In this document: one piece after another, positions 1 through 64,000 of the stretch
Layout: the number at the start of each line of letters is the position of its first letter
How positions within the stretch are numbered: position 1 is the stretch's first letter
DNA from: Streptomyces spiramyceticus
Lineage (GTDB): Bacteria; Actinomycetota; Actinomycetes; Streptomycetales; Streptomycetaceae
Direction of reading: 5' to 3'
DNA: 64,000 nucleotides
NCBI RefSeq assembly: GCF_028807635.1
Contig: NZ_JARBAX010000001.1
Span: 2,638,001-2,702,000, forward strand
Translations under genes and position numbers: made by a program
Notes under the pieces: generated by a model
Told to the model about the DNA's origin: nothing
Seen by the model: the letters and a program-made list of their open reading frames with translations, nothing else
The model's database searches: none

Positions 1-240
1 GCCGGTGGTGACGGCGAGGTCGCCTTCGAAGGACTGGACGTTGCGGGTGATGGTGCGGGTGTCGCTGTTCTCCAGAGTCCAGTCCGGGGCTGTCGCCGTC
101 CATGCCGTAGTGGTTGGTCTTGCCGGCGGTCAGCGTCAGCCTTGCCGCCGGAGGCAAACTCGTCGGCGTCAGCCACTCGGCCGTCAGCAACTGGGGAAGC
201 GCCACGCGAACTTCCCAGGATCGCGCTGCTGACGGGCGTC
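1..240 (-). pseudogene. RHS-repeat protein core fragment
   Basis: The minus strand reads, with one frame change near position 90, a short peptide containing the pieces KTNHYGMDGD and DWTLENSDTRTITRNV, followed by EGDLAV. This pattern resembles the segment before the core of actinobacterial RHS proteins, where a tryptophan-rich stretch is followed by a GDLA motif. There is no start or stop that would make a complete gene, and the fragment is cut by the window edge. It is probably a leftover of an RHS toxin gene carried by an integrated element. I cannot tell how much of the gene lies to the left. Confidence 0.4.
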
Positions 241-900
241 GGTGACAGGCGCGTGAAGTACGTCCCCCGCTCCGAGACCTCGGCTTCGCCCGAAAGCACC
301 TGAGCAAGAAGCGCGGCCCGAACCGTCCACCCGCCCCGCGCCGCCCAGCGGCAACGCTCCGGGCCGAGGAGATCACGCACGCCCAGCGCCAGATCGATCG
401 CCTCACGGAACTCGAGGCGCGACAGGCCGCAACGCTCGCCAACACACACACCAAGCCTTGAAGAACCACAGGGCGCGACTCCAACGCGCTTGGCAGCGCC
501 TGGCCGCAGAAGTCGCCGCCGTACGGCAACTGGAGGAGCCTGGAGGCAATCCAGGCGGAGCAGTTCCGGTTCCGAACGGCGCAAGGACGAGCTAGCCTGT
601 AGTCAGGCGGCTGACCTGCGAAAATGGCCACTGGCTCAACTCCCGGGCCATGAGAGCGAGCCTGTTACTCCTCCAAAGCATCTGCGGTGCTCAACGGAAC
701 CCGACTGGGCGACCGAGCTGCGCAGACGCTTCTGCCGAATCTCGAAGACCGTTCCCAAGGCCTCAGTTGGGAACCTGATGGGAACAGCAGGACAAAGAAA
801 GCCCGCGAAGGATCGTGAAAGATCATTCCCCCGTCTTCCCTCACCAGGCCGCTGACCTGCGAAAACAGCGAAACATCAAGCCGGACAAGGACAGACGAGT
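241..900 (+). other. Degenerate region without an intact gene
   Basis: No gene with a convincing start, ribosome site and length is visible. Between about 260 and 610 there are two out-of-phase stretches with coding character, one rich in Gln, Arg, Glu and Leu ending near 461 (AQRQIDRLTELEARQAATLA) and one continuing in another frame as ARLQRAWQRLAAEVAAVRQ. Together they look like a coiled-coil C-terminus broken by a frameshift. Because the stretch lies just left of a tRNA-derived attachment site it may be the end of a mobile-element gene, but I do not recognise the family. Confidence 0.3.
604..865 (+). repeat. 21-bp direct repeat pair near att copy 1
   Basis: The sequence CAGGCNGCTGACCTGCGAAA appears at 604-623 and again at 845-864, in both cases followed by one more A. 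The two copies differ at one base and their starts are 241 bp apart. The second ends about 50 bp before the first tRNA-derived repeat. Such spaced direct repeats beside an attachment core are typical of arm-type binding sites of tyrosine integrases, which is an inference here. Confidence 0.5.
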
Positions 901-915
901 AACCTTACGATCATG

Positions 916-958
916 CTCCTAAAGCGGGTGTCGCAGGTTCGAATCCTGCCGGGGGCAC
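916..958 (+). repeat. att copy 1: 3' part of tRNA-Arg(CCU)
   Basis: The 43 bp read from the anticodon loop CTCCTAA through the 3' anticodon stem AGCGG, variable loop, T-arm (GCAGG TTCGAAT CCTGC) and acceptor strand CGGGGGC. The 5' half of the tRNA is missing, so this is not a working tRNA gene. Identical or near-identical copies are at 3871, 10099 and 11644. This is the footprint left when elements integrate into the 3' end of a tRNA gene; the anticodon CCT makes the target tRNA-Arg(CCU). Confidence 0.85.
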
Positions 959-1010
959 AACGCGTGAGCGCTCTGACCTGGGACTTCTCCCCCAGGCAGG
1001 CGTTCTGTTC

Positions 1011-1040
1011 GGCCCCGGACCTCTCGTCCGGGGCCGTTTG
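1011..1040 (+). terminator. Terminator-like hairpin after att copy 1
   Basis: A perfect 10-bp inverted repeat (GGCCCCGGAC at 1011-1020 and GTCCGGGGCC at 1026-1035) with a 5-nt loop is followed by GTTTG. It would end transcription entering from the tRNA side. Confidence 0.6.
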
Positions 1041-1181
1041 CGTGAGCGGTCGGGATCCGGGATCGGCGGGGCGGGGGCGTTCCGCTGTTCGGTCCAGTCC
1101 AGATGTCGGAGCCCTGGCACGAACCTAGCGTTGGCCAGCAGAGGCGAGCCCTTCGTCCAGGACGTGAGCGGGGTGTCGAGT

Positions 1182-1883
1182 ATGGGCGGCGAACAAGAAC
1201 CTGCCACGACGCCGGAGGAGGTCCAGGCCAAGATCGGACGGCGCCTGGACGAAGTCGCCAAGATCCTCGCCGGCGCTCTCGTCGCTGTCGCTGGAGTCAT
1301 GACCGCTCTTGGGCTCAGCAGCGAGCTTGTGTTCGTGGCACTCAACAACGAGTCGTGGCCCATCTCTGTTGCCTCGCTCTGCGCCGTCCTCGCCATCGTG
1401 TGCAGCATCGTCGCGCTGCTCATTCACCCCACACGACGAGGAAACGTCTGGGAGACCGTCGTGCTCATTCTCGGGGTCATCTTCTACATGACGGCTCTGA
1501 CCGTGGCGATTATCGGCGCCGCCAAGGCTGCCGGCGGGAACGGGCGACCGACCATCACCAACATCAAACTCGACGGCCGTCAATCCGATCTGAAGCTGCG
1601 TTTCGATGTCCATGCGGACGGCGTCAAGACGTGGCGGACCATCGAGGTGTCCGTGACCTACCTGAAGGCTGACATGAAGCCGGTCGTCAAACACGGCGAC
1701 CTCTACTGGAGCACGCTCAGGCCCGACGACGAGGGCGTGGTCAAGCAGCGGATCGACATGACGATCTCGCCTCCTGCACAGACGACGGGCCTCAGCATCT
1801 TCGCCGGCCCCGGCAGAGGAGACGATGCATGTGACATGCGCGCCCAGCGTGGTCCGACCTGCACAACGCTCCTCCTTCCATAA
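1182..1883 (+). CDS. Predicted three-TM membrane protein, unknown function
   Basis: The product is about 233 residues from ATG 1182; GTG 1173 in the same frame is an alternative start. A short acidic N-terminus with a predicted amphipathic helix (EEVQAKIGRRLDEVAKIL) leads into hydrophobic segments at about residues 25-50, 57-80 and 88-115. The remaining C-terminal half is soluble and looks beta-rich, with an exported or cytoplasmic location depending on topology. I do not recognise a family. The gene is the only plus-strand gene between att copies 1 and 2, so it is probably cargo of an integrated element. The coding frame is supported by strong third-position GC and by the absence of a better frame. 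Confidence 0.6.
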   Translation: MGGEQEPATTPEEVQAKIGRRLDEVAKILAGALVAVAGVMTALGLSSELVFVALNNESWPISVASLCAVLAIVCSIVALLIHPTRRGNVWETVVLILGVIFYMTALTVAIIGAAKAAGGNGRPTITNIKLDGRQSDLKLRFDVHADGVKTWRTIEVSVTYLKADMKPVVKHGDLYWSTLRPDDEGVVKQRIDMTISPPAQTTGLSIFAGPGRGDDACDMRAQRGPTCTTLLLP

Positions 1884-2164
1884 GCAGGCACGGGCCACGG
1901 CCAGCGCCACCAGGATCAGTACTCCTGCCGGCACGACTCGTCCGAGCCACATGCGATTGACAGAGCGTCAGCACCCTCTCCATGGCACGGATCCCCCTGA
2001 CCTGCGCTTCACCGGGCAGGCCTCTCGTGGTGCCGTGCCCTGCGAGAGCGCACTATCGCTCGCCCACCGGAAGACCGGGGCCCCGGACGTCACTCTCGAT
2101 GCTCTCCGCCATGCGGTCGCCCGACGAACTCGTTATCCAAGCAGCCGGTGCCGGATGGCGCTGT

Positions 2165-3562
2165 TCACCCACCAGGTGGGATGTTCGCGTTCAGCCGGAA
2201 GAAGTTGGCGGGGTCGTGCTCGTTTTTGAGCGCCACCAGCCGTTCGTAGTTGTCGCCGTAGGCGGCCCGTACCCGGTCCTCGCCTTCCTCCCCCAGGTTG
2301 TTCACATACTCGGCTCCGACTGAGAAGCGGCTCATCATGTCCCACCACTGCCGTGCCCATTGCTTGTGCACTTCCAGTTCCCGAGGATCCGTCCATACCG
2401 ACGCGGCGAAGTTGTCGTATTGCGCGTTCCGGTGGCGGAAGGCCGTTTCGGATGGCGAGACTCGGCTGACGGCGCCGCCGTACTGCTGGAAGACGATGAG
2501 GGACCGGGGAGAGGGAGCGCCGGCGAAGTGGTCCACGGTGGCATCGATCGCGTCGTCTGCAATCTCCTCCAGGAAGTGGGACTTCCAGTAGTAGTGGAGA
2601 CCGATGGGGAAGAAAGGGTCGCCAGCGGCTTGCAGTTGCGTGTACGCAACGGGCCCCACCTGGTCGGCAAGCGGCGGCCCGAAGCGCCGGAGCGGCTCCA
2701 GAACGCGCTCCCCCCGCTCCATCGATCCGGCGTGGAAGACGGAGATGGCGAGTACTGGGTCACCGTCGGGCGAGGTGAGGAAGAAAGCGTCGGCGGTCAG
2801 CTCGTCCGGGGCCGAGCGTGAGAACTCGTAGTAGAACCTGAGGGCTTCCCTCGCCCGATCCAAGGGATGGACGACGACGCCTCCGAGCACTTCTGGACCC
2901 ACGGGGTGGAGCTGAAACTCAAGGGAGGTCGCGACCCCGAAATTCGCGCCGGCGCCCCGCATGCCCCAGAAGAGGTCGGAGTTCTCCGTGGCGCTGGTAC
3001 TCAGTACGTGAGCATCGGCGGTGACGACTTCGGCGGCCAGCAGGTTGTCGCAAGCTAGACCGTACTTCCGGGCGAGCCGGCCAACGCCGCCACCGAGCGT
3101 GAGGCCGGCGACGCCGGTATGGGTGACGACGCCCGTCGTCGTGGCCAGGCCCGACAGTTGTGTGGCGCCATCCAGTTCGCCGAGTGTGGCACCGCCTTCG
3201 ACCCGGGCCGCTCTGTGGAGAGGATCGACTGCGACGCCGCGCATCCGTGAGAGATCGATCATCAGGCCGCCGACACACACCGCTTTGCCCGCGATGTTGT
3301 GGCCGCCGCCACGCACGGAGACGAGCAGATCGTGCTCACGCGCGAAGGCCACAGCCGCTGCGACGTCGGCGGTTCCGGCGCAGCGGGCAATCAGCGCAGG
3401 CCGGTGGTCGATCATGCCGTTCCAGACTCTTCGGGTCTGGTCGTAGGTGCCATCACCGGGCCGGAGCAGTTCTCCACGCAGGCTCTCCGCCAGTCCTCGA
3501 GCAGCCGAGTCCTTGAGCATGATCCGGCCGCCCGTCCTCGTACTCACCTCGAGCGGAACCAT
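2165..3562 (-). CDS. FAD-binding berberine-bridge-type oxidoreductase
   Basis: The protein (465 residues from ATG 3562) is a PCMH/FAD_binding_4 flavoprotein with a C-terminal BBE domain. The first half holds the nucleotide fold. The motif VRGGGHN puts His near residue 88, and KYGLACDN puts Cys near residue 171; these are the positions used for bicovalent FAD attachment in this family. The C-terminal pattern around YGDNYERL and DPANFF is the BBE signature. Such enzymes oxidise alcohols, sugars or secondary metabolites with oxygen as acceptor; the substrate cannot be read from the sequence. ATG 3562 is chosen because AGAAGGGG lies just upstream; ATG 3520 (MLKDSA) is the alternative. No signal peptide is seen. 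It lies alone on the minus strand between att copies 1 and 2 and is probably cargo. Confidence 0.9.
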   Translation of the reverse strand: MVPLEVSTRTGGRIMLKDSAARGLAESLRGELLRPGDGTYDQTRRVWNGMIDHRPALIARCAGTADVAAAVAFAREHDLLVSVRGGGHNIAGKAVCVGGLMIDLSRMRGVAVDPLHRAARVEGGATLGELDGATQLSGLATTTGVVTHTGVAGLTLGGGVGRLARKYGLACDNLLAAEVVTADAHVLSTSATENSDLFWGMRGAGANFGVATSLEFQLHPVGPEVLGGVVVHPLDRAREALRFYYEFSRSAPDELTADAFFLTSPDGDPVLAISVFHAGSMERGERVLEPLRRFGPPLADQVGPVAYTQLQAAGDPFFPIGLHYYWKSHFLEEIADDAIDATVDHFAGAPSPRSLIVFQQYGGAVSRVSPSETAFRHRNAQYDNFAASVWTDPRELEVHKQWARQWWDMMSRFSVGAEYVNNLGEEGEDRVRAAYGDNYERLVALKNEHDPANFFRLNANIPPGG

Positions 3563-3791
3563 GACGCCCCTTCTTGGATCTTGCGGGAGCGCAGCGATAC
3601 GCACGCAGAACCTCTCGCACCAGGACCAGCTGACCAGCCCGCGAGCGCCGACGCAGCTCGGACTCGCCCTAACAGGTGAACGAAACCCGAGGAGCCGCCG
3701 GTTGACCTGGACGGCCCCCACACGGCCGCCGAATGCGTGAGCGGCGCGTGAGCGGACGGCGTAACAGGAGCCGTCCTGAGCCGGATAGCTA

Positions 3792-3840
3792 AGCATGCCG
3801 CGTGGCGCTGATCAGGCAGAACAGCACCACGCGGCATGCT
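3792..3840. repeat. Perfect 14-bp inverted repeat beside att copy 2
   Basis: AGCATGCCGCGTGG at 3792-3805 is repeated in inverted form at 3827-3840 with a 21-bp spacer. There is no T-run on either side. It lies 230 bp upstream of the flavoprotein start and 30 bp before the att core, so it could be an operator, a recombination-related hairpin or part of a lost gene end. Confidence 0.6.
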
Positions 3841-3870
3841 CCAGCAGTCCCCGTCAGGGATTCGATCCCA

Positions 3871-3913
3871 CTCCTAAAGCGGGTGTCGCAGGTTCGAATC
3901 CTGCCGGGGGCAC
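3871..3913 (+). repeat. att copy 2: 3' part of tRNA-Arg(CCU)
   Basis: The copy is identical over 43 bp to the one at 916-958 and continues with CACC, so the encoded CCA of a tRNA 3' end is present. The sequence before it (ending GATCCCA) does not pair as a tRNA 5' half. A terminator follows directly, as expected behind a tRNA gene, which suggests that this copy keeps an original tRNA downstream flank. Confidence 0.85.
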
Positions 3914-3919
3914 CACCTC

Positions 3920-3960
3920 AAAGGGCCCCACCTACCAATTTTCGTAGGTGGGGCCCCTTT
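3920..3960 (+). terminator. Rho-independent terminator after att copy 2
   Basis: AAAGGGCCCCACCTAC at 3920-3935 pairs with GTAGGTGGGGCCCCTTT at 3944-3960, with one bulged base and a short loop. The right arm ends in TTT. This is a strong terminator. Confidence 0.75.
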
Positions 3961-3979
3961 GACATCCACGTCTGACATC
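3960..3979 (+). repeat. TGACATC direct repeat pair (first set)
   Basis: TGACATC occurs at 3960-3966 and 3973-3979, a 13-bp period, followed by ACGGCGGCGG. The same arrangement is found at 9982 and 11538. Here the pair lies downstream of an att copy, whereas the other two lie about 90-100 bp upstream of one. Proposed to be integrase or excisionase arm sites. Confidence 0.5.
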
Positions 3980-4124
3980 ACGGCGGCGGCAACAACTCGG
4001 CCAGCCCGGCCGCTCCCTGCGGCGTATCCAGCGCAGCAGGTATGAGCAGCCCGGTAACGCAGCACGTGGGCAGGTCGACAGGCCAGCCATGCCCAAGAGA
4101 GGCTCTAAAACTGACGGAGCAGCG

Positions 4125-5813
4125 TGTCGAGTCTCAGTTGATGATTGACGGGTTGGCGTCGGGTGATGCTTGACGTCTGCCCTAGACGATCTTCCGGCGG
4201 TTGTGTTCGCCGGAGTTGCGGACGACCACCTCCTTCCTGGTGACGCGCGGGACGGTGGTGATCAGTTCTTGGCGGTGGAAGACGCGGATAGTGTCCTCGC
4301 TCAGGTGGGCGGTGACGACCTGGTGGGCATAGCCGCGGCCGAGCTGGATGCGCTGTCCGGCGACCATGAAGCCGCCGACGTTGCTGACGGTCCGCTCGGC
4401 GATCTGCTCGGCGGGCGGTGGCAGCTGCGGCGGTGGGCCGGCCGGCCGGCCGCCTTGCAGGCGTCCGCAGGCGGAAGGCGGCAGCGGGCTGGGCAGGGTG
4501 GCCTGCAGGACACGCTGCTCGTTCAGGACCTGCAGGACTTTGCCGTCGAGGCGGAGGGTGACCCGCTGTCCGGCGAACGGCCAGCCGATCAGGACCTTGT
4601 CGCCGCCCAGGCCGAGTAGCCGACCGCGTTGACGGTCCGGTCCACCTCCACCACGCCGCCAGCGGTCCGCGCTGGGCCGGGGTCGTCCACCCAAGGTCGC
4701 GCAGGACGGGCGCCTCCGCCCGCCAGCAGGGCTTTGGGGTCCCAGCCGGACAGCTTGGAGGGCAGGGTCTTGTGCCGTGCGCCACCGATGAGCACATGCA
4801 GCCGGTTCACGGCGATCCGCAGCATCACCGTGGTGCCGGCCAGGGCCGGACCGAACCAGATCTGCTGCCCGCGCAGGCTCAGATTCCCCCGACGCCGGCA
4901 CCACCCGCTCCACCTCGATCGCACCGACCTCACCCTCGGCCATCGGCCAGGCCCGTGCCACCGGCTCTGGTTCAGGCTCCAGTTTTGCGGGCGCCGGGGC
5001 GGGGACCGGGTCGAGGCGGGCGGGCAGGAAGGCGAACATCGTCTCCCCGGGCTTGCCCGGCGAGAACCGGGCGGTGAACTGCTTGCCGTTGTCGGTCAGC
5101 ACCTCTTCGGGCACTCCGAACCGCTCCAGCGCTTGACCGAAGGCCAGACACACCGCGCGGGAGGTGGCCCGCTCCACGACCCTCGCGATCACCACACCGT
5201 GAGTGGTCGTCGATCCCGGTGACCACCTTGCACTCACTTCCATTGGCCAGCAGGATGCCGCCGACGATGTCCATCTGCCACAGCTCCATCGCCGCCGACC
5301 GCTCCCACCTGCGGTAATCCGACCGGCGCCGCCTGCGGACCCCGGGCTCGACCAGGCCGTTGCGGACCAGAACCCGATAGACCGTCGCCCTGGAGGGCAC
5401 TGGTGTGATGCCTCTGCGTTCCAGCTCGTGCACCAGTCTGCGCGGACCCCAGCCGGGATGCCGGCGCCGCAGCTCACACACCACCGCCTCCACCTCCGCC
5501 GCGATCCGGTGCGGGCACGAGGCCGGCCGATGCGACCGGTCCGCCAGCCCCGGCAGACCCGACTGCTCGTACTTGCGCACCCACGAGTGCACCGACTGCC
5601 TCGACACCCCATACCGGGCCGCGACTTGAGTGACCGGAACCCCCGCGGCGACCTCCATCACCGCGTGATACCGCTGCTCGACCACGCTCAACTCCACCAG
5701 CACGGCCCCGACCCTCCCCGCGCACGCCAATCGGACGTGCACAGCCAAGCCGAGGCAAGCGGTGTCAAGCATCAGGTGAAGCCACAACGTCAAGCATCAA
5801 TCGAGACAAGACA
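4125..5813 (-). mobile_element. IS481-family insertion element, degenerate
   Basis: The element is about 1689 bp. The left end TGTCGAGTCTCAGTTGATG and the inverted right end TGTCTTGTCTCGATTGATG match at most positions. Inside each end a second motif, TGATGCTTGAC, is repeated about 20 bp further in. The ends begin with TGT as is usual for IS481. I see no clear target duplication at the flanks. The single transposase gene inside is broken by several frameshifts, so the copy is probably dead. It sits inside the third att-bounded module and may have destroyed an att copy or a small gene. Confidence 0.7.
4182..5703 (-). pseudogene. IS481-type transposase, frameshifted
   Basis: The reading begins near GTG 5703 with a helix-turn-helix (VAARYGVSRQSVHSWVRKY), followed by a second winged-helix segment and the DDE integrase core: WQMDIVGG (first Asp), GIDDHSR, VLTDNGKQF (second Asp region). 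The frame is lost near 5205 just after GIDDHSR and resumes in another frame with VVIARVVERATSRAV. It changes again near 4890 and near 4620. The long C-terminal extension (for example GQQIWFGPALAGTTVMLRI and QRIQLGRGYAHQVVTAH) is known from actinobacterial members of about 500 residues. With at least three frame changes no full-length transposase can be made. Confidence 0.8.
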
Positions 5814-6004
5814 CCCTCGTACGGATCATCGACATCGGTCACTACGACCCGCCAGCCGACGTCGGGTGGTTGCCTAGGCCGCACACCATGTTGATCGTGT
5901 TGCCAGCCGATCGCCCTCACGATCCGCACGCAGAGGAGGAAGGCGACACCATTGACCTTGAATCTGCGGCGCCCATCAAGATCGAGCTGGTGTCGCGGAG
6001 CTGA
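5813..6004 (+). pseudogene. Possible gene remnant right of the IS
   Basis: An open frame starts inside the right end of the IS and runs to TGA 6002. The peptide (TLVRIIDIGHYDPPADVGW, then an acidic tail DPHAEEEGDTIDLESAAP ending IKIELVSRS) has coding character. The start must have been to the left of the insertion; no left half in a matching frame is certain. I do not recognise a family. It may be the 3' end of a small gene interrupted by the insertion. Confidence 0.3.
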
Positions 6005-6192
6005 AGAGCGCACGCATGCCCCGTCGCATCGTTGGCGTCACGGTGAGGTCGTTCGCAGCGTGAAGGGCGTACCCCGGGGCGCGACAAGGGTCGTCTGCCT
6101 CACCGCGAGCACCCCCTTGCCGCCACCACCCCCCTGATAAGATCCGGCCACTTGTGCGAGGGCACCGGCCCTCGCAGGGGAGGGAACCTCAC

Positions 6193-9100
6193 GTGGGCAG
6201 ACACGCCCTGAGACGGGGCGGTCTGGCCGCCGCCGTCTCCTCGCTCGCGGTCGCCGTCGCGGCCGCGTCCGTCGCCGTTCTGTCGGAGGGCGGCGGCTCC
6301 GCGGAAGCGGCCGAAGCCGGGACCACCGCGATCACGCTGGTCGACCCCAGTACCACCACACCGCGCACCGACCGCCCGTACGTCGCGGGCGACACCGGCT
6401 TCCTGCACCGGCAGACCGGCAAGGCGGGGATGCTGTGGACGGACTACGCGACGGGTAGGACCGTCACGGTCAAGAAGGCCGACGGCAGCGTCTACGTCCC
6501 GTCCTCGACCTGCTCCATCGACGCCGAGTGCCGTACCGCCTGGTTCGGGTCGGACAGCGACCTGGTCGCCCTGGGGCCGTCGTCGATGACGTACTCGTCG
6601 TACGTCACGCTCTGGGACCCGGCCACGGGCACGACCAAGAGCCTGAGCTGGAACGGCTCCACCACTGACGGCTACTACCGGGCCCTGGCCGGGGACACGG
6701 TCGTCACCAGCTACGCCCTGATCGACCTCGTCGACGGCGCGAAGCGCGTCCGCAAGGTGACCGGCGAGGGGACGAACATCCAGGACAGGGAGATCGTCGC
6801 CGCGGACTCCAACGGTGTGCTCTGGGCGCGCAGCGGCGAGATCGACTACATCGACATCGAGTCGGCCGTGAACGCCGGTGCGTTCACCGGCGCCACCGCC
6901 GCCGATCACCACGTGATGAGCGCGGACCGCATCGGCTGGTACGACGACGACACCGCCGTACTCCACCTGAAGTCCCGCACCGACCTCACCGCCGCCGAGC
7001 AGGTCGTCACGCTGCCCGCGCACCCGGGCACGCTCGACGGCGACCCGGTCCTGGTCGGCGACTGGCTGCTGCTGCCGCTGTCCTCCAGCTCGCTCGGCTC
7101 CAAGCTGCTCGCGGTCAACGTGAACGACCCTTCGGTGCAGCAGACCCTGCTGGCGAGCGCCGGCCAATACACGCTGGCGGCCCGTGACAAGAGCGCGCTG
7201 GTCTCCGGCGGTACCGACGCCACCGACTGGTGGGTGCAGCGGGTGAGCCAGGCCGAGGACGGCACGCTGAAGCTGGAGAAGGTCCGGCAGGCCCCGGCGG
7301 TGGAGAACACCAAGACGGGCATCGCGCTCAGCCGCGGCAGCCTGCGCGTCGCCGAGGACGACCCGAGCGCCGTCGCGGACACCACGTCCGTGCGCACCCT
7401 CACCACCGACGGCTCCGCCACACTGACGTCGTCGGAGGCCACGGCGAGCGGCTCGATCTACGCCGCCATCTGCCCGTACGCGGGCATCACCTGCTCGGCG
7501 CTGTGGGGGAACCTCGACGCCCGGGACGTCCATCTCGACGCGAACGGCGGCACCGACGAGGGCGAGAGCGGCGGCGACGACCGGCTGGTGGAAATCGGCG
7601 GCCACTATCTGGACTTCGGCGGCCAGGGCGGCGCGATCGTCGACGTCTCCGACGACTACGCCGTCTTCAACTCCGGCGGCACCACCTCGGCGCAGTACGT
7701 CGGCGAGTTCGGCCAGGGCCAGAAGCTGAAGCGGTCCGTGCGCGCCGCCGCCCTGAACGGCTCCACCCTCTGGAGCGCCACCACCACCGCAGGCACGCTC
7801 ACCTCGTACAGCATCCCGCTGGCGAAGACGCTCACCACGGTGACCGTCCCGGGCCTGGCCTGCGTGCCGAGCGAGCTCCAGGCAGCGGGCCGCTGGGTGT
7901 ACTGGGCGTGCGGAACCGACTCGGCAGGCGTGTACGACACCAAGGCGGGTACGTCGACGGCGGTCACCCCCGGTGACGTGCTCCTCGGCGACGGCTTCAC
8001 CGTCCGCCACGACCATGGCGCGGGCACGCTGGTGCTCACCGACGCGACCGCCGGCACCACCCGGGTGATCGCCTCCGACCTGGCCGACAAGGGCCTTACC
8101 GCGGACCGCCGTTACCGCTGGACCGTCGACGAGTACACCGGCCTGGTCGCCTGGTTCGACGACTACGAGCGCACCCACGTCACCACCACCGGCATCGCTC
8201 CGTCCGCCGTGACGGCCTTCGAGACATCCGCCAACGACCACGTGGACCCGAACGTGCCCTTCGAGGGCCGCTGGGTGCTGTCCCGCCCGGTCACCTCCTG
8301 GTCGCTCACCTTCACCTCCGTCCAGAGCGGCGCGAACGGCAAGGCCACCCGCACGATCACCGGCGACGCGACCCCGGACAGGGTGACGGCGACCTGGAAC
8401 GGCAAGACGGCGAGCGGGAGTTACTTCCCCAACGGCCACTTCACCTGGACCCTGAAGGCGACCGGTCTCGGCACCGCCACGGCGAACACGGTGACCACCG
8501 GCAAGGGCTACCTGCAACGCGGAGCGGCGGTGCGCCACGACTTCGTCAGCCCGGACGGCCCGGACGGCCGCGGTGATCTGCTCACCCTCAACTCCTCGGG
8601 CGGGCTCACCCTCCACTCCGGCACCGGCACGGGGAAGTTCGGCGACAAGTACACGGGCACCGGCTGGGCCACGTCCATCATGGCGATCCCCTTCGGCGAC
8701 CTGAGCGGCGACCGCTGCAACGACGTCCTCGTGCGCTACAGCAGCGGCGCCCTACGCCTGTACAAGCCGGGCTGCGGCAGGGCGGTGACGCCGTCGACGT
8801 CGTACACGACTCTCGCCACCAGCGGCTGGACGCAGTACAACGCGCTCACCTCGCCCGGTGACGTGAGCGGCGACGGACGGCCCGACCTGATCGCGAGGAA
8901 CGCGTCCACCGGGACGGTCTACCTCTACAAGGGCACGAGCGACGGCAAGCTGGCCTCCCGCGTCAAGCTCTACGACAACTGGAAGGGCTACAAGAAGATC
9001 GTCGGCGTCGGCGACATCACCGGCGACGGCAAGGCGGACCTCCTCGCCCAGGACACGGCGAACACCCTCTGGCGCTACAACGGCAAGGGCGATGGCACCT

Positions 9101-9309
9101 TCGCCGCCCGTGTGAAGGTGTTCACCAACTGGGGCGGCAGCTACAACGTCGTCGTCGGCATCGGCGACATCACGGACGATGGCCGGCCGGACCTCGTCTC
9201 CCGCGACACCAGCGGCAACATGTGGCGCAACACCGGGGACGGGAAGGGGTCGTTCGGCTCGCGGGCGCAGATCACGAGCGGCTGGAGCGGCTACAAGTCC
9301 CTTTCTTAG
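6193..9309 (+). CDS. Large secreted FG-GAP/VCBS repeat protein
   Basis: The product is about 1038 residues. GTG 6193 is chosen because GGGGAGGG lies 8 bp upstream and because it gives a good Sec signal peptide: RHALRR, then a hydrophobic Ala/Val stretch and a cleavage site near AEAAEAG. The first two thirds form a WD/PQQ-like beta-propeller region without clear catalytic residues. The last 250 residues hold four VCBS/FG-GAP units with calcium-binding loops (GDLSGDRCND, GDVSGDGRPD, GDITGDGKAD, GDITDDGRPD). Such proteins are exported and serve in binding or adhesion. It ends at a strong terminator and stands alone, so it is monocistronic. It lies inside att module 3 and a broken paralogue piece follows at 9419. 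Confidence 0.9.
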   Translation: MGRHALRRGGLAAAVSSLAVAVAAASVAVLSEGGGSAEAAEAGTTAITLVDPSTTTPRTDRPYVAGDTGFLHRQTGKAGMLWTDYATGRTVTVKKADGSVYVPSSTCSIDAECRTAWFGSDSDLVALGPSSMTYSSYVTLWDPATGTTKSLSWNGSTTDGYYRALAGDTVVTSYALIDLVDGAKRVRKVTGEGTNIQDREIVAADSNGVLWARSGEIDYIDIESAVNAGAFTGATAADHHVMSADRIGWYDDDTAVLHLKSRTDLTAAEQVVTLPAHPGTLDGDPVLVGDWLLLPLSSSSLGSKLLAVNVNDPSVQQTLLASAGQYTLAARDKSALVSGGTDATDWWVQRVSQAEDGTLKLEKVRQAPAVENTKTGIALSRGSLRVAEDDPSAVADTTSVRTLTTDGSATLTSSEATASGSIYAAICPYAGITCSALWGNLDARDVHLDANGGTDEGESGGDDRLVEIGGHYLDFGGQGGAIVDVSDDYAVFNSGGTTSAQYVGEFGQGQKLKRSVRAAALNGSTLWSATTTAGTLTSYSIPLAKTLTTVTVPGLACVPSELQAAGRWVYWACGTDSAGVYDTKAGTSTAVTPGDVLLGDGFTVRHDHGAGTLVLTDATAGTTRVIASDLADKGLTADRRYRWTVDEYTGLVAWFDDYERTHVTTTGIAPSAVTAFETSANDHVDPNVPFEGRWVLSRPVTSWSLTFTSVQSGANGKATRTITGDATPDRVTATWNGKTASGSYFPNGHFTWTLKATGLGTATANTVTTGKGYLQRGAAVRHDFVSPDGPDGRGDLLTLNSSGGLTLHSGTGTGKFGDKYTGTGWATSIMAIPFGDLSGDRCNDVLVRYSSGALRLYKPGCGRAVTPSTSYTTLATSGWTQYNALTSPGDVSGDGRPDLIARNASTGTVYLYKGTSDGKLASRVKLYDNWKGYKKIVGVGDITGDGKADLLAQDTANTLWRYNGKGDGTFAARVKVFTNWGGSYNVVVGIGDITDDGRPDLVSRDTSGNMWRNTGDGKGSFGSRAQITSGWSGYKSLS

Positions 9310-9327
9310 GCGGTGAGTTGCTCCTCC

Positions 9328-9364
9328 AAAGGCGCCCGGAAACTTGATGTCACCGGGCGCCTTT
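9328..9364 (+). terminator. Terminator of the FG-GAP gene
   Basis: A perfect 12-bp stem (AAAGGCGCCCGG at 9328-9339, CCGGGCGCCTTT at 9353-9364) with a 13-nt loop lies 19 bp after the stop codon. Confidence 0.85.
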
Positions 9365-9418
9365 ACACTTCCCGCGTGATGTCGGCGCACAGGTGATGCT
9401 CCTGGGGTGGAGGGGCAC

Positions 9419-9665
9419 ATGGGCAGATGGGGCGCGTCCGCGTTCGTCGTCGTCAGTCTGGTTGGGGAGGCGCAGCTGCCGGTCGTCCCCGCGGCCGCCG
9501 TGCACGGGGCGGTCCCCGGCGACTTCAACGGCGACCGCGACGCCGTCCTGCCCGCGCCCGGCGCGAACGTCCGGCAAGGAGGCCGCAGGCGCCGTCGTCG
9601 TCCTGTACGGCTCGGCTTTCCGGCCTGTCGGCCACCAGCCGCAAGACCATCACGCAGAACACGCG
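9419..9665 (+). pseudogene. FG-GAP secreted protein, N-terminal fragment
   Basis: ATG 9419 has a good ribosome site (GGAGGGG). The peptide starts with a signal sequence (RWGASAFVVVSLVG) and continues with VHGAVPGDFNGDRDAVLPAP, the first FG-GAP unit. After a frameshift near 9580 the pieces KEAAGAVVVLYGSA and SATSRKTITQNT follow in other frames. This matches the N-terminus of the protein at 16173 (LQGDFNGDGYRD, VAVVYGTSSGL). The rest of the gene is missing; at about 9665 the sequence switches to an unrelated GIY-YIG fragment. Confidence 0.65.
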
Positions 9666-9971
9666 GCCGGATCGACACTGCGGCTTACTCTCGGCTGCCT
9701 GCTCGGGCTTGAGTTGCGCCGCGTGGGCAGCGGCAAGCGCATGACCTTCGGGAAGGCCGGGGAAGCCACCCTCAGTCAGTGGATGGCGGAGAACGCGCGA
9801 GTGTGCTGGATCGAGCATGACGAACCGTGGACCATGGAGTCGGAGCTCATCCCTCAACTCGACCTGCCGCTGAACCTCGACCAGAACCGCCACAACGCGT
9901 TCCATGGCCGACTCAAGGAGCTGCGGGCCCAGGCCCGCCAGCGGGCACGAGAGTTGTCCATCAGCGCATAG
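9666..9971 (+). pseudogene. GIY-YIG nuclease family, C-terminal fragment
   Basis: The last 95 or so codons before TAG 9969 read STLRLTLGCLLGLELRRVGS, then LSQWMAENARVCWIEHDEPW and LPLNLDQNRHNAFHGRL. This is the conserved C-terminal half of a family of actinobacterial GIY-YIG-type proteins. The N-terminal half with the GIY-YIG motif itself is absent, and the frame is continuous with the broken FG-GAP fragment on the left, so it has no proper start. It lies 130 bp before att copy 3. It is a deletion product, not a working nuclease. Confidence 0.6.
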
Positions 9972-9981
9972 CGCGTCGGGC

Positions 9982-10001
9982 TGACATCACCAGCTGACAT
10001 C
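9982..10001 (+). repeat. TGACATC direct repeat pair (second set)
   Basis: TGACATC at 9982-9988 and 9995-10001 with a 13-bp period, followed by AACGGCGGCG. The pair ends 97 bp upstream of att copy 3. The matching set at 11538 has nearly the same distance to att copy 4. Confidence 0.55.
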
Positions 10002-10098
10002 AACGGCGGCGAATGACGGCGCACCGAAGCGGCCGCAGCTGGATCGACGAGCGACCACCGATCCCCGTTTCGGCAAGCCGCGCCGCAGGCTGATCGAA

Positions 10099-10141
10099 CT
10101 CCTAAAGCGGGTGTCGCATGTTCGAATCCTGCCGGGGGCAC
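10099..10141 (+). repeat. att copy 3: 3' part of tRNA-Arg(CCU)
   Basis: Forty-two of 43 bp equal copy 1; the single change is G to T at 10119 in the T-arm, which would break a base pair in a tRNA. The copy therefore cannot belong to a functional tRNA. The upstream bases GATCGAA are shared with copy 4. Confidence 0.85.
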
Positions 10142-10167
10142 ACGATAGTTAGCTGGTCAGAGGCACC

Positions 10168-10204
10168 AAGGACCCTCCTGTTCATTCGAACGGGAGGGCC
10201 TTTT
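10168..10204 (+). terminator. Terminator-like hairpin after att copy 3
   Basis: AAGGACCCTCCTGTTC (10168-10183) pairs with GAACGGGAGGGCCTT (10188-10202) with two mismatches, followed by TT. It lies 26 bp after the att core. Confidence 0.6.
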
Positions 10205-10205
10205 C

Positions 10206-10361
10206 ATGATCGGGTGCCACGAGTCCGGGTCCCGTGTCGAGCACGTCTTCGCGCACATGAAGTGCTGGAAGATCCTGCGCGACTGCCGCCTCAGGGGGGA
10301 GGGCGTGCACCACGCCATGCGCGGAATCGCCCGCCTGCACGACCTCAACCTCGTCGGATAG
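10206..10361 (+). pseudogene. IS5-type transposase, C-terminal fragment
   Basis: A 51-residue frame from ATG 10206 reads SRVEHVFAHMKCWKILRDCR followed by HHAMRGIARLHDLNLVG. This is the C-terminal end of IS5-family DDE transposases, where the Glu of VEHVF closes the catalytic triad. Everything before it is missing. It is a footprint of an insertion sequence directly after att copy 3. Confidence 0.7.
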
Positions 10362-10396
10362 GGGGCGCGGCCGGAACAGCCACCGGCCACGCCCCC
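10361..10396. terminator. Hairpin ending the secreted-protein gene
   Basis: GGGGGCGCGGCCGG (10361-10374) pairs with CCGGCCACGCCCCC (10383-10396) with one mismatch and an 8-nt loop. It lies 35 bp beyond the stop of the minus-strand gene at 10432. Confidence 0.55.
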
Positions 10397-10431
10397 ACCC
10401 TCCCACTCAAAGGTCGTTTACGGGACAGGCC

Positions 10432-10725
10432 TTAGAAGGCGCTGTTGTCGCAGCCCATGCTCGAACCGATGTGGGTGTCCTGCTTGCCCGGGTCGCCCTC
10501 GCCGTTGAGCGCGCTGCCCAGCGCGCCGTTGAGGATGCCGACCTGGCCGAGGATGTCGAGGTTCAGGTCGTGCGACTTGCAGGTGGAGCTCTGGTGGATG
10601 TTGAAGCGGTCGCCGCCCTTGTGGTGGCCGTGCCCATCGCCGCCGGCGTGGGCAGTGCCGGCACTCAGGAGTCCGACGCTGCCGAGGGCAGCAACCAGGA
10701 CGGCAGCCTTGCGAAGCTTGTGCAT
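10432..10725 (-). CDS. Small secreted Cys-pair protein
   Basis: The product is 97 residues. GGAG lies 5 bp before ATG 10725. The first 27 residues are a clear Sec signal peptide (HKLRKAAVLVAALGSVGLL, then AGTAHA as cleavage site). The mature part is about 70 residues, begins with a His/Gly-rich stretch (GGDGHGHHKGGD), and has two cysteines (STCKSH and MGCDNS) that could form one disulfide. The segment LNLDILGQVGILNGALGSAL is amphipathic. Similar small secreted proteins are common in Streptomyces and have no known function; it is not a chaplin, because the chaplin core is missing. It lies between att copies 3 and 4 and is therefore probably element cargo. Confidence 0.75.
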   Translation of the reverse strand: MHKLRKAAVLVAALGSVGLLSAGTAHAGGDGHGHHKGGDRFNIHQSSTCKSHDLNLDILGQVGILNGALGSALNGEGDPGKQDTHIGSSMGCDNSAF

Positions 10726-10744
10726 GTCATCTCCGGTGGAGTGA

Positions 10745-11343
10745 GGTGGGTGCGATCTGCGATAGATCGACTTCGTTCAGTTACGGGAGATTAGTATGAA
10801 ATACCATCAAAACACCCGAGGGCGCGCCGGAATGTCGTGATCTTGTTGCGGAAGCATCCTTAGTCCTGCCTTCCAAACGTGGGCCTGAGCCGGTCATTCG
10901 TAGGATCGGCAGGGGACCCAGGGGTTCGGGCTTGCAGGTCCGAGCCCCGTGGGCCGGGACGTGACGCCTGCTTCTACGTCCCGCGTCGCCCGTGCAACTC
11001 CGCGTACTGGGAGAGCACACTGCGCGCCGATGCCCGCATCCGAGTTCCAAATGGCCGCTCGCCGCCCTCGTGCCACACCCGCGAGGAGGTCGGACAACTA
11101 CCGTCAGGAAGCCGTGGCCCGAACCAGGCGTCGGCCAGGCGGCCAGCCGCCAATGAACGTAGGTGAACGCCTCTACACGCAGTCCAACAACCCACCAAGA
11201 GCCTTGGAAAGCGTGCGCCCCCGAGCAACCGCCTTGGGCCGCCGTGCACCGGTTCGCGGAGCGGTGCGCCTTCCGCCGAGGGCATACGCCCCGTAACCCT
11301 GGACTGGTCCGCACGACAGCCGAGACCAGCAGGGGTGGGAATC
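10745..11343. other. Intergenic stretch with no convincing gene
   Basis: About 600 bp between two small divergent genes. The first 60 bp are AT-richer than the surroundings and probably hold the promoter of the gene at 10432. A plus-strand frame at about 11027-11296 is Arg/Pro-rich and lacks homology I can recognise. It may be a decayed gene. Confidence 0.35.
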
Positions 11344-11520
11344 GTGGCTCGTACGCAGTCCAGGTGTGGAGCGATGACGGAGAAGGGAACGGGGTGCCGG
11401 CGACTGGCCATGGTGGACGCATCGCGGTGCAATCTCCACCGCGGCGACTGGTCCTCGTACACCGTCCAAAGGCGCAAGGAAGCCGAGCGCAAAGCGAAGG
11501 CACCAAGGCGTCGCAAGTGA
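11344..11520 (+). CDS. Small Cys/His protein of the phage HGG type
   Basis: The predicted product has 58 residues from GTG 11344, which follows GGGGTGGGA. The pattern RCGAMTEKGTGCRRLAM, then SRCNLHRG, places three cysteines and one histidine as C-x9-C-x9-C-x2-H. This resembles the short zinc-binding modules in phage and integrative-element proteins that have C-G-A-x-T-x-x-G-x-P-C and end in HGG. The C-terminus is very basic (RRKEAERKAKAPRRRK), suggesting nucleic-acid contact. It lies just before the TGACATC repeats and att copy 4, so it may be a gene of the integrated element. The function is not known. Confidence 0.5.
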   Translation: MARTQSRCGAMTEKGTGCRRLAMVDASRCNLHRGDWSSYTVQRRKEAERKAKAPRRRK

Positions 11521-11537
11521 CACAGTCGCAGGCGCGG

Positions 11538-11557
11538 TGACATCCATGGCTGACATC
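11538..11557 (+). repeat. TGACATC direct repeat pair (third set)
   Basis: TGACATC at 11538-11544 and 11551-11557 with a 13-bp period, followed by AACGGCAGCG. It ends 86 bp upstream of att copy 4. Same layout as the set at 9982. Confidence 0.55.
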
Positions 11558-11643
11558 AACGGCAGCGGACAGCAGCGGCACCGCGAGTCTGACGCAGCCG
11601 CGAGGGCAGCGGATCGACCGGGCGTAGAGACGGTCCGATCGAA

Positions 11644-11686
11644 CTCCTGAAGCGGGTGTCGCAGGTTCGAATCCTGCCGGGGGCAC
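11644..11686 (+). repeat. att copy 4: 3' part of tRNA-Arg(CCU)
   Basis: The copy differs from copy 1 at one base (A to G at 11649, anticodon loop). It is the last copy in the array. Because the tRNA is read left to right, the intact gene should lie to the left of the window and this copy should mark the right boundary of the outermost element. Confidence 0.85.
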
Positions 11687-11693
11687 ACGCAGA

Positions 11694-11732
11694 AGGGCCA
11701 GCGCGGAGGCCTGATCCTCTCGAACTGGCCCT
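11694..11732 (+). terminator. Weak hairpin after att copy 4
   Basis: AGGGCCAG at 11694-11701 and CTGGCCCT at 11725-11732 form an 8-bp stem with a long loop of 23 nt. There is no T-run, so the function as terminator is uncertain. Confidence 0.35.
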
Positions 11733-11775
11733 GTCGCGTGATCGCGACCGTGCCACACCCACGCCACAACGTCCG

Positions 11776-11922
11776 CTACGAGTCCGCCTCACCCCGCGTC
11801 TTGCGGATCATCGACCCGAGCCGATCGGCGATCTCGCGGTCACGGCCGTTGACCGCCACCAGCTCGCCCGTAGACCCGGTAGCGGGCGGAAGTTGACAGC
11901 CCGACCGACGCCCCACGGACAT
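11776..11922 (-). CDS. Very small hypothetical protein
   Basis: A 48-codon frame runs from ATG 11922 to TAG 11776. Its second half (GELVAVNGRDREIADRLGSM, then IRKTRGEADS) looks like an amphipathic helix with coding bias, while the first half is Pro/Gly-rich and less convincing. There is no clear ribosome site. It may be a real small gene, or the 3' end of the gene that begins at 12116 after a frameshift. No family is recognised. Confidence 0.2.
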   Translation of the reverse strand: MSVGRRSGCQLPPATGSTGELVAVNGRDREIADRLGSMIRKTRGEADS

Positions 11923-11939
11923 CCGGCCGGTAGGGGTAG

Positions 11940-12116
11940 TCAGCGGCCGGCGGTGTACGGGGTCCGGGTTCTCGTGTCGACGACGATCACGAACGGGTCA
12001 CCGTAGGACTTCCTCGACCAACCCCGCCTTCGCTTCGGCTGCGGCCCTGCTGCGGACTTCCACGCCTGGTAGCTGTCCACTACTTCGGCGTACCGCGGAT
12101 CAATCCAGTCGCGCAT
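11940..12116 (-). CDS. Small hypothetical protein, 58 residues
   Basis: ATG 12116 is preceded by AGGTCGAG at a suitable distance. The peptide begins MRDWIDPRYAEVVDSYQAW, has a basic middle (PKRRRGWSRKSYG) and ends in a beta-like stretch DPFVIVVDTRTRTPYTAGR. Codon use fits the neighbourhood. The gene lies between att copy 4 and the next gene set, on the same strand as the genes up to 14701. Its product is probably a small cytoplasmic protein; I do not recognise a family. Confidence 0.35.
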   Translation of the reverse strand: MRDWIDPRYAEVVDSYQAWKSAAGPQPKRRRGWSRKSYGDPFVIVVDTRTRTPYTAGR

Positions 12117-12184
12117 CTCGACCTCGTCTCTCTCCGTTCCCCAACGACGTTAGAGCCGCGGGGGAACGGAGACCAGGGCGTCGG

Positions 12185-12682
12185 TCAGTTCGGGCCCGTG
12201 TTGCCGCAGTCGCCGGTGCACGTACCTTCCGGGCCGGGCGGGGAGTGCTCGCACGACGCTGCGACGGGGATGCTCGTGTCGGTGGGCGCGAGCCACATCG
12301 CGGGCTCCGGGGTGTACCCGGCGGCCGTGATCGCTTCCAGGCTGCGGGTGAGGGCGTCCGGGGCGTGGCGGCTGGTGTCCGGGGCCTCGGGTACGTGGTG
12401 GACGAACAGGCCGAGTCGAGCAGCCAGCGATTGCTTGACGCGCGTGTGCAGGATCAGCGCGTGCCATCCCTCGTCGACCACACCCGACGGTTGCAGGCGG
12501 GCGTGGGGGTGCGCGGCGCAGGCCGCCTCGAACTTCAGCGCCTCCAGGGTGATCAGTTCGGCGACGTCGGGCGCCATGCCGGGGTTGTTGCGCCGCACGG
12601 TGGCGGCCACAGCGACGAGGTCCTCGGGGTGGATCAGGTCGCGGGCGTACCGTGTGACGGTCGCCTCGGTAGTGATACTCAT
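12185..12682 (-). CDS. Hypothetical protein with WHALILHT motif
   Basis: The product has 165 residues from ATG 12682, with GGGAG 9 bp upstream. The first 110 residues are helical and contain VVDEGWHALILHTRVKQSL, a pattern seen in small actinobacterial proteins in which the Trp-His pair is conserved (VDE-x-WH-x-x-ILHT). The C-terminus has two or three cysteines (CEHSPPGPEGTCTGDCG) that could bind a metal. There is no signal peptide and no membrane segment. It is the last gene of a minus-strand set of three small genes downstream of an Xre regulator. The function is unknown; the conserved His suggests a metal-binding or enzymatic role. Confidence 0.65.
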   Translation of the reverse strand: MSITTEATVTRYARDLIHPEDLVAVAATVRRNNPGMAPDVAELITLEALKFEAACAAHPHARLQPSGVVDEGWHALILHTRVKQSLAARLGLFVHHVPEAPDTSRHAPDALTRSLEAITAAGYTPEPAMWLAPTDTSIPVAASCEHSPPGPEGTCTGDCGNTGPN

Positions 12683-12815
12683 GGTGGTGTTCTCCCGTTT
12701 CTGGATGGGATGGACGTCCGCCTCGGCCGGGGTTTCCTGGCCGGATGCATCGGCCGAGGCGGGTCTTGCCGGCCCGCTGCCCTCCTCTTGCACGGGGTGC
12801 TGAGGGAAGCGGGGG

Positions 12816-13022
12816 TCAGTGGGGCGCCGCGCTGCCGGGAAGTGGCGTTCGGGCAGGGGCGCCGCAGACCTGGGCGGGGCCTGTGGTGGGAGTGTCCGGA
12901 GTGAGGTTCTCCGGCGTGATGGGTGGCCCGTGCCAGAGCAGGGTGACGCCGTGCTCTTCGCAGTGGGCGCCCTCGTCGTCCTCGACCGGGAACTCGTGCT
13001 CGCCCTTGAGGCACTCCGTCAT
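12816..13022 (-). CDS. Small hypothetical Cys/His protein
   Basis: The product has 68 residues. GGGAGG precedes ATG 13022 by 7 bp. The start overlaps the stop of the upstream gene in an ATGA, which indicates translational coupling. The N-terminal part TECLKGEHEFPVEDDEGAHC followed by EEHGV has Cys, His, Cys and His spaced as in a small zinc-binding fold. The C-terminal half is Pro/Thr-rich and probably disordered. No family name can be given. Confidence 0.55.
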   Translation of the reverse strand: MTECLKGEHEFPVEDDEGAHCEEHGVTLLWHGPPITPENLTPDTPTTGPAQVCGAPARTPLPGSAAPH

Positions 13023-13342
13023 CGTCGTGCCTCCCGTGCTGCTCGCCGGAGTTGGGCTCCGGTAGGGCAGCCTTCATCGAGGCAGGTTGGGCAGTCCCCG
13101 CAGTGCGCAAGGAGCGCCTTGTACTCCGCCATCCCGGTGTGGTTCATGCAGGACCTGGGGAACCAGAGGGTGAAGCGGTCGAGTATCCGGATCGGACGCG
13201 GCCCGAGATCGATCGCGATCGCGGCAGTGAGGGTGGTCCCGCACCAGACGCAGTCCATGCCGCGCTGCTGGCGCTGAGACAGAGTCTCGATGGCTGGTAC
13301 GGGTGCGGTGGTGGTGCTCAATGGGTCATCCCCCGTCGTCAT
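13019..13342 (-). CDS. Small Cys-rich protein, putative zinc binding
   Basis: The frame gives 107 residues from ATG 13342 or 113 from GTG 13360; neither has a strong ribosome site, so a leaderless mRNA is possible. Cysteine pairs occur in MDCVWCGTTL and in LLAHCGDCPTCLDEGC, and a further Cys-x2-His in RSCMNHTG. The set looks like a zinc-binding module. It is the first gene of the three-gene set and overlaps the next by 4 bp. The palindromes at 13391-13453 lie directly upstream, so this gene is probably regulated there, perhaps by the Xre protein encoded next to it. No known function. Confidence 0.6.
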   Translation of the reverse strand: MTTGDDPLSTTTAPVPAIETLSQRQQRGMDCVWCGTTLTAAIAIDLGPRPIRILDRFTLWFPRSCMNHTGMAEYKALLAHCGDCPTCLDEGCPTGAQLRRAAREARR

Positions 13343-13390
13343 TGCCGGTGGTGTCTGCACTGACGACGACAGTAGGAGTGGCGGATACGG

Positions 13391-13453
13391 CGAGGGGGTA
13401 CGACCTGTACCCCCTCGATCAGGGGTAGAAGTCGTACCTCATACGAGAGGTAC
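13391..13453. promoter_or_regulatory. Two GTAC-containing palindromes
   Basis: CGAGGGGGTAC (13391-13401) and GTACCCCCTCG (13407-13417) form a perfect 11-bp inverted repeat with a 5-bp spacer. A second palindrome, GTACCTC (13434-13440) and GAGGTAC (13447-13453), follows 16 bp later. Both share the half-site GAGG(GGG)TAC. They lie upstream of the minus-strand small-gene set and just after the stop of the Xre gene. The first could also act as a terminator of the regulator gene, but the shared half-site favours operators. Confidence 0.55.
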
Positions 13454-13468
13454 AAGCTGGACCTGCGC

Positions 13469-14701
13469 TTACGCGGAAACGCCCAACTCCTGCGCCAGCC
13501 AACGGGCATCGTCGCGGATCATCGCGGGCCCCGTCTCCACCAGGTCCGGCAGGGCAGACCGCGCGAACAGGTTGTAGCGGACCGTCTCAGGTGACTCCTC
13601 GTGCGCCTTCTTCAGCAGGTGTACGACCGCCAGGTGCTCGCCGCCCATGCTGTACGCCCGAGCCGCTTCCAGCTGGTGGAAGCTACGGCGGGTTGCAGAC
13701 GGCATCGGGGCGAGGTCGATCGTGGTGGCCACATCGATGGCACCACTGGCCTGCACGAGATCGTTGTGCATCGTCAGCCGGTAGGCGTCGACCATGCCCT
13801 GCCCGAAGATCAGCCATGGGTGGGAGTAGCGGCAGCCGAGGCGGCGGGCGGCGTCATTCGCCTTGTCCCAGTACCGCCACGCATCGCCGTGCCGGCCGCG
13901 CTTGGCGAACGAGAGGGCGGCGGCGAGGTGGAGCAGACCCCAGCGTGCGAGATCCTCGGGGTTGTCGTCGACCGCATGGAGCAGGTCAGCAGCCTTCATT
14001 GCCAGATCGACGCGGGCCTCGTGAGCTTCGCCGGCATCGCGGAAAACGTGGTTCATGTACCAGGCAGCACCTGCGATGGCCTGCGGGCTATCGGCGTCCT
14101 GCGCTGCGGTCATGGCCCGGTCGCCGGTGAGCATCACCAGCTCGGGCGCGGGCTGGAAGCTGAGGTAGAGCTGGATGAGGTGGTACGTCTCAGCCAGACC
14201 GACGAGGACACGGCGCCGGTCGGTGCCGTCCAGGGCGCGGGCGGCGTGCTGAAGGTCGGCGAGCAGGGCGGGGGCGATGGTGGCGATTCGGGAGCGGTGG
14301 TCACCGCTGCCGTGCCACAACTGCCACGCCTGCCGGACGCGGGCGAGCAGAGCATCAGCGCTCTCGGGTTCCTCGTCGCGCTGGTGGAAGCTGTAGGAGG
14401 TGAGCGAGGCTTTCACCGCGGGAAGGGCTATGTGCGTGGCCTTGCTGTACGTGGCGGCGGAGATCCGCTCGTCGCCGGTCAACTCGCCCACGTCGACGCC
14501 GAGCACTTCGGCGAGGCGGAGCAGTAGGGGCAGGCGCGGCGTATGGAGGCGGCCAGCCTCGATGGCTTTCACCCACTCAGCAGAGCGGCCCACGAGCCCG
14601 CCAGCAACGGCGCGTGTCAGCCCGGAGCGCTCCCGTGCACGCCGAACGCGCTGGGCGAAGGTGTCCGGGGAACCGGTCGGTGTGTCGTTCGTGTGCGGCA
14701 T
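13469..14701 (-). CDS. Xre-family regulator with TPR-like C-terminus
   Basis: The protein has 410 residues; GGAG lies 7 bp before ATG 14701. Residues 14-75 are a helix-turn-helix of the Xre/Cro type (FAQRVRRARERSGLTRAVAG, then VGRSAEWVKAIEAG). The rest, about residues 100-400, is a chain of amphipathic helices rich in Ala and Leu, like the tetratricopeptide-type sensor part of actinobacterial regulators. Such regulators bind DNA as dimers and respond to a peptide or small ligand. Neighbouring small genes follow on the same strand and are preceded by palindromes, so local control is likely. No membrane segment or signal is present. Confidence 0.8.
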   Translation of the reverse strand: MPHTNDTPTGSPDTFAQRVRRARERSGLTRAVAGGLVGRSAEWVKAIEAGRLHTPRLPLLLRLAEVLGVDVGELTGDERISAATYSKATHIALPAVKASLTSYSFHQRDEEPESADALLARVRQAWQLWHGSGDHRSRIATIAPALLADLQHAARALDGTDRRRVLVGLAETYHLIQLYLSFQPAPELVMLTGDRAMTAAQDADSPQAIAGAAWYMNHVFRDAGEAHEARVDLAMKAADLLHAVDDNPEDLARWGLLHLAAALSFAKRGRHGDAWRYWDKANDAARRLGCRYSHPWLIFGQGMVDAYRLTMHNDLVQASGAIDVATTIDLAPMPSATRRSFHQLEAARAYSMGGEHLAVVHLLKKAHEESPETVRYNLFARSALPDLVETGPAMIRDDARWLAQELGVSA

Positions 14702-15124
14702 ACTGAACTCCGTTCTGACCTAGACACTCAGAACGCTACTCCCCACCGCGCACGGGGAATCCGGTATCCGACAGGTGCACGTTGTCTGGTTCGGCCGCGC
14801 CCGTCCCGGCGTTCGTACCCCCAGCAGTCGGACCGGCAGACATCGGCTCCATGCCGCACGGTGCGATCCTTCCAGCGCTGGGGCTGAGGTCAGTGGCGAG
14901 GTTGCCTGGCCCGCCGATCACCACTGCGAAGTGAGGATCAGAGTCAGTGGGTGGTCGTGCGGGCCGGGCGATCTGAGCGAGGCCCTGACGACGTTCCGTA
15001 CATGGGTCGAAGCGGCGATCGAGCGGCCGTTGTGATGATCGGTTCGACTGTTTACAGTTAGCCGCTCATTCGCCCGCCGTGTCGTGCGTCCGGCGGGCAC
15101 ACCTGCACCTTTGTGGGGAGATTC
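14702..15124. other. Intergenic region with promoters and a gene scrap
   Basis: The stretch separates the divergent Xre gene and the secreted-protein gene at 15125. On the plus strand a frame ending at 15035 (PGDLSEALTTFRTWVEAAIE) has coding character but no start or ribosome site, so it is probably the 3' end of a lost gene. The last 80 bp are AT-richer and should hold the promoter of the 15125 gene. Confidence 0.4.
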
Positions 15125-15913
15125 ATGCGCAAGCGCGCAACCTTCGCTGTGCTCGCCGCTGTCACCGCGCTGGGCGGATTCACCGCCCCTGCCGCGTACG
15201 CGGACGAGACCGTCGGCGACATCCAGATCACCAACGTCTCCGTCAACGGCGGCAAGAACGTCGTGGTCGGCGTCACCGACAAGACAATCACCGTGTCGCT
15301 GACGGCCACCGACCCGTCGGGCATCTGGGACGCAGACTTCTACCTGTGGCGCGGCCCGGACGGTACAGACCCCTACTACAGCGCCGACGACTACGTCACG
15401 CCGAACGAGGACACGACGCCCGCGGACTGCATAGCCTCCAGCGCCACCACGTCCACCTGCTCGAAGACCTTCACCTTCGAACCGGACTGGTGGCTCACCA
15501 ACGCCCACGCCGGGACCTGGAAGGTCGGCGTCCAGGCGTGGGCCAACGATGACAGCCGGACCGAGAGGTACGCGTACACCACCACCCGCATCCAGCGGCT
15601 CTCCAAGCTGACCGCCAACGCGGGGCCCGAGCCAGTGGCCGCGGGCAAGACCCTGACCGTCACCGGCAAGCTGAGCAGGGCGAATTGGGACACCCTCGCT
15701 TACGCGGGCTACACCGCACAGCCGGTCAAGCTCCAGTTCCGCAAGGCGGGCACCAGCACGTACAGCACCGTCAAGACGGTCAACACCTCCAGCACCGGTG
15801 CCCTGAGCACCACGGTCACCGCGTCCACGGACGGCTACTGGCGCTGGAGTTTCGCCGGTACCTCGACCACCCCGGCCGTCTCGGCCGCCGGTGACTTCGT
15901 CGACGTGCAGTAG
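15125..15913 (+). CDS. Secreted beta-rich protein, unknown function
   Basis: The product is 262 residues from ATG 15125, preceded by GGGGAG. A Sec signal (RKRATFAVLAAVTALGGF, cleavage after AYA) is followed by two beta-sandwich-like halves. The first (about residues 27-150) contains a single Cys pair around DCIASSATTSTC. The second, from about residue 155, has the pattern LTVTGKLSRANWDT and VKLQFRKAGTSTYSTVKTV, typical of bacterial Ig-like or YSIRK-type carbohydrate-binding repeats in Streptomyces. No catalytic motif is visible. The stop codon lies inside a hexanucleotide repeat, and a strong terminator follows 50 bp later. It is probably a monocistronic exported protein. Confidence 0.8.
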   Translation: MRKRATFAVLAAVTALGGFTAPAAYADETVGDIQITNVSVNGGKNVVVGVTDKTITVSLTATDPSGIWDADFYLWRGPDGTDPYYSADDYVTPNEDTTPADCIASSATTSTCSKTFTFEPDWWLTNAHAGTWKVGVQAWANDDSRTERYAYTTTRIQRLSKLTANAGPEPVAAGKTLTVTGKLSRANWDTLAYAGYTAQPVKLQFRKAGTSTYSTVKTVNTSSTGALSTTVTASTDGYWRWSFAGTSTTPAVSAAGDFVDVQ

Positions 15914-15934
15914 CAGTAGCAGTAGCAGTAGCAG
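15907..15934 (+). repeat. (GCAGTA)n repeat containing the stop codon
   Basis: Four and two thirds copies of GCAGTA run across the stop codon TAG at 15911. Every unit gives another in-frame TAG, so changes in copy number would not alter the protein. Confidence 0.85.
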
Positions 15935-15962
15935 TCACAAGTTGCGGTAGCAGCCATGCAGT

Positions 15963-15995
15963 GGCGCCGGGTCGCGTTCGTGGCGACCCGGCGCC
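15963..15995 (+). terminator. Terminator of the secreted-protein gene
   Basis: Perfect 12-bp stem (GGCGCCGGGTCG and CGACCCGGCGCC) with a 9-nt loop, 50 bp after the stop codon. Confidence 0.8.
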
Positions 15996-16172
15996 GGCCT
16001 CTTCGGCCGTGAACTCACCGGCCGCCGTACAACCCTTGCACCCCTCCAGTGGTCCTCTCTGCACCGAACGACACGTGTGTACGGGGATGAGAGCCCCCAA
16101 ACACGGTCGATTCGACCCACCGATTTCGGATGCCCACCGGCATCCGGCATGTCGCAGGAGAAGAAGACCCGC

Positions 16173-17618
16173 ATGCGCAAGCGCCTCCGTATCACCCTCG
16201 CCACCTCCGCCGCGGCCGCCCTCACCGGCGGTCTGCTCGTCGTCGGAGCGGGCAGTGCCGCCGCCGCGCCCTCCGGGCTGCAGGGCGACTTCAACGGCGA
16301 CGGCTACCGCGACCTCGCGATAGCCGCGCCCATCGCCAAGGTCGACGGCAAGTCCGGTGCCGGGTACGTCGCCGTCGTCTACGGCACCAGCAGCGGCCTC
16401 GACAAGTCCAAGCGCACCCTCATCAGCCAGGCCACCGCCGGGATCCCCGGAGTTCCGGAATCCGGCGACTACTTCGGGGACCGCATCACCGCCGGTGACC
16501 TCGACGGCGACGGCTACACCGACCTCGTCGTCGGCGTGCACGGCGAGCAGATCGGGAGCACCGGCGACTCCGGCGTCCTCACCGTCGTCTGGGGCGGCGC
16601 GACCGGTCTCACGTCCGGAACCGACATTTCGTCGCCGCTGCCCGAGAACCGGAACGAACTCGGCTGGGACGTCGCCGCCGGTGACTTCGACGGGGACGGC
16701 AAGACCGACCTCGCCGCCGCTAACATCGCCGCGCCCGAGCTGAACATTTTCAAGGGTCCCATCTCGCGCACCGGCGCGGCGGCCGCCCTCGTCGGCGTCG
16801 ACACGTCCAGCCAGACCGGCATCAACACGGACAGGATCGTCGCGGGGAACGTCACCGGCGACGGCGCCACCGACCTCCTGGTGATGGGCCAGCAGGAGAG
16901 CGGCGACGGGTACATCACCCGCAGCGTCCTCTACAAGGGCGGCGCGACCGGCCTCAAGGCGTCCGGCAAGCTCGCGGGCGGTTACGCAGCGGCCATCGGG
17001 GACGTCAACAAGGACGGTTACGGCGACATCGTCACCGGCAACTTCATGGAGAAGTCCACCGACGAGCCGAACGGCGGCCTCGGCGGCGCGGTCACCGTGA
17101 CGTACGGCAGCGCCACCGGGCTGTCCACCCGCACCCCGGTTCGTATCACCCAGGACACCGCCGGCGTCCCCGGCGCCGCAGAGCGGGGCGACCGCTTCGG
17201 GTGGAGCCTGTCCGCGGGCGACACCAACCGCGACGGCTACGCCGATGTCGCGGTCGGCGCGTCGTCCGAGTCCTTCGGGGGCAAGACGGCGGCCGGCACC
17301 GTCACCGTGCTGCGCGGATCGGCCACAGGCCTGACCGGCACCGGCTCCAAGAGCTTCTCGCAGGACACGACTGGGGTGCCCGGTGGAGCCGAGTCCCACG
17401 ACCAGTTCGGCGCCTCTGTACACCTCACGGACAGCAACGCCGACGGCCGCGCCGAACTGACCGCCGGTGCCTTCGCCGAGAACAGCGGCGCGGGTTCGGT
17501 CTGGCTCTTCAAGGCCGGCACGAGCGGTATCACCGCCACCGGTTCGACGACCTTCGGCTCCACGTCCCTCGGAGGCCCCTCCGGCCTGACGTACTTCGGC
17601 GACCGCTTCGCCAACTGA
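16173..17618 (+). CDS. Secreted integrin-like FG-GAP protein
   Basis: The protein has 481 residues from ATG 16173; AGGAGAAGAAG precedes it. ATG 16149 in frame is possible but gives a poorer signal peptide. After the Sec signal (LRITLATSAAAALTGGLL, cleavage near SAAA) seven FG-GAP units follow, as in the integrin alpha propeller. Calcium-binding loops are visible as GDFNGDGYRD, GDLDGDGYTD, GDFDGDGKTD, GNVTGDGATD, GDVNKDGYGD, GDTNRDGYAD and TDSNADGRAE. This completes a seven-bladed beta-propeller that acts outside the cell in binding. No enzyme motif is present. It has its own terminator. A broken relative is at 9419. Confidence 0.92.
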   Translation: MRKRLRITLATSAAAALTGGLLVVGAGSAAAAPSGLQGDFNGDGYRDLAIAAPIAKVDGKSGAGYVAVVYGTSSGLDKSKRTLISQATAGIPGVPESGDYFGDRITAGDLDGDGYTDLVVGVHGEQIGSTGDSGVLTVVWGGATGLTSGTDISSPLPENRNELGWDVAAGDFDGDGKTDLAAANIAAPELNIFKGPISRTGAAAALVGVDTSSQTGINTDRIVAGNVTGDGATDLLVMGQQESGDGYITRSVLYKGGATGLKASGKLAGGYAAAIGDVNKDGYGDIVTGNFMEKSTDEPNGGLGGAVTVTYGSATGLSTRTPVRITQDTAGVPGAAERGDRFGWSLSAGDTNRDGYADVAVGASSESFGGKTAAGTVTVLRGSATGLTGTGSKSFSQDTTGVPGGAESHDQFGASVHLTDSNADGRAELTAGAFAENSGAGSVWLFKAGTSGITATGSTTFGSTSLGGPSGLTYFGDRFAN

Positions 17619-17640
17619 GCCGCTGAGCCGCATCGCGGCG

Positions 17641-17682
17641 ACGAACAGCGCGTCCCTGTCTGTCTGGGGGCGCGCTGTTCGT
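17641..17682 (+). terminator. Terminator of the FG-GAP gene
   Basis: ACGAACAGCGCG (17641-17652) and CGCGCTGTTCGT (17671-17682) form a perfect 12-bp stem, 22 bp after the stop. Confidence 0.8.
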
Positions 17683-17722
17683 TGTGGCAGCTTTGTCAGT
17701 GGTGGGTGGCAGTCTGTAATGC

Positions 17723-18250
17723 ATGAGCAGCACACCTGACGGACGACCCATCCCGCCCATGAACGCGGACGAACGCACCACGCTGGAGAGCTGGCTCGAC
17801 TTCCACCGTGCCACGCTCGCCCTCAAGTGCGAGGGCCTGGACGACCGGCGGATACGGGAGGCGTCGGCCGCGCCCTCGTCGTTGACGCTGCTCGGGCTCG
17901 TGCAGCACATGGCCGAGGTCGAACGGAACTGGTTCCAGCGGGTGTTCGCCGGAATGGATGTCCCTGCGGTGTACGGCAAGGGGCAAAGCGCCGACGGTGC
18001 CGATGGCACCGACGGCGGGTTCGAGCTTGTCGACGGGCGGGGTATCGACGAGGCGCTGAGCATCTGGCGGGACGAGATCGCTCGTGGCCGTGAGATATGT
18101 GCCGGGCGGGCGCTGACCGACACCGTGCTGTTCGGCGGGCAGGAGATGAACCTGCGCTGGATCTTTGTGCACATGATCGAGGAGTACGCCCGTCACAACG
18201 GCCATGCGGACCTGGTGCGGGAGCGGATCGACGGCTCTGCGGGGGTCTGA
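17723..18250 (+). CDS. DinB-like four-helix protein (DUF664)
   Basis: The product has 175 residues from ATG 17723. The pattern [16 protein letters not shown] near residue 55 and [19 protein letters not shown] near residue 150 carries the three histidines that hold a divalent metal in the DinB/DUF664 superfamily. Proteins of this family in actinobacteria include mycothiol-dependent transferases, for example in thiol-linked detoxification, but the substrate of this member is unknown. It is cytoplasmic, with no signal or membrane segment. The gene stands alone and converges with the minus-strand gene at 18293. The family assignment is firm, the exact role is not. Confidence 0.85.
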
Positions 18251-18292
18251 GGGGGCGAAGGGGAGCGTAAAGGGGAGGCGCGCGCGAAGGGT

Positions 18293-19273
18293 TTACGTAC
18301 GGCAGCTGATTTTCATCTGGGCCGCTGCGTGGTGTGCGCCGACCAGGTCCTCGTCGCCCCAGTCGCGGCCCCGGTCGATCAATTGCACCGCGAAGGCGTC
18401 GCCCTTGACGTCATAGCTGCCGACGGAAACCAGGCTGCCCCGGTGGACGGTCTGGCGTACGCCGAAGGCTGCGTACGACGAACCGTTGTCGTCGGCGTCG
18501 GCGAGCACCCGGTAGAAGGTCGGGTTGCCCGCCACGTCGAGGTCGCGGCCGCTGTCCGGTACGTACACGGCCAGCGCGCACTGCTCGAAGCCGTCGCCGA
18601 CCGTCCAGGACCAGGTCGCGGTGTTGCCCCGGTCCCGGTCGGGGGCACCCGACATGGGGACTGCGGTGAACCGGCCGTCGCACGAAGTGCCTGTGTAGCC
18701 GCCGGAGTTCACGGTGTACCAGCCGGCGTCGCCGTTCTCGAAGCGGCCGAACTCCCGGTAGTGGCCGGAGCTGCAGCCCGGCCCCGCCCATGCGGTGTAC
18801 GACGGGTGCCGTGCGGGTGGGGGCGGCTTGGGAGGTGCCTTCGGCTTCGGCTTCCTGGATTTCTGCGGGGGCCGGGATGTGGCGGCGGGAATGCTCGCGC
18901 CGTCCGACGGTGGCGTCGTGTCGCCGATCGGGTCCGTCGGGCCAATCCTGGTCGGCACCCCGCCGGCTATGTCGTCGGGGTTGCCCGCAGTTCCGCTCGT
19001 ACCGCCACCGCCACGACCGCCGCCCTCACCGCCTCCGCCTGAGGCGGCCAGCAGGGTGGCCGCCGTGACCAGGACGGTCAGGGCGGCGACAACTCCCGTC
19101 GCCACCAGGGCCTTTCTGCCTCGCGAAAGGGTGGACAGGCGACCGGCCAGTGTCTCCCGGGCTATCCAGGCCCCGCTCGCCACCCGGCCGTCACCCGCGC
19201 CCACCCCACAGCCGGGGCAGACCATGCCCGGCAGCGCACCCCTGCGTCCGCCACCGCATCCCTCGCACACCAT
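18293..19273 (-). CDS. Membrane-anchored protein with N-terminal zinc ribbon
   Basis: The product has 326 residues; AGAAGG lies before ATG 19273. Two CxxC pairs (MVCEGCGGG and MVCPGCGVG) form a short zinc ribbon at residues 3-22. One membrane helix follows at about residues 52-77 (ALVATGVVAALTVLVTAATL). Then comes a Gly- and Pro/Lys-rich linker and an extracellular beta domain of about 165 residues with four cysteines (PGCSSGH, GTSCDGR, EQCALAV, KISCRT), probably two disulfides. The topology is cytoplasmic zinc ribbon, one TM and an outer domain. This is a common Streptomyces layout of unknown function. The next gene upstream, at 19439, belongs to the trypco2 unit and is on the same strand. 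Confidence 0.75.
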   Translation of the reverse strand: MVCEGCGGGRRGALPGMVCPGCGVGAGDGRVASGAWIARETLAGRLSTLSRGRKALVATGVVAALTVLVTAATLLAASGGGGEGGGRGGGGTSGTAGNPDDIAGGVPTRIGPTDPIGDTTPPSDGASIPAATSRPPQKSRKPKPKAPPKPPPPARHPSYTAWAGPGCSSGHYREFGRFENGDAGWYTVNSGGYTGTSCDGRFTAVPMSGAPDRDRGNTATWSWTVGDGFEQCALAVYVPDSGRDLDVAGNPTFYRVLADADDNGSSYAAFGVRQTVHRGSLVSVGSYDVKGDAFAVQLIDRGRDWGDEDLVGAHHAAAQMKISCRT

Positions 19274-19438
19274 GGAGACCTTCTCGCACCGTACTCACGG
19301 ATCACGCTGAACAGTCGGCCAGCAGCCACCAGCAGCAGCCACCGGCAGTCAAGGGGACCCACTATGCATGAGGCCGTCATTCCGGAACAGGGAATGCGCG
19401 GGATTGAACTTGGCTCTGAGTCAGTCCTCGTCTCGCAG

Positions 19439-19759
19439 TCAGTCTTCCTCCGAGTCGTCGCCCCCCACGTCCACCGGGCCGCCCCCGTCACGTCCGCGCG
19501 GTTCCAGCTCCACCGTGATGCGGTGCGTCGTGTCCTTCGTCCTCGTCGCACCCAGGTCCGCCGTCACCACACCGATCCGCAGGCCGCCCTTGCCGCTCGT
19601 CTCGCGCCGGATCTGGACGGCGAATTCAAGGTTCACCTTTCCCACCCTGAAACGCAGGCCGCTCTCCCTGCCCCGACGCTGAGCCTCCTCCAGTTCGGCC
19701 CTCACCTGACCGATCGCGTCGGCCAGACCCGCGCCCTGCAACTCGTCGTTCGTGTCCAT
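19439..19759 (-). CDS. trypco2-family protein
   Basis: The protein has about 106 residues from ATG 19759. An N-terminal helix (LADAIGQVRAELEEAQRRG) is followed by a beta-rich part: SGLRFRVGKVNLEFAVQI, then GGLRIGVVTADLGATR and HRITVELEP. This is the trypsin-co-occurring domain 2 (trypco2) pattern. The domain was defined because it occurs beside trypsin-like peptidases in predicted conflict or signalling systems. Here a trypsin-like protein is encoded divergently only 66 bp away, which supports the assignment and suggests a partner or regulator of that protease. There is no signal peptide, so it acts inside the cell. The start is not certain, since the upstream GGGGGG is 11 bp from ATG. Confidence 0.85.
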   Translation of the reverse strand: MDTNDELQGAGLADAIGQVRAELEEAQRRGRESGLRFRVGKVNLEFAVQIRRETSGKGGLRIGVVTADLGATRTKDTTHRITVELEPRGRDGGGPVDVGGDDSEED

Positions 19760-19811
19760 CGTGCTCACATCCCCCCGCTGCCGCCGAGGCCCCATTGTCA
19801 CCCCCCGCGAC

Positions 19812-19826
19812 TATGCTGGTACACCA
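19812..19826 (+). promoter_or_regulatory. -10 element suggesting a leaderless protease mRNA
   Basis: TATGCT at 19812-19817 fits the TAnnnT pattern of Streptomyces -10 boxes. It ends 8 bp before ATG 19826, and no ribosome binding site lies before that ATG. The transcript would start at or next to the A of the start codon. No clear -35 box is visible. Confidence 0.45.
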
Positions 19827-21658
19827 TGGGGGCGTCGATCAAAGAGACCAACTTCCGTACTGACCAAGAGACTTGGCGCGTCCGGCTGCGCACTGCCGAC
19901 CGCCGTGCGCAGGTCCTCGGAGCAGGCGTGCTGCTCGGCGACGGACTGGTGCTGACCTGCGCCCACGTCATCCGGATCTCCGGGACCGACGGCCACTGGC
20001 CGGCCGTGACCGTCGAGTTTCCCGGAATCGGCGGCGGCGAGAGCGGGCTGCGCGCGACCGTCGTGCCAGGCCACTGGGTGCCCCGCGCCGACGACCACAG
20101 CGGTGATCTCGCGCTGCTTCGGCTGGACGGGCCGCCGCCCGTCGCCACGCACGCCACCCTCCACCGGCTGCCGACCATTTGGAATCGCCGCGTCCACTTC
20201 GCCGGGTATCCGTCCGGCATCACCGGCGGCAAGTGGGCCGAGGCGCTCATCAAGGGGCCGGGAGGGCCCGGCGACGAATGGGTGCAGATCGATCCGGCCA
20301 CCGAGGCCGACACCCTCATGCGGCGCTTCAGCGGCGCCGGAGTCGTCGACAACCGCACCGGCCGCGTCATCGGGATCGTCGTCAGCAAGCTCGACTCCGA
20401 GCGCGAGGGCGCGCACTACCGGCACGGTTACATGATCCCGACCGGGACCGTCGTCAAGCACCTCGACCTCGTGCGCGAGCGCTGCGTCAGCGGTCGGCCC
20501 CCGGTCCCCGCCGCCTTCACCGCCGACCCCACCGCCCCGGCCCCCGACCGGGGTTTCGCCCGCTGGCTCACGCGTTGGCTCGCGGGCGAGGACGACATGG
20601 CCGACGTCGAGATCACTTTCGTAAGGGAAGAGGATCACGACGCCGCGCTCACGCTGCGCACCACGCTCACCCTTGCCGACCGCGAGCGGTCCCCCCGTAC
20701 GTCCACCGCCACGCCCGGTCGCGACAGGTCCAGCGGCGTGCCGCGCGCCGGCAGCCTCGACCTGGCCGTCGACGTCAGCGGCAAGACCCGCGCCCAGGTC
20801 GCCCAGGAGATCGCCGAGGGCATGGGCCTGGACGGGCCGGGACCCCAGCCGATGCCTGCGCGCATCGCGGCCGACGCCCTGCCGCTGACCGCCGTGGCGC
20901 GCGGGGTGGACGAGGCCGTTCAGCCGCTGGAGACCGTGGAGTTGCTGCACACACTCGTGCGGCGCGGGGGGCGGCTGCTGCTCGTCTTCCGCCGCCTCGA
21001 CTCCCCCGCCCTGCGCCGTACGTACGAGCTCCTCGACCAGGGGCGTGCCGAGCGCTGGCTGGATCGGATCGGCCGCCGCATCGGCGCTCTCGCCCATACG
21101 GAAGAACGCGTACGGGACCTCCGACGGCGCGCGGCGTCCATCGTCTCCCCGCTGCCGCCGCCCCCGCACTACGCCCAGGACCTGGAGCTCAAGGCGGTGC
21201 GGCTGGAGGCCGACCCCGGGCGGGGCACGGCGGGCTACCTCGCGAAGCTGTCGTACGTCGAAAGGACCGTGGAAACCGCCCTGTCGGAGGCGGAAGACAG
21301 TCACCGGCTCCTGACCCGCCGGCTCGCCCGCCACCAGGAGCTGCGCGGCCTTCTCGACGGCCACCAGGCACGCCTCGCCGACCACGGCCTCGCCGAGGCG
21401 GCGGCCTCGCTGCACCACGAGGCGCAGCGGCTGCTGACCGGCGGACCGTGCGATCCGGCGGTGGCGGAGGCGGCGGTCGAGCGGTTCGTACGGGCGGCCA
21501 GGAAGGCGCTCGATCAGGTCGGCCAGCTCGGTCAACTCGGTCATCCCGGTCAACTCGGTCAACTCGGCCAGCCCGGCCAGCCCGGCCAGCCCGGCCAGCC
21601 CGGCCAACTCGGTCAGCTCGGTCAGCTCGGTCAAGGGGAGACGGAGGGGAAGCCATGA
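19826..21658 (+). CDS. Trypsin-like serine protease with helical tail
   Basis: The protein has 610 residues. Residues 1-225 form a trypsin-like peptidase fold with the catalytic triad visible as His47 (LTCAHV), Asp94 (HSGDLALLRL) and Ser169 (RRFSGAGVVD). The serine loop lacks the usual GDSGGP and reads FSGAGV, as in many cytoplasmic trypsin-like proteins of conflict systems. There is no signal peptide. Residues 250-340 hold a beta domain with a trypco-like character, and 400-560 are helical. The C-terminus is a run of Gly-Gln-X triplets. The stop overlaps the start of the kinase gene (ATGA), so both are translated together. A role in cleaving a partner on a kinase or vWA signal is an inference. 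Confidence 0.85.
   Translation: MGASIKETNFRTDQETWRVRLRTADRRAQVLGAGVLLGDGLVLTCAHVIRISGTDGHWPAVTVEFPGIGGGESGLRATVVPGHWVPRADDHSGDLALLRLDGPPPVATHATLHRLPTIWNRRVHFAGYPSGITGGKWAEALIKGPGGPGDEWVQIDPATEADTLMRRFSGAGVVDNRTGRVIGIVVSKLDSEREGAHYRHGYMIPTGTVVKHLDLVRERCVSGRPPVPAAFTADPTAPAPDRGFARWLTRWLAGEDDMADVEITFVREEDHDAALTLRTTLTLADRERSPRTSTATPGRDRSSGVPRAGSLDLAVDVSGKTRAQVAQEIAEGMGLDGPGPQPMPARIAADALPLTAVARGVDEAVQPLETVELLHTLVRRGGRLLLVFRRLDSPALRRTYELLDQGRAERWLDRIGRRIGALAHTEERVRDLRRRAASIVSPLPPPPHYAQDLELKAVRLEADPGRGTAGYLAKLSYVERTVETALSEAEDSHRLLTRRLARHQELRGLLDGHQARLADHGLAEAAASLHHEAQRLLTGGPCDPAVAEAAVERFVRAARKALDQVGQLGQLGHPGQLGQLGQPGQPGQPGQPGQLGQLGQLGQGETEGKP
21521..21634 (+). repeat. 9-bp tandem repeats coding Gly-Gln-X
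   Basis: Twelve complete GGN-CAR-CYN-like units and a partial one encode GQL, GHP and GQP triplets. Neighbouring units are almost identical, especially the four GQP units, so copy number could vary by slippage without changing frame. Confidence 0.9.
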
Positions 21659-24084
21659 GGGCGTGTCCGCACCCCGGGTGCACCGGGCAGGTCACCGAGA
21701 CCGGGTTCTGCGATCTCACCGGCCTGCCCGTCGACGACGACGTAGCCACGGAGAAGACGGGCGGAGGGAAGGGTGAAAGGGGGCAGCAACAAGGGGGGCG
21801 CTCCCGCCCCCAGCAGTTCGACGTGTCCTCCGGCGGCGACCGCCTCATGGACCTGCCCCTCGTCGACGTCCCCGACCCCGCCCTCCTCGTCGAGCCCGTC
21901 CAGGACCAGCCCGCCTCCCACGTCATGCGCTGCGGTAACCCCGACTGCACCGAGCTCATCGGCGGCATGACAACAGAGGGCCGCTGCTCCTGCGGTACGC
22001 CGTACGCGCTCCAGCCCCAGCTGACCGGCGACGACGTACTCGCCGACCAGTACCGGGTAATCGGGCCCATCGCCCACGGCGGCCTCGGCTGGGTCTATCT
22101 CGCCAAGGACACCCAGCTCCACAACCGCCCGGTGGCCCTCAAGGGCCTGCGCAATCCGCACAGCGAGGTGGCCCGCGAGGTCGCGCTGCGCGAGCGGCGG
22201 CACCTCACCGACCTCAACCACAAGGACATCATCCGGGTCATCAACTACGCGACGCACCGCCCGTCCGGCACGGACTACATCGTGATGGAGTTCGCCGGCG
22301 GGATGGCGCTGCACCAGATTGCGGAGCGCATCGCGCGCGACGAGGAGCCGTTCGCCGGGATGCGGGTGCACGAGTTCGTCGTCAGTTACGGGATCCGGAT
22401 TCTCGACGCGCTCGGCTATCTGCACACGCACGAGCGCAAGGTGTACGGCGACATGAAGCCGGACAACGTCATGCACTGCGGCGACGGAATCAAGATCATC
22501 GACGTGGGCGGGGTACGGGAGTTCGGCGCCCCCGGCCCGTACACCGACCACTACAAGGGCCCTGAGGTCGAGCGGGACGGCCGGGCGTACCCCCAGTCCG
22601 ACCTCTACAGCGTCGGCAGGACCCTCCAGGAGCTGTCCGACGCCGCCCGCCACCCCGCCCCCGGGCTCGGCGCGGAGTCGCTGCGCCGGGCGCTGGCGCG
22701 GGCGACCGCCGGCGAGCCCAGAAAGCGGTTCGCGACGGCCGCCGAAATGTCGCTGCAACTGCGCGGTGTGATCCGCGAGTTACGGTCCCTCCGGCTCGGC
22801 ACGGAGACCTTCGAGCCGTCCCGCCTCTTCGAACCGGCGTCGGCCGCCCTCGACGGCGGCCTCGGCCAGGCCCCCGCCCTGGACTGCTGGGCGTACGGCA
22901 TCCACCGCCTTCCACTGAACGCCGCACGCCCTGCCCCCGACGCCGTAGCGGCGGGCCTGCCGGTCCCCAAGACGGACCCGGACGACCCCAACGCGGCCTC
23001 CCTGAGCCGGATTTCGTACGACGCCCCCGGCCTGCAGCAACTTCTCGCGGACTGGCCGCCGTCCGCCGAGCTCCACCTGCTGCGGTGCCGCCTGCACCTC
23101 GACCTCGCCCGCCGGGCCACGGGAGGACGCACCGGCCGCCGGGACGACGCCCGCTCCGAGCTCGGCCGCGCCCGCGACCTCCTCGGCACCATGGCCGAAC
23201 ACGACTGGCGCATCAACTGGCACGCGGGCCTGCTGCACCTCGCCGACGACCGGATCGCCGACGCGCGGAAGGAGTTCGACACCGTTTACGACGCGCTTCC
23301 CGGCGAGTACGCCCCCAAACTCGCCCTCGGCTACTGCTACGAACGGCTCGGCCGGCCCGACCGCGCCAGGCTCTTCTACGAGGCGGTGTGGCTGCGCAAC
23401 CACTCCATGGGCAGCGCCGCCTTCGGTCTCGCCCGGATCCATCTCGCCCGGGAGGAGCGCGACAAGGCGCTGGCCATCCTGGAGCACGTACCGAAGGACT
23501 CGCGGCACCGCACGGCCGCGCGGACCGCGATCGTACGGATCCTTGCGGGCCGGCGGCCGCCGCGCGGTGCGCCGCCGCCGCTGGAGTCCATCGTCGCCGC
23601 ACTCGCCCAAGTCGTGCGCCTGGGCGAGGAAGAAGGTTTGACGGACCGTCATGCCCTCCTGCGGCTGGAGACGCACATCCGGGAAGTGGTCCTCGACTGG
23701 GTCTGCGCGTCAGGGCCGGGCGGCGCGGACGGGCAGGCAGAGCGTCGGCTGGCACAGCTCAGCGAACGGATACAGGACGAGCACCTCACCGAGAACCGGC
23801 TGCGCAGGCGCCTGGAGGAGTCGTACCGGTCCCTCTCCGAACAGGCCGGTGACGCGCGGGCGCACGCACTGCTCGATCTGGCCAACGGGATACGGCCACT
23901 GCGGTGGACACACAAGGAGCACACATGGCTCGGAGCGGCGCAGAAGATGCGGAACACGTGGAAGGCCCCTCAAACGCAGGAGCAGGCGCCGGGCCGAGCG
24001 CGGGAGCGAGCGCAAGGGCAAGCGCAGGAGGGGACACGGGAGGGAGCGCAGGAGCAACCGCGGGAGCCGTCACCCTCGAAGTGA
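21655..24084 (+). CDS. PknG-like Ser/Thr kinase with zinc ribbons and TPR
   Basis: The protein has 809 residues; ATG 21655 follows GGAGGGG and overlaps the protease stop. Cys pairs at the N-terminus (RACPHPGC, FCDLTG) and near residues 90-115 (RCGNPDC, RCSCGTP) form zinc ribbons like the rubredoxin part of PknG. The kinase domain covers about residues 130-370: glycine loop GPIAHGGLGWVY, Lys in VALKGL, catalytic loop YGDMKPDNVM and IDVGG in place of DFG, both as in PknG. About residues 415-660 form TPR-like helices. The last 50 residues are Gln/Glu/Arg-rich and are encoded in DNA that also encodes the start of the vWA protein. In mycobacteria PknG is driven by the GlnH/GlnX sensor pair; similar genes follow here. 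Confidence 0.9.
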   Translation: MRACPHPGCTGQVTETGFCDLTGLPVDDDVATEKTGGGKGERGQQQGGRSRPQQFDVSSGGDRLMDLPLVDVPDPALLVEPVQDQPASHVMRCGNPDCTELIGGMTTEGRCSCGTPYALQPQLTGDDVLADQYRVIGPIAHGGLGWVYLAKDTQLHNRPVALKGLRNPHSEVAREVALRERRHLTDLNHKDIIRVINYATHRPSGTDYIVMEFAGGMALHQIAERIARDEEPFAGMRVHEFVVSYGIRILDALGYLHTHERKVYGDMKPDNVMHCGDGIKIIDVGGVREFGAPGPYTDHYKGPEVERDGRAYPQSDLYSVGRTLQELSDAARHPAPGLGAESLRRALARATAGEPRKRFATAAEMSLQLRGVIRELRSLRLGTETFEPSRLFEPASAALDGGLGQAPALDCWAYGIHRLPLNAARPAPDAVAAGLPVPKTDPDDPNAASLSRISYDAPGLQQLLADWPPSAELHLLRCRLHLDLARRATGGRTGRRDDARSELGRARDLLGTMAEHDWRINWHAGLLHLADDRIADARKEFDTVYDALPGEYAPKLALGYCYERLGRPDRARLFYEAVWLRNHSMGSAAFGLARIHLAREERDKALAILEHVPKDSRHRTAARTAIVRILAGRRPPRGAPPPLESIVAALAQVVRLGEEEGLTDRHALLRLETHIREVVLDWVCASGPGGADGQAERRLAQLSERIQDEHLTENRLRRRLEESYRSLSEQAGDARAHALLDLANGIRPLRWTHKEHTWLGAAQKMRNTWKAPQTQEQAPGRARERAQGQAQEGTREGAQEQPREPSPSK

Positions 24085-25424
24085 GCCAGCAGCCCTACGT
24101 CTCCGCCGAGCGCGGCGCCGAGGGCGGGACGCGCATGTGCGCAGTGGTGACCGTCACGGTGGCCCTGGGGCCGGGCGGGCCGGGAGCGCCCGCCCCCGCG
24201 TCGCCCGCCAGGGCCGAGGTCCTGCTCCTCGACTGCTCCGCGTCGATGGGCTACCCGCGCGACAAGCTCTGGGCCGCCCAGGACGCGGCGGCGGAAGCGG
24301 TACGTGCGCTGCCCGACGGCACGTACTTCGCGATCGTCGCAGGACGCCACACCGCCGAGCTGGTGTACCCCACGCCGTCGCAGTCCCTCGCCCGCGCCGA
24401 CGCGACCACCCGCGAGGAGGCCCTGGAGGCCGTCGCCCGCCTCGTCCCCAGCGGCGGCACCGCCATCGGCAGCTGGCTCGCGCTCGCCCGCGAGCTGTTC
24501 GGCCACGAGCCGCTCGGCCAGCGCCCCGGGGCCGCGGTCCGGCACGCCCTGCTCCTCAGCGACGGCCGCAACGAGCACGAGGAGCGCAACGCGCTCGAAG
24601 CCGAACTGGCCGCCTGCGCAGGCACATTCACCTGCGACACCCGTGGCATCGGCGAGGACTGGGACCCCGACGAACTGCAACTGGTCGCCGACAGCCTGAA
24701 CGGCCGCGCCGACGCCGTACGCGACCTCGACGAACTCCCCGGCGAGTTCCGCGCCGTAACCGCCGAGTCGGCCGCCCGCACCCTCACCGGTCTGCGCCTG
24801 CGCCTCACCCACCGCCCCGGCAGCGCCCCGCTGACCGTCCAGCAGGTCCACCCCACGCGCCGCGACCTCCTCCGGGAAGCGGTGACGACGGGCGAACGGT
24901 GCCTGGAATTCCGTACGCCGCCGTGGGGCGAGGAGACCCGGGAGTACCTGGTGTGCGTGGCCGCCGCCCGTACGCCGCAGGAGCCGGTCGACCGGGCGCT
25001 GTGGCTGGCCGACCTGAAGGTGGTCCAGGAACCGGACGCGGAGGCCCCGCATCCCCACCTCCCGCCCGCCAGACCCGTGCTGGTCCGCTGGACGCGCCAT
25101 CACGACCTCTACAGCCAGTACGACCCCAAGGTGGCGCACTACGCCCACCACGACGCCCTCGTGCGCGGCCTCGAAGAGGGCCGCGCCGCCCACCGCGCGG
25201 GCGATGTGCCGCGCGCACTCGCGGCGTGGGGCGAGGCCGTGCGCCGCGCCCACGCCATGGGCAACCAGCCCATGCTGCAGCGCCTCGGCGACGTCGTGCG
25301 CATCATCGACGCGGAGACGGGCGAGGTGGAGGTATGCCCCGACATCAGGCCCCTCGACATCAATTCGGCGATGGTCCTGCGGGCGCACAGCACAATGCTG
25401 CCACCGCCGAGGAGCCCCAAGTGA
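23925..25424 (+). CDS. vWA-domain protein
   Basis: The protein has 499 residues. ATG 23925 has a strong ribosome site (AAGGAG, 5 bp), inside the kinase gene, giving a 160-bp overlap in different frames. The first 50 residues are Gly/Ala/Ser-rich. The vWA domain covers about 95-290 with a complete MIDAS: DCSASMG, Thr in PSGGTAIGSW and Asp in LLLSDGRNE. The second half contains a beta domain and a helical C-terminus (RAHRAGDVPRALAAWGEAVR) that looks like a TPR pair. No signal peptide is present, so it should act in the cytoplasm as a scaffold or metal-dependent adaptor. Its place between the kinase and the membrane sensor suggests that it links the two. Confidence 0.88.
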   Translation: MARSGAEDAEHVEGPSNAGAGAGPSAGASARASAGGDTGGSAGATAGAVTLEVSQQPYVSAERGAEGGTRMCAVVTVTVALGPGGPGAPAPASPARAEVLLLDCSASMGYPRDKLWAAQDAAAEAVRALPDGTYFAIVAGRHTAELVYPTPSQSLARADATTREEALEAVARLVPSGGTAIGSWLALARELFGHEPLGQRPGAAVRHALLLSDGRNEHEERNALEAELAACAGTFTCDTRGIGEDWDPDELQLVADSLNGRADAVRDLDELPGEFRAVTAESAARTLTGLRLRLTHRPGSAPLTVQQVHPTRRDLLREAVTTGERCLEFRTPPWGEETREYLVCVAAARTPQEPVDRALWLADLKVVQEPDAEAPHPHLPPARPVLVRWTRHHDLYSQYDPKVAHYAHHDALVRGLEEGRAAHRAGDVPRALAAWGEAVRRAHAMGNQPMLQRLGDVVRIIDAETGEVEVCPDIRPLDINSAMVLRAHSTMLPPPRSPK

Positions 25425-26470
25425 GCCGTGCATTACGTCACTTCTGGAGCTCGGCCACCGGCGACAACGGCATCAGCACCGTCGACTACCTGCGCCGTCA
25501 GCTCCTGTGGCTGCTCGCCCTCACCGCGATCGGCGGCGCGGCGCTCTTCGGCGCGTACGACGTCGTGCACCGCGACACCGCCGCGATCCGCGACCGTACG
25601 GGACCCGCAGTCGTCGAACTGGCCAGGGCGCACACCCTGCTCCGGCAGGCCCACGCGACGGCGGAGGAGCACATCGTCTACCTCACGAAGAACCGGGACC
25701 GGCCCGACATTCTCAGCCTCGGCGAGGAGTACGGCAGCCTGCTCACCGAGGCGAGACAGAGCCTCGACCGGGCGCAGCGCACCGGCGCCCTGGACCGGGG
25801 CGACCGGCAGACGCTGCGCATCGTGTCCGGGCTCGTCGACGGGTACGCGAACCGGATCGACGGGGCCTGGAAGCAGTACGGCAAGCCCGAGTTGAGCCGC
25901 GCCAACCTCTCGTACGCGAAGACGATGATGTACGCCGAGAAGTCCGGCGTACTCGACCGGATCACCAAGCTGCAGAAGAGGCAGAGCGCCGCGCTCGACC
26001 GGCACGAGGACTGGGGCACAGCGCCGCTGCTGGCCTGGCCGGCCGCGATAACCGCCTGCCTGCTGCTCGGCGTACGGCTGGTGGGCACGCAGGTCTTCCT
26101 GCGGCGGCGCTTCCGGCTGCGGCTGAGCATCCCGCTGGCCGCGGTGACGCTGTTGCTGGCCGCGGTGCCGGTGCTCGCGTTCGGAACGTGGCAGGCCCAT
26201 GCGTGCCAGGCGGCGGTGCAGGACGTCGTCGGACTGCTGGAGCCTGCCGGGAAGGCGGCGGCCCCGGCACTGTCCCGGCAGGACACGATCGACGAGGTCG
26301 AGGCGAGGATGGCCGAGGCCGTGCGGGAGAGGGACGCCGGGACGTGGGCCCGGGTCACGGCGTTCATTCCGCCGGCGGGCCTGCTGATCGGAGGAGTCAT
26401 CGCGTGGACGCTCCAGTCGCACCTGGCCGAGTACGCCGTCCCGCGCACGAGGGGTGGCGTACGCCGATGA
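25421..26470 (+). CDS. Four-TM sensor-like membrane protein (GlnX-like)
   Basis: The protein has 349 residues; GTG 25421 follows GGAG and overlaps the vWA stop (GTGA). There are four membrane helices: near residues 28-50 (LLWLLALTAIGGAALFGA), 200-222, 230-253 and 307-328. Between TM1 and TM2 lies a helical outer domain of about 150 residues, resembling the four-helix bundle of chemoreceptors (ELARAHTLLRQAHATAEEHI); a second outer helical piece follows TM3. No kinase or HAMP domain is obvious. In mycobacteria the four-TM protein GlnX transmits a signal from the lipoprotein GlnH to PknG. Topology, position and partners fit that role here. The sequence similarity itself cannot be tested by eye. 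Confidence 0.8.
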   Translation: MSRALRHFWSSATGDNGISTVDYLRRQLLWLLALTAIGGAALFGAYDVVHRDTAAIRDRTGPAVVELARAHTLLRQAHATAEEHIVYLTKNRDRPDILSLGEEYGSLLTEARQSLDRAQRTGALDRGDRQTLRIVSGLVDGYANRIDGAWKQYGKPELSRANLSYAKTMMYAEKSGVLDRITKLQKRQSAALDRHEDWGTAPLLAWPAAITACLLLGVRLVGTQVFLRRRFRLRLSIPLAAVTLLLAAVPVLAFGTWQAHACQAAVQDVVGLLEPAGKAAAPALSRQDTIDEVEARMAEAVRERDAGTWARVTAFIPPAGLLIGGVIAWTLQSHLAEYAVPRTRGGVRR

Positions 26471-27720
26471 AACGCACCGCAGGTGTTGTCCGTACGGTCG
26501 TCGCCCTGTGCCTGCTGGCCGGTCTCGCCCTCTCGGCCTCCGGCTGCGCGGAGGAGCCGAAGCCGAGTGTGAGCGTGCTGGGGCCGTGGACCGGTGACGA
26601 GGAGGAGAGCTTCGAGAAGGTGCTGAACGAGTTCCGCAAGACGGGTGTGGACGTCGACTACGAGGGCACCACTTCCCTGCGCGAAACCCTGGTCGCCCAG
26701 GTGCAGGCCGGGTCGCCGCCCGACATCGCCGTACTGAACAGCGTCGGCGAACTCACCGAGTACGCGCACGACGGCGAGCTGATCCCGCTCCCGGACGCGA
26801 TACGCGAACGCTCGCCGGCGCCCTGGGCGCCCGAACTGACCGTGGGCGGACGCAAGAACACGTACTGGACGCCGGTCAAGGTCGACCTCAAGAGCGTGGT
26901 CTGGCACTACACGGACCGATCCGCGGGGAAGGGCGCGTGGTGCCTCGGCATGGGCTCGGGCGCGACGTCCGGCTGGCCGGGCACCGACTGGATCGAGGAC
27001 ATCCTGCTCCAGCGCTCCGGCCCCGCGGTGTACGAGCAGTGGGCGACGGGCGAGCTGTCCTGGGAGAGCGAGGAAGTGCGCGACGCGTGGGAGACGTGGG
27101 GCCGCATCATCACCGCCGAGGGCGGCCGGGCCGGGGCGGCGGCCCTGCGCAACGGCTTCGAGGGCAACGACGGCAAGGGCCTGCTGAAGCGGAAGGGTGA
27201 GTGCGTGCGCGAGCACCAAGGCAGCTTCGCCCGACGGCTGTACGACCAGGACGTCCGCTTCACGCCGAGCGCGAAGGCGGTCGGGGGTCTGGCCAACGAG
27301 CGGGGCGCGTACGAGGTGTCCGGGGACATGGCGGCGATGTTCCGCGACAGCGGGAGCGCGCGGGAGCTGCTCACGTTCCTCACGGGGGACGCGGCGCGCG
27401 AGACATGGGCGGGCATGGACGAGCGCAGCCGGCCGTTCTTCCCTGTGTCGGTGGGGCCGTACGGCGATGCCTGGGCCAACCGCGCTGTCGACCGTGCGCT
27501 GACGGGCGCGAGGCGGCTGTGCCTGGATGCGTCGGATGTGATGCCGACGGGGGTGCGGGGGGCGTTCTACCGGGCGGTACTGGAATTCCTCACGGCGCCG
27601 GGGGACGAGGAGCTCCTGACGGGGCTGCTGGATCAGCTGGAGCACGAGGCGACGCGGCAGAGGGAGCGGGGGGCGGGGCACGTGCCGTCTGTTTGCGCGG
27701 CGCCGGCGGGGGGCGAGTAG
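26467..27720 (+). CDS. Solute-binding lipoprotein without transporter
   Basis: The protein has 417 residues. ATG 26467 overlaps the stop of the membrane protein (ATGA). The lipobox LSASGC gives a lipid-linked Cys near residue 27. The mature protein is an extracellular solute-binding protein of the sugar type: FEKVLNEFRKTGVDVDYEG, then QVQAGSPPDIAVLNSVGEL, and a C-terminal lobe with WPGTDWIEDILL and ANERGAYEVSGDMAAMF. No ABC permease or ATPase gene is near. The gene closes an operon with a membrane sensor and a kinase, so it most likely delivers a ligand signal rather than a nutrient. The ligand is not known. Confidence 0.88.
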   Translation: MKRTAGVVRTVVALCLLAGLALSASGCAEEPKPSVSVLGPWTGDEEESFEKVLNEFRKTGVDVDYEGTTSLRETLVAQVQAGSPPDIAVLNSVGELTEYAHDGELIPLPDAIRERSPAPWAPELTVGGRKNTYWTPVKVDLKSVVWHYTDRSAGKGAWCLGMGSGATSGWPGTDWIEDILLQRSGPAVYEQWATGELSWESEEVRDAWETWGRIITAEGGRAGAAALRNGFEGNDGKGLLKRKGECVREHQGSFARRLYDQDVRFTPSAKAVGGLANERGAYEVSGDMAAMFRDSGSARELLTFLTGDAARETWAGMDERSRPFFPVSVGPYGDAWANRAVDRALTGARRLCLDASDVMPTGVRGAFYRAVLEFLTAPGDEELLTGLLDQLEHEATRQRERGAGHVPSVCAAPAGGE

Positions 27721-27819
27721 GGGAACCGCGCCTGCGGACTAAGGCGGGGGGCGGCGCGGCACCTGCCATAGGATCCCGCAGAGATCAGTGATCATTCGAT
27801 CCAACGAGGGGGAACTTCT

Positions 27820-28746
27820 ATGTCCTTTGACCGAATCAGCCGCCGCGGTTTGCTGACCGCCACTGCGGGCGCGGGGGCCGCAGTGATCGCCGGCTCGGCG
27901 GCGGGAGCAGCCTCGGCTGCCGAGGTTCCGCCGCCGAGCCCGTACCACACCAGGCTTCCACACCAGATAGAGGCGGAGTCGCTGATCGACTACCTGCGGA
28001 TGCGTCCCTGGAGCGACGGCGCCAACCGCTACAAGACGGCAGGAGAATTCCCCGACGAGAACTCCTCGGTCGTCTGGGGCGCGCCCGGCCACCCGGAGCA
28101 GTTCTCGGCGTTCGCACAGTGCTCGTCGTTCATCACCCTGGTCCTGCAGCGGGCCTACGGCACCGGGACGGCGTACGGATGGGCAACCAAGGAGTACTTC
28201 AGCCAGCACTTCAATACCGAGGCCGGCAAGCTCTACCCGACGGCCGAAAAGTTCCGTGAGGGCTTCGCGAACGCTGCGAACGTCCCCCATTTCACGGCGG
28301 TCACCAAGCCGGTCAACCTGCGTCCCGGAGACCTCGTCGCCCTGGACTACGACGCGGTCACCACCAGCGAGCCGTACACCGGACACATCGTGATGATCCG
28401 GGAACGCAAGGGGACATGGAGCTCGCCGGTGGACAGCGAGGTCGGCACCGATGTCGTCCCCTACGTCTTTGACATCATCGACTGCACCAGCAACCCGCAC
28501 GGCAACCCCGCCGCCTCCGAGACCGCCGAGGCCACCTACCGCGGCTTCCCCGACACCCGCATCGAGGAGACACCCGGCGGGACTCCTGAGTGGACCGAGC
28601 ACAACGGCGTCGGCTACGGCCACATGGTGTTCTACGGGGACGGCACCACGAACCTCTTCGCCGGCTACCGCTGGGGCGTCAACTCCTCCACCGTCCACAA
28701 GGTCACCGCACGCCCGATCGCTGCGGCCCGCGTCTACCTCGGCTGA
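27820..28746 (+). CDS. Tat-exported protein with NlpC/P60-like core
   Basis: The protein has 308 residues; GAGGGGG precedes ATG 27820. The N-terminus (RISRRGLLTATAGAGAAVIA) is a twin-arginine signal peptide. The mature part contains a Cys in AQCSSFITLVLQRAYG, at the beginning of a helix, and a His in YTGHIVMIRE in a beta strand. This order and spacing (Cys helix first, His strand about 100 residues later) agrees with NlpC/P60-like cysteine peptidase folds, with RPGDLVALDY between them. The match is by motif only and the family remains unassigned. An export via Tat suggests a folded enzyme. It lies alone, directly before the remains of an integrase. Confidence 0.7.
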   Translation: MSFDRISRRGLLTATAGAGAAVIAGSAAGAASAAEVPPPSPYHTRLPHQIEAESLIDYLRMRPWSDGANRYKTAGEFPDENSSVVWGAPGHPEQFSAFAQCSSFITLVLQRAYGTGTAYGWATKEYFSQHFNTEAGKLYPTAEKFREGFANAANVPHFTAVTKPVNLRPGDLVALDYDAVTTSEPYTGHIVMIRERKGTWSSPVDSEVGTDVVPYVFDIIDCTSNPHGNPAASETAEATYRGFPDTRIEETPGGTPEWTEHNGVGYGHMVFYGDGTTNLFAGYRWGVNSSTVHKVTARPIAAARVYLG

Positions 28747-28782
28747 CTCCGGCTGATCACCGTCGCCCCCAAGCGGAAAGCC

Positions 28783-30023
28783 CGTTCGAACGCGAAGGCG
28801 CCATCTATCAGCGCAAGGACGGATGCTGGGAGCCGTCAGCTACGTGCTCGCCGCCGATGGCAGCCGCAAACGCGTCCGCGTCTACGGCACCACCCGCAAG
28901 AACGTCGCCGACAAACTCGCCGAGAAGATCAGCGACAGCAACCGCAGCCCGCCTGTGGCGATGGCCGACAGTACGGTGGGCATGTACGTCGCGTACTGGC
29001 TGAACAGCGTCGCTATCCACCGGCTGCGGGAGAACACCCACGCCCGCTACGCCGCTTCTATCCGCCTCCACCTCAATCCCGGCCTCGGCGCCAAGAAGCT
29101 CGCCCGGCTCACCGCCCGCGACGTGCGCACCTTCCTCGACGGGCTCGGCACCACCTGCCAGTGCTGCGCCCAGGAACGGGACTCGGTTCGGCGGTCCTGC
29201 TGCACCATCGGCCAGTGCTGCGCAAAGCGGCTGTCGCCGCTGACCGTGACGTATGTCCACGCGGTCCTCAAGTCCGCCCTGGAACACGCGCTCCGCGAGG
29301 ACGAACTGCCGCGCAATGTCGCCCGGAACGTCAAGACCACCGCGCCTCGCCCCAGACGATTCCAGCCCCTCACCGCACCCGAGGCCCGGCAGTTCCTCCG
29401 GAAGGCCAACGGCGACCGGCTCCATGCCCTGCACGAATTCGCTCTGCGCACCGGACTCCGCAAAGGCGAACTCCTCGGCCTCCACCGGGAAGACCTCGAC
29501 GGCGGCACCGCCAGCATCCACCGCTCCCTCCAGCCACCCGCACCGGCAGCCTGACCATCCTGCCCACCAAGACCCGCGCCTCCGAACGACGCATCGCCCT
29601 CCCCACTGGATGCACCAACTCCCTCAAGCTCCACCGGGAACGACAGCAGGAAGAACGTCAAGCCGCCTGCACCGGCTGGATGGAATACAGCCTCGTTTTC
29701 ACCGCCCCCACTCGACCCCACCCGCCGCTTCCGCAGCCTCCTCCACCGCGCTGGGCTCCGGATGATCCGCTTCCACGACCTACGCCACTCCACCGCCACC
29801 CTGCTCCTGGAGCAAGGCGTCGACCTCGTCGTGATCAAGGAACTCCTCGGCCACGCCCACATCGGCGTCACCACCGGCGTCTACGCCCACGTCCGACTCC
29901 GCCTCCAACATCAAGCCATCAACACCCTGGGCGACGCCCTCGGCACGGACAACGACGCCACTCACGACCCACCCGCCACAGCGGCCGTCCTTGACGTTGC
30001 CGTCACCGTTGCCGTCAAGGACC
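28783..30023 (+). pseudogene. Tyrosine recombinase, frameshifted
   Basis: The N-terminal piece EGAIYQRKDGCWE has no start codon and is cut at the left. After a frameshift near 28835 the SAM-like core-binding domain follows (VSYVLAADGSRKR, NTHARYAASIRLHL), then the start of the catalytic domain with the first Arg in LRTGLRKGELLGLHRED. The frame changes again near 29545 and near 29745. The end reads FHDLRHSTATLLLEQGVDL (catalytic His and Arg) and LGHAHIGVTTGVYAHV with the nucleophile Tyr. All catalytic residues are thus visible, but at least three frameshifts stop production. It is a dead phage- or ICE-type integrase. A CX2C-rich insertion (CQCCAQERD) is normal in the Streptomyces family. Confidence 0.85.
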
Positions 30024-30026
30024 TCA

Positions 30027-30058
30027 GAAGCCCCACCGAACACGCTCGGTGGGGCTTC
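30027..30058 (+). terminator. Terminator after the dead integrase
   Basis: Perfect 12-bp stem GAAGCCCCACCG (30027-30038) and CGGTGGGGCTTC (30047-30058) with an 8-nt loop, followed by AT. Confidence 0.8.
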
Positions 30059-30182
30059 ATCGGCGGTGTTGGAACTCCCAGTTGCCCGGAGCTACCGAGA
30101 GCTAAACGCCATTCGCTCGAGAACCCATGCGGGCCAAGGCGAACTCCGCACAGTCCTTCCGTGAGCCTTTCGGCTAGGTCAC

Positions 30183-30578
30183 TTAAAGATCATACGGGTA
30201 GAGCTGAATTTCGGGAGCCCGGAAAGAAATGAGATCCTCCACGGGAAGCTCCGACCTTCGGTTTGGGATTTCAATAAGGAGGATGTCCGACCCTACCCTG
30301 ATCTCTACGACCGAATCATCGCCATCGTCGAATCTGACTACTACGCCCGTAATGAGGGCGGCAGACTCCGCCCCGGCGACCTCCGATATGGAGGTAACGC
30401 CCGGAGGGACTGCTGTCCACCCTGCGACCTCTTCCGGAACCTCGATCTCGACATCGAATTGACCCACCTCGGCGGGATTCGACCCCATCCAGCGGCCAGA
30501 CGCGATGCCAGACTCGCACCTGAAACGCACGATCCCTTGCGAAGGGGATAGGACCTGCAGAACTTCCACTCTCATCAT
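30183..30578 (-). CDS. Putative immunity protein of the RHS toxin
   Basis: The product has 131 residues from ATG 30578. The start overlaps the stop of the RHS gene by 4 bp (ATGA), so the two are translationally coupled. The protein is small, acidic and beta-rich (VEVLQVLSPSQGIVRFRCES, VVVRFDDGDDSVVEIRVGS) with no signal or membrane segment. It does not match a family that I can recognise. Position directly behind the toxin tip, small size and acidity fit an immunity protein that binds the basic toxin domain in the cytoplasm. This is an inference from context. Confidence 0.7.
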   Translation of the reverse strand: MMRVEVLQVLSPSQGIVRFRCESGIASGRWMGSNPAEVGQFDVEIEVPEEVAGWTAVPPGVTSISEVAGAESAALITGVVVRFDDGDDSVVEIRVGSDILLIEIPNRRSELPVEDLISFRAPEIQLYPYDL

Positions 30579-33500
30579 TTCACCCCCAAGGGAACTCGTT
30601 GCATTGTGTTGCCGACAGTCCATGCGTTTGTGACGGAGTTCCAATCCCATGTCTCCATGTGGAAATGGAACTTCGTAGGCTTGCTGTTCATCTCGTGATC
30701 CCCCATCCGGATGCTGCGGCGCCCATTAGAAGATACGAGACGGTTGGGATCTACCTGCCCGGTCCGCGGGTGAATATTTGTGTACGGACCAGGCCCCAAG
30801 AAATCACTCCACGCCTTATCAGCCTGAGAAGGCTTGAGGGGCTTGGGGGCTGTGACCTCCGGCAGGTTGTTGACTGTTTCAGGGGGCGGACAATTTGAAT
30901 TGTGAACGAGTACCGCCGTGCTACCCGCGAGCACATAGTACGTGTGCAGGCCCTCGATGGTGAGGTTGTAGGTGCGGGTGCGGTCTTCGTACTGGCGGGT
31001 TTGGATGACCTTGACTGTGCGACCGTCGTCGGTGCGCAGGGTCATTCCGGGCTTGAGGTCGCCAGCCTCAACCCAGTCATGTGCGGAGACGGACCAGAAC
31101 GGATGCTCGTAGGTGGCAGTGAGTTTCTCGTTGCCATCCGGAGTGGAGATCGTCAGTTCGGTGAAGCGCTTGTCATCGTCGGTAACGATGGTGGCGGCTA
31201 CTTCACGTTCGCTGGTTTCACCGGTTTTCGGATCAGTTGCGAGGACCTCGTCACCGGTTTTTATATCTTCGATGGCCTTGGTCTTGCCATCGGCCATGAG
31301 AACGCCGGTTCCTGCGAGGAAGCACTTGCACTTCCTAAGGATTTTGCCGACGATTTTGCCTATCTTGGCTGCCTTCAGGATGGGGAGATCGGTGGCTGCC
31401 CAAGCACAGCTTTCGCCATGCCGTTCACTGAGGCATTTTCTCCACGCCTCGGTGTCTGGCAAGACCACGCGAATTACAATCTCCGTGAACAAGCCCGATT
31501 TGGGGCAGGTTATTTTAAATCCTCTACCGTGCGTGCATGTCTTTGGCGTTTCAGGAGCGGGGACACTGGCTTTGACCTCTACGCTAATCCCCGCGGATTT
31601 GCCGTTGCCGTTGCCGCCTCGGTTGCCGTTTCCGTTTCCGCCTCCGTTGCCGTTTCCGTTGTCGCTGTCTCCCTTGCCGCTGTCTCCCTTGCCGCGTTTG
31701 CGCGGTCCGCGCGTAGTGTCTCGCGGGTCCCTGCCACCGCCGGGCTCGTACAAACCGGTGGGGTCGCTGTAGGTGAGCGGACTGTTGTAGGCGTAGGCGT
31801 ACCCGTTGATCTGCTGCGGCTCAACGACATCCATGATCGGGTCCACGGAAATGAACCGGCCGATGGCGGCGTCGTATTCACGGGCGCCAAGGTGGATGAG
31901 GCCGGTGGTCGTGGTGTCATCTGTACCGCCGACGAAGCTCTTTGTGCCGGGCCAGGTTGCGGCGGGGGCGCCGCGGGCCTCTCCGAAGGGGAGGGTGCGG
32001 CGCTGGGTCATGGCGAGATCGGCGGCTTTGACGGCGATCTGGCCGGTGCCGTTGTGGTCGGCGATGGTGAAGGTGGTGCTGCCGTCGTCGGCCTGGACGG
32101 CTTGGTGGCCGTTTCCGAGGTCGATGTAACGGGTGGCTTTGGCTTTGGTGGCTCCCTTGGGGAGAACAAGCTCCGTGTGGCCGAGATACAGCGTGGTTTC
32201 GTCGTTTGTACGAGCTATCAGGCGGTTGCCGTCGGCGTCATACAGGTACTCGGTGACCTCGGTGGTGCCGCCTTCGACCGGCTTGGTGACCTTGGCCAGG
32301 TGGCCCTCGGTGTCCCAGTCGAGGGTCTGAGTGTCCCCGTCGACCATGCGGGTGCGGGTGTTACCGGCCTCGTCGTACGTGTAGGCGGTCTTCACCGTGC
32401 CGCTGGGCCCGACCTGGTTTACCTCCCCGAGGGTGTGGGCCTGCGGGGCTCCAGGGGCGGGGTAGGTGTAGTCGCGCTTGGTGTCCTTGGTGTTGTCGCC
32501 GGCGGTGTCGTGCAGAGTCTCGGTCTGGCGGTTGCCGGTCTTGTCGTAGGTGTAGGAATGCCAGTACGGCGCTACACCACCGGTCGCGCTGCCGGAAGGG
32601 CCCGTCGAGCAGGTGGTGTCTGCCTCGGTCCAGGCTTCGGTCATGCGGCGCAGGTAGTCGTAGGTGAAGCACTGGTTGTCGGTGCCGGAGCGGGAGACGT
32701 CTGCGACGGACAGGATGTTGCCGGCCTGGTCGTAGCGGTACGTCTGGTTGCGGTCGACGCCGTTGACGCCTTCGCGGTCCACGCGTGAGGCGGAGAGGCG
32801 CTGGGTGCCCCACTCGTAGTCGTTGGTGACCTGCGTTATTTTCGCGCCGGCGGCGGTGGAGGCGAGTGTGTGCTGCAGCGGCTTGCCGGTCAGCGAGTAG
32901 CTGGTGTTGGTTTCGAATCCGTCGCCCAGGAGGGAGACGGGCCGCAATGTCTCGTCGTAGCCGTACGCGTATGAGCCGCCGGCCAGCGAGCCGGCTGCCG
33001 AGAAGGAGACGCCTGCTACCAGGCCGGAGGGCTTGTAGGAAGTGCCGGTCTGGTAGGTCCCCGCGAGGGCCGTGCCTTCCGAGGCCGGGATTTCCACGGC
33101 GGTGCGCTGCGGTCGGTAGAGGGGGTCGTACTGGGTGATGCGTGTGGTGTAGGCGTCGGTGCCCACGTATCGAGTACTTGAGGCGAGTTGGCCCTTGGCG
33201 CCTGTGACGGTGTCGTAGGTCCATGCGGCCCGCAGGGTGCCGGTGGCGCTGTTCTCGCGGAGCTGGGTCTTACGGCCCAGGCCGTCGTAGGCGTGGTGCA
33301 GGACCTTCTTGTACCCGTCAGCGTCCGACACGAGCTTGCCGTGGTCAGTGGTGGTGACGAGTTGCCCGCGGTCGTCGTACGTGCTCTTGGTGGTGCCCCG
33401 GTCGGGATCAACGACCTCGGTCTTGTGGCCAAGCAGGTCGTAGGCGTACTTCCACCTGTTGCCCGCCGGGTCAGTGATCTGGGAGAGCTTGCCTGCGGGT

Positions 33501-36500
33501 GTGTAGGTGTAGGTGGTGGAGTCGTAGGCGGCGGTGGTGCTGCGGGAGTGGTGCTGGCGCAGTTCTGTGGCCTGCCCGCGTGCGTCGGTGAGGGTTGTGG
33601 TGGCTGTGCCGCCCTGTGGTGGGATGACCGTGGTCCGGTCGCCGTCGTAGAGGGTCTGGGTGATGCCGAGGACGGTGCCGCCGTCGCCGTTGCCGGCGAT
33701 TTGCCTGGCTTCCGTTTCGCGTCCCAGCCCGTCGTAGGCGTGACGGCTTTGGGTCTCCACGCTCAGGGCGTTTTCGGGGGCGAAGAGGTCCCGGCTTGGT
33801 GCGCCCGTTGTGTAGTAGGAGGCGAAGGTCTTGGCGACCTGGCCGCGCTCGTCGTAGAAGGTGTCGGTCAGCAGGCGTCCGCTGTCGGGGCCCACGTCCT
33901 GGGTCTGGCGCGGGCGCAGCAGTCCGTCGTAGATGGTGTACGAGGCAATCTGGGCACCGCTGTTGTTCAGGGTCTGAGTGCGTACGGCGACTTCCTTGCC
34001 TTCTTCGATGAAGTAGTCGAAGGCATAGGAGGGAGTCAGAGAGGTAGCGCGGTTGGGCAACCAGACCTTGGCGGAGCGGCCGAGCGCGTCGTAGGTGAGG
34101 GTGGTGACCCGATTGTTGGTGTCGGTCTTGGTGGTGGGCTGGCCGCGCAGGGGGTCCAGGGCGAGCACCGTCGTCTGAGCGGTGGTGCTGTCCGCGGAGT
34201 CGGCGGGCGGAGTGGTCGAGGTGACCGTGGTGGGGAAGCCCGTGGTGGGGCTGTAGGTGGTGGTCTTCGTGCGGCCGTCGGTGCGCGCGGCGCGTACCGC
34301 GGCGGCTGTGCCAGTGACGGTGACGTTGGCGGTGAGGTCGGTGCTGGTCAGCTCGCGGCCGTAGCCGTCGAAGGTGGTGCCGGCCTCCAGGTAGGTGGCG
34401 GTCGTGCCGTCGTGCTTCTTCAGCGTGGCGGTCGCGGTCTCGTCACCCTTGGTGGGGGCGGCTCCGTAGGCGAGGCCGTCGTAAGCGCTGCGGACGTCGG
34501 AGATGACGTCGGTTGCACGGTTGGGTGTGGTGTTGTCGCAGTCCGTCGCAAGGGTTTCGACCTGCGAGGGCAGGACGAGGATCGCTGAAGCGGCGGGGTA
34601 CGTGGTGAGGGTGCACTGGTTGTCGTCTGCCGTGGAGGTGTCACCGCGGTCGTCGAGTTCGGTGATGCGTCCGGCGACGGTGTCGTATGTGGTCGACTTG
34701 GTGGTCGTGCGCCACTTGGTGCCCGCGCCGTTGTCCAGAGACGTGTACGCGGTGGAGTTGGCGGTGCCGGTGAAGTTGGCGGTCACCGTGCCCCAGGAGC
34801 GGACCTTCTTGGCTGTCTCGTGGTGCCAGGGCCGCTCAATGGTCTTGGAGAGGATGTTCCCGCCGGGGCCGGAGTAGTCGACCGTCTTGTAGACGAATCC
34901 GGCAGCGGCTGGATTGTCGGTAATTGACTCACCCTCGCCCGTTTCGAGCGCGACGGTGACGGACTTGGTGGTGTCACCGGAGGCGTCCTTGCGGTCGCCG
35001 TCCATGCCGCGCAGGAAATAGGTGTCCTGCTGCGTCTTCATGGCGGCGTCTCCTCCCTGGCCGCCGGTCTTGACCCGTACCTGGCCGTAGCCACGCCATT
35101 GGGACCAGGTCTTGTGCTTTTCCTTGGTCATGCCGTCGTCATCGTCGTAGTGCCATGCCCCGCCGCCCAGGTACGAGTAGGCGGTCACGGCGTCTGGAGC
35201 GCGCCCGGTGCGGTCGGTGGCGGTGACGGAATCGACGACGTACTTGTTGAACCAGTGCCGCTCCGGGGCCTCGGTGTCACTGCCGCCGAGCATCTGCGGG
35301 AAGCAGCGGGTGGTGTTGGTCTCCGGAGTGGGCAGTGCCGTAGCACTGCATGCGGGGGCGGAGTAGTTGACATCGGTCTGGCCGCCGTGCTCGTCGGCGA
35401 TGGTGGACAGCCGGGCCTTGATGAAGGGGGCGTAGCCGTCGCCGGTGGTGTCCATCCGGTTGGCCAGCTGCGTGTACGCGAGCGTGGTCTTCGGCAGCGT
35501 GATCGGCGTGGCTGCGGTGTGGCCGGTGCGTTGGATGGAGTCCAGCAGCAACTGGTAGTCGATGTCTGCCTGGCCCCAGCGGTGGGCCAGCGCCCAGGAG
35601 TCGACCTTGGCGTGGGTGCCGTCGGCCTGCAGGACCTGGGTGGTAATGCTGGTCAGCCGTTTGCGGGTCCAGAAGCTGGGGGCCAGGCGCCCCTGATCGC
35701 AGTCCGTGCCGGCAGTGCAGTTCATGTCCCACGGCGTGTCGTACCAATAAAACGAGTCCGTGCCGATCGAGGCACAGTCCGTCTGGCTGTTGGGAATGCA
35801 CCGCTCGGAGCTTGTGAAGTCCACCTTGGCCAATGGCTTGGTGCCGTACATGGAACTGGACTTCAGGCCGTACTCGATGCGGTCGAGGTAGCCGCCTCGG
35901 GTGTAGGGGGTGTCGTCGGTGGCCTTGAGATTGCGGCCGTAGTGGTTGGTCTCTTTGTTGTAGTAGTAGGACATGGCGTTGCCGTGCGTGTCGACTGCGT
36001 AGTCGAGGTTCCAGCGCCAGGCCTGCTGACACCAGGACTCGGCGAATGTGGCGCCGTGACACTTCTCGCCGTCATCATCGCCGTAGACGGGAACGGTCCA
36101 GGTGGAGTCAGTGGCTTCCTTGCCATCGACCCAGCCGGGCAAGCGGTGGTAACCAAAGTAGTAACGGGCACCGTCCGGTGCAGTCAGACGCCAGTACTCA
36201 CCGTCGTTGTCGCCGTTGCCCCGATTAGTCGAGGTCAGGCGGTTGATGAGAGTGCCGTCGTCCTTCTTGAGCTTCCACTCGTTAACCGTGCCGGTGGGGA
36301 CGAGTTCACCGCCCTTGCCGTTGAAGGTGATGAACGCGTTGTCGTAGCCCCAGCAGAGATCGCCGGGCTTGTTGCCGTCCGCGTTCTCGATACCGTCGTC
36401 CGCGCATGGCTTGTAGCGCCGCTCGATGTAGCCGGGCGACAGGTCGAATCCGTCACCGACCCAGGAGGACTGACTGTTGGTACCACCGGTACGCCCGTCG

Positions 36501-37381
36501 ACCGTGCCGGAGGAGTACGCCAGGTTCACCTTCGGAGCCAGGTCACCCGGCACTTCAGGCACCGGAATGTCGTATGCCCAGCCGAAGTCACCAGAGTTGA
36601 GTTCGGTGCTCCAGGTCGAGGAGGCGGAAAGGGGCGTTGCCTTGTAGTCGCCCGTCTTTCCGGAGTCATCGGCTACCGCTGCCATGACCGTGGGCCCTGA
36701 CGCGCTCAGGGAGACCGCCTTGGCGGTCAGCGTCTGCTTCTCTGTGTCGTTGTCCGTCACCACGGGGGTAGCTGTGCGGCACGCCGCCTTGCCCGGCGTG
36801 GTGAGCACGCAGGCCGGCAGCTTCACCAGGGTCAGGCGGGAGGCGTAGCCACCGCCGAATGCCTCAGCAAAGGAGGAGTAGTCCACCTGCGTACCGATGG
36901 TCCCCTTCGTGCCCTTCTTACGGGACTCGAGGCTGAACAGCAGACCGTCAACCCCTGCCTTCCGGGCTGTACCGCGCGGAAGGACACGTGCCTCGACCTT
37001 GCCGCCGGCGGCTGTCTTGGCATGTTTCGTCGACAACGTGTGCAGTCGCACGGGCAGGCTGTCGGCCTTGAACCGGGCGCCAGTCTTCGTCGTCGGTTTG
37101 GGCAGTTCGACCACTGCCGTTCCGGCCTTTGGCCAGGCGGCCTTCGGCTTGCGCTGAGGGGTCCGGAGCCCCTTTTGAACCGTGCGAGGAACGATCTTCC
37201 CGCTGTCGTGTCCGGCGATGGGCTTCTCTGACTTGGGCAACCCCGGAAGGTTGCTGCCCGCCGTCGCCGTCGGCGCAAGAGCCGTAGCTTGGAGGAGGGT
37301 GGCCACCATCACCGTGGAGGCGCCCAGCGCAATTCTGCGCCGCAGCTGCCCACCACGCCGAGGTGGTGATATGCCGTTCAT
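30575..37381 (-). CDS. RHS polymorphic toxin with HINT domain
   Basis: The protein has about 2268 residues from ATG 37381; ATG 37414 is the alternative start, and neither has a good ribosome site. A Sec signal (RRRIALGASTVMVATLLQAT) comes first. Residues 300-1050 form the N-terminal shell (WVGDGFDLSPGYIERRY). RHS/YD repeats fill about 1090-1800 (YDALGRSAKVW, YDGLGRETEAR), ending in the core motif HLGAREYDAAIGRFISVDP. A Gly/Asn linker follows at about 1887-1927. A HINT protease-like domain begins at CKCFLAGTGVLMADG and ends with VLVHN near residue 2159. The last 109 residues are the toxin tip with GDHEMNSKPTKFHFH, whose His and Glu residues suggest a nuclease. The toxin is released after the VLVHN site. 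Confidence 0.92.
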   Translation of the reverse strand: MNGISPPRRGGQLRRRIALGASTVMVATLLQATALAPTATAGSNLPGLPKSEKPIAGHDSGKIVPRTVQKGLRTPQRKPKAAWPKAGTAVVELPKPTTKTGARFKADSLPVRLHTLSTKHAKTAAGGKVEARVLPRGTARKAGVDGLLFSLESRKKGTKGTIGTQVDYSSFAEAFGGGYASRLTLVKLPACVLTTPGKAACRTATPVVTDNDTEKQTLTAKAVSLSASGPTVMAAVADDSGKTGDYKATPLSASSTWSTELNSGDFGWAYDIPVPEVPGDLAPKVNLAYSSGTVDGRTGGTNSQSSWVGDGFDLSPGYIERRYKPCADDGIENADGNKPGDLCWGYDNAFITFNGKGGELVPTGTVNEWKLKKDDGTLINRLTSTNRGNGDNDGEYWRLTAPDGARYYFGYHRLPGWVDGKEATDSTWTVPVYGDDDGEKCHGATFAESWCQQAWRWNLDYAVDTHGNAMSYYYNKETNHYGRNLKATDDTPYTRGGYLDRIEYGLKSSSMYGTKPLAKVDFTSSERCIPNSQTDCASIGTDSFYWYDTPWDMNCTAGTDCDQGRLAPSFWTRKRLTSITTQVLQADGTHAKVDSWALAHRWGQADIDYQLLLDSIQRTGHTAATPITLPKTTLAYTQLANRMDTTGDGYAPFIKARLSTIADEHGGQTDVNYSAPACSATALPTPETNTTRCFPQMLGGSDTEAPERHWFNKYVVDSVTATDRTGRAPDAVTAYSYLGGGAWHYDDDDGMTKEKHKTWSQWRGYGQVRVKTGGQGGDAAMKTQQDTYFLRGMDGDRKDASGDTTKSVTVALETGEGESITDNPAAAGFVYKTVDYSGPGGNILSKTIERPWHHETAKKVRSWGTVTANFTGTANSTAYTSLDNGAGTKWRTTTKSTTYDTVAGRITELDDRGDTSTADDNQCTLTTYPAASAILVLPSQVETLATDCDNTTPNRATDVISDVRSAYDGLAYGAAPTKGDETATATLKKHDGTTATYLEAGTTFDGYGRELTSTDLTANVTVTGTAAAVRAARTDGRTKTTTYSPTTGFPTTVTSTTPPADSADSTTAQTTVLALDPLRGQPTTKTDTNNRVTTLTYDALGRSAKVWLPNRATSLTPSYAFDYFIEEGKEVAVRTQTLNNSGAQIASYTIYDGLLRPRQTQDVGPDSGRLLTDTFYDERGQVAKTFASYYTTGAPSRDLFAPENALSVETQSRHAYDGLGRETEARQIAGNGDGGTVLGITQTLYDGDRTTVIPPQGGTATTTLTDARGQATELRQHHSRSTTAAYDSTTYTYTPAGKLSQITDPAGNRWKYAYDLLGHKTEVVDPDRGTTKSTYDDRGQLVTTTDHGKLVSDADGYKKVLHHAYDGLGRKTQLRENSATGTLRAAWTYDTVTGAKGQLASSTRYVGTDAYTTRITQYDPLYRPQRTAVEIPASEGTALAGTYQTGTSYKPSGLVAGVSFSAAGSLAGGSYAYGYDETLRPVSLLGDGFETNTSYSLTGKPLQHTLASTAAGAKITQVTNDYEWGTQRLSASRVDREGVNGVDRNQTYRYDQAGNILSVADVSRSGTDNQCFTYDYLRRMTEAWTEADTTCSTGPSGSATGGVAPYWHSYTYDKTGNRQTETLHDTAGDNTKDTKRDYTYPAPGAPQAHTLGEVNQVGPSGTVKTAYTYDEAGNTRTRMVDGDTQTLDWDTEGHLAKVTKPVEGGTTEVTEYLYDADGNRLIARTNDETTLYLGHTELVLPKGATKAKATRYIDLGNGHQAVQADDGSTTFTIADHNGTGQIAVKAADLAMTQRRTLPFGEARGAPAATWPGTKSFVGGTDDTTTTGLIHLGAREYDAAIGRFISVDPIMDVVEPQQINGYAYAYNSPLTYSDPTGLYEPGGGRDPRDTTRGPRKRGKGDSGKGDSDNGNGNGGGNGNGNRGGNGNGKSAGISVEVKASVPAPETPKTCTHGRGFKITCPKSGLFTEIVIRVVLPDTEAWRKCLSERHGESCAWAATDLPILKAAKIGKIVGKILRKCKCFLAGTGVLMADGKTKAIEDIKTGDEVLATDPKTGETSEREVAATIVTDDDKRFTELTISTPDGNEKLTATYEHPFWSVSAHDWVEAGDLKPGMTLRTDDGRTVKVIQTRQYEDRTRTYNLTIEGLHTYYVLAGSTAVLVHNSNCPPPETVNNLPEVTAPKPLKPSQADKAWSDFLGPGPYTNIHPRTGQVDPNRLVSSNGRRSIRMGDHEMNSKPTKFHFHMETWDWNSVTNAWTVGNTMQRVPLGVK

Positions 37382-37466
37382 TCCTTGATCAATCCTTTTC
37401 GGATCAGCGCTCATCGGCACAGCCGTGAGGAGCATGCACGGGAACATCAACAAACACAGGCGAGCG

Positions 37467-37501
37467 GTGGGGCGGGCCAAAGTGTTCTGCGCCCGCCCCA
37501 C
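37467..37501 (-). terminator. Hairpin between the LamG and RHS genes
   Basis: GTGGGGCGGGC (37467-37477) and GCCCGCCCCAC (37491-37501) form a perfect 11-bp stem, 9 bp after the stop of the LamG gene and 85 bp before the RHS start. It may reduce transcription into the toxin gene. Confidence 0.7.
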
Positions 37502-37509
37502 CTCTCTGG

Positions 37510-40500
37510 TCAGTCGCCAGGCACCTTGGTCGGTATGTCGAAGTAGCTGATCGCCAGCTTGTTGACCTGTGCGTCCGTCAGCGCGCCCTGGAATACCCAG
37601 GCGTCGTCCACAAGGCCGGGGAAGTACCCACTGGCCCCAGTGCCTGTGCCTGATCGTCCGATCTGGAGCGACGCTGCTTTGAAGGCGAGTGCGTCTTCCG
37701 CCCACGGCACCAGGTCCGCGCAAGCCGGGTCGTCGTTCTCGCCGTCACCGTCGCCGTGCGCGCAGGTTTCGGCCAGTACGCCGTTGATGTACAGGCGTGC
37801 CTCCTTGGCGAATCCGTCGTAGACCAAGGCCAGATGGTTCCACTGACGCACGTCATAGAACTCAGCGTTGTCTGCCTTAACCACGGCCGCGTCAGTGGCA
37901 TCCTTGTCCGCCACTGACAGCTGCCAACGACCATGATTCGCCGGGTTCGCGGCGTCAGGCACGAAGTGCACCGCGAAGGCGCTCTTCTTGGTCCCCTCCG
38001 CGCTGGCCAATGCCACCGCGTCCGTGGGCATTGCCGCCGCCTGTGCCCAGGCAGTCAGCGTGAAGCTGGCTGATGTATCAACCGGAACGGTGCTGGTCGC
38101 GGCATAGTCGCTCGTACCGTCCAGTCGCAGGGACCCAAAGTCGATGTTTGCCGTTTCCGACTTCGAAGCCCCTCCGTACAGCGTGAGCGCATTGCCCGTG
38201 CCGGCGGCGTCCGGAGTAGTGACCGGAGCGGTACCGGCCGTCTCCTCGAACTTCCAACGGCTCTTGACCAACGGTCGCTGCTTGAACAGCTGCTGCACCT
38301 CGCCGGCCGAAACGGGCCGATCGAAGAGCCTGACGTCGTCGATCTGGCCCGGGAAGTGCGAGCCGGGCTGGCCGCCGTACGAGCCGGCACCGATTTGCAC
38401 AGCGCCGCCCGCGTACCACGTCGACGACACACTCGTGGTCCCCTCGCGCTTGCCATTCACATAGAGCGTCAGGGTGTTGGCCACGGTGTCATGCACACCC
38501 ACCAGGTGCACCCATTCCCCGCGCTGTGCGCTCGTGCCGTCATCCTGCATGGCACGGATTGGCGTGGCTTCGGGGCTGTCTGCGGAGTACTGGTTGAAAG
38601 ACCACCGGTCATAGGCAGCCGAGTAGTACAGCTCGAAACCTGGCTTGTGCGTGCCTGCCTGCGTCGCGATGATCGCCGCATGGCCTGGCTTTGTCTTGGG
38701 CAGTTTTGCCCAGGCTGAGACTGCGAAACTACGCAGGTTGTTCACGAGCGGTCGGCCCGTGCTGGCGTAGTCGTCCTGACCGTCGAACGTGACCGCCGCG
38801 CCCTCGACACCTGCCGCACCCGTCGTCGGAGTCCCGTAATACTTGGCGGACATCACCTCCGGCGTGCCGGTCAGCGTCGTTGCGGGAGCCTCCTCGTCCA
38901 TCGGGAAGACCGCACGTGCCGGCCGGGCGGAGATGAGCGATTCCTTTCCGTGCAGTCGCGTCACTTCACCCTGCGCCAGCGGCTTGTCGAAGATCTGCAG
39001 TTCGTCGATGGAGCCTGGGAAGAAGCTTCCGGGGTTGCCGCTGTAGGAGCCCGCCCCGATTTGCAGACCGCGCCGGGCGTCCCATGGTGAGTCGTACGTG
39101 ATGCTGCCGGCCAGTTCACCGTCGACGTAGAGCTTCATCTCGTCGTAAGTCGCGCTGTACGTGCCCACCAGGTGGGTCCATTGGCCGACTGTGGCACCTC
39201 CCGCGGACGCCTGCATGACCCGGGTGATCCCAGCATCGGCGGTGTCTGACTGGTACTGGTTGAACGCCCACCGGTCATACGTCTTGGAGTAGTACAGCTC
39301 GAACCCCGGCGAGTGATTGCCTGGTTGTGCGGCGATGATTGCCGCGCCGTCAGGAGCCTTGGAGAGCCTGGCCCAAGCCGAGACCGAGAACCCGGTCTCG
39401 GTGCTCACCGTGGGAATGTCGGTTTTGGCATAGTCATCAACCCCGTCGAAGGCCACGGCTGCCCCCTTGGCTCCCGGAGCTCTGAGCGTGGGGCCACCTG
39501 ACAGAGAGGCGGTATACACCCCCGCGTTCCCCTTCGCTTCTGTGGCGCCGGCTCCCTCGTCCAAGGACCAAGCCGCGCGCTCGGGCTGGCCCGCCTTGAC
39601 CCTGAAGCGGTAGCCGGTAGCTGCCGAACGGTTCCCTGCAGAGTCGAGCGAGGACACGTAGAGCGTGTTCACGCCAACCTTGGGTGGCAGCATCCGCAGT
39701 GTCTTGGCGGCACCGCTCGTCGTGGTGATGGTGTTGTTGGAACTGGGACTGACGTTGAGGCCGTACCAGTACTTGGTGACCTGCGTATCGTTGGCCTTGA
39801 TCTCGAACGTCCCGTACTTGCCCATCCCGTCCAACCACGGGTCGTCCGGGTCCTCCGTCTTTGAGGCGGGATACTCGTTCGAGAAGATCGTCGGCGACCT
39901 CGGAGCCTTGGTGTCGTAGTAGAAGTAACAGCCTGTCGGATCGCCTGCATACGACCACGGCGAGTACTGTGCTCCGTCATATGTGCGGACGTGCCAGTTG
40001 ACCTCCTTGTTCTCCGGGATCGACGACGGCAGGCTGACCGAGAAGTCGGAGCCGGAGCTCTTCGTCGTGGTCAAGAAAGGCTTCCCCGCCGGGGGCCACA
40101 CTCCACCGTCCCATGTCGCCTGGAACTGTACTGACACCCTGTCGCCATCGGGGTCGGTGATGTTGTTGGCGTAGATCTCGCCCAGACTGCGGGTGCGCTC
40201 AGCGCTCCCTGGCTTCTTGCACTCGTCGCCATACTCCATGCTCAGCTGCGACATCTTGACTTGCGAGGGGGGCCGGTTGTACTTCACGCGCAGAAATGCC
40301 TTGTCCGAGAAGCGCTTCCAGCCGTAGGCGTCCGACTCGCTGGAGGCCCGCAACCCAAAAGTCATTGACGGGTCCTTGGCGTTGGCAGCAGCCTGCACCG
40401 CCGACTTCACTGAGAACTCTGCGTCCTTGGCCTCGCAGCGTTCGTCGAAACCGTGGGCGAATGACGTCGACGCCAGCTCCTTGACCCAGAACCCGGACGC

Positions 40501-41811
40501 GTTCTGGGAGTTCCAGGTGGTCGATGTCGAGATGTCTTCCGTCTGCCACAGCTCCACCCCCCGGCTTTCGCACGAGGCGGACCAAGTGTTACGCACCACG
40601 AACTCAGCTGACAAAATGCTCTTACCAGCGAACTTTGAGACGGGGATCTGATAGAAGACCCGCTTGGTGTCATGCGGCGCGCAGTACGACCAGCCGCAGT
40701 AGCCCACGCCTTCGGTTGATTTGCCGTTGAACTTCCACTGCGGGGACGAGGCCCAGTATTTCGAGGCCATGGTCCACGATGTCGCCCGCGGCGAGTACCA
40801 CTGCGGGTCGATGAACACCGGGTACACGGTGTCCTTGCCCTTCAGTACCTCTGTGTCCGGGGTCAGGACCAGTTCGTCCCCGCCCGCCGGGATCTCTACG
40901 CCGACCGGTGCGAGCTGCCCCGACTCCCCCGCGCCAGGCTCCCCACGCGACTCGCCGTCACTGGCCGCCGCCACGGTCCGAGCGGCCAGGGTCTGGGCGG
41001 CCAGGGTCTGGGCGGCCGGGGCGCTCTCACCCTCGCTCGAGTCCCACATCACAGGCGTCGACGCTTCGAATACCGCGCCTTTCGCGCCCGCGTCCATCGC
41101 CTGCAGGCCACCCTCGGAAGTCTCCTTGACCTCCATCCCGTGAGCAGCCAGCTTCAGGCGCAGCTTTGCCAGTTCACTGCTCGCTGCTGCCTTCGCATTC
41201 TTGACGACGAGGAGCTGGGAGAAGCCGTCCGGCGACGCGGTCAGCCGCAGGTCTACTCCCGGAAGGACATGGGCATAGGTCGCCGTGTCCCCTTCAAGCG
41301 TCGGCTTGGGCAGCGCCTTCGGCCAGGTCATCTCCATTTCACGGCCGGCCTTCTCCAGGCGCACCATCGGCCCAGCACCACCACCGGAGAATGCCACTCC
41401 CACAGTGGCCGCCTTAGGAGCAACCATTCCACCGGCGACAACGGCCAGATCCGTGTCGACCGGCTTCCACGCGCCGCCCACACGCGCCCACACCGGGCGT
41501 AGATACTCCCGCGCTTCCAGATCTCCACCCGGAGTCGCGAAGACCTCGCTGGTCTCGCCGCGCAGCGATGCGACCTCCACGGCCTTACCAGATCGCCTGG
41601 CTTCTGCGAAGGCCTCCGCCTCCGAATGAGGCGCCGTCGACGCCTCGGCTTCATCGGCTGCTTCTGCGCGCGGGGCGGCCGAAGCCGCCGCGACTGCGCC
41701 GGTAGCGGGCAACAGGCTGACCAACAGCGCCGAGCCGAGCGCAAGACCCCCCGCCCTGCCCACGCAACGCACACTTCCCCACAACCCAAACACGGTCCCC
41801 CCACAGTTCAC
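37510..41811 (-). CDS. Surface LamG/concanavalin-type protein paired with RHS
   Basis: The protein has up to 1433 residues from GTG 41811; a GTG about 45 bp further in, with GGGGAA before it, is also possible. A Sec signal (GRAGGLALGSALLVSLLPAT) is followed by an Ala/Glu-rich stretch. About residues 320-520 form a DNRLRE-like beta domain (VYPVFIDPQWYSPRATSW). A fibronectin-like part follows at about 530-740. Three LamG/jellyroll lectin domains occupy about 737-950, 970-1174 and 1184-1430; the first two share FELYYSKTYDRWAFNQY and FELYYSAAYDRWSFNQY and so come from a duplication. In Streptomyces such proteins often precede RHS toxins and may help surface display or attachment. No catalytic motif is visible. 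Confidence 0.88.
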   Translation of the reverse strand: MNCGGTVFGLWGSVRCVGRAGGLALGSALLVSLLPATGAVAAASAAPRAEAADEAEASTAPHSEAEAFAEARRSGKAVEVASLRGETSEVFATPGGDLEAREYLRPVWARVGGAWKPVDTDLAVVAGGMVAPKAATVGVAFSGGGAGPMVRLEKAGREMEMTWPKALPKPTLEGDTATYAHVLPGVDLRLTASPDGFSQLLVVKNAKAAASSELAKLRLKLAAHGMEVKETSEGGLQAMDAGAKGAVFEASTPVMWDSSEGESAPAAQTLAAQTLAARTVAAASDGESRGEPGAGESGQLAPVGVEIPAGGDELVLTPDTEVLKGKDTVYPVFIDPQWYSPRATSWTMASKYWASSPQWKFNGKSTEGVGYCGWSYCAPHDTKRVFYQIPVSKFAGKSILSAEFVVRNTWSASCESRGVELWQTEDISTSTTWNSQNASGFWVKELASTSFAHGFDERCEAKDAEFSVKSAVQAAANAKDPSMTFGLRASSESDAYGWKRFSDKAFLRVKYNRPPSQVKMSQLSMEYGDECKKPGSAERTRSLGEIYANNITDPDGDRVSVQFQATWDGGVWPPAGKPFLTTTKSSGSDFSVSLPSSIPENKEVNWHVRTYDGAQYSPWSYAGDPTGCYFYYDTKAPRSPTIFSNEYPASKTEDPDDPWLDGMGKYGTFEIKANDTQVTKYWYGLNVSPSSNNTITTTSGAAKTLRMLPPKVGVNTLYVSSLDSAGNRSAATGYRFRVKAGQPERAAWSLDEGAGATEAKGNAGVYTASLSGGPTLRAPGAKGAAVAFDGVDDYAKTDIPTVSTETGFSVSAWARLSKAPDGAAIIAAQPGNHSPGFELYYSKTYDRWAFNQYQSDTADAGITRVMQASAGGATVGQWTHLVGTYSATYDEMKLYVDGELAGSITYDSPWDARRGLQIGAGSYSGNPGSFFPGSIDELQIFDKPLAQGEVTRLHGKESLISARPARAVFPMDEEAPATTLTGTPEVMSAKYYGTPTTGAAGVEGAAVTFDGQDDYASTGRPLVNNLRSFAVSAWAKLPKTKPGHAAIIATQAGTHKPGFELYYSAAYDRWSFNQYSADSPEATPIRAMQDDGTSAQRGEWVHLVGVHDTVANTLTLYVNGKREGTTSVSSTWYAGGAVQIGAGSYGGQPGSHFPGQIDDVRLFDRPVSAGEVQQLFKQRPLVKSRWKFEETAGTAPVTTPDAAGTGNALTLYGGASKSETANIDFGSLRLDGTSDYAATSTVPVDTSASFTLTAWAQAAAMPTDAVALASAEGTKKSAFAVHFVPDAANPANHGRWQLSVADKDATDAAVVKADNAEFYDVRQWNHLALVYDGFAKEARLYINGVLAETCAHGDGDGENDDPACADLVPWAEDALAFKAASLQIGRSGTGTGASGYFPGLVDDAWVFQGALTDAQVNKLAISYFDIPTKVPGD

Positions 41812-42232
41812 TCATTGATGTGCGGCGAACGTAACTACGTGCGCGCACATATCCACAACTCGTATAAGGGGCGAATGAAGGCCAAGATCCAGGAAACATA
41901 GTGGCGCTCGCCACATACAGAATGGTTGTGCGAGTTCAAGCGGCGACTAAGCGTCGCTTGAGTCTCGAAACGATCACGCGAAGGCATTGAGTGCATGGCA
42001 GACAACTAGGCGCCTACCGACCACTTCACGCCCCTGTCCTGCATGTTTCTGCCGACTACCAGGCCGGAAGTCCGAAAGCGAGCCACTCGGGGCGCGAGCA
42101 CCCGCGCGTCGCGAAGCACCTACAAGCGACGGTCGCTGATCGGCCAAACCCGGCGCGGCCCATTCACTCTGCGCTACCGAACGGATAACTTCCGTGAGGT
42201 TGACCGGTCGTTGGCTCGTGAGGAGACCTCGG
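41812..42232. other. Divergent promoter region, no gene seen
   Basis: About 420 bp between the LamG gene and the small secreted gene. The part 41815-41990 is AT-richer than average and should hold the promoter of the toxin locus. No open frame with a ribosome site is visible on either strand. Confidence 0.4.
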
Positions 42233-42599
42233 GTGAATCGAATGCGCACTGTCCTGGCCGCACTTGGTGCCGTCGCGGTGATCGCGACAGGCCCTGTCGC
42301 GTCCGCCGCGCCGCTCGCCGTGGCGGACGAGGCCCGCAAGCTGCGGCCCGCGCCGTGCACCGGCCAGTTCCAGGGGGACGCGCGGCTGGGGCCCGAGCGG
42401 CTGCCGAGGAAGTGGGAGAAGCCAGTGGGGCCGCTGGTCAAGGGGTATGGAACTGCTGCTGGTTGAGTGGCTAGGAGTGTGCGTAAGGGCGCATGAGTGT
42501 GTCCTCGGTCGTGGTGTAGGAACGCGCATAAGCGGCGGGGATCGGATTGTCAGTGGTGGCCGGTAGGTTCGGGGTGTTGATCACGAAGGGAGGCGAGCG

Positions 42600-44246
42600 G
42601 TGCAGCGGAACACGAAACGGCAACTGCGTGTAATCGACGCGTCGTTCGTTGCCCTCGGGCCGTCCGGTGTGGCGATACGTGATCGGCTCAAACACCTCAC
42701 GTCCGAGGACGAGAAGGTGTTGCGTGTGGTCGGCGAACACCTCGGACGCCTCGCATCCCGTGATCTGGCGGCCCGGTGCCGTGACGGTCTGGAACACACC
42801 TCGGATACGTGGGCGGCCCGTAAGCAGGGCCTGACCGGCGAGTCGTCCTCGCGGTGGGCGGGCAGTATCACGAAGGCCACCCACGATCAGTGGGCGCTCT
42901 CCCGTCGCTGCCAGCTCGCACATATTCAGTCTCTTGAGGCCGGTGCGCGCACGCTGTTGCACCGTCTGTCCCAGCCGATCGGCGAGAAAGGTTCGAAGCG
43001 GGCCCCGGGCGGCTACCGGTCGAAGCGCGAGTGGTTCCAGAAGTCGCGTCGCCTGCACACGCTGGAACACCGTCTCGACGTCGCCCGCGCCGATCGGGAG
43101 GCAGGCGTCGTGCACGTCGTGCGCGGCGGCCGGAAGTTGCTCAACAACCGGCACAACCTCGAAGCCGCGCAGCTCACCGAGACCGAGTGGCGGGCACGGT
43201 GGGAGGCGGGGCGGTGGTTCCTCGCCGCTGACGGCGAGTCCGGGAAGCATTTCGGGAACGAGACGATCCGCGTCAGCCCCGACGGCGAGGTCAGCATCAA
43301 GCTTCCCGCGCCGCTCGCGGATCTGGCTAACGCCAGGCACGGCCGGTACGTCCTCGCCTCGAAGGTGCAGTTCAAGCACCGGGGTCAGGAGTGGGCCGAC
43401 CGCATCGACGCCAACCGGGCTGTCGCCTACCGCGTCCACCTGGATGTGGAGCGCGGGCGCTGGTACCTCACCGCTTCGTGGCAGCGCCCCACGGTGAAGA
43501 CCATCCCGCTTGATACCGCACGGGCCAAGGGCATGATCGGCGTCGACACGAACGCCGACCACTTCGCCGCCTACCGCCTCGACGTGCACGGCAACCCGGT
43601 CGGCGACCCCAAGAGCTTCTTCTACGACCTGTCCGGGTCGGCCCAGCACCGGGACGCGCAGATCCGGCACGCCATCACCCGTCTCCTGCACTGGGCGAAG
43701 CGCTGCGGCGTCGCCGCGATCGCGATTGAGGACCTGGACTTCACCGCCGAGAAGACCCGCGAGAAGCACGGCCGCAGGAAGCGGTTCCGTCAGCTCATCT
43801 CCGGTATCCCCACCGGCAAGCTCAAAGCCCGGCTCGTGTCGATGGCCGCCGAGATGGACCTGTCCATCGTGGCCGTCGACCCGGCCTACACCTCGATGTG
43901 GGGCGACCAGCACTGGCGCAAGCCGCTGGCCACCGGTCGCCGCAAGATGTCCCGTCACGATGCCGCTGGTATCGCGATCGGGCGACGCGCACTCGGGCAC
44001 CCGATCCGGCGACGGACGGCACCGCCCCAGCATCACCAGAGTGATGGTGCTGGGCATCGGACCGTCCAGGCCGGACCGGAGACGCGAGGACGCGAGGAAA
44101 CCCGCCCACCCGTCACGGAACGTGCACACGATGCACGTACCCAAGCGGGGACCACCGGAACGCGGGAGACCAGTCGGATATCCAAAACCGTTCGGGATGT
44201 CCGCAGTGACCAGGTATGGGTACAAGACTCACTCCTGGTCACTTAA
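42600..44246 (+). CDS. tnpB: TnpB-related RNA-guided nuclease
   Basis: The protein has 548 residues. GTG 42600 follows GGGAGG at 6 bp. The C-terminal half is a RuvC-like nuclease with all three acidic residues in view: Asp in MIGVDTNADH (near residue 314), Glu in IAIEDLDF (near 376) and Asp in SRHDAAGIAI (near 453). The zinc ribbon normally found between the second and third motifs lacks cysteines here (AYTSMWGDQHWRKPLA), as in the large TnpB-related group of Streptomyces. TnpB proteins use an RNA from the right end of the element to cut the empty target and keep the element in place. The frame is complete, so the nuclease may be active. The last 60 residues overlap the likely guide RNA region. 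Confidence 0.88.
   Translation: MQRNTKRQLRVIDASFVALGPSGVAIRDRLKHLTSEDEKVLRVVGEHLGRLASRDLAARCRDGLEHTSDTWAARKQGLTGESSSRWAGSITKATHDQWALSRRCQLAHIQSLEAGARTLLHRLSQPIGEKGSKRAPGGYRSKREWFQKSRRLHTLEHRLDVARADREAGVVHVVRGGRKLLNNRHNLEAAQLTETEWRARWEAGRWFLAADGESGKHFGNETIRVSPDGEVSIKLPAPLADLANARHGRYVLASKVQFKHRGQEWADRIDANRAVAYRVHLDVERGRWYLTASWQRPTVKTIPLDTARAKGMIGVDTNADHFAAYRLDVHGNPVGDPKSFFYDLSGSAQHRDAQIRHAITRLLHWAKRCGVAAIAIEDLDFTAEKTREKHGRRKRFRQLISGIPTGKLKARLVSMAAEMDLSIVAVDPAYTSMWGDQHWRKPLATGRRKMSRHDAAGIAIGRRALGHPIRRRTAPPQHHQSDGAGHRTVQAGPETRGREETRPPVTERAHDARTQAGTTGTRETSRISKTVRDVRSDQVWVQDSLLVT
44205..44243 (+). ncRNA. Right-end hairpin and likely omega-RNA 3' part
   Basis: AGTGACCAGG (44205-44214) and CCTGGTCACT (44234-44243) form a perfect stem with a 19-nt loop at the end of the element. 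In TnpB systems the right end is transcribed as a scaffold RNA, and the guide is the flanking DNA, here starting at about 44247. The RNA is inferred from this arrangement. Confidence 0.4.
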
Positions 44247-44375
44247 TTGGAACGGTGGGAGACCGGCGTGTACGAGCGGGGCGCGTACCACGTCGGTCTG
44301 CGGCATCTCAGTGAGGCCGATGCGTGCGCGCATCTGCTGCGGCTGCTGACGGGGTGACTGGGGGACTGGGTGACT

Positions 44376-45887
44376 TCAACCGGCCGCGCAGTGACCGGGG
44401 CGCGCGTAGACCGTGATCCGCGCCCCGGTGACCTCCTTGCTGCTGCACTCCTCGAAGTGCTCCCGCAGCGTCGTGCGCTTCATGACCTCCTGCTCCGTCG
44501 TGTCGACCGGATCCCCCTCGGGATCGCCGAGTACGACGATGCGGTCGGAGGCCAGCATGCGTGCACGTATGTGCGCCGCCGGGATCTCCTCGCCGTACAG
44601 CGAGTCGGAGGTGTCCACCGCCCGGGCCAGGGCAAGGTCGCGGTAGTCCCTGTACGCCGCCGGCTGGGCGAGGGTCCATACGCGCCGCCTTGACGGCGTG
44701 AAGAGCAGACCGTCGCCGGGCTCCGCCGCTTCCCGCACCGCCTGCGTCACGGCGGTGGCGTCGTCCACGCGGCTCTCCGGGCTCCGCAGATGCGCGCCCA
44801 CGGCCAGTACGGGCACCAGGACCGCCGCCAGCGCCAGGCACCATGCCCACGCCCACCGCCCGCTGTGCGACCGGACGGCCCGGTCCAGGGCCGCGCCCGT
44901 CAGCAGCGCGAACCCTATGACGTAATAGAGGACGTAGCGGTCTACGTACATCGGCTTGAGCTGGGAGGCCAGCAGCAGGACGACCGTGGGCAGGATCAGC
45001 ATCGGAACGGCGAGCGTCCGCAGCCCGATCGGCCCGTTCGTAGGCACCGGGGTGGTGCGCGCGCACCACAGCCCCACGACCGCCAGCGCCACAAAGCTCA
45101 GCAGCTGCACGGGGTCGGGCCACATTATCCAGCGGATCTGCTCCGACTGGCCCATGCTGAAGACGGCGAGCGGCGCGAGCCCGGCGACGACGCAGGCGGC
45201 GGCCACGGTCCAGGCCCGCTTGACCGGGCGCGGCACGTCGGAGAGCAGCATGGTCGCGCCGTGCGCCGTCAGCATCAGTACGGCGAACTCGTGGAGCAGA
45301 CAGGCAGTCAGCGCGGCGGCCGTGTAGGCGACCCAGAGCCCTCTGGTGGGCCGGGTCGCTGCGCACACCAGGAGGTAGGTGGCCCAGGTGACGATCGCGC
45401 ACACCAGCGCGTACGAGCGGCCCTCCTGCGCGTACTGCTGCACGGCGGGGATGAGCGGGAAGACCAGCCCGGCGAACACGCCCGCGCGCTCCCCCGCGAA
45501 CCGGTGGCCGAGCAGCCCGATGCCGGCGGCGGCCGCGGCCGTTGCCAGTACGGACGGGAGCCGCAGCGTGGTCACGTCCCCGCCGAAGACGGCGAACAGG
45601 CCGTGCATGAAGAGGTAGTAGACGCCGTGCACGGCGTCGAAGTTCTGGAGCGTGTGCCACAGCTCGGGCAGGGTGCGGTGCGCCATGTCGTACGTCACGA
45701 CTTCGTCCCGCCAGACACTGCCCTGCCTGCGGATGCCCCACAGCCCGAACAGGAGCGTCACCGTCAGGGGGACCAGTGCCGCTGTGGTCCGCGACTTCCA
45801 CACAGGGCGTTCGGCGTCGACGGCCGGCGAAACCTTCAGCGCGGTACTTATGGCGGACTCCCTGTGAGGGGGCAGATATGTGCACAC
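44376..45887 (-). CDS. GT39/ArnT-like membrane glycosyltransferase
   Basis: The protein has up to 503 residues; the GTG at 45887 lacks a good ribosome site, so the true start may be further in. It is a polytopic membrane protein with about 10-11 helices. The first outer loop contains SVWRDEVVTYDMAH, the acidic DE motif that is the catalytic site in the PMT/ArnT superfamily. HGVYYLFMHGL in the next loop is also typical of this group. Such enzymes transfer a sugar from a polyprenyl phosphate carrier to a protein or cell-wall acceptor outside the membrane. The C-terminal 110 residues form a small extracellular domain with LLFTPSRRRVW. It converges with the secreted remnant on the left and is followed upstream by a carboxypeptidase gene on the same strand. 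Confidence 0.85.
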   Translation of the reverse strand: MCTYLPPHRESAISTALKVSPAVDAERPVWKSRTTAALVPLTVTLLFGLWGIRRQGSVWRDEVVTYDMAHRTLPELWHTLQNFDAVHGVYYLFMHGLFAVFGGDVTTLRLPSVLATAAAAAGIGLLGHRFAGERAGVFAGLVFPLIPAVQQYAQEGRSYALVCAIVTWATYLLVCAATRPTRGLWVAYTAAALTACLLHEFAVLMLTAHGATMLLSDVPRPVKRAWTVAAACVVAGLAPLAVFSMGQSEQIRWIMWPDPVQLLSFVALAVVGLWCARTTPVPTNGPIGLRTLAVPMLILPTVVLLLASQLKPMYVDRYVLYYVIGFALLTGAALDRAVRSHSGRWAWAWCLALAAVLVPVLAVGAHLRSPESRVDDATAVTQAVREAAEPGDGLLFTPSRRRVWTLAQPAAYRDYRDLALARAVDTSDSLYGEEIPAAHIRARMLASDRIVVLGDPEGDPVDTTEQEVMKRTTLREHFEECSSKEVTGARITVYARPGHCAAG

Positions 45888-46054
45888 GTCACGGAGCGCC
45901 GCGCCGGGCGCTCCACACTAACGGGCAAGCGTACGAGAGCGAACGTTGCGCGCCCTGTGCCGAGTTCGGGCGCCTCGCGCAGGCGCCGACGAAACGATTC
46001 ACTCAGGCAAAGGCGACAGCCCGCGCAAAGCCCGTATCTGTTACTCCTGGAACG

Positions 46055-46091
46055 GGTGCTGCCGCCGGTTCTCGCGTCCGGCGGCAGCACC
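46055..46091 (-). terminator. Terminator of the carboxypeptidase gene
   Basis: Perfect 14-bp stem GGTGCTGCCGCCGG (46055-46068) and CCGGCGGCAGCACC (46078-46091), loop 9 nt, 18 bp beyond the stop of the minus-strand gene. Confidence 0.85.
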
Positions 46092-46109
46092 TTGCTCATC
46101 GGGCTGTCG

Positions 46110-48683
46110 TCACCCCACGCGCGCCAGCTTCTCGCTGAAGCCCGGCTCGACGAGGTCCTTCTGCAGCGCGACCGGCGCCTTGACCTGGCCGGGCCCCGTG
46201 CCGACAGTCACCTCGCCGACCTCGGTGCCCGCCTTCGCCGCGTGCGGCACCGGCTTGCCGTTGTCGGAGATCGCCAGCTCCACCTTCAGGCCCGGCCAGC
46301 CGACCGCGTTGAGGTTCTTCGTCGCGACGACCGGCGTCTGCCCGCCGAGCCCGTCGTCGACGTAACCCACCACGTCGCCCTTCTTCACGACGGTGGCCGA
46401 CGTGACGTCGCGCTGGGCGGCCTGGATCAGCTTGAGGCTGTTGGTGATCGCGAGCTGCAGCTTGGAGTCGAGCGTGGTTCCGGTCTGCTGACCCATCACC
46501 GCGCCCACGATCCGCCGCTTCTTGCCGTCGACGACGGTGTCGGCGGACCAGAGGAGATTGCCGCCGGCGGGGGTGGAAGAACCCGTCTTGACGCCGCTCA
46601 CACCCGGCTCCAGCAGGATGTTGTTGTTGTTGTAGATCTTGCCGTCGAGGCCCGGGATCTCGATCTCGGGCGTGTTGACGATCTCCTGGAACACGTCGTT
46701 CTCCAGGACCGCCTTGGCCAGCTTGAGCTGGTCGGTCGCGGTGCTCACCGTGGTGGGGTCGAGGCCGCTCGGGTCGGTGTACGTCGTGTTCTTCATGCCG
46801 AGGTCCTTGGCGGCGTCGTTCATCTTCTTGACGAACTCGGCCTCGGAGTCGGCGTCCCAGCGGGCGAGGAGCCGCGCGGCGTTGTTGCCGGACGGGATCA
46901 TGAGCAGCTGGAGCATCTGCCGCTCGGTGAACTCCTGTCCCTCCTTGATCGCGGCGGTCGACTCGTCGGCGGCCTTGGACTCCTTCTCGGCCTGCTCGTC
47001 GACCGTGATCTTCGGGCCGTTCTCGTCGCCCTTGAGCGGGTGCTCCTTGAGGATCACGTACGCCGTCATCGCCTTCGTCACACTGGCGATAGGCGCGGGC
47101 TTCTGCGCCCCGTGCGTACCGATGCTTCCGACGCCCTGGACCTCGACGGCCGACTGACCCTCCTCGGGCCACGGCATGTCGAGCGCGCCGCCCTCGAAGG
47201 TGTACGTCGCCTTCGCGGTCAGCGCGAGCGCGGGCGCGGGGAGCGGCCGCAGGAACTGTACGACCGCAAAGACGATCACCAGCAGCAGGACCAGCGGCGT
47301 CCAGATCTTGACCCGCCGCAGGGCGTTCCGCACGGGGGTTTCCGGCGGGGGCGGGGTGTTCGTCAGCTCGGCGAGCAGATCGAGCGGGGGCAGCGGCGGC
47401 AAGGGCTGCTGCCGGGTCCGCTCGGCCTCGGGAAGGGCGCCGGGTGCGGGTGCGGGTGCGGGTGCCTCAGGCTTGGCCGCCCACTGCGGCGACTGCGGCC
47501 TCTCCGGCTTCCGGGCCGGCGGCCGTACGTCGTCCGGCTTGATGAGCGGCACGAACTTGCTGGTCCGCTCGGCGGCGGACTCCGGCGCGGGCTTCGGAGC
47601 GGGCTTCGGAGCCTTGGGCGGACCGACGCTCTTGAGCGCGGTGGTCGGCTGGTCGATGGCCGCACGCGGCCGGACGGCCTTGAAGACGGCAGTGGCTTGA
47701 TCCACGCCACCCCCGGCACCACCCGTGTTCTCCTGCCCGCCGGACGCCCCGCCACCGGAACCGTCGTCGGACGCGGACTCCGCCTCGGCGTCGCCCCCCA
47801 CGGCGGTACGGCCCGAACCGTCCTCGGCCTCGGACACTTCTGCGTCCGCCTGCGCGTCGGCCGCAGGCCCGCCGATGGCGCCGCCACCGGAGCCACCCTC
47901 GGACGCCGGGACCGCATCCTCGCGGGACGCTTCCGCGTCCGCCTGCGCCCTGGCCGCAGGGCCGCCGGGCGCGTTGCCCGCACGAGGGGCATCGTCGTCA
48001 GCCCCAGACTCAGCGCGGCCGGCGGCAACCCGACCGCTCTCGGCACGAGCCGCGCCCGCCCCGGCCTCAGCACCGCTGCTGGAGCCACCTTCGGACTCCG
48101 ATTCCGGATCCACGCCGGGCACACCGACGTCAGCCTGCGCCCCGGCCACGCCACCGGCGGTCGCGCCGCCCCCGCAAGGGGCGTCGTCGTCAGCCGCCTG
48201 CTTACCGCGATCAGGAGCAGACCGCCCGTCCTCGGACGCCGGGACCGCGTCAGCGTCGGATGCGTCGGGCTCGCTCGCGGCCCTGCCGTCCTTGGCGCCG
48301 GACACATCCACGTCGGATTGCGACACGGCCGCAGCGCTGTCGGCCGCGTCGTCGGCGGCAGCGGACCGGACGTCCTCGGCTCCGGACGCCTGTGCGTCGG
48401 ACACGGCCGGGGTCGCCACCCATGCCGCCACCGCCGCGCGGAGGCGCGCATCGCCCTCGGGGGCGGTGGAGGGCTTCGTGGGCTCCTCCGCGGGGGTTTT
48501 CGTGGGCATCTTGAAGATTGCCGTCGGCTGGTCCACGTGACCCGCATCGAGGGCATCGCCGTCGTCCTGGTTCGGCCTCGCGGCCGATTCCCGGAAGACG
48601 GCGAGCCTCGGGTCGCGTTCGCCCGGAGTCGTCTCCCCCGACGACTTCCGCTGCTCCGACTTGTCGGGGGACTCGCCCGCCAC
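46110..48683 (-). CDS. D-Ala-D-Ala carboxypeptidase with long cytoplasmic tail
   Basis: The protein has 857 residues. GTG 48683 is chosen because AAGGAGG lies 6 bp before it; ATG 48698 upstream would put that site inside the gene. Residues 1-455 are disordered, rich in Ala, Asp, Glu, Pro and Ser, and repeat a short motif: DQPTAIFK, DQATAVFK, DQPTTALK. One membrane helix follows near 460 (WTPLVLLLVIVFAVVQFL). The outer part is a class S11 penicillin-binding protein with SVTK (near 534), SGN (near 597) and KTG (near 697), plus a C-terminal beta domain. It removes the last D-Ala of peptidoglycan stem peptides. The tail would lie in the cytoplasm and is unusual in length. Confidence 0.9.
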   Translation of the reverse strand: MAGESPDKSEQRKSSGETTPGERDPRLAVFRESAARPNQDDGDALDAGHVDQPTAIFKMPTKTPAEEPTKPSTAPEGDARLRAAVAAWVATPAVSDAQASGAEDVRSAAADDAADSAAAVSQSDVDVSGAKDGRAASEPDASDADAVPASEDGRSAPDRGKQAADDDAPCGGGATAGGVAGAQADVGVPGVDPESESEGGSSSGAEAGAGAARAESGRVAAGRAESGADDDAPRAGNAPGGPAARAQADAEASREDAVPASEGGSGGGAIGGPAADAQADAEVSEAEDGSGRTAVGGDAEAESASDDGSGGGASGGQENTGGAGGGVDQATAVFKAVRPRAAIDQPTTALKSVGPPKAPKPAPKPAPESAAERTSKFVPLIKPDDVRPPARKPERPQSPQWAAKPEAPAPAPAPGALPEAERTRQQPLPPLPPLDLLAELTNTPPPPETPVRNALRRVKIWTPLVLLLVIVFAVVQFLRPLPAPALALTAKATYTFEGGALDMPWPEEGQSAVEVQGVGSIGTHGAQKPAPIASVTKAMTAYVILKEHPLKGDENGPKITVDEQAEKESKAADESTAAIKEGQEFTERQMLQLLMIPSGNNAARLLARWDADSEAEFVKKMNDAAKDLGMKNTTYTDPSGLDPTTVSTATDQLKLAKAVLENDVFQEIVNTPEIEIPGLDGKIYNNNNILLEPGVSGVKTGSSTPAGGNLLWSADTVVDGKKRRIVGAVMGQQTGTTLDSKLQLAITNSLKLIQAAQRDVTSATVVKKGDVVGYVDDGLGGQTPVVATKNLNAVGWPGLKVELAISDNGKPVPHAAKAGTEVGEVTVGTGPGQVKAPVALQKDLVEPGFSEKLARVG

Positions 48684-48898
48684 CGATGCCTCCTTCATAC
48701 GCGCCCGCGCTTACGCCCGCTGTCCATCGGCCCGAAGTCCGATGTCCGAACCATGTACCAGTGTCCTGTCTGAGACCCCGGCCTCCTCGCTAGACGAGAA
48801 CGACATACCTGCCGGTTCCCGCACGAAGCACCCAGGCGCTCTCGACAGATGAATGTGAGAGGGGTCACCCTGTCATTCATCCACGCGGGGAGGCATGG

Positions 48899-49639
48899 AT
48901 GGGCAGGAGCCGCAGAACGATTCCGGAGGAGCTTCTGCTGCTCGCTCTGGACCCGACCACGGGTACCACAGCGCAGCCGCAGTCGCTCGACCTCGGCCTG
49001 GCCGGGGCACAGCTAGTGGAGCTGGCTCTGGCAGGACGGATAGCCCCAGACGGGGATCGTATCGCCGTGGTGATGGCACGGCCGACAGGAGATCCGACAT
49101 TGGACTCCGCACTGGAACTGCTGCGCAGGCGCGGCAGCCCGGTCCGGGCTGTCCACTGGATCGGCGGGCCCCGGCTGGGGCTCCGCCAGACGTACCTTTC
49201 GCATCTGGAACGATGCGGCATGGTCCATGCCGTGGCGGGTCAGATGTGCGGGGTGCTGCCGACAACTCGCTACCAGGCGACGGAAACGGCGATCAGCAGG
49301 GAAATCAGGTCCCGGCTGGACAGTGCGATCCGCACCGGCGTACCGCCGGACCCGCGGACCGCGGCGCTCGCCGCGCTCGCTCACGCAGTGGGGCTCGGCA
49401 AGCACCTCTACCCCGGCAACGAGGGGCGTTCATCGCGCTCCCGTCTCAGGGATCTGATCAGGCACGACCCCATGGGCGGTCTCGTGGCGCACGCCGTGAT
49501 GGACGTCCAGAACGGTGTGGCCGCACAGCCACGCCGCGCACAGGCAGCGGGTGGCCGGCCTCAGCCGTCCGTACCGATGCAGCCGCAGCATCAGGCACAG
49601 TCACGCCGCGACGGCATGGCCCGCGTCGCAGCGCACTGA
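48899..49639 (+). CDS. GPP34 (GOLPH3-like) family protein
   Basis: The protein has 246 residues; GGGGAGG lies before ATG 48899. The pattern TIPEELLLLALDPTTG at the start, LGLAGAQLVELALAGRI and DSALELLRRRG, then YLSHLERCGMV, is the GPP34 signature known from eukaryotic Golgi protein GOLPH3. In actinobacteria these proteins are soluble and possibly bind phosphorylated lipids or regulate membranes; no enzyme activity is established. The last 45 residues are Gln/Arg/Pro-rich and disordered. The gene diverges from the carboxypeptidase gene, with 215 bp between them for both promoters, and is followed by its own terminator. Confidence 0.9.
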   Translation: MGRSRRTIPEELLLLALDPTTGTTAQPQSLDLGLAGAQLVELALAGRIAPDGDRIAVVMARPTGDPTLDSALELLRRRGSPVRAVHWIGGPRLGLRQTYLSHLERCGMVHAVAGQMCGVLPTTRYQATETAISREIRSRLDSAIRTGVPPDPRTAALAALAHAVGLGKHLYPGNEGRSSRSRLRDLIRHDPMGGLVAHAVMDVQNGVAAQPRRAQAAGGRPQPSVPMQPQHQAQSRRDGMARVAAH

Positions 49640-49724
49640 GCCGCACCATCCGGCAGCAAGAGCAAGAGCAGTACGACCAGCGCCGCACCGACGTCCCCAA
49701 GACCCGGTTCGGGAGCCGCACCAA

Positions 49725-49788
49725 GCGCGCGGGGTGGTGGACCGGCCGTCCAGGCCATCCTGGACCGTCCGGACCGCCACCCCGCGCG
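49725..49788 (+). terminator. Long hairpin after the GPP34 gene
   Basis: GCGCGGGGTGGTGG near 49727-49740 pairs with CCGCCACCCCGCGC at 49774-49787 with one mismatch. The 33-nt loop contains a second short hairpin. It sits 86 bp after the stop. Confidence 0.6.
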
Positions 49789-49918
49789 TTCGCGTCGGCA
49801 CCGCGTGTGGCCATTCTCCAGCGCGGCCAGGCACATGGTGGCAGTCTGCTGAGCAGTAGAGCGTGCTGGCCGAACAGCCGTACATACGCACAACGCATCA
49901 GCCGGAGGTGCAGTTCCC

Positions 49919-50776
49919 GTGCCGTCCAACGTCAACCCCACCGTCAGGCGCCGCCGTTTGGGCCAGGAGCTCCGCCGGCTCCGCGAGCTCAAGGGCATGA
50001 CGGCCGAGGAGGTGGCGGAGCGCCTGCTGGTCTCCCAGTCAAAAATCAGCCGCCTCGAAAACGGCCGCCGCTCCATCAGCCAGCGCGACGTACGCGACCT
50101 GTGCGGTGTGTACGAGGTCGAGGACCACCGCATCGTCGACTCGCTCATGCAGATGGCCAAGGACTCACGCCAGCAGGGCTGGTGGCACGCCTTCGGCGAC
50201 ATCCCGTACAGCGTCTACATCGGCCTGGAGACGGACGCCGCCTCACTGCGCGTCTACGACCCCCAGATCGTCCCGGGCCTGCTCCAGACCCCGCAGTACG
50301 CCGAGGCGCTCATCACCGGCGCACTGCCCGAGACCGGCCCCACCGACGTCGAGAAACGCGTGAAGGTGAGACTGCGCCGGCAGGAACGAATCCTCGCGGC
50401 CGAGAATCCCCTGCGCCTGTGGGCCGTCATCGACGAGGCCGCGCTGCGCCGCCTGGTCGGTGACAAGCAGCTGATGCGGGAACAGCTGGAGCATCTGGTG
50501 GAGCAGTCGCAGCTGCCCCACGTGACCGTCCAGATACTGCCCTTCGAAATGGGTGCGCACCCCGGCATCAGCGGCCATTACGCGGTGCTGGAGTTCCCGG
50601 ACGCCTCGGACTCCAGCGTGGTCTACATCGAGGGGGTGACGAGCGACCTGTATCTGGAGAAGGCGAACGACGTCCAGAAGTACAGCGTGATGTACGAGCA
50701 TCTGCGCGCCCAGGCGCTGAATGTCGAGGCCTCGCGGCAGTTCATCGCGGACATCGCCAAGGAGTACGCCCGCTGA
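49919..50776 (+). CDS. Xre regulator with DUF5753 (BldB/WhiJ partner type)
   Basis: The protein has 285 residues. GTG 49919 follows GGAGG. Residues 13-70 form the helix-turn-helix (LGQELRRLRELKGMTAEEVA, then LLVSQSKISRLENGRR). From about residue 85 the DUF5753 domain follows, with QQGWWHAFGD, IVPGLLQTPQYAEALI and LPHVTVQILPFEMGAHPGI. Such regulators in Streptomyces are encoded beside DUF397 genes and take part in developmental control, as with WhiJ-type pairs. Here a DUF397 gene lies 169 bp downstream on the same strand, so the two should form a regulator-antagonist pair. The target genes are not visible in the window. Confidence 0.93.
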   Translation: MPSNVNPTVRRRRLGQELRRLRELKGMTAEEVAERLLVSQSKISRLENGRRSISQRDVRDLCGVYEVEDHRIVDSLMQMAKDSRQQGWWHAFGDIPYSVYIGLETDAASLRVYDPQIVPGLLQTPQYAEALITGALPETGPTDVEKRVKVRLRRQERILAAENPLRLWAVIDEAALRRLVGDKQLMREQLEHLVEQSQLPHVTVQILPFEMGAHPGISGHYAVLEFPDASDSSVVYIEGVTSDLYLEKANDVQKYSVMYEHLRAQALNVEASRQFIADIAKEYAR

Positions 50777-50945
50777 CAGGCGCCGGTACGGTACACCGTC
50801 GCCGCCGGGCAGCGGAAGGCGCTCCGGAATATGCCATCCGGTCGGGTGAACGACCGGTTCACACCGAGAAGTTGGCGAGTAGCGTCGCTCACGCCATCAA
50901 GAACGTTGGCGTCAGTCACATCTCACCAGCTACATCGGAGTGAAC

Positions 50946-51155
50946 ATGGCAATTCTTCAGGGCGCTACGGACACCTGGACGAAGTCCTCGTACTCCGGGG
51001 GCAACGGCGCATGTGTAGAGGTCAAGTCCCCCGTCATGCACGCCATCGCGGTACGGGACTCGAAGGCCCCCGAGGGCCCTTCCATCACCTTCGCCCCCGG
51101 TTCTTGGAGCGCGTTCGTGGGCGGAGTCGGCCAGGGGACTTTCAGCCTCGGCTGA
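50946..51155 (+). CDS. DUF397 small protein
   Basis: The protein has 69 residues; GGAG precedes ATG 50946. The pattern WTKSSYSGGNGACVEVKSP, then IAVRDSKAPEGPSITF and WSAFVGGV, is the full DUF397 domain. DUF397 proteins act with Xre/DUF5753 regulators, some as toxin-antitoxin-like or antagonist pairs. The regulator lies directly upstream. The protein is cytoplasmic and very small, and there is a strong terminator 30 bp after it. Confidence 0.93.
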   Translation: MAILQGATDTWTKSSYSGGNGACVEVKSPVMHAIAVRDSKAPEGPSITFAPGSWSAFVGGVGQGTFSLG

Positions 51156-51185
51156 CCGCCCGTCCGTACACGGCACGACCGAAGT

Positions 51186-51226
51186 GAGCCCTCTCGACCG
51201 GTTCGCCGTCCTGGCCGAGAGGGCTC
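51186..51226. terminator. Terminator between convergent genes
   Basis: GAGCCCTCTCG (51186-51196) and CGAGAGGGCTC (51216-51226) form a perfect 11-bp stem. It lies between the DUF397 gene and the convergent gene at 51284 and can serve both. Confidence 0.75.
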
Positions 51227-51283
51227 CTGGCGTACTCGTCCGTACGCACACGTACACATCCGTACTCGTCGGCGACCGGCGCC

Positions 51284-52135
51284 TCAGCGCAGTTCGTCCA
51301 CGTACCGGTCGGTCCCCGGCACTGTCGGAATGAACGGCGCCACCAGTTCCACCCGCCCGAGCCCCGAAGCGGCCACCTCCCCCTCCAGGTCGCCGAACCG
51401 TTCCTGCCACCTCTCGCGCGGGTCGGCCTCCAGGAACCAGAGCAGGGTCAGCCGGGTGTCGACCCCCTCGACCTGCTTCACGTACGTCATCCGGTCGCCC
51501 GGCAGCGGCGTCGGCCGGAAGATCGTGACCATCGCGGCGCAGGAGCCCGCAAGGCGCTTCGGCAGGTACGCCGAGCGCAACCACTCCAGCAACTCGGCGC
51601 GCTGCTCCGGCCCTTCCGCGTCGATCACCTCCAACACCAGCCCCTGGTACGGGTGATCGAGGGCGTGGTAGTCGCGCGGGCCCGCCGCCCCGTCGCGGTA
51701 GACCGTCGCCTCGTGGTCCTGGAAGGCCGTGAAGACGTGCGTACGGTCCCGGTAGACGCGGCCGTCGCGGTTGAGCCGCTTGTTGATCCCGACGGTCCAC
51801 TTCATGTGCTCGTCGTAGCGCCCCTCGGTGACCCAGTACGTGGAGAGGTAGCAGCCGGCGGTCACGGGCTGGGCGACGGCGGACTTCTCCGGGGTGCGCA
51901 GTTCTTGGAGTTCGCGGGTGGCGACCCAGCGGCGGCCCGCGAACATCCAGGGCATGGCCATCGCTCCAGCGATGTAGTGATCATCTTCATACCACCTGTG
52001 GTATGCACGCTCGTGCCCGCGATGTGGCTCGACCATGGTGATCAAGGCATGCCCGACCTTCACGCCGTACGGCCCGACCGACGCCAACTCGGCATACATC
52101 TCCAGGTGCCGCTCCGCGCGTCCGCTCTCCTCCAT
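51284..52135 (-). CDS. EthD-like two-domain alpha/beta-barrel protein
   Basis: The protein has 283 residues from ATG 52135, which follows GGGAGGG. The frame is open further upstream, but the codons before 52135 contain the operator and are not coding. The sequence has two halves, each with features of the dimeric alpha/beta (EthD-like) fold: HALITMVEPHRGHERAYHRW and EDDHYIAGAMAMPWM in the first, and LVLEVIDAEGPEQ and TLLWFLEADPRERW in the second. Such proteins occur beside short-chain dehydrogenases in degradation or biosynthesis gene sets; their chemistry is mostly unknown. Here the SDR gene lies beyond an inserted recombinase and shares the same operator motif, so both were probably neighbours. 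Confidence 0.75.
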   Translation of the reverse strand: MEESGRAERHLEMYAELASVGPYGVKVGHALITMVEPHRGHERAYHRWYEDDHYIAGAMAMPWMFAGRRWVATRELQELRTPEKSAVAQPVTAGCYLSTYWVTEGRYDEHMKWTVGINKRLNRDGRVYRDRTHVFTAFQDHEATVYRDGAAGPRDYHALDHPYQGLVLEVIDAEGPEQRAELLEWLRSAYLPKRLAGSCAAMVTIFRPTPLPGDRMTYVKQVEGVDTRLTLLWFLEADPRERWQERFGDLEGEVAASGLGRVELVAPFIPTVPGTDRYVDELR

Positions 52136-52167
52136 GCACCCTCCCGCGTCAGTCCCGACCGAATAGT

Positions 52168-52184
52168 CCTGACGGTACGTCAGG
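52168..52184. promoter_or_regulatory. Operator CCTGACG-N3-CGTCAGG
   Basis: Perfect 7-bp inverted repeat with a 3-bp spacer, 33 bp upstream of the EthD-like gene start. A nearly identical site lies before the SDR gene at 54049. The size and symmetry fit a TetR-family operator. Confidence 0.7.
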
Positions 52185-52243
52185 CGTTGGTCGATAGGAA
52201 CGCCCATACGAGCAATCAACCCTGCAGGTGATGGGTACTCAAT

Positions 52244-52269
52244 GCGACCAAACGACCACAGTTGGTCGC
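52244..52269. promoter_or_regulatory. Inverted repeat before the serine recombinase
   Basis: GCGACCAA (52244-52251) and TTGGTCGC (52262-52269) are perfect inverted repeats with a 10-bp spacer, 37 bp before GTG 52307. It may be an operator of the recombinase gene or part of its attachment site. GTTGGTCG also occurs at 52186-52193. Confidence 0.45.
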
Positions 52270-52306
52270 TAAATTCGGGGTGCATTCCATCGCCACTGGA
52301 GGAACC

Positions 52307-53959
52307 GTGAACACCTTTGGCGCCACCGATACGACTGGGCTCGACGCCTCATGGGACGGCGTTGTGATCCCTGAACGCGTCCGGAATCGCACATCGGTCG
52401 CGCTCGCCGTCGGAGACTCGTTGCGCAGGTACGTTCCACAGCGACCCGGCTGCTACCTACGGACCTCCTGCGACCGCCGCGGCAACGAGAAGGGGATCGA
52501 TCTCCAGCTACAGGACGCCGAGCTGAAGCGCATCGACCTTGGCTGGGGCCTGTTTACCGAGGTCTACCGAGAGAACGACACCAGGGCGTTCAAGAAGAAG
52601 CGGCTCGCGAAGAGCGACGGCACGACTGACTGGATGGTGATCCGCCCTGCCTTCCGGCGCATGCTGAGCGACCTGCTGTCGGGCCGTATCGACGGCGTCA
52701 TCTTTTACGACACGGACCGACTGGCGCGTCAGCCGAGGGATCTCGAGGACCTCATCGACATCGTCGAGCACGCCAAGCGGCCGGCTGTCGGCGTCACGGG
52801 CGAGCTCAACCTCATCAATGATGCCGATCGGCACATGGCCAGGATGCTGTGCATCATGGCCCTCAAGGCATCGGAGGACACCTCCCGCCGAGTGGCCAGG
52901 AACCACCTCGCGGATGCCTCGGCCGGCGAACTGACCGGCAGGACACCATACGCATGGAACCCTGACGGAACCCTGCGCCAGGACCGGGCGCGCATCGCAA
53001 GGCGCATCTACGATCAGTTCGCTGCCGGCAGGTCCATCACCGGCATCTCGCGAGATCTCAACGAGGACAACATCCCGTCCCCGCGTGGCACCAAGTGGGC
53101 GCAACCGACCGTGAAAGCGATCCTCACCAACCCTCGCTACTGCGGCTTCGTTTCCTACCAGGGGAAACATCGGAGCGAGATCTCGCGGCAGCGGGACGGC
53201 TGGGGTCGCGTGCTCCTCGGCGAAGACGGACTTCCCGTCCTGGGGCGGTGGGAGCCGGTCGTCTCCAAGAAGTTGTGGGCTGACACCCAGCTTGAGCTGG
53301 ACCACCGGCGACTTCTCGGCGAGCAGCGAGGCATCGCGGGGAATCCGCAAGGGGCCAACTATCGCAAGTACGTGTTCACCGGCTATCTGAGGTGCGGGAT
53401 CTGTAAAGCGGCCATGAGCACCAAGCGCGTTGCCTGCCGCGGGCATGTCATCTACTACTGCCCGGGCAAGGGCCGCAACGCCTGCGGCAAGGTGAGCCGA
53501 CGTGCACAACCAGTGGACCTGCATCTGGAGAGTCTGATCGTCGAGTGGGCGAAGGCCCACTCGACACAGCTGCCGACGCGAGACGAAGCCGCAGACCAGA
53601 CCGATCCAGCCCACACCCTCAGGACTCGGATCTCAGAGATCGGCGCTCGCAAGCGGGATCTCACGTCCTCGTGGGCCAAGGGCTCGGAGAGCGTGCAAGG
53701 CATGCGACCCGACGACTACTACCAAGCTCTCGCCTCGCTGAACGCCGAACTCGACCGGCTCGAAGGAGAACTGGCGACCCATACCCCACACGCACGTCAC
53801 GGCCGAGCGCGCGATTACGAGGGCGAGTGGCGAACCGGAGGATTGGAGCAACGCCGTGCCCTGGTGGGTGAGATCTTCAGCGCCATCCAAGTGATGCCGT
53901 CCGGCAAAGGACGTGCTCCGTTCAACCCCGAACACATCAAGCCGCTGTACCTGCACTGA
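52307..53959 (+). CDS. Large serine recombinase
   Basis: The protein has 550 residues. GTG 52307 follows GGAGG at 5 bp. After a 45-residue lead the resolvase domain begins; the nucleophile Ser is in CYLRTSCDRRG (near residue 54), and the Arg pair is in FYDTDRLARQPRDLEDLID. The recombinase domain follows with GRTPYAWNPDGTLRQD and KAILTNPRYCGFV. The zinc-ribbon domain has cysteines in LRCGICKAAMS and CPGKGRNACGK. A coiled coil closes the protein (ALASLNAELDRLEGELATH). Such enzymes integrate phages or elements at a specific site. No other element gene is present, so this is a minimal or worn element inserted between two formerly adjacent genes. The frame is intact. Confidence 0.92.
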   Translation: MNTFGATDTTGLDASWDGVVIPERVRNRTSVALAVGDSLRRYVPQRPGCYLRTSCDRRGNEKGIDLQLQDAELKRIDLGWGLFTEVYRENDTRAFKKKRLAKSDGTTDWMVIRPAFRRMLSDLLSGRIDGVIFYDTDRLARQPRDLEDLIDIVEHAKRPAVGVTGELNLINDADRHMARMLCIMALKASEDTSRRVARNHLADASAGELTGRTPYAWNPDGTLRQDRARIARRIYDQFAAGRSITGISRDLNEDNIPSPRGTKWAQPTVKAILTNPRYCGFVSYQGKHRSEISRQRDGWGRVLLGEDGLPVLGRWEPVVSKKLWADTQLELDHRRLLGEQRGIAGNPQGANYRKYVFTGYLRCGICKAAMSTKRVACRGHVIYYCPGKGRNACGKVSRRAQPVDLHLESLIVEWAKAHSTQLPTRDEAADQTDPAHTLRTRISEIGARKRDLTSSWAKGSESVQGMRPDDYYQALASLNAELDRLEGELATHTPHARHGRARDYEGEWRTGGLEQRRALVGEIFSAIQVMPSGKGRAPFNPEHIKPLYLH

Positions 53960-54048
53960 TCGACGGACACAAAGGCTTCGCACTGCGCCAGGGCGTCGCC
54001 ACCGCATGACGATCGCACGACTTCCCCTCGCCGCCCATACCACCTATC

Positions 54049-54063
54049 CTGACGGGTCGTCAG
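54049..54063. promoter_or_regulatory. Operator CTGACG-N3-CGTCAG
   Basis: Perfect 6-bp inverted repeat, 29 bp before the SDR start codon. Its left half CCTGACGG equals that of the site at 52168. Confidence 0.7.
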
Positions 54064-54092
54064 TTCAATGAACGGACTCGGGAGGCACCCGG

Positions 54093-54875
54093 ATGCTGCT
54101 CCAGGGGAAGACCGTCATCGTGTCGGGGGTCGGCGCCGGGCTCGGCCACCGGATCGCCGCGACCGTCGTACGGGACGGGGGCAACGCGGTCCTCGGCGCG
54201 CGTACTGCGGCAAACCTCGCCAAGGCCGCCGCCGAGATCGACCCCTCGGGCGCGCACACCGCCCACCTGGCCACGGACATCTCCGAAGAGGCGCAGTGCG
54301 AGGCGCTGGCCGCGCTCGCGGTCGAGCGGTTCGGGCGGATCGACGGGGTCATCCATGTCGCCGCCTGGGACAGCTACTTCGGCGGCCTTGAGGACGCCGA
54401 TTTCGAGACCTGGCACGGCGTCATCGACGTAAACCTGCTCGGCACGCTGCGGATGACCCGCGCCTGCCTGCCCGGCCTGAAGGAGCGGGGCGGCTCGGTC
54501 GTCATCATCGGTACGCAGTCGGCGGTGGCCGCGCCCTCGCAGGTCCAGCAGGCGGCGTACGCGGCGTCGAAGGGCGCGCTGACCTCGGCGATGTACTCGA
54601 TGGCGCGCGAGCTCGGACCCCACCGGATACGGGTCAACACGGTGCTGCCGGGGTGGATGTGGGGGCCGCCGGTCCAGGCGTACGTCCGGTTCGCCGCGCA
54701 CACCGAGGGCGTACCGGAGGCCGAGGTGCTGGACCGGCTGACCGGGCGGATGGCGCTGCCGGAGCTGGCCACGGACGGGGATGTCGCGGAGGCCGCGGCG
54801 TTCCTGGCCTCCGACCGGGCGCGGGCGATCACCGGCCAGTCGCTGCTCGTCAACGCCGGTGAACTCATGCGCTAG
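54093..54875 (+). CDS. Short-chain dehydrogenase/reductase
   Basis: The protein has 260 residues; GGGAGG lies before ATG 54093. It is a classical SDR with the cofactor motif in VSGVGAGLG, the DxxE-like region HLATDISEEAQ, an NAG-type strand (VIHVAAWDS in place of NNAG), Ser in GTQSAVAAPS and the catalytic YAASKGA. The end ITGQSLLVNAGELM closes the Rossmann fold. It oxidises or reduces an alcohol or ketone with NAD(P)H; the substrate is unknown. The operator at 54049 and the partner gene at 51284 suggest a small catabolic regulon controlled by a TetR-type regulator outside the window. Confidence 0.92.
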   Translation: MLLQGKTVIVSGVGAGLGHRIAATVVRDGGNAVLGARTAANLAKAAAEIDPSGAHTAHLATDISEEAQCEALAALAVERFGRIDGVIHVAAWDSYFGGLEDADFETWHGVIDVNLLGTLRMTRACLPGLKERGGSVVIIGTQSAVAAPSQVQQAAYAASKGALTSAMYSMARELGPHRIRVNTVLPGWMWGPPVQAYVRFAAHTEGVPEAEVLDRLTGRMALPELATDGDVAEAAAFLASDRARAITGQSLLVNAGELMR

Positions 54876-54885
54876 TAGCTCATCG

Positions 54886-55431
54886 TCTCGCGCAGAAGGC
54901 CGGTCTGGTGGCCGCCCGTCTGTCGACCGTGGCATTCCTGGCGCTGTCGATGGCGATCGCGATCCAGGTCAACTCGCCGGCGTTCAAGGACATCATCACG
55001 GTCGTCATCAAGTGGGTCGCGGGCCTGATGGGGCCCATCGCGATCCCGTTCATGCTCGGCCTGCTGCCCCGCTGCCGTAAGTCCGGGCCGACTGCGGCGC
55101 TGGTCTCCTGGGCGTGCGGGCTCTTCGCCTTCTGGGTGGTGAACTACGGGATGGACGGGGTGGCGACGCAGTACCAGACGCAGTACCAGGTGTCCGTGCC
55201 GTTGGCCGTGTCGCGGTGCTGTACGTCCTGGTCGGCTTCATCAAGCCGGAGGACACGCCCGAGCGGGATGCGGTGCTGGCGCGGATCAACTCGGACGACG
55301 ACTCGGACGACGACTTGGACGACGACGAGCCTTCGGGCGGTGCGGCGGCTGTTCCTGTTCCCGCGGCGCCGGGTGATGCGACGGTTGCCGTCATGCCCTC
55401 GGATAGCGGGCCAGCCAGCCAGGCGCGTTGA
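54886..55431 (+). pseudogene. Sodium:solute symporter, C-terminal remnant
   Basis: The piece begins with AQKAGLVAARLSTVAFLAL and shows two membrane helices (VVIKWVAGLMGPIAIPFMLG and AALVSWACGLFAFWVVNY), then frameshifts near 55210 to continue as VAVLYVLVGFIKPEDTPERD, with an acidic tail. This is the end of an SSS-family transporter. The first ten or so helices are absent, so the gene is dead. The acidic tail overlaps the stop of the glycohydrolase gene on the other strand. Confidence 0.75.
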
Positions 55432-56509
55432 CGGCCGGACCGTGCAGGGCCGGGCCCTGGGTCATCTCCATCGCGAAGTCGTCGGCGAGTTCGAGGACCG
55501 TGCTGCGCCCTTCGAGCTCGGCCAGCCAGCCCGGCGGCAGCGCGGTCTCGCCGTGGAGGGCGCCGAGTAGGCCGCCGCACAGGGCGCCGGTCGCGTCCGA
55601 AGCCCCGCTGTGGTTCACGGCGAGGCACAGGGCGTGGCGGATGTCCTCGCCGACAAGCGCGCAGTAGACGGCGACCGCGAGCACCTCCTCGGCGGTACGG
55701 CCCCCGCCCAGGGATTCGACCCTGGCGGGGTTCGGGATGCCCTGGCGTACGGCGCCGAGGGCCTGCTTGAGGGCGTCCGTCACCGGCTGGTGGCCGGGGC
55801 GAGCGGCGAGCTGGGCCAGGGCCCGCTGCACGGAACCGTCGAGGGTCTCGCCGCGCGCCAGGCCGTGGACGACGACGGCGAATGCCCCGGCCGAGAGGTA
55901 CGTGGTGGGGTGGCCGTGGGTCTGGGCGGCGCATTCGACGGCGAGCTGGAAGACGAGCTGGGGCTCCCAGCCGACGAGGAGGCCGAAGGGTGCGGAGCGG
56001 GTGAGGGCGCCGGAGTCTCGGGCGGTGGGATTCCTCGGCTTGTCGAGGGTGCCCATGGTTTCGTCGGCAAGGCCGGTGAGGCATTCGCGGGACGGGTCGC
56101 GGCGGGCGTAGAGCCACTCCTCGCGGGCGAGCCAGCCGTTGTCCTTGCGGCGCTCGTCGGGGCCCCAGTCGCTCTGGGTGGCGGCCCAGCGCAGATGCGC
56201 GCGGTGTACGTCGGTGGGCGGGTGCCAGGCGCCTGTGTCGCGGCGTACCTGGGCACGTATGAGGCCGTCGACGGTGAAGAGGGTGAGCTGGGTGCCGGCG
56301 GTTATGGCGCCGCGTCTGCCGTAGGCGGGGGCGAGGTCGGTGAGGGCGTCGGTGCCGTGGGCTGCGCGTATCTCGTCCAGGGTGAGGGCGGCGACGCCCG
56401 CGCCGAGGGCGTCGCCGACCGCGCCGCCGAGGAGGCAGCCGCGTACCCGGGAGCGGAAGTCCTGCTGTTCGGCACGGCCCCAAACGGATGTGACTGGTGC
56501 GCTCACCAC
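55391..56509 (-). CDS. ADP-ribosylglycohydrolase family protein
   Basis: The protein has 372 residues from GTG 56509, with GGAAGGG upstream. The beginning SRVRGCLLGGAVGDALGAGV is the DraG/ARH signature, in which acidic residues hold two metal ions; here the usual Asp in GD is present. The middle part shows HPTTYLSAGAFAVVVHGL, and near the end VNHSGASDATGALCGGLLGA carries the second metal site (Asp in SGASDAT, where many members have GGDTDT). Such enzymes remove ADP-ribose from proteins or small molecules. The change from GGDSDT to SGASDAT keeps the Asp but loses one residue, so activity needs testing. The gene stands alone. Confidence 0.88.
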   Translation of the reverse strand: MVSAPVTSVWGRAEQQDFRSRVRGCLLGGAVGDALGAGVAALTLDEIRAAHGTDALTDLAPAYGRRGAITAGTQLTLFTVDGLIRAQVRRDTGAWHPPTDVHRAHLRWAATQSDWGPDERRKDNGWLAREEWLYARRDPSRECLTGLADETMGTLDKPRNPTARDSGALTRSAPFGLLVGWEPQLVFQLAVECAAQTHGHPTTYLSAGAFAVVVHGLARGETLDGSVQRALAQLAARPGHQPVTDALKQALGAVRQGIPNPARVESLGGGRTAEEVLAVAVYCALVGEDIRHALCLAVNHSGASDATGALCGGLLGALHGETALPPGWLAELEGRSTVLELADDFAMEMTQGPALHGPAVNAPGWLARYPRA

Positions 56510-56707
56510 TACTGCCCTTCCCGGTGCGGCCGGCGTTCGATCGGCGTCTGGCGCAGCACTGTAATCGAAGGGGAGGGGGTGTTCGGGTGGGGCGGGTGGG
56601 TGGAGGTTCGGGTGTGGCTTGTTCCCCTACCCGCCCCTTCCCGCTGTGACATCTGCGGTTCCGCCGCGGGCCTCGAACTCCTCCAAGGACTTCGTCCAGG
56701 GGGGACC

Positions 56708-56736
56708 CCGGACGGGCTGAAAATCAGCCCGTCCGG
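56708..56736. repeat. Streptomyces intergenic palindrome
   Basis: CCGGACGGGCTGA (56708-56720) and TCAGCCCGTCCGG (56724-56736) form a perfect 13-bp stem with a 3-nt loop, followed by CGTTTGAGGAC. This palindrome with the same tail is a frequent intergenic repeat in Streptomyces genomes and also acts as a terminator. It lies 38 bp beyond the stop of the flotillin gene. Confidence 0.75.
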
Positions 56737-56773
56737 CGTTTGAGGACAGTCCGCGGCGGTCCCGCGGCTCGGA

Positions 56774-58198
56774 TCAGTCCGTGATCGGGATCTGGCCGTT
56801 CGCGTCGGCCGGCTCCGGAGCCGTCTTCACGCCTCGCTGCGTGATGCTCTTCAGCAGCTCCGCGACGTCCACGCCCGTCGTGGACGTCAGCAGCTCCACG
56901 CCCTGGGCGACGTTGTCGGTGACCGTACGCGCCAGCTGGCTCGCACCGTCCGTCGAGATCACCGTCATCTTGTCGATCGCGCTCAGCGGCTCCGACGCCT
57001 TGGCCACGACCTGCGGCAGCACCTCGACCAGCATCTGGAGCACTGCCGCGTCGCCGTACTGCGCGAACGCGTCCGCCTTCTTGTGCATCGCCTCGGCCTC
57101 CGCCGCACCCTTCGCGGCAATGGCGGCGGCGTTCGCCTCGCCCTCGATGCGTACCGCCTCGGCCAGCGCCGCGCGGTGCAGCTTCTCGCCCTCACCGGTG
57201 AGGCGGGAGCGCTCGGCGTCCGCCTCGGCCTCCTTGACCTGCGCGATACGCCGCGCCTCCGCCTCCTGCTCCGCCTGGTACCGCGCCGCGTCGGCCGGCT
57301 TGCGCACCTTGGTGTCGAGCTCGCGGTCGGTCAGCGCGGCCTGGCGCTCGGCGACCTTCTCCTGCTCGGCGAGGACCTCCTGCTGGCGGGCGGCGTCGGC
57401 GAGCGGACCGGCCGCGTTGGCCTTGGCGGACGCCGCCTCCGTCTCGACGCGGATCTCGGCCTGCTTGAGGTAGAACGTCCGCTCGGCGATGGCGATTTCC
57501 TCGGCCGCCTTCAGCCGGGCCTGCTCGGAGGCCTGCTTGGCGATGGCCTCGGCGATGTCGGCCTCCTGGCGGGCACGGGCGGCCTCGGGCCGACCCAGGT
57601 CCTCCAGGTAGGAGCCTTCGGTGGTGATGTCCTGGATCTGGAAGGCGTCCAGGATCAGGCCCTGGCCCGACAGGCTCGCCTCGGCCTCCTCCGCGACCTG
57701 GCCCGCGAACGCGGCACGGTCACGGATGATGTCCTCGACCGACATGCGGCCGACGATGGCGCGCAGCGCGCCCGACAGGACTTCCTGGGTGAAGCCGACG
57801 ATGCCGTCCTGCTGCTGGAGGAAGCGCTGGGCGGCGGCCCTGATCGCGTCCTCGCTGCCGCCGACCTTGACGATCGCGACGCCTTCGAGGTTGGCCTTCA
57901 CACCGCGCAGCGTGACCGCGCCGCGTACGGCGATCGGGATGTGTCGGCTGGAGAGATCGAGGGTGAACTTCTGCTGTACGAACGGCACGACGAAGACGCC
58001 GCCGCCGACGACGACCTTCTGGCCGCTGTTGTCGGTGGAGATCTGTCCGGTGACCGGGTCCGTGGACCGCTTGCCGCGGCGGCCGGTGATGATGAATGCC
58101 TCGCTGGGGCCCGCGACTTTGTAGCGAGTGATCACTACGAGTGCGAGCAGTACGAGGAGTACGACGACTCCCACGACAGCGACAATGACTGGACTCAT
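56774..58198 (-). CDS. Flotillin-like SPFH protein
   Basis: The protein has 474 residues from ATG 58198. An N-terminal membrane hairpin or helix (IVAVVGVVVLLVLLALVVIT) is followed by the SPFH/band 7 domain at about residues 30-200 (EAFIITGRRG, VVVPF-like GGVFVVPFVQQ). Residues 200-390 form a long coiled coil with many EA and AEA repeats, the flotillin domain. Flotillins organise membrane microdomains and help secretion and cell-wall synthesis. The NfeD-like gene directly upstream on the same strand is its usual partner, 75 bp apart. No odd feature is seen. Confidence 0.93.
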   Translation of the reverse strand: MSPVIVAVVGVVVLLVLLALVVITRYKVAGPSEAFIITGRRGKRSTDPVTGQISTDNSGQKVVVGGGVFVVPFVQQKFTLDLSSRHIPIAVRGAVTLRGVKANLEGVAIVKVGGSEDAIRAAAQRFLQQQDGIVGFTQEVLSGALRAIVGRMSVEDIIRDRAAFAGQVAEEAEASLSGQGLILDAFQIQDITTEGSYLEDLGRPEAARARQEADIAEAIAKQASEQARLKAAEEIAIAERTFYLKQAEIRVETEAASAKANAAGPLADAARQQEVLAEQEKVAERQAALTDRELDTKVRKPADAARYQAEQEAEARRIAQVKEAEADAERSRLTGEGEKLHRAALAEAVRIEGEANAAAIAAKGAAEAEAMHKKADAFAQYGDAAVLQMLVEVLPQVVAKASEPLSAIDKMTVISTDGASQLARTVTDNVAQGVELLTSTTGVDVAELLKSITQRGVKTAPEPADANGQIPITD

Positions 58199-58273
58199 GA
58201 GGAAATCCCCGTAGCAGGTAGTTAATGAGGCAGGGGTGTGATGTAGAGATGTAGACAGGTGTGGTGAGGAAGG

Positions 58274-58783
58274 TCAGCGTTCGACGGGGCGCACCGCGAC
58301 CGACGTGCTCGACAGCGATGCCTCCACCCAGATCTCGGCGCCCCGCGCAACCGGCACGGCGCTCTTCGCCGCCAGCTTCACCGGCTGCCCGGCGAGGCGC
58401 AGCAGCACCTCGCCGTAACCGTCGGCGGGAATGGCCGTGACGACCGCTCCGGAGGTGCCGACCAGGTCGGTGCCGCGCGGGGTGGCGTCGGTCCGGTCGC
58501 GCATCAGCGCGCGGCTGAACTTCCACGCGAGCCAGCCCGCGGCGACACCCGCCGCCAGCCCGACTCCCGTGGCGGCCGCGCCGCCGAGGCCGGTGGCACC
58601 CAGCATGATGGCGCCGCCGAAGCCGAACATCGAGAGGAATCCGGCGACAACGGGCAACGAGAGCAGCCCGTCGAAGAGGCCGTCGAGGACTCCGCCGAAG
58701 AGCCCTTCCAGGATTCCGTCGAAGATCAACGAAAGAGCCAGCAGCACGATCCCCGCAATGCCGAGACCGAGAAAAACAGTCAT
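58274..58783 (-). CDS. NfeD-like membrane protein
   Basis: The protein has 169 residues from ATG 58783, with GGGAGGG upstream. Two or three membrane segments come first (TVFLGLGIAGIVLLALSLIF, then FLSMFGFGGAIMLGATGLG and AAATGVGLAAGVAAGWLAW). The last 75 residues form an OB-fold like NfeD: DLVGTSGAVVTAIPADGYGE, then VLLRLAGQPVKLAAKS and AEIWVEASLSS. It belongs to the short NfeD type that has no protease domain and acts with flotillin. The pair is probably one operon. Confidence 0.88.
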   Translation of the reverse strand: MTVFLGLGIAGIVLLALSLIFDGILEGLFGGVLDGLFDGLLSLPVVAGFLSMFGFGGAIMLGATGLGGAAATGVGLAAGVAAGWLAWKFSRALMRDRTDATPRGTDLVGTSGAVVTAIPADGYGEVLLRLAGQPVKLAAKSAVPVARGAEIWVEASLSSTSVAVRPVER

Positions 58784-58897
58784 CCCGCTCGCCCTCCCCC
58801 GTGTACACCGATCCCTTGAACAAGGGGATGGTCTCATGCAGCTCTGACAGAAAGCATTGCCGGGTTCCGGCAATCTTTACGCGTTACTAATGCCGCT

Positions 58898-61477
58898 TCA
58901 CTCCAGCACCGGCAGCAACTCCGGAAGATGTCCGTCCGATGCGAGGGCCGCCCGCTGCCGCTCCTCCGGTACGTCGCCGTACAGGGTCGTGCGCGGCTTC
59001 GAGGGCCGCCCGGCCGCGTCCGCGATCGCGATCAGATCCTGGACGGAGCGGTACGAACCGTAACTGGAGCCCGCCATCCGGGAGATGGTCTCCTCCATCA
59101 GTGTCCCGCCTAGGTCATTGGCGCCGGAGCGCAGCATTTCGGCGGCGCCCTCCGCACCCAGTTTGACCCAGCTGGTCTGAATGTTGGTGATGTACGGGTG
59201 GAGGAGAAGACGGGCCATGGCCGTGACAGCCCGGTTGTCGCGGTCCGTCGGTCCGGGCCTGGCGATCCCGGCCAGGTAGACAGGCGCGTTGGTGTGGATG
59301 AAGGGCAGCGTCACGAACTCCGTGAAGCCGCCCGTCTCTTGCTGGATGCCTGCCAGGGTGCGCAGGTGGCCGAGCCAGTGGCGCGGCTGGTCCACATGCC
59401 CGTACATCATGGTCGACGAGGACCTGATGCCCAGCTCGTGCGCCGTCTTCACGACCTCGATCCAGGTCGCGGTCGGCAGCTTGCCCTTGGTCAGGACCCA
59501 GCGCACCTCGTCGTCGAGGATTTCGGCGGCCGTCCCCGGAATCGACCCGAGCCCGGCCTCCTTCGCCGCCGTCAGCCACTCGCGGATCGACATTCCGGTG
59601 CGGGTCGCACCGTTGACGACCTCCATCGGGGAGAAGGCGTGCACATGCATGCCGGGGACGCGTTCCTTCACGGCCCGCGCGATGTCGAAGTACGCCGTGC
59701 CGGGCAGGTCGGGGTGGATGCCGCCCTGCATGCACACCTCGACCGCGCCGACCTCCCACGCCTGCTGGGCCCGGTCGGCGACCTGGTCCAGGGACAGCGT
59801 GTAGGCGTCGGCGTCGGTACGGCGCTGGGCGAAGGCGCAGAAACGGCAGCCGGTGTAGCAGACGTTGGTGAAGTTGATGTTGCGCGTGACGATGTACGTG
59901 ACGTCGTCGCCGACGACGTCACGCCGCAGCTCGTCGGCGATACGGGTGAGGGCGTCCAGCGCCGGACCGTCCGCGTGCAGCAGGGCGAGCGCCTCGTCGT
60001 CGGTGAGCTTCGTCGGGTCGTCGGCCGCCTGCGTAAGGGCGGCCTTCATGTCGCCGTCGATACGTGACGGCACCATGCCGGGCGCCGCGGCCTCGCGCAG
60101 CGCGCCCCAGTCGCCGTAGACCTCGTCGAAGTCGTCACGCCGGTCGGCAGTGCGGCCCTCGGTGTCGATGGTGCGGTGCAGATCGGTACGGCCGGTGGAG
60201 GTGAAACCCTCGTCCGGCTCCTGCCACGGCAGGCCGCGCACGGGAGCTCCGGGGTTCGCGAGGCCCGTCTCCGGGTCGGCCAGCGCGCGCACGTGCGGCA
60301 GCAGACGCGGGTCGAGCCAGGGCTCGCCGCGCCGTACGAACTCCGGGTAGACGCAGAGCCGTTCCTCCAGCCGGAACCCGGCTGCCGCCGACTGCTCGGC
60401 CAGGGCCTCGATCTGCGGCCACGGCTTCTCGGGGTTCACATGGTCGATCGTGACCGGCGACACTCCGCCCCAGTCGTCGATGCCCGCGCCGATCAGCCGC
60501 GCGTACTCCCCGTCGACGAGGTTCGGCGGGGCCTGCAGATTGCCCGACGGGCCCATGATGTGCCGGGCTACGGCGACCGTGGCGACCAGGTCGTCCAGCT
60601 CCGCGTCCGGCATGCCGCGCATCGCCGTGTCCGGCTTGGCGCGGAAGTTCTGGATGATGAGTTCCTGGATGCCGTGGTAGGCGCGCGCCACCTTCCTCAG
60701 CGCGAACAGCGACTCGGCGCGCTCCTCGTACGTCTCCCCGATCCCGATGAGCAGCCCGCTGGTGAACGGCACGGACGAGCGCCCCGCGTCCTCCAGCACC
60801 CGCAGCCGCACGGCCGGTTCCTTGTCGGGCGAGCCGTAGTGCGGCCCGCCCGGTTCGCTCCACAGCCGGGTCGCGGTCGTCTCCAGCATCATGCCCATGG
60901 AGGGCGCCACGGGCTTGAGGCGCTGGAAGTCGGTCCAGGACATGACGCCGGGGTTCAGGTGCGGCAGCAGTCCGGTCTCCTCCAGGATGCGGATCGCCAT
61001 CGCCCGTACGTACGCGACGGTGTCGTCGTACCCCTCGGCCTCCAGCCACTCCCGCGCCTCGGGCCACCGGTCCTCGGGCTTGTCGCCGAGGGTGATCAGC
61101 GCTTCCTTGCAGCCCAGTTCGGCACCGCGGCGCGCGATGTCCAGCACCTCGTCCGGCGACATGAACATCCCGTGCCCGGCGCGGCGCAGTTTGCCGGGCA
61201 CGGTCGCGAAGGTGCAGTAGTGGCACTTGTCGCGGCACAGCCGGGTGAGCGGGACGAACACGCTCTTCGAGTACGTGATGACCCCGGGCCGCCCGGCGGC
61301 TTCCAGCCCCGCGTCACGCACCCGCGCGGCGGAAGCGGCGAGGTCCTGGAGGTCCTCGCCGCGGGCCTGGAGGAGCACGGCGGCCTCGGTCGTGTCGAGA
61401 GCCACCCCGTCCCGCGCACGCCTGAGCGCGCGCCGCATGGCGTTGGCGGTGGGTCCGTGCGGTGCGCTCGTCGTCAT
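58898..61477 (-). CDS. fbiC: FO synthase, CofG-CofH fusion
   Basis: The protein has 859 residues from ATG 61477. It is the bifunctional FO synthase that makes 7,8-didemethyl-8-hydroxy-5-deazariboflavin, the chromophore of cofactor F420, from tyrosine and a ribityl-diaminouracil. The N-terminal half (CofG) has its radical-SAM cysteines in [10 protein letters not shown] near residue 80. The C-terminal half (CofH) has them in [10 protein letters not shown] near residue 545. Both clusters are intact (CxxxCxxC). Other conserved parts include [17 protein letters not shown] and [12 protein letters not shown]. Fusion is usual in actinobacteria. The LLM-type oxidoreductase gene at 61939 probably uses the cofactor. 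The region before the start contains short direct repeats. Confidence 0.97.
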
Positions 61478-61524
61478 TCCACGAGCATACGAGCGGCCAC
61501 CGACAGAGAACCGGTCAGGAGCGG

Positions 61525-61605
61525 TCAAAGGTGCCGGTCCGGCCAAGGTCCGTCCGGTCCGGCCAAGGTCCCGTCCGGTGCGGTCCGGTCAAGGTCCGGT
61601 CAGGG
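61525..61605. repeat. GGTCCGGCCAAGGTCC-type repeats before fbiC
   Basis: Variants of GGTCCGG(C/T)CAAGGTCC recur four times between about 61529 and 61598 (GTGCCGGTCCGGCCAAGGTC, GTCCGGTCCGGCCAAGGTCC and GCGGTCCGGTCAAGGTCC among them). The block lies between the fbiC start and the stop of the small membrane gene and may overlap the fbiC promoter. Confidence 0.6.
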
Positions 61606-61818
61606 GGCGGACATCGAGCTGAAGACGACGACGCCGAGCAGCATGCCGAGGACCAGGCCGGCTCCGGCGACGATCAGGGCTGTGACCGCGAGCGGTTCGT
61701 CCTTGGACTTGGCGATTCCGCCGAAGACGAGACCGAGGATGCCGAAGAGCGGCGGACAGAAGAAGAGTGCGACCACGCCGAAAACGATCGCGACGATGCT
61801 CAATGGGCTTTTCTGCAC
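61600..61818 (-). CDS. Small membrane protein, DUF4190-like
   Basis: The protein has 72 residues from GTG 61818, with GGGAGAGG upstream. Two membrane helices are clear: LSIVAIVFGVVALFFCPP and ALIVAGAGLVLGMLLGVVVF, with GILGLVFGGIAKSKDEPLAV between them. The pattern PPLFGILGLVFGGIAKS is that of DUF4190-type small membrane proteins found in many Streptomyces. The function is unknown. It lies between fbiC and the LLM oxidoreductase on the same strand. Confidence 0.8.
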   Translation of the reverse strand: MQKSPLSIVAIVFGVVALFFCPPLFGILGLVFGGIAKSKDEPLAVTALIVAGAGLVLGMLLGVVVFSSMSAP

Positions 61819-61938
61819 GTGCGTAGCCTCTCCCCCGAGGTGCGGCCCTGCGGCCGGACGCTGTACATGCCAATGCCATGCCACTGGCAAAGGTAGCGGC
61901 GCCCGCCCTCCGGGCACAGGGGGCGGAGCGCCTCCTCC

Positions 61939-62784
61939 TCAGAGAAACGCCGCGTACTTGTCCAGGACCCGCAGCACTTCCGCCTCACCGGCGGGCGGCA
62001 GTTGCAGCACCACCTCCCGCACTCCCAGTTCCGCGTAGTGCGCCAGCTTGCCTGCGTTCGGGACGACGGCGTACGGGACGACCTGGAGGCCCTCGGGATC
62101 GCGGCCCGCCGCCTCCCACACCTCGCGCAGCACCGGCAGCGATTCCGTCAGGCCGCGCCCGCCGATCGGCAGCCACCCGTCCGAGTACTCCGCGATGTGC
62201 GCGAAGAGCTGGGGGCCCGCCGCCCCGCCGACCAGCGTGCGGGGGCCGACGACCGGGCCGCGCGGCTTCTGTACCGGCTTCGGGTACGCATGGCTCGCCC
62301 TGACCGACCCGAACTCACCGTCGTAAGCCGTCGGTTCCTCCGCCCACAGTGCCCGCATCAGCGCCATCCGCTCCCGGGCGAGCTCGCGCCTCGTACGCCA
62401 TTGCACGCCGTGGTCGGCGGCCTCCTCGGCGTTCCAGCCGAAGCCGACGCCGAGGGTGAGGCGGCCGCCTGAGAGGTGGTCGAGGGTCGCGACCTGCTTG
62501 GCGAGGTCGATGGGGTCGTGCTGGGCGACCAGCGTGATGCCGGTGCCGAGGGCGAGCCGCTCGGTGACGGCGGCCGCCTGGCCGAGCGCGATGAAGGGGT
62601 CGAGCGTACGGCCGTACTCGCGCGGGAGTTCACCGCCCGCGGGGAAGGGCGACTCGCGAGAGACGGGGATGTGGGTGTGCTCGGGGAGGTACAGACCGGC
62701 GAATCCCCGCTGCTCCAGCTCGCGTGCGAGCCGTACGGGCGTGATCGTCTCGTCGGTGAGAAAGATCGTGGTGGCAATCCGCAT
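61939..62784 (-). CDS. LLM-class F420-dependent oxidoreductase
   Basis: The protein has 281 residues from ATG 62784; GGAAGG lies upstream. It has a TIM-barrel luciferase-like fold: GLYLPEHTHIPVSRESPFPA, then LALGTGITLVAQHDPIDLAK, SGGRLTLGVGFGWNAEEAAD and GLTESLPVLREVWEAAGRDP. The TGI segment and the E-D/H pattern are typical of F420-using members rather than FMN-using ones. The substrate is unknown; the family reduces or oxidises many small molecules. The neighbouring fbiC gene makes a precursor of F420, which supports the cofactor choice. No signal peptide is seen. Confidence 0.9.
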   Translation of the reverse strand: MRIATTIFLTDETITPVRLARELEQRGFAGLYLPEHTHIPVSRESPFPAGGELPREYGRTLDPFIALGQAAAVTERLALGTGITLVAQHDPIDLAKQVATLDHLSGGRLTLGVGFGWNAEEAADHGVQWRTRRELARERMALMRALWAEEPTAYDGEFGSVRASHAYPKPVQKPRGPVVGPRTLVGGAAGPQLFAHIAEYSDGWLPIGGRGLTESLPVLREVWEAAGRDPEGLQVVPYAVVPNAGKLAHYAELGVREVVLQLPPAGEAEVLRVLDKYAAFL

Positions 62785-62914
62785 GCGTTGTGACCTTCCG
62801 CGTCATCCGGTGGAGCGTCCGGTGTACATCTCGTGGTGCGCCTGGTGGCCGTCAAACGTATGTCGTACGGTGCCGGAAGCCGAGTGCCTCGGCCACCCCC
62901 GGGGAGGAAGAACC

Positions 62915-63229
62915 GTGCGTACCGCAACCACACTCCTGCTCGTCGGAGCGCTTCTCGGCGCACCGGCGGCCACCGCCGTCGCCGCGCCGGCCCGCACCGC
63001 GCCCGCCGTCGTCACGGAGCAGCAGGGTGCTGCCGCGCCCACCGCCTGGTCTGCGACGCGGAAGTCCGAGACGTCGGAGACGACCGCCGGCAAGAGCCGC
63101 AAGGGCAAGAAGAAGTCCAAGGGCGGCCTGTCGGCGGGGCTGATCATCGGACTGGTTCTCGTCATCGTCGTGCTGCTCGTCGTCGTCTTCCTGCTGATGG
63201 CCAAGTCACGTCGTGGGAAGACCTCGTAA
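62915..63229 (+). CDS. Small exported protein with C-terminal TM
   Basis: The protein has 104 residues from GTG 62915, preceded by GGGGAGG. An N-terminal signal peptide (RTATTLLLVGALLGAPAATA) is followed by a short polar segment with a Lys-rich stretch (KSRKGKKKSKGG) and a C-terminal membrane helix (LIIGLVLVIVVLLVVVFLLM) that ends in basic residues. It would be anchored with its short middle part outside. No family is recognised. The next gene, a metallohydrolase, starts 6 bp later, so they may be co-transcribed. Confidence 0.75.
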   Translation: MRTATTLLLVGALLGAPAATAVAAPARTAPAVVTEQQGAAAPTAWSATRKSETSETTAGKSRKGKKKSKGGLSAGLIIGLVLVIVVLLVVVFLLMAKSRRGKTS

Positions 63230-63235
63230 CTCGTA

Positions 63236-64000
63236 ATGACCGGATTATCCGGATCGACCGGATCAACCGGATCGATCGGCAGACGCGGACTGTTCGTGAC
63301 GGGGGCCGCCACCGCCCTTACCTTGGGCAGCGTGAGCTTCGCGAGCGCCGAGCCCCCGGGCCGCGGTGAGGAGACCCGGACCGTACGCGGCACACTGCCG
63401 CCGGGGTCGCCCGACTACGTCTACCTGCCGGTCGAAGTGCCTCGCGGGGTGCGCGAGATCGCCGTCTCGTACACGTACGAGAAACCGTCCGTGCCTGCCG
63501 GTACCCAGGGCAACGCCCTCGACATCGGCATCTTCGACGAGCGCGGTACGGACCTGGGCGGCCGGGGTTTCCGTGGCTGGTCGGGCGGGGCCCGCAAGGA
63601 GTTCTTCATCCGCGCCGACGCCGCGACGCCCGGCTACATCCCCGGGCCGGTGCGCTCAGGCACCTGGAGCATCGCCCTGGGCCCGTACACCACCGCCCCG
63701 CAGGGCCTCCCGTACACCGTGACCATCACCCTCCGCTTCGGCCCCTCCGGCAAGACCCCGGCCACCGTCTACCCGCCCCAGCGCGCCAAGGGGCGCGGCC
63801 GTGCCTGGTACCGGGGCGACTGCCATCTCCACTCGGTGTACTCCGACGGCAGGCGCACCCCCGCCGAGATCGCCGCCGCCGCCCGCGCCGCCGGGCTCGA
63901 CTTCATCAACACCAGCGAGCACAACACCCACTCCTCCCACAGTGCCTGGCAGGGCTTGTGGGGCCCCCACCCCGACGGCGAACTGCTCATCCTCACCGGC
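63236..64000 (+). CDS. CehA/McbA-type PHP metallohydrolase (partial)
   Basis: The frame from ATG 63236 runs off the window without stop, so at least 255 residues are coded. The N-terminus holds a twin-arginine-like signal (SIGRRGLFVTGAATALTLG) after a Gly/Ser-rich lead coded by short repeats. A beta-sandwich of about 180 residues follows (DYVYLPVEVPRGVREIAV). The PHP-type hydrolase domain starts at WYRGDCHLHSVYSDGR: the HxH metal-binding motif is visible, and NTSEHNTHS carries the next His residues. CehA/McbA-like proteins are exported hydrolases; the substrate is not known. The ribosome site is weak (GGGAAG), and the start could be a later codon. Confidence 0.85.
   Translation, partial: MTGLSGSTGSTGSIGRRGLFVTGAATALTLGSVSFASAEPPGRGEETRTVRGTLPPGSPDYVYLPVEVPRGVREIAVSYTYEKPSVPAGTQGNALDIGIFDERGTDLGGRGFRGWSGGARKEFFIRADAATPGYIPGPVRSGTWSIALGPYTTAPQGLPYTVTITLRFGPSGKTPATVYPPQRAKGRGRAWYRGDCHLHSVYSDGRRTPAEIAAAARAAGLDFINTSEHNTHSSHSAWQGLWGPHPDGELLILTG

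Follow-up and report, generated by a model that had tools for sequence, protein, structure and literature searches.

A conserved sensory gene unit of streptomycetes joins a predicted sugar-type version of the GlnH-GlnX-PknG pathway to a putative intracellular trypsin

The GlnH-GlnX-PknG pathway of mycobacteria and corynebacteria brings together the genes of three components: a binding lipoprotein, a four-transmembrane (four-TM) protein whose ectodomain has four helices, and a soluble kinase of the PknG type that carries a TPR domain. Excerpts of the literature propose that the TPR domain of PknG meets GlnX (PMC8546545) and predict that PknG-linked binders recognise amino acids (PMC6069109), and the Figure 10 legend of PMC9769921 presents the pathway model as resting on contacts that have not been demonstrated. 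Sugar-binding solute-binding proteins (SBPs) sense via the extracellular domain of a membrane signalling protein in the xylose sensor XylFII-LytS (5XSJ, as told in a passage of PMC9769921) and in CuaD-CuaS, where a cellobiose binder is used as a sensor (PMC10384115, in part); the output of both is a two-component system. VMAP and other MoxR-vWA ternary conflict systems place a trypsin-like peptidase beside Trypco2 and a vWA protein. The eLife study that describes them names Trypco1/2 and their trypsins, and 'PknG' does not occur in the available part of its main text (PMC7159879). Trypco is treated as an adaptor beside MoxR systems in a portion of PMC10907252.

We analysed a 64,000-nucleotide stretch (the window) at positions 2638001-2702000 of the 7.08-Mb genome of Streptomyces spiramyceticus, in which we find a real, conserved sensory unit. 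The architecture of this relay, in which the GlnH-GlnX-PknG pathway recurs in a sugar-type form coupled to a trypsin inside the cell, is well supported, and its ligand, substrate and output are predicted. A known nutrient-sensing kinase pathway has seemingly been copied and rewired here, and a sugar binder outside the cell could control a protein-cutting enzyme inside it. In antibiotic producers, the unit ties a relay built on a Ser/Thr kinase to an intracellular trypsin. A sequence-only reading of the window had supposed that this extended six-gene form was undescribed, and we found no paper describing it in open-licence PubMed Central; the excerpted text of PMC12321487 likewise holds nothing on it.

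The genes and their products

The stretch 19439-27720 holds a Trypco2 gene and, divergent from it on the plus strand, five genes that encode, in order, the trypsin-like protease, PknG-like kinase, vWA protein, four-TM protein and binding lipoprotein (Table 1). All four plus-strand junctions are 4-nt ATGA/GTGA overlaps (21655-21658, 24081-24084, 25421-25424 and 26467-26470). The six genes lie where the sequence-only reading had put them, with the start of the trypsin gene refined to the ATG at 19826 and that of the vWA gene to the GTG at 24081. A promoter scan of 19200-28000, of a kind that suits streptomycetes poorly, found no sigma-70-like promoter.

Table 1. Genes of the unit, in window coordinates
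Feature	Position	Strand	Evidence and remarks
Trypco2 protein	19439..19801	-	Pfam PF19631, E 3.2e-28; likely start ATG 19795; divergent from operon
Trypsin-like protease	19826..21658	+	Trypsin_2, E 1.6e-11; triad H47/D94/S169; C-terminal helical domain; repetitive Gly/Gln/Pro tail
PknG-like Ser/Thr kinase	21655..24084	+	PknG_TPR, E 2.5e-49; Pkinase, E 3.9e-20; N-terminal cysteine pairs
vWA protein	24081..25424	+	VWA_3, E 9.5e-16; MIDAS complete; paralogue of the vWA protein of the canonical PknG operon
Four-TM GlnX-like membrane protein	25421..26470	+	NF058618 (GlnX), E 5.7e-11, below cut-off; profile and model evidence
Orphan sugar-type solute-binding lipoprotein	26467..27720	+	SBP_bac_1, E 1.2e-10; lipobox ASGC; family motif ATSGWPGTDWIEDILLQ (family alignment)

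Pfam scores lay well above their cut-offs for Trypco2 (98 against 24.2 bits), Trypsin_2 (45.6 against 27.6) and VWA_3 (58.7 against 27). The catalytic triad had been named correctly from the letters alone and is nearly invariant in the family: among sequences with a residue at the position, H47 is kept in 69/70, D94 in 70/71 and S169 in 70/71. The full MIDAS noted earlier for the vWA protein (D-x-S-x-S, T, D) was also confirmed in the MIDAS columns of the alignment, where it is complete in 52 of 71 rows, the window's included. We predict that protease, vWA protein and kinase are cytoplasmic, because no signal peptide is visible by eye in any of them.

In the kinase, a kinase domain (Pkinase, 72.8 bits, cut-off 31.7) is followed by the PknG TPR domain (PknG_TPR, 168.3 bits, cut-off 27), and the catalytic residues K163, D266 and D283 are each kept in 92/92 sequences. 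Two cysteine pairs are visible near its N-terminus, but the PknG rubredoxin domain PF16919 stays below its cut-off (14.6 against 28.5 bits), and because of this score the protein is best described as a PknG paralogue, not PknG itself. Rubredoxin is also absent from corynebacterial PknG according to a section of PMC8546545. The window kinase is 38% identical, in two stretches, to the canonical PknG of the same genome; the nearest kinase gene is that of Streptomyces sp. ISL-98 (98%).

The sequence-only reading had likened the 25421-26470 product to GlnX, and both profile comparison and an AF2 model favour that likeness. The protein has no significant match in the local copy of Pfam, and it scored 42.2 bits against the NCBIfam GlnX profile NF058618, short of the cut-off of 250, with the genome's own GlnX at 493.9. 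Comparison with GlnX by hhalign gave 96.2% and 97.7%, against at most 35.9% for shuffled and 3-4% for reversed controls, and PF28326 is listed for the four-TM family and the GlnX family alike. The AF2 model (pLDDT 87) shows four TM helices, a four-helix first ectodomain (about residues 45-196) and a second ectodomain much shorter than that of GlnX, and an EY lies near the C-terminus. On these comparisons the protein is to be regarded as a remote GlnX homologue with GlnX-like architecture. The first VIA-align match of the model was LytSN (5XSJ), and the resemblance of the unit to XylFII-LytS and CuaD-CuaS is one of fold and arrangement only; signalling here would pass to a separate PknG-like Ser/Thr kinase and not to a two-component system.

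The binder changes the earlier reading, for it does not resemble GlnH: GlnH of the same genome is an SBP_bac_3 protein of the amino-acid type (76.1 bits), whereas the window's lipoprotein scores as SBP_bac_1 (42.3 bits, cut-off 26). Foldseek and VIA matches to its AF2 model (pLDDT 90.5) are mostly sugar SBPs. Because the fold is of this SBP_bac_1 sugar type, the ligand is expected to be a carbohydrate rather than aspartate or glutamate, and the binder family would extend the PknG pathway to sugars. A lipobox pattern, which both misses and over-calls, matched in 19 of 33 cases.

Kinship with the streptomycete PknG operon

The ordinary PknG locus of S. spiramyceticus comprises glnX, glnH (SBP_bac_3), a gene for a helical protein, pknG (rubredoxin and TPR) and genes for PP2C phosphatase, vWA and FHA proteins. 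This seven-gene arrangement recurred in unchanged order in 12/12 fetched genomes besides S. spiramyceticus, and the helical protein was detected in 30 of 31 genomes searched. The window unit draws attention to the vWA and helical proteins as standing, unexplained parts of the operon. The window's vWA protein is 36% identical to that of the canonical operon over 454 columns. The C-terminal helical (HEL-like) domain of the protease (about residues 474-577) shares homology with the helical protein whose gene immediately precedes canonical pknG, with 40% identity over 104 aa (E 3e-13, against L002:8959-10308) and 96.5% and 97.1% in profile comparison.

Since kinase, vWA protein and protease C-terminal domain all match operon counterparts, the unit is best read as a rewired paralogue of the streptomycete GlnX-GlnH-PknG operon. 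The kinship with GlnH-GlnX-PknG proposed from the sequence alone was upheld, with a PknG-paralogue kinase, a remote GlnX homologue, a binder that has no permease partner at the loci covered, and genes that stay linked. None of the outcomes which that reading had named as speaking against it was encountered. It had also set vWA protein and protease apart as an extra output, which is not supported, because the ordinary operon contains counterparts of both the vWA protein and the protease's helical end, and these are inherited from it. Novelty is confined to the trypsin domain, Trypco2 and the sugar-type binder. Compared with the operon, the PP2C and FHA genes are gone, the binder is exchanged, the sensor genes stand last instead of first, and the trypsin domain and a middle region occupy the place of the helical protein's N-terminal portion. 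In contrast to the three-component pathway of mycobacteria and corynebacteria, the unit has a rotated gene order and adds trypsin, Trypco2 and vWA proteins. At three loci (L033, L035 and L103) the unit directly adjoins canonical PP2C-vWA-FHA genes, and this side-by-side placement fits an origin by tandem duplication.

Distribution, natural fusions and the vWA protein

The four-TM protein was found in 38 of 121 genomes of the genus. This count is a floor, with the true figure at least 41/121, because three further loci (L120-L122) carry trypsin, kinase and vWA genes beside the binder with a weak four-TM match; two others (L123, L124) have the binder only. Roughly three in ten of the sampled Streptomyces genomes carry the unit, as do several other actinobacteria. 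The binder was detected in 41 of 147 genomes of the order (E <= 1e-70). Binder matches in 64 of 296 genomes at phylum scale were not counted as members, since the profile also catches transport SBPs at about 1e-35 to 1e-50. We compared gene order in a genus set, the 38 loci found via the four-TM protein, and in a named set, the nearest 80 of at least 540 binder relatives. Neither is a random draw, at least 12 loci are common to both, and the named set is biased towards the window because it holds only the nearest binders.

Where at least 7.5 kb of sequence precedes the binder, the full order trypsin, kinase, vWA, four-TM, binder occurs in 22/31 (genus set) and 42/64 (named set), a trypsin::kinase fusion without vWA in 5/31 and 6/64, and a minimal kinase, four-TM, binder set in 4/31 and 13/64. 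The three exceptions in the named set are L094 and L111, with runs of N at the expected place of the missing gene, and L091, a binder alone. Full-order loci come from Streptomyces, Actinacidiphila, Kutzneria, Solihabitans, Amycolatopsis and Streptosporangium. The genes keep their linkage across genomes, beyond what chance would give. An opposite-strand Trypco2 gene accompanies 13/27 (genus) and 18/49 (named) trypsin-bearing loci with the same upstream length, and 0/4 and 0/15 trypsin-free loci.

Two pairs of genes are also found naturally joined. Trypsin and kinase form one open frame at five genus-set and seven named-set loci (10 distinct sequences), and on the kinase tree this fusion arose at least twice, once in Streptomyces and once in a Pseudonocardiales MAG. 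Four-TM protein and binder form one open frame at L026 and six of the named loci, together 6 distinct sequences, and the four rows placed on the tree imply two or more origins. In these latter frames 8-24 residues separate the profile matches and the hydrophobic stretch of the binder is likely a fifth TM helix; possible ATG/GTG starts lie between the halves in L086 and L093, and none in the other four shown. By the fusion argument, these joined frames speak for physical contact between binder and four-TM protein and between protease and kinase. The fusions lend support to the contacts of the model and provide ready-made single-chain constructs for testing them. The tree used here is a quick one, rooted on one canonical PknG with long branches meeting at the root, and served only for counting architecture changes; loci with short upstream sequence, duplicates and kinases below 450 residues were left out, and the gapped L094 is in the tree but uncounted.

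The occurrence of the vWA gene follows the state of the protease. It is present beside a free-standing trypsin in 22/22 (genus) and 42/43 (named) loci, the exception being L111 with its gap. It is absent where trypsin is fused to the kinase (5/5 and 6/6) and where trypsin was not found (4/4 and 14/15, with L094 gapped at trypsin and L091 also without kinase). Presence and absence amount to six changes of state on the kinase tree. The pair test, which merely counts independent pairs, found four on well-supported branches (p 0.125), the two traits as coded coinciding in all 88 rows. Apart from assembly gaps, absence of the vWA protein is confined to loci whose trypsin is gone or forms one protein with the kinase, a pattern that suggests a role for it in coupling protease to kinase. 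The HEL-like domain is missing from the trypsin::kinase fusion proteins, that of L047 included, and the simplest reading is that vWA protein and HEL-like domain together couple protease to kinase and become dispensable after covalent joining. One clade with the full gene set has lost the HEL-like domain and, for the most part, an intact MIDAS, which agrees with this reading. By rows, 43 have both, 14 neither, three the MIDAS without the domain and none the domain without the MIDAS. However, 13 of the 14 share one clade with the three MIDAS-only rows, and the remaining row, L100, is fragmented into several frames; this co-loss therefore represents one or two events and is a weak hint of docking.

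A proposed relay and competing readings

We lean towards a relay from the sugar-type binder through the GlnX-like protein and the PknG-like kinase to the cytoplasmic protease as the working of this rewired paralogue. The membrane-anchored binder would sit on the four-helix ectodomain of the four-TM protein, a docking with which the LytSN fold match of the ectodomain and the joined four-TM and binder frames are compatible. Ligand binding would be relayed by the membrane helices to the kinase's TPR domain, and the kinase would control the protease. The vWA protein and the helical C-terminal domain would hold the protease in the kinase complex, and Trypco2 may be its regulatory partner. We infer the direction of the signal, the identity of the ligand, the control of protease by kinase, the adaptor role of the vWA protein and the role of Trypco2. 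A bolder version, which we advance tentatively, is that an extracellular sugar gates the trypsin within one membrane-bound complex of binder, relay, kinase and protease held together by the vWA protein, that the fusions present each half of this complex as one polypeptide, and that the absence of the vWA protein from fusions reveals its role, also in the seven-gene PknG operon.

Alternatively, the unit could be a metabolic regulator only, a sugar-tuned copy of the pathway whose kinase phosphorylates a GarA/OdhI-like FHA protein encoded elsewhere, with trypsin and vWA protein as accessory tuning. The PknG-like kinase with its TPR domain fits such a role, as does the minimal kinase, four-TM, binder set, whose content parallels the three genes pknG-glnX-glnH. 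Within the unit, however, no FHA gene was mapped, and relatives of PP2C and FHA were absent from 115 of 118 binder-carrying stretches, many of them shortened by contig ends; those in the other three (L033, L035 and L103) belong to the neighbouring canonical operon. The nearly invariant trypsin triad is also unlike a dispensable factor. We regard this reading as conceivable, though short of an even chance.

If the trypsin-Trypco2 pair were instead a toxic effector, such as has been proposed for multicellular bacteria, the binder, four-TM protein and kinase would form the trigger of a conflict or cell-suicide system that senses damage to the envelope or the product of a competitor. The consulted sections of PMC7159879 name both Trypco2 and trypsin-like peptidases among the parts of predicted conflict systems, the unit is patchy (four-TM protein in 38/121 genus and binder in 41/147 order genomes), and its sensor proteins diverge widely, with identity to the window's protein ranging over 19-96% for the four-TM protein and 38-91% for the binder. 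Yet none of the eight proteins scanned in 18293-28746 has the AAA+ domain of the VMAP and MoxR-vWA systems, in place of which the unit has a kinase, a GlnX-like protein and a binder, and PADLOC returned general-kind kinase matches and one weak protease match. Instead of effector swaps, the loci show conserved gene order and catalytic residues, and the kinase core persists without trypsin. We therefore consider a conflict system unlikely.

Streptomycete sugar importers can share an ATPase. The absence of a permease near the binder, noted in the earlier reading, held in the window, where none of the genome's 58 BPD_transp_1 matches lies, and in 0 of 118 loci was one found with a home-made model of limited sensitivity (built on 6 of 20 fetched loci, it matched one frame at L002, where Pfam shows two permeases); a permease elsewhere in the genome may borrow the binder. 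That the lipoprotein is part of an ordinary importer, feeding a permease pair encoded elsewhere amid a meaningless kinase neighbourhood, is nevertheless very improbable despite its typical sugar SBP fold and the possibility of a shared ATPase, given that the four-TM gene adjoins the binder in 78 of 80 named loci and shares one open frame with it in the six distinct fused sequences.

The ordinary PknG operon and its junction with the unit

The ordinary PknG locus of streptomycetes was found to be a seven-gene operon, running glnX, glnH, a gene for a helical protein, pknG, and then the PP2C, vWA and FHA genes, in 12 of the 12 other genomes from which it was fetched (L145-L156) as well as in the window's own genome (L002). 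It is longer than the mycobacterial PknG operon, which has been described as comprising three genes. At three loci that carry the protease-kinase unit (L033, L035 and L103), the canonical PP2C-vWA-FHA genes directly adjoin it, an arrangement suggestive of a tandem duplication of the operon.

Variant forms of the unit

In a clade comprising L036, L037, L039, L063, L065 and their relatives, the loci keep the full order (trypsin, kinase, vWA, four-TM protein, binding lipoprotein), the protease is without the HEL-like C-terminal helical domain, and the MIDAS serines and threonine are gone from the vWA protein. At L066, a locus of the minimal form (kinase, four-TM protein, binding lipoprotein), the kinase lies within a 1046-aa open frame in which ~170 residues precede the kinase match; no trypsin was found in this locus.

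Genes and repeats in and around the unit

Features in and around the unit, in window coordinates
Feature	Position	Strand	Remark
FG-GAP repeat protein	16077-17618	+	upstream of unit
Mycothiol-S-transferase/DinB protein	17723-18250	+	upstream of unit
Zinc-ribbon, one-TM protein with extracellular domain	18293-19273	-	adjoins Trypco2
Tandem repeat, 9/27-nt, Gly-Gln-Leu/Pro	21508-21634		coding, 3' end of protease gene
Tandem repeat, 12-nt	23975-24067		coding, 3' end of kinase gene
Phage-type integrase	28823-30232	+	split in two pieces, different frames
RHS/YD-repeat-like open frame, 2382 aa	30575-37723	-	likeness judged by eye

Pfam gave no match for the zinc-ribbon protein, and a relative of it (E <= 1e-20) is present in L003/L041, L040, L042 and L045, all of them close relatives. 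The first integrase piece carries the SAM-like N-terminal domain and the second the end of the catalytic domain. By eye, a HINT-like stretch could be made out close to the end of the RHS/YD-repeat-like frame.
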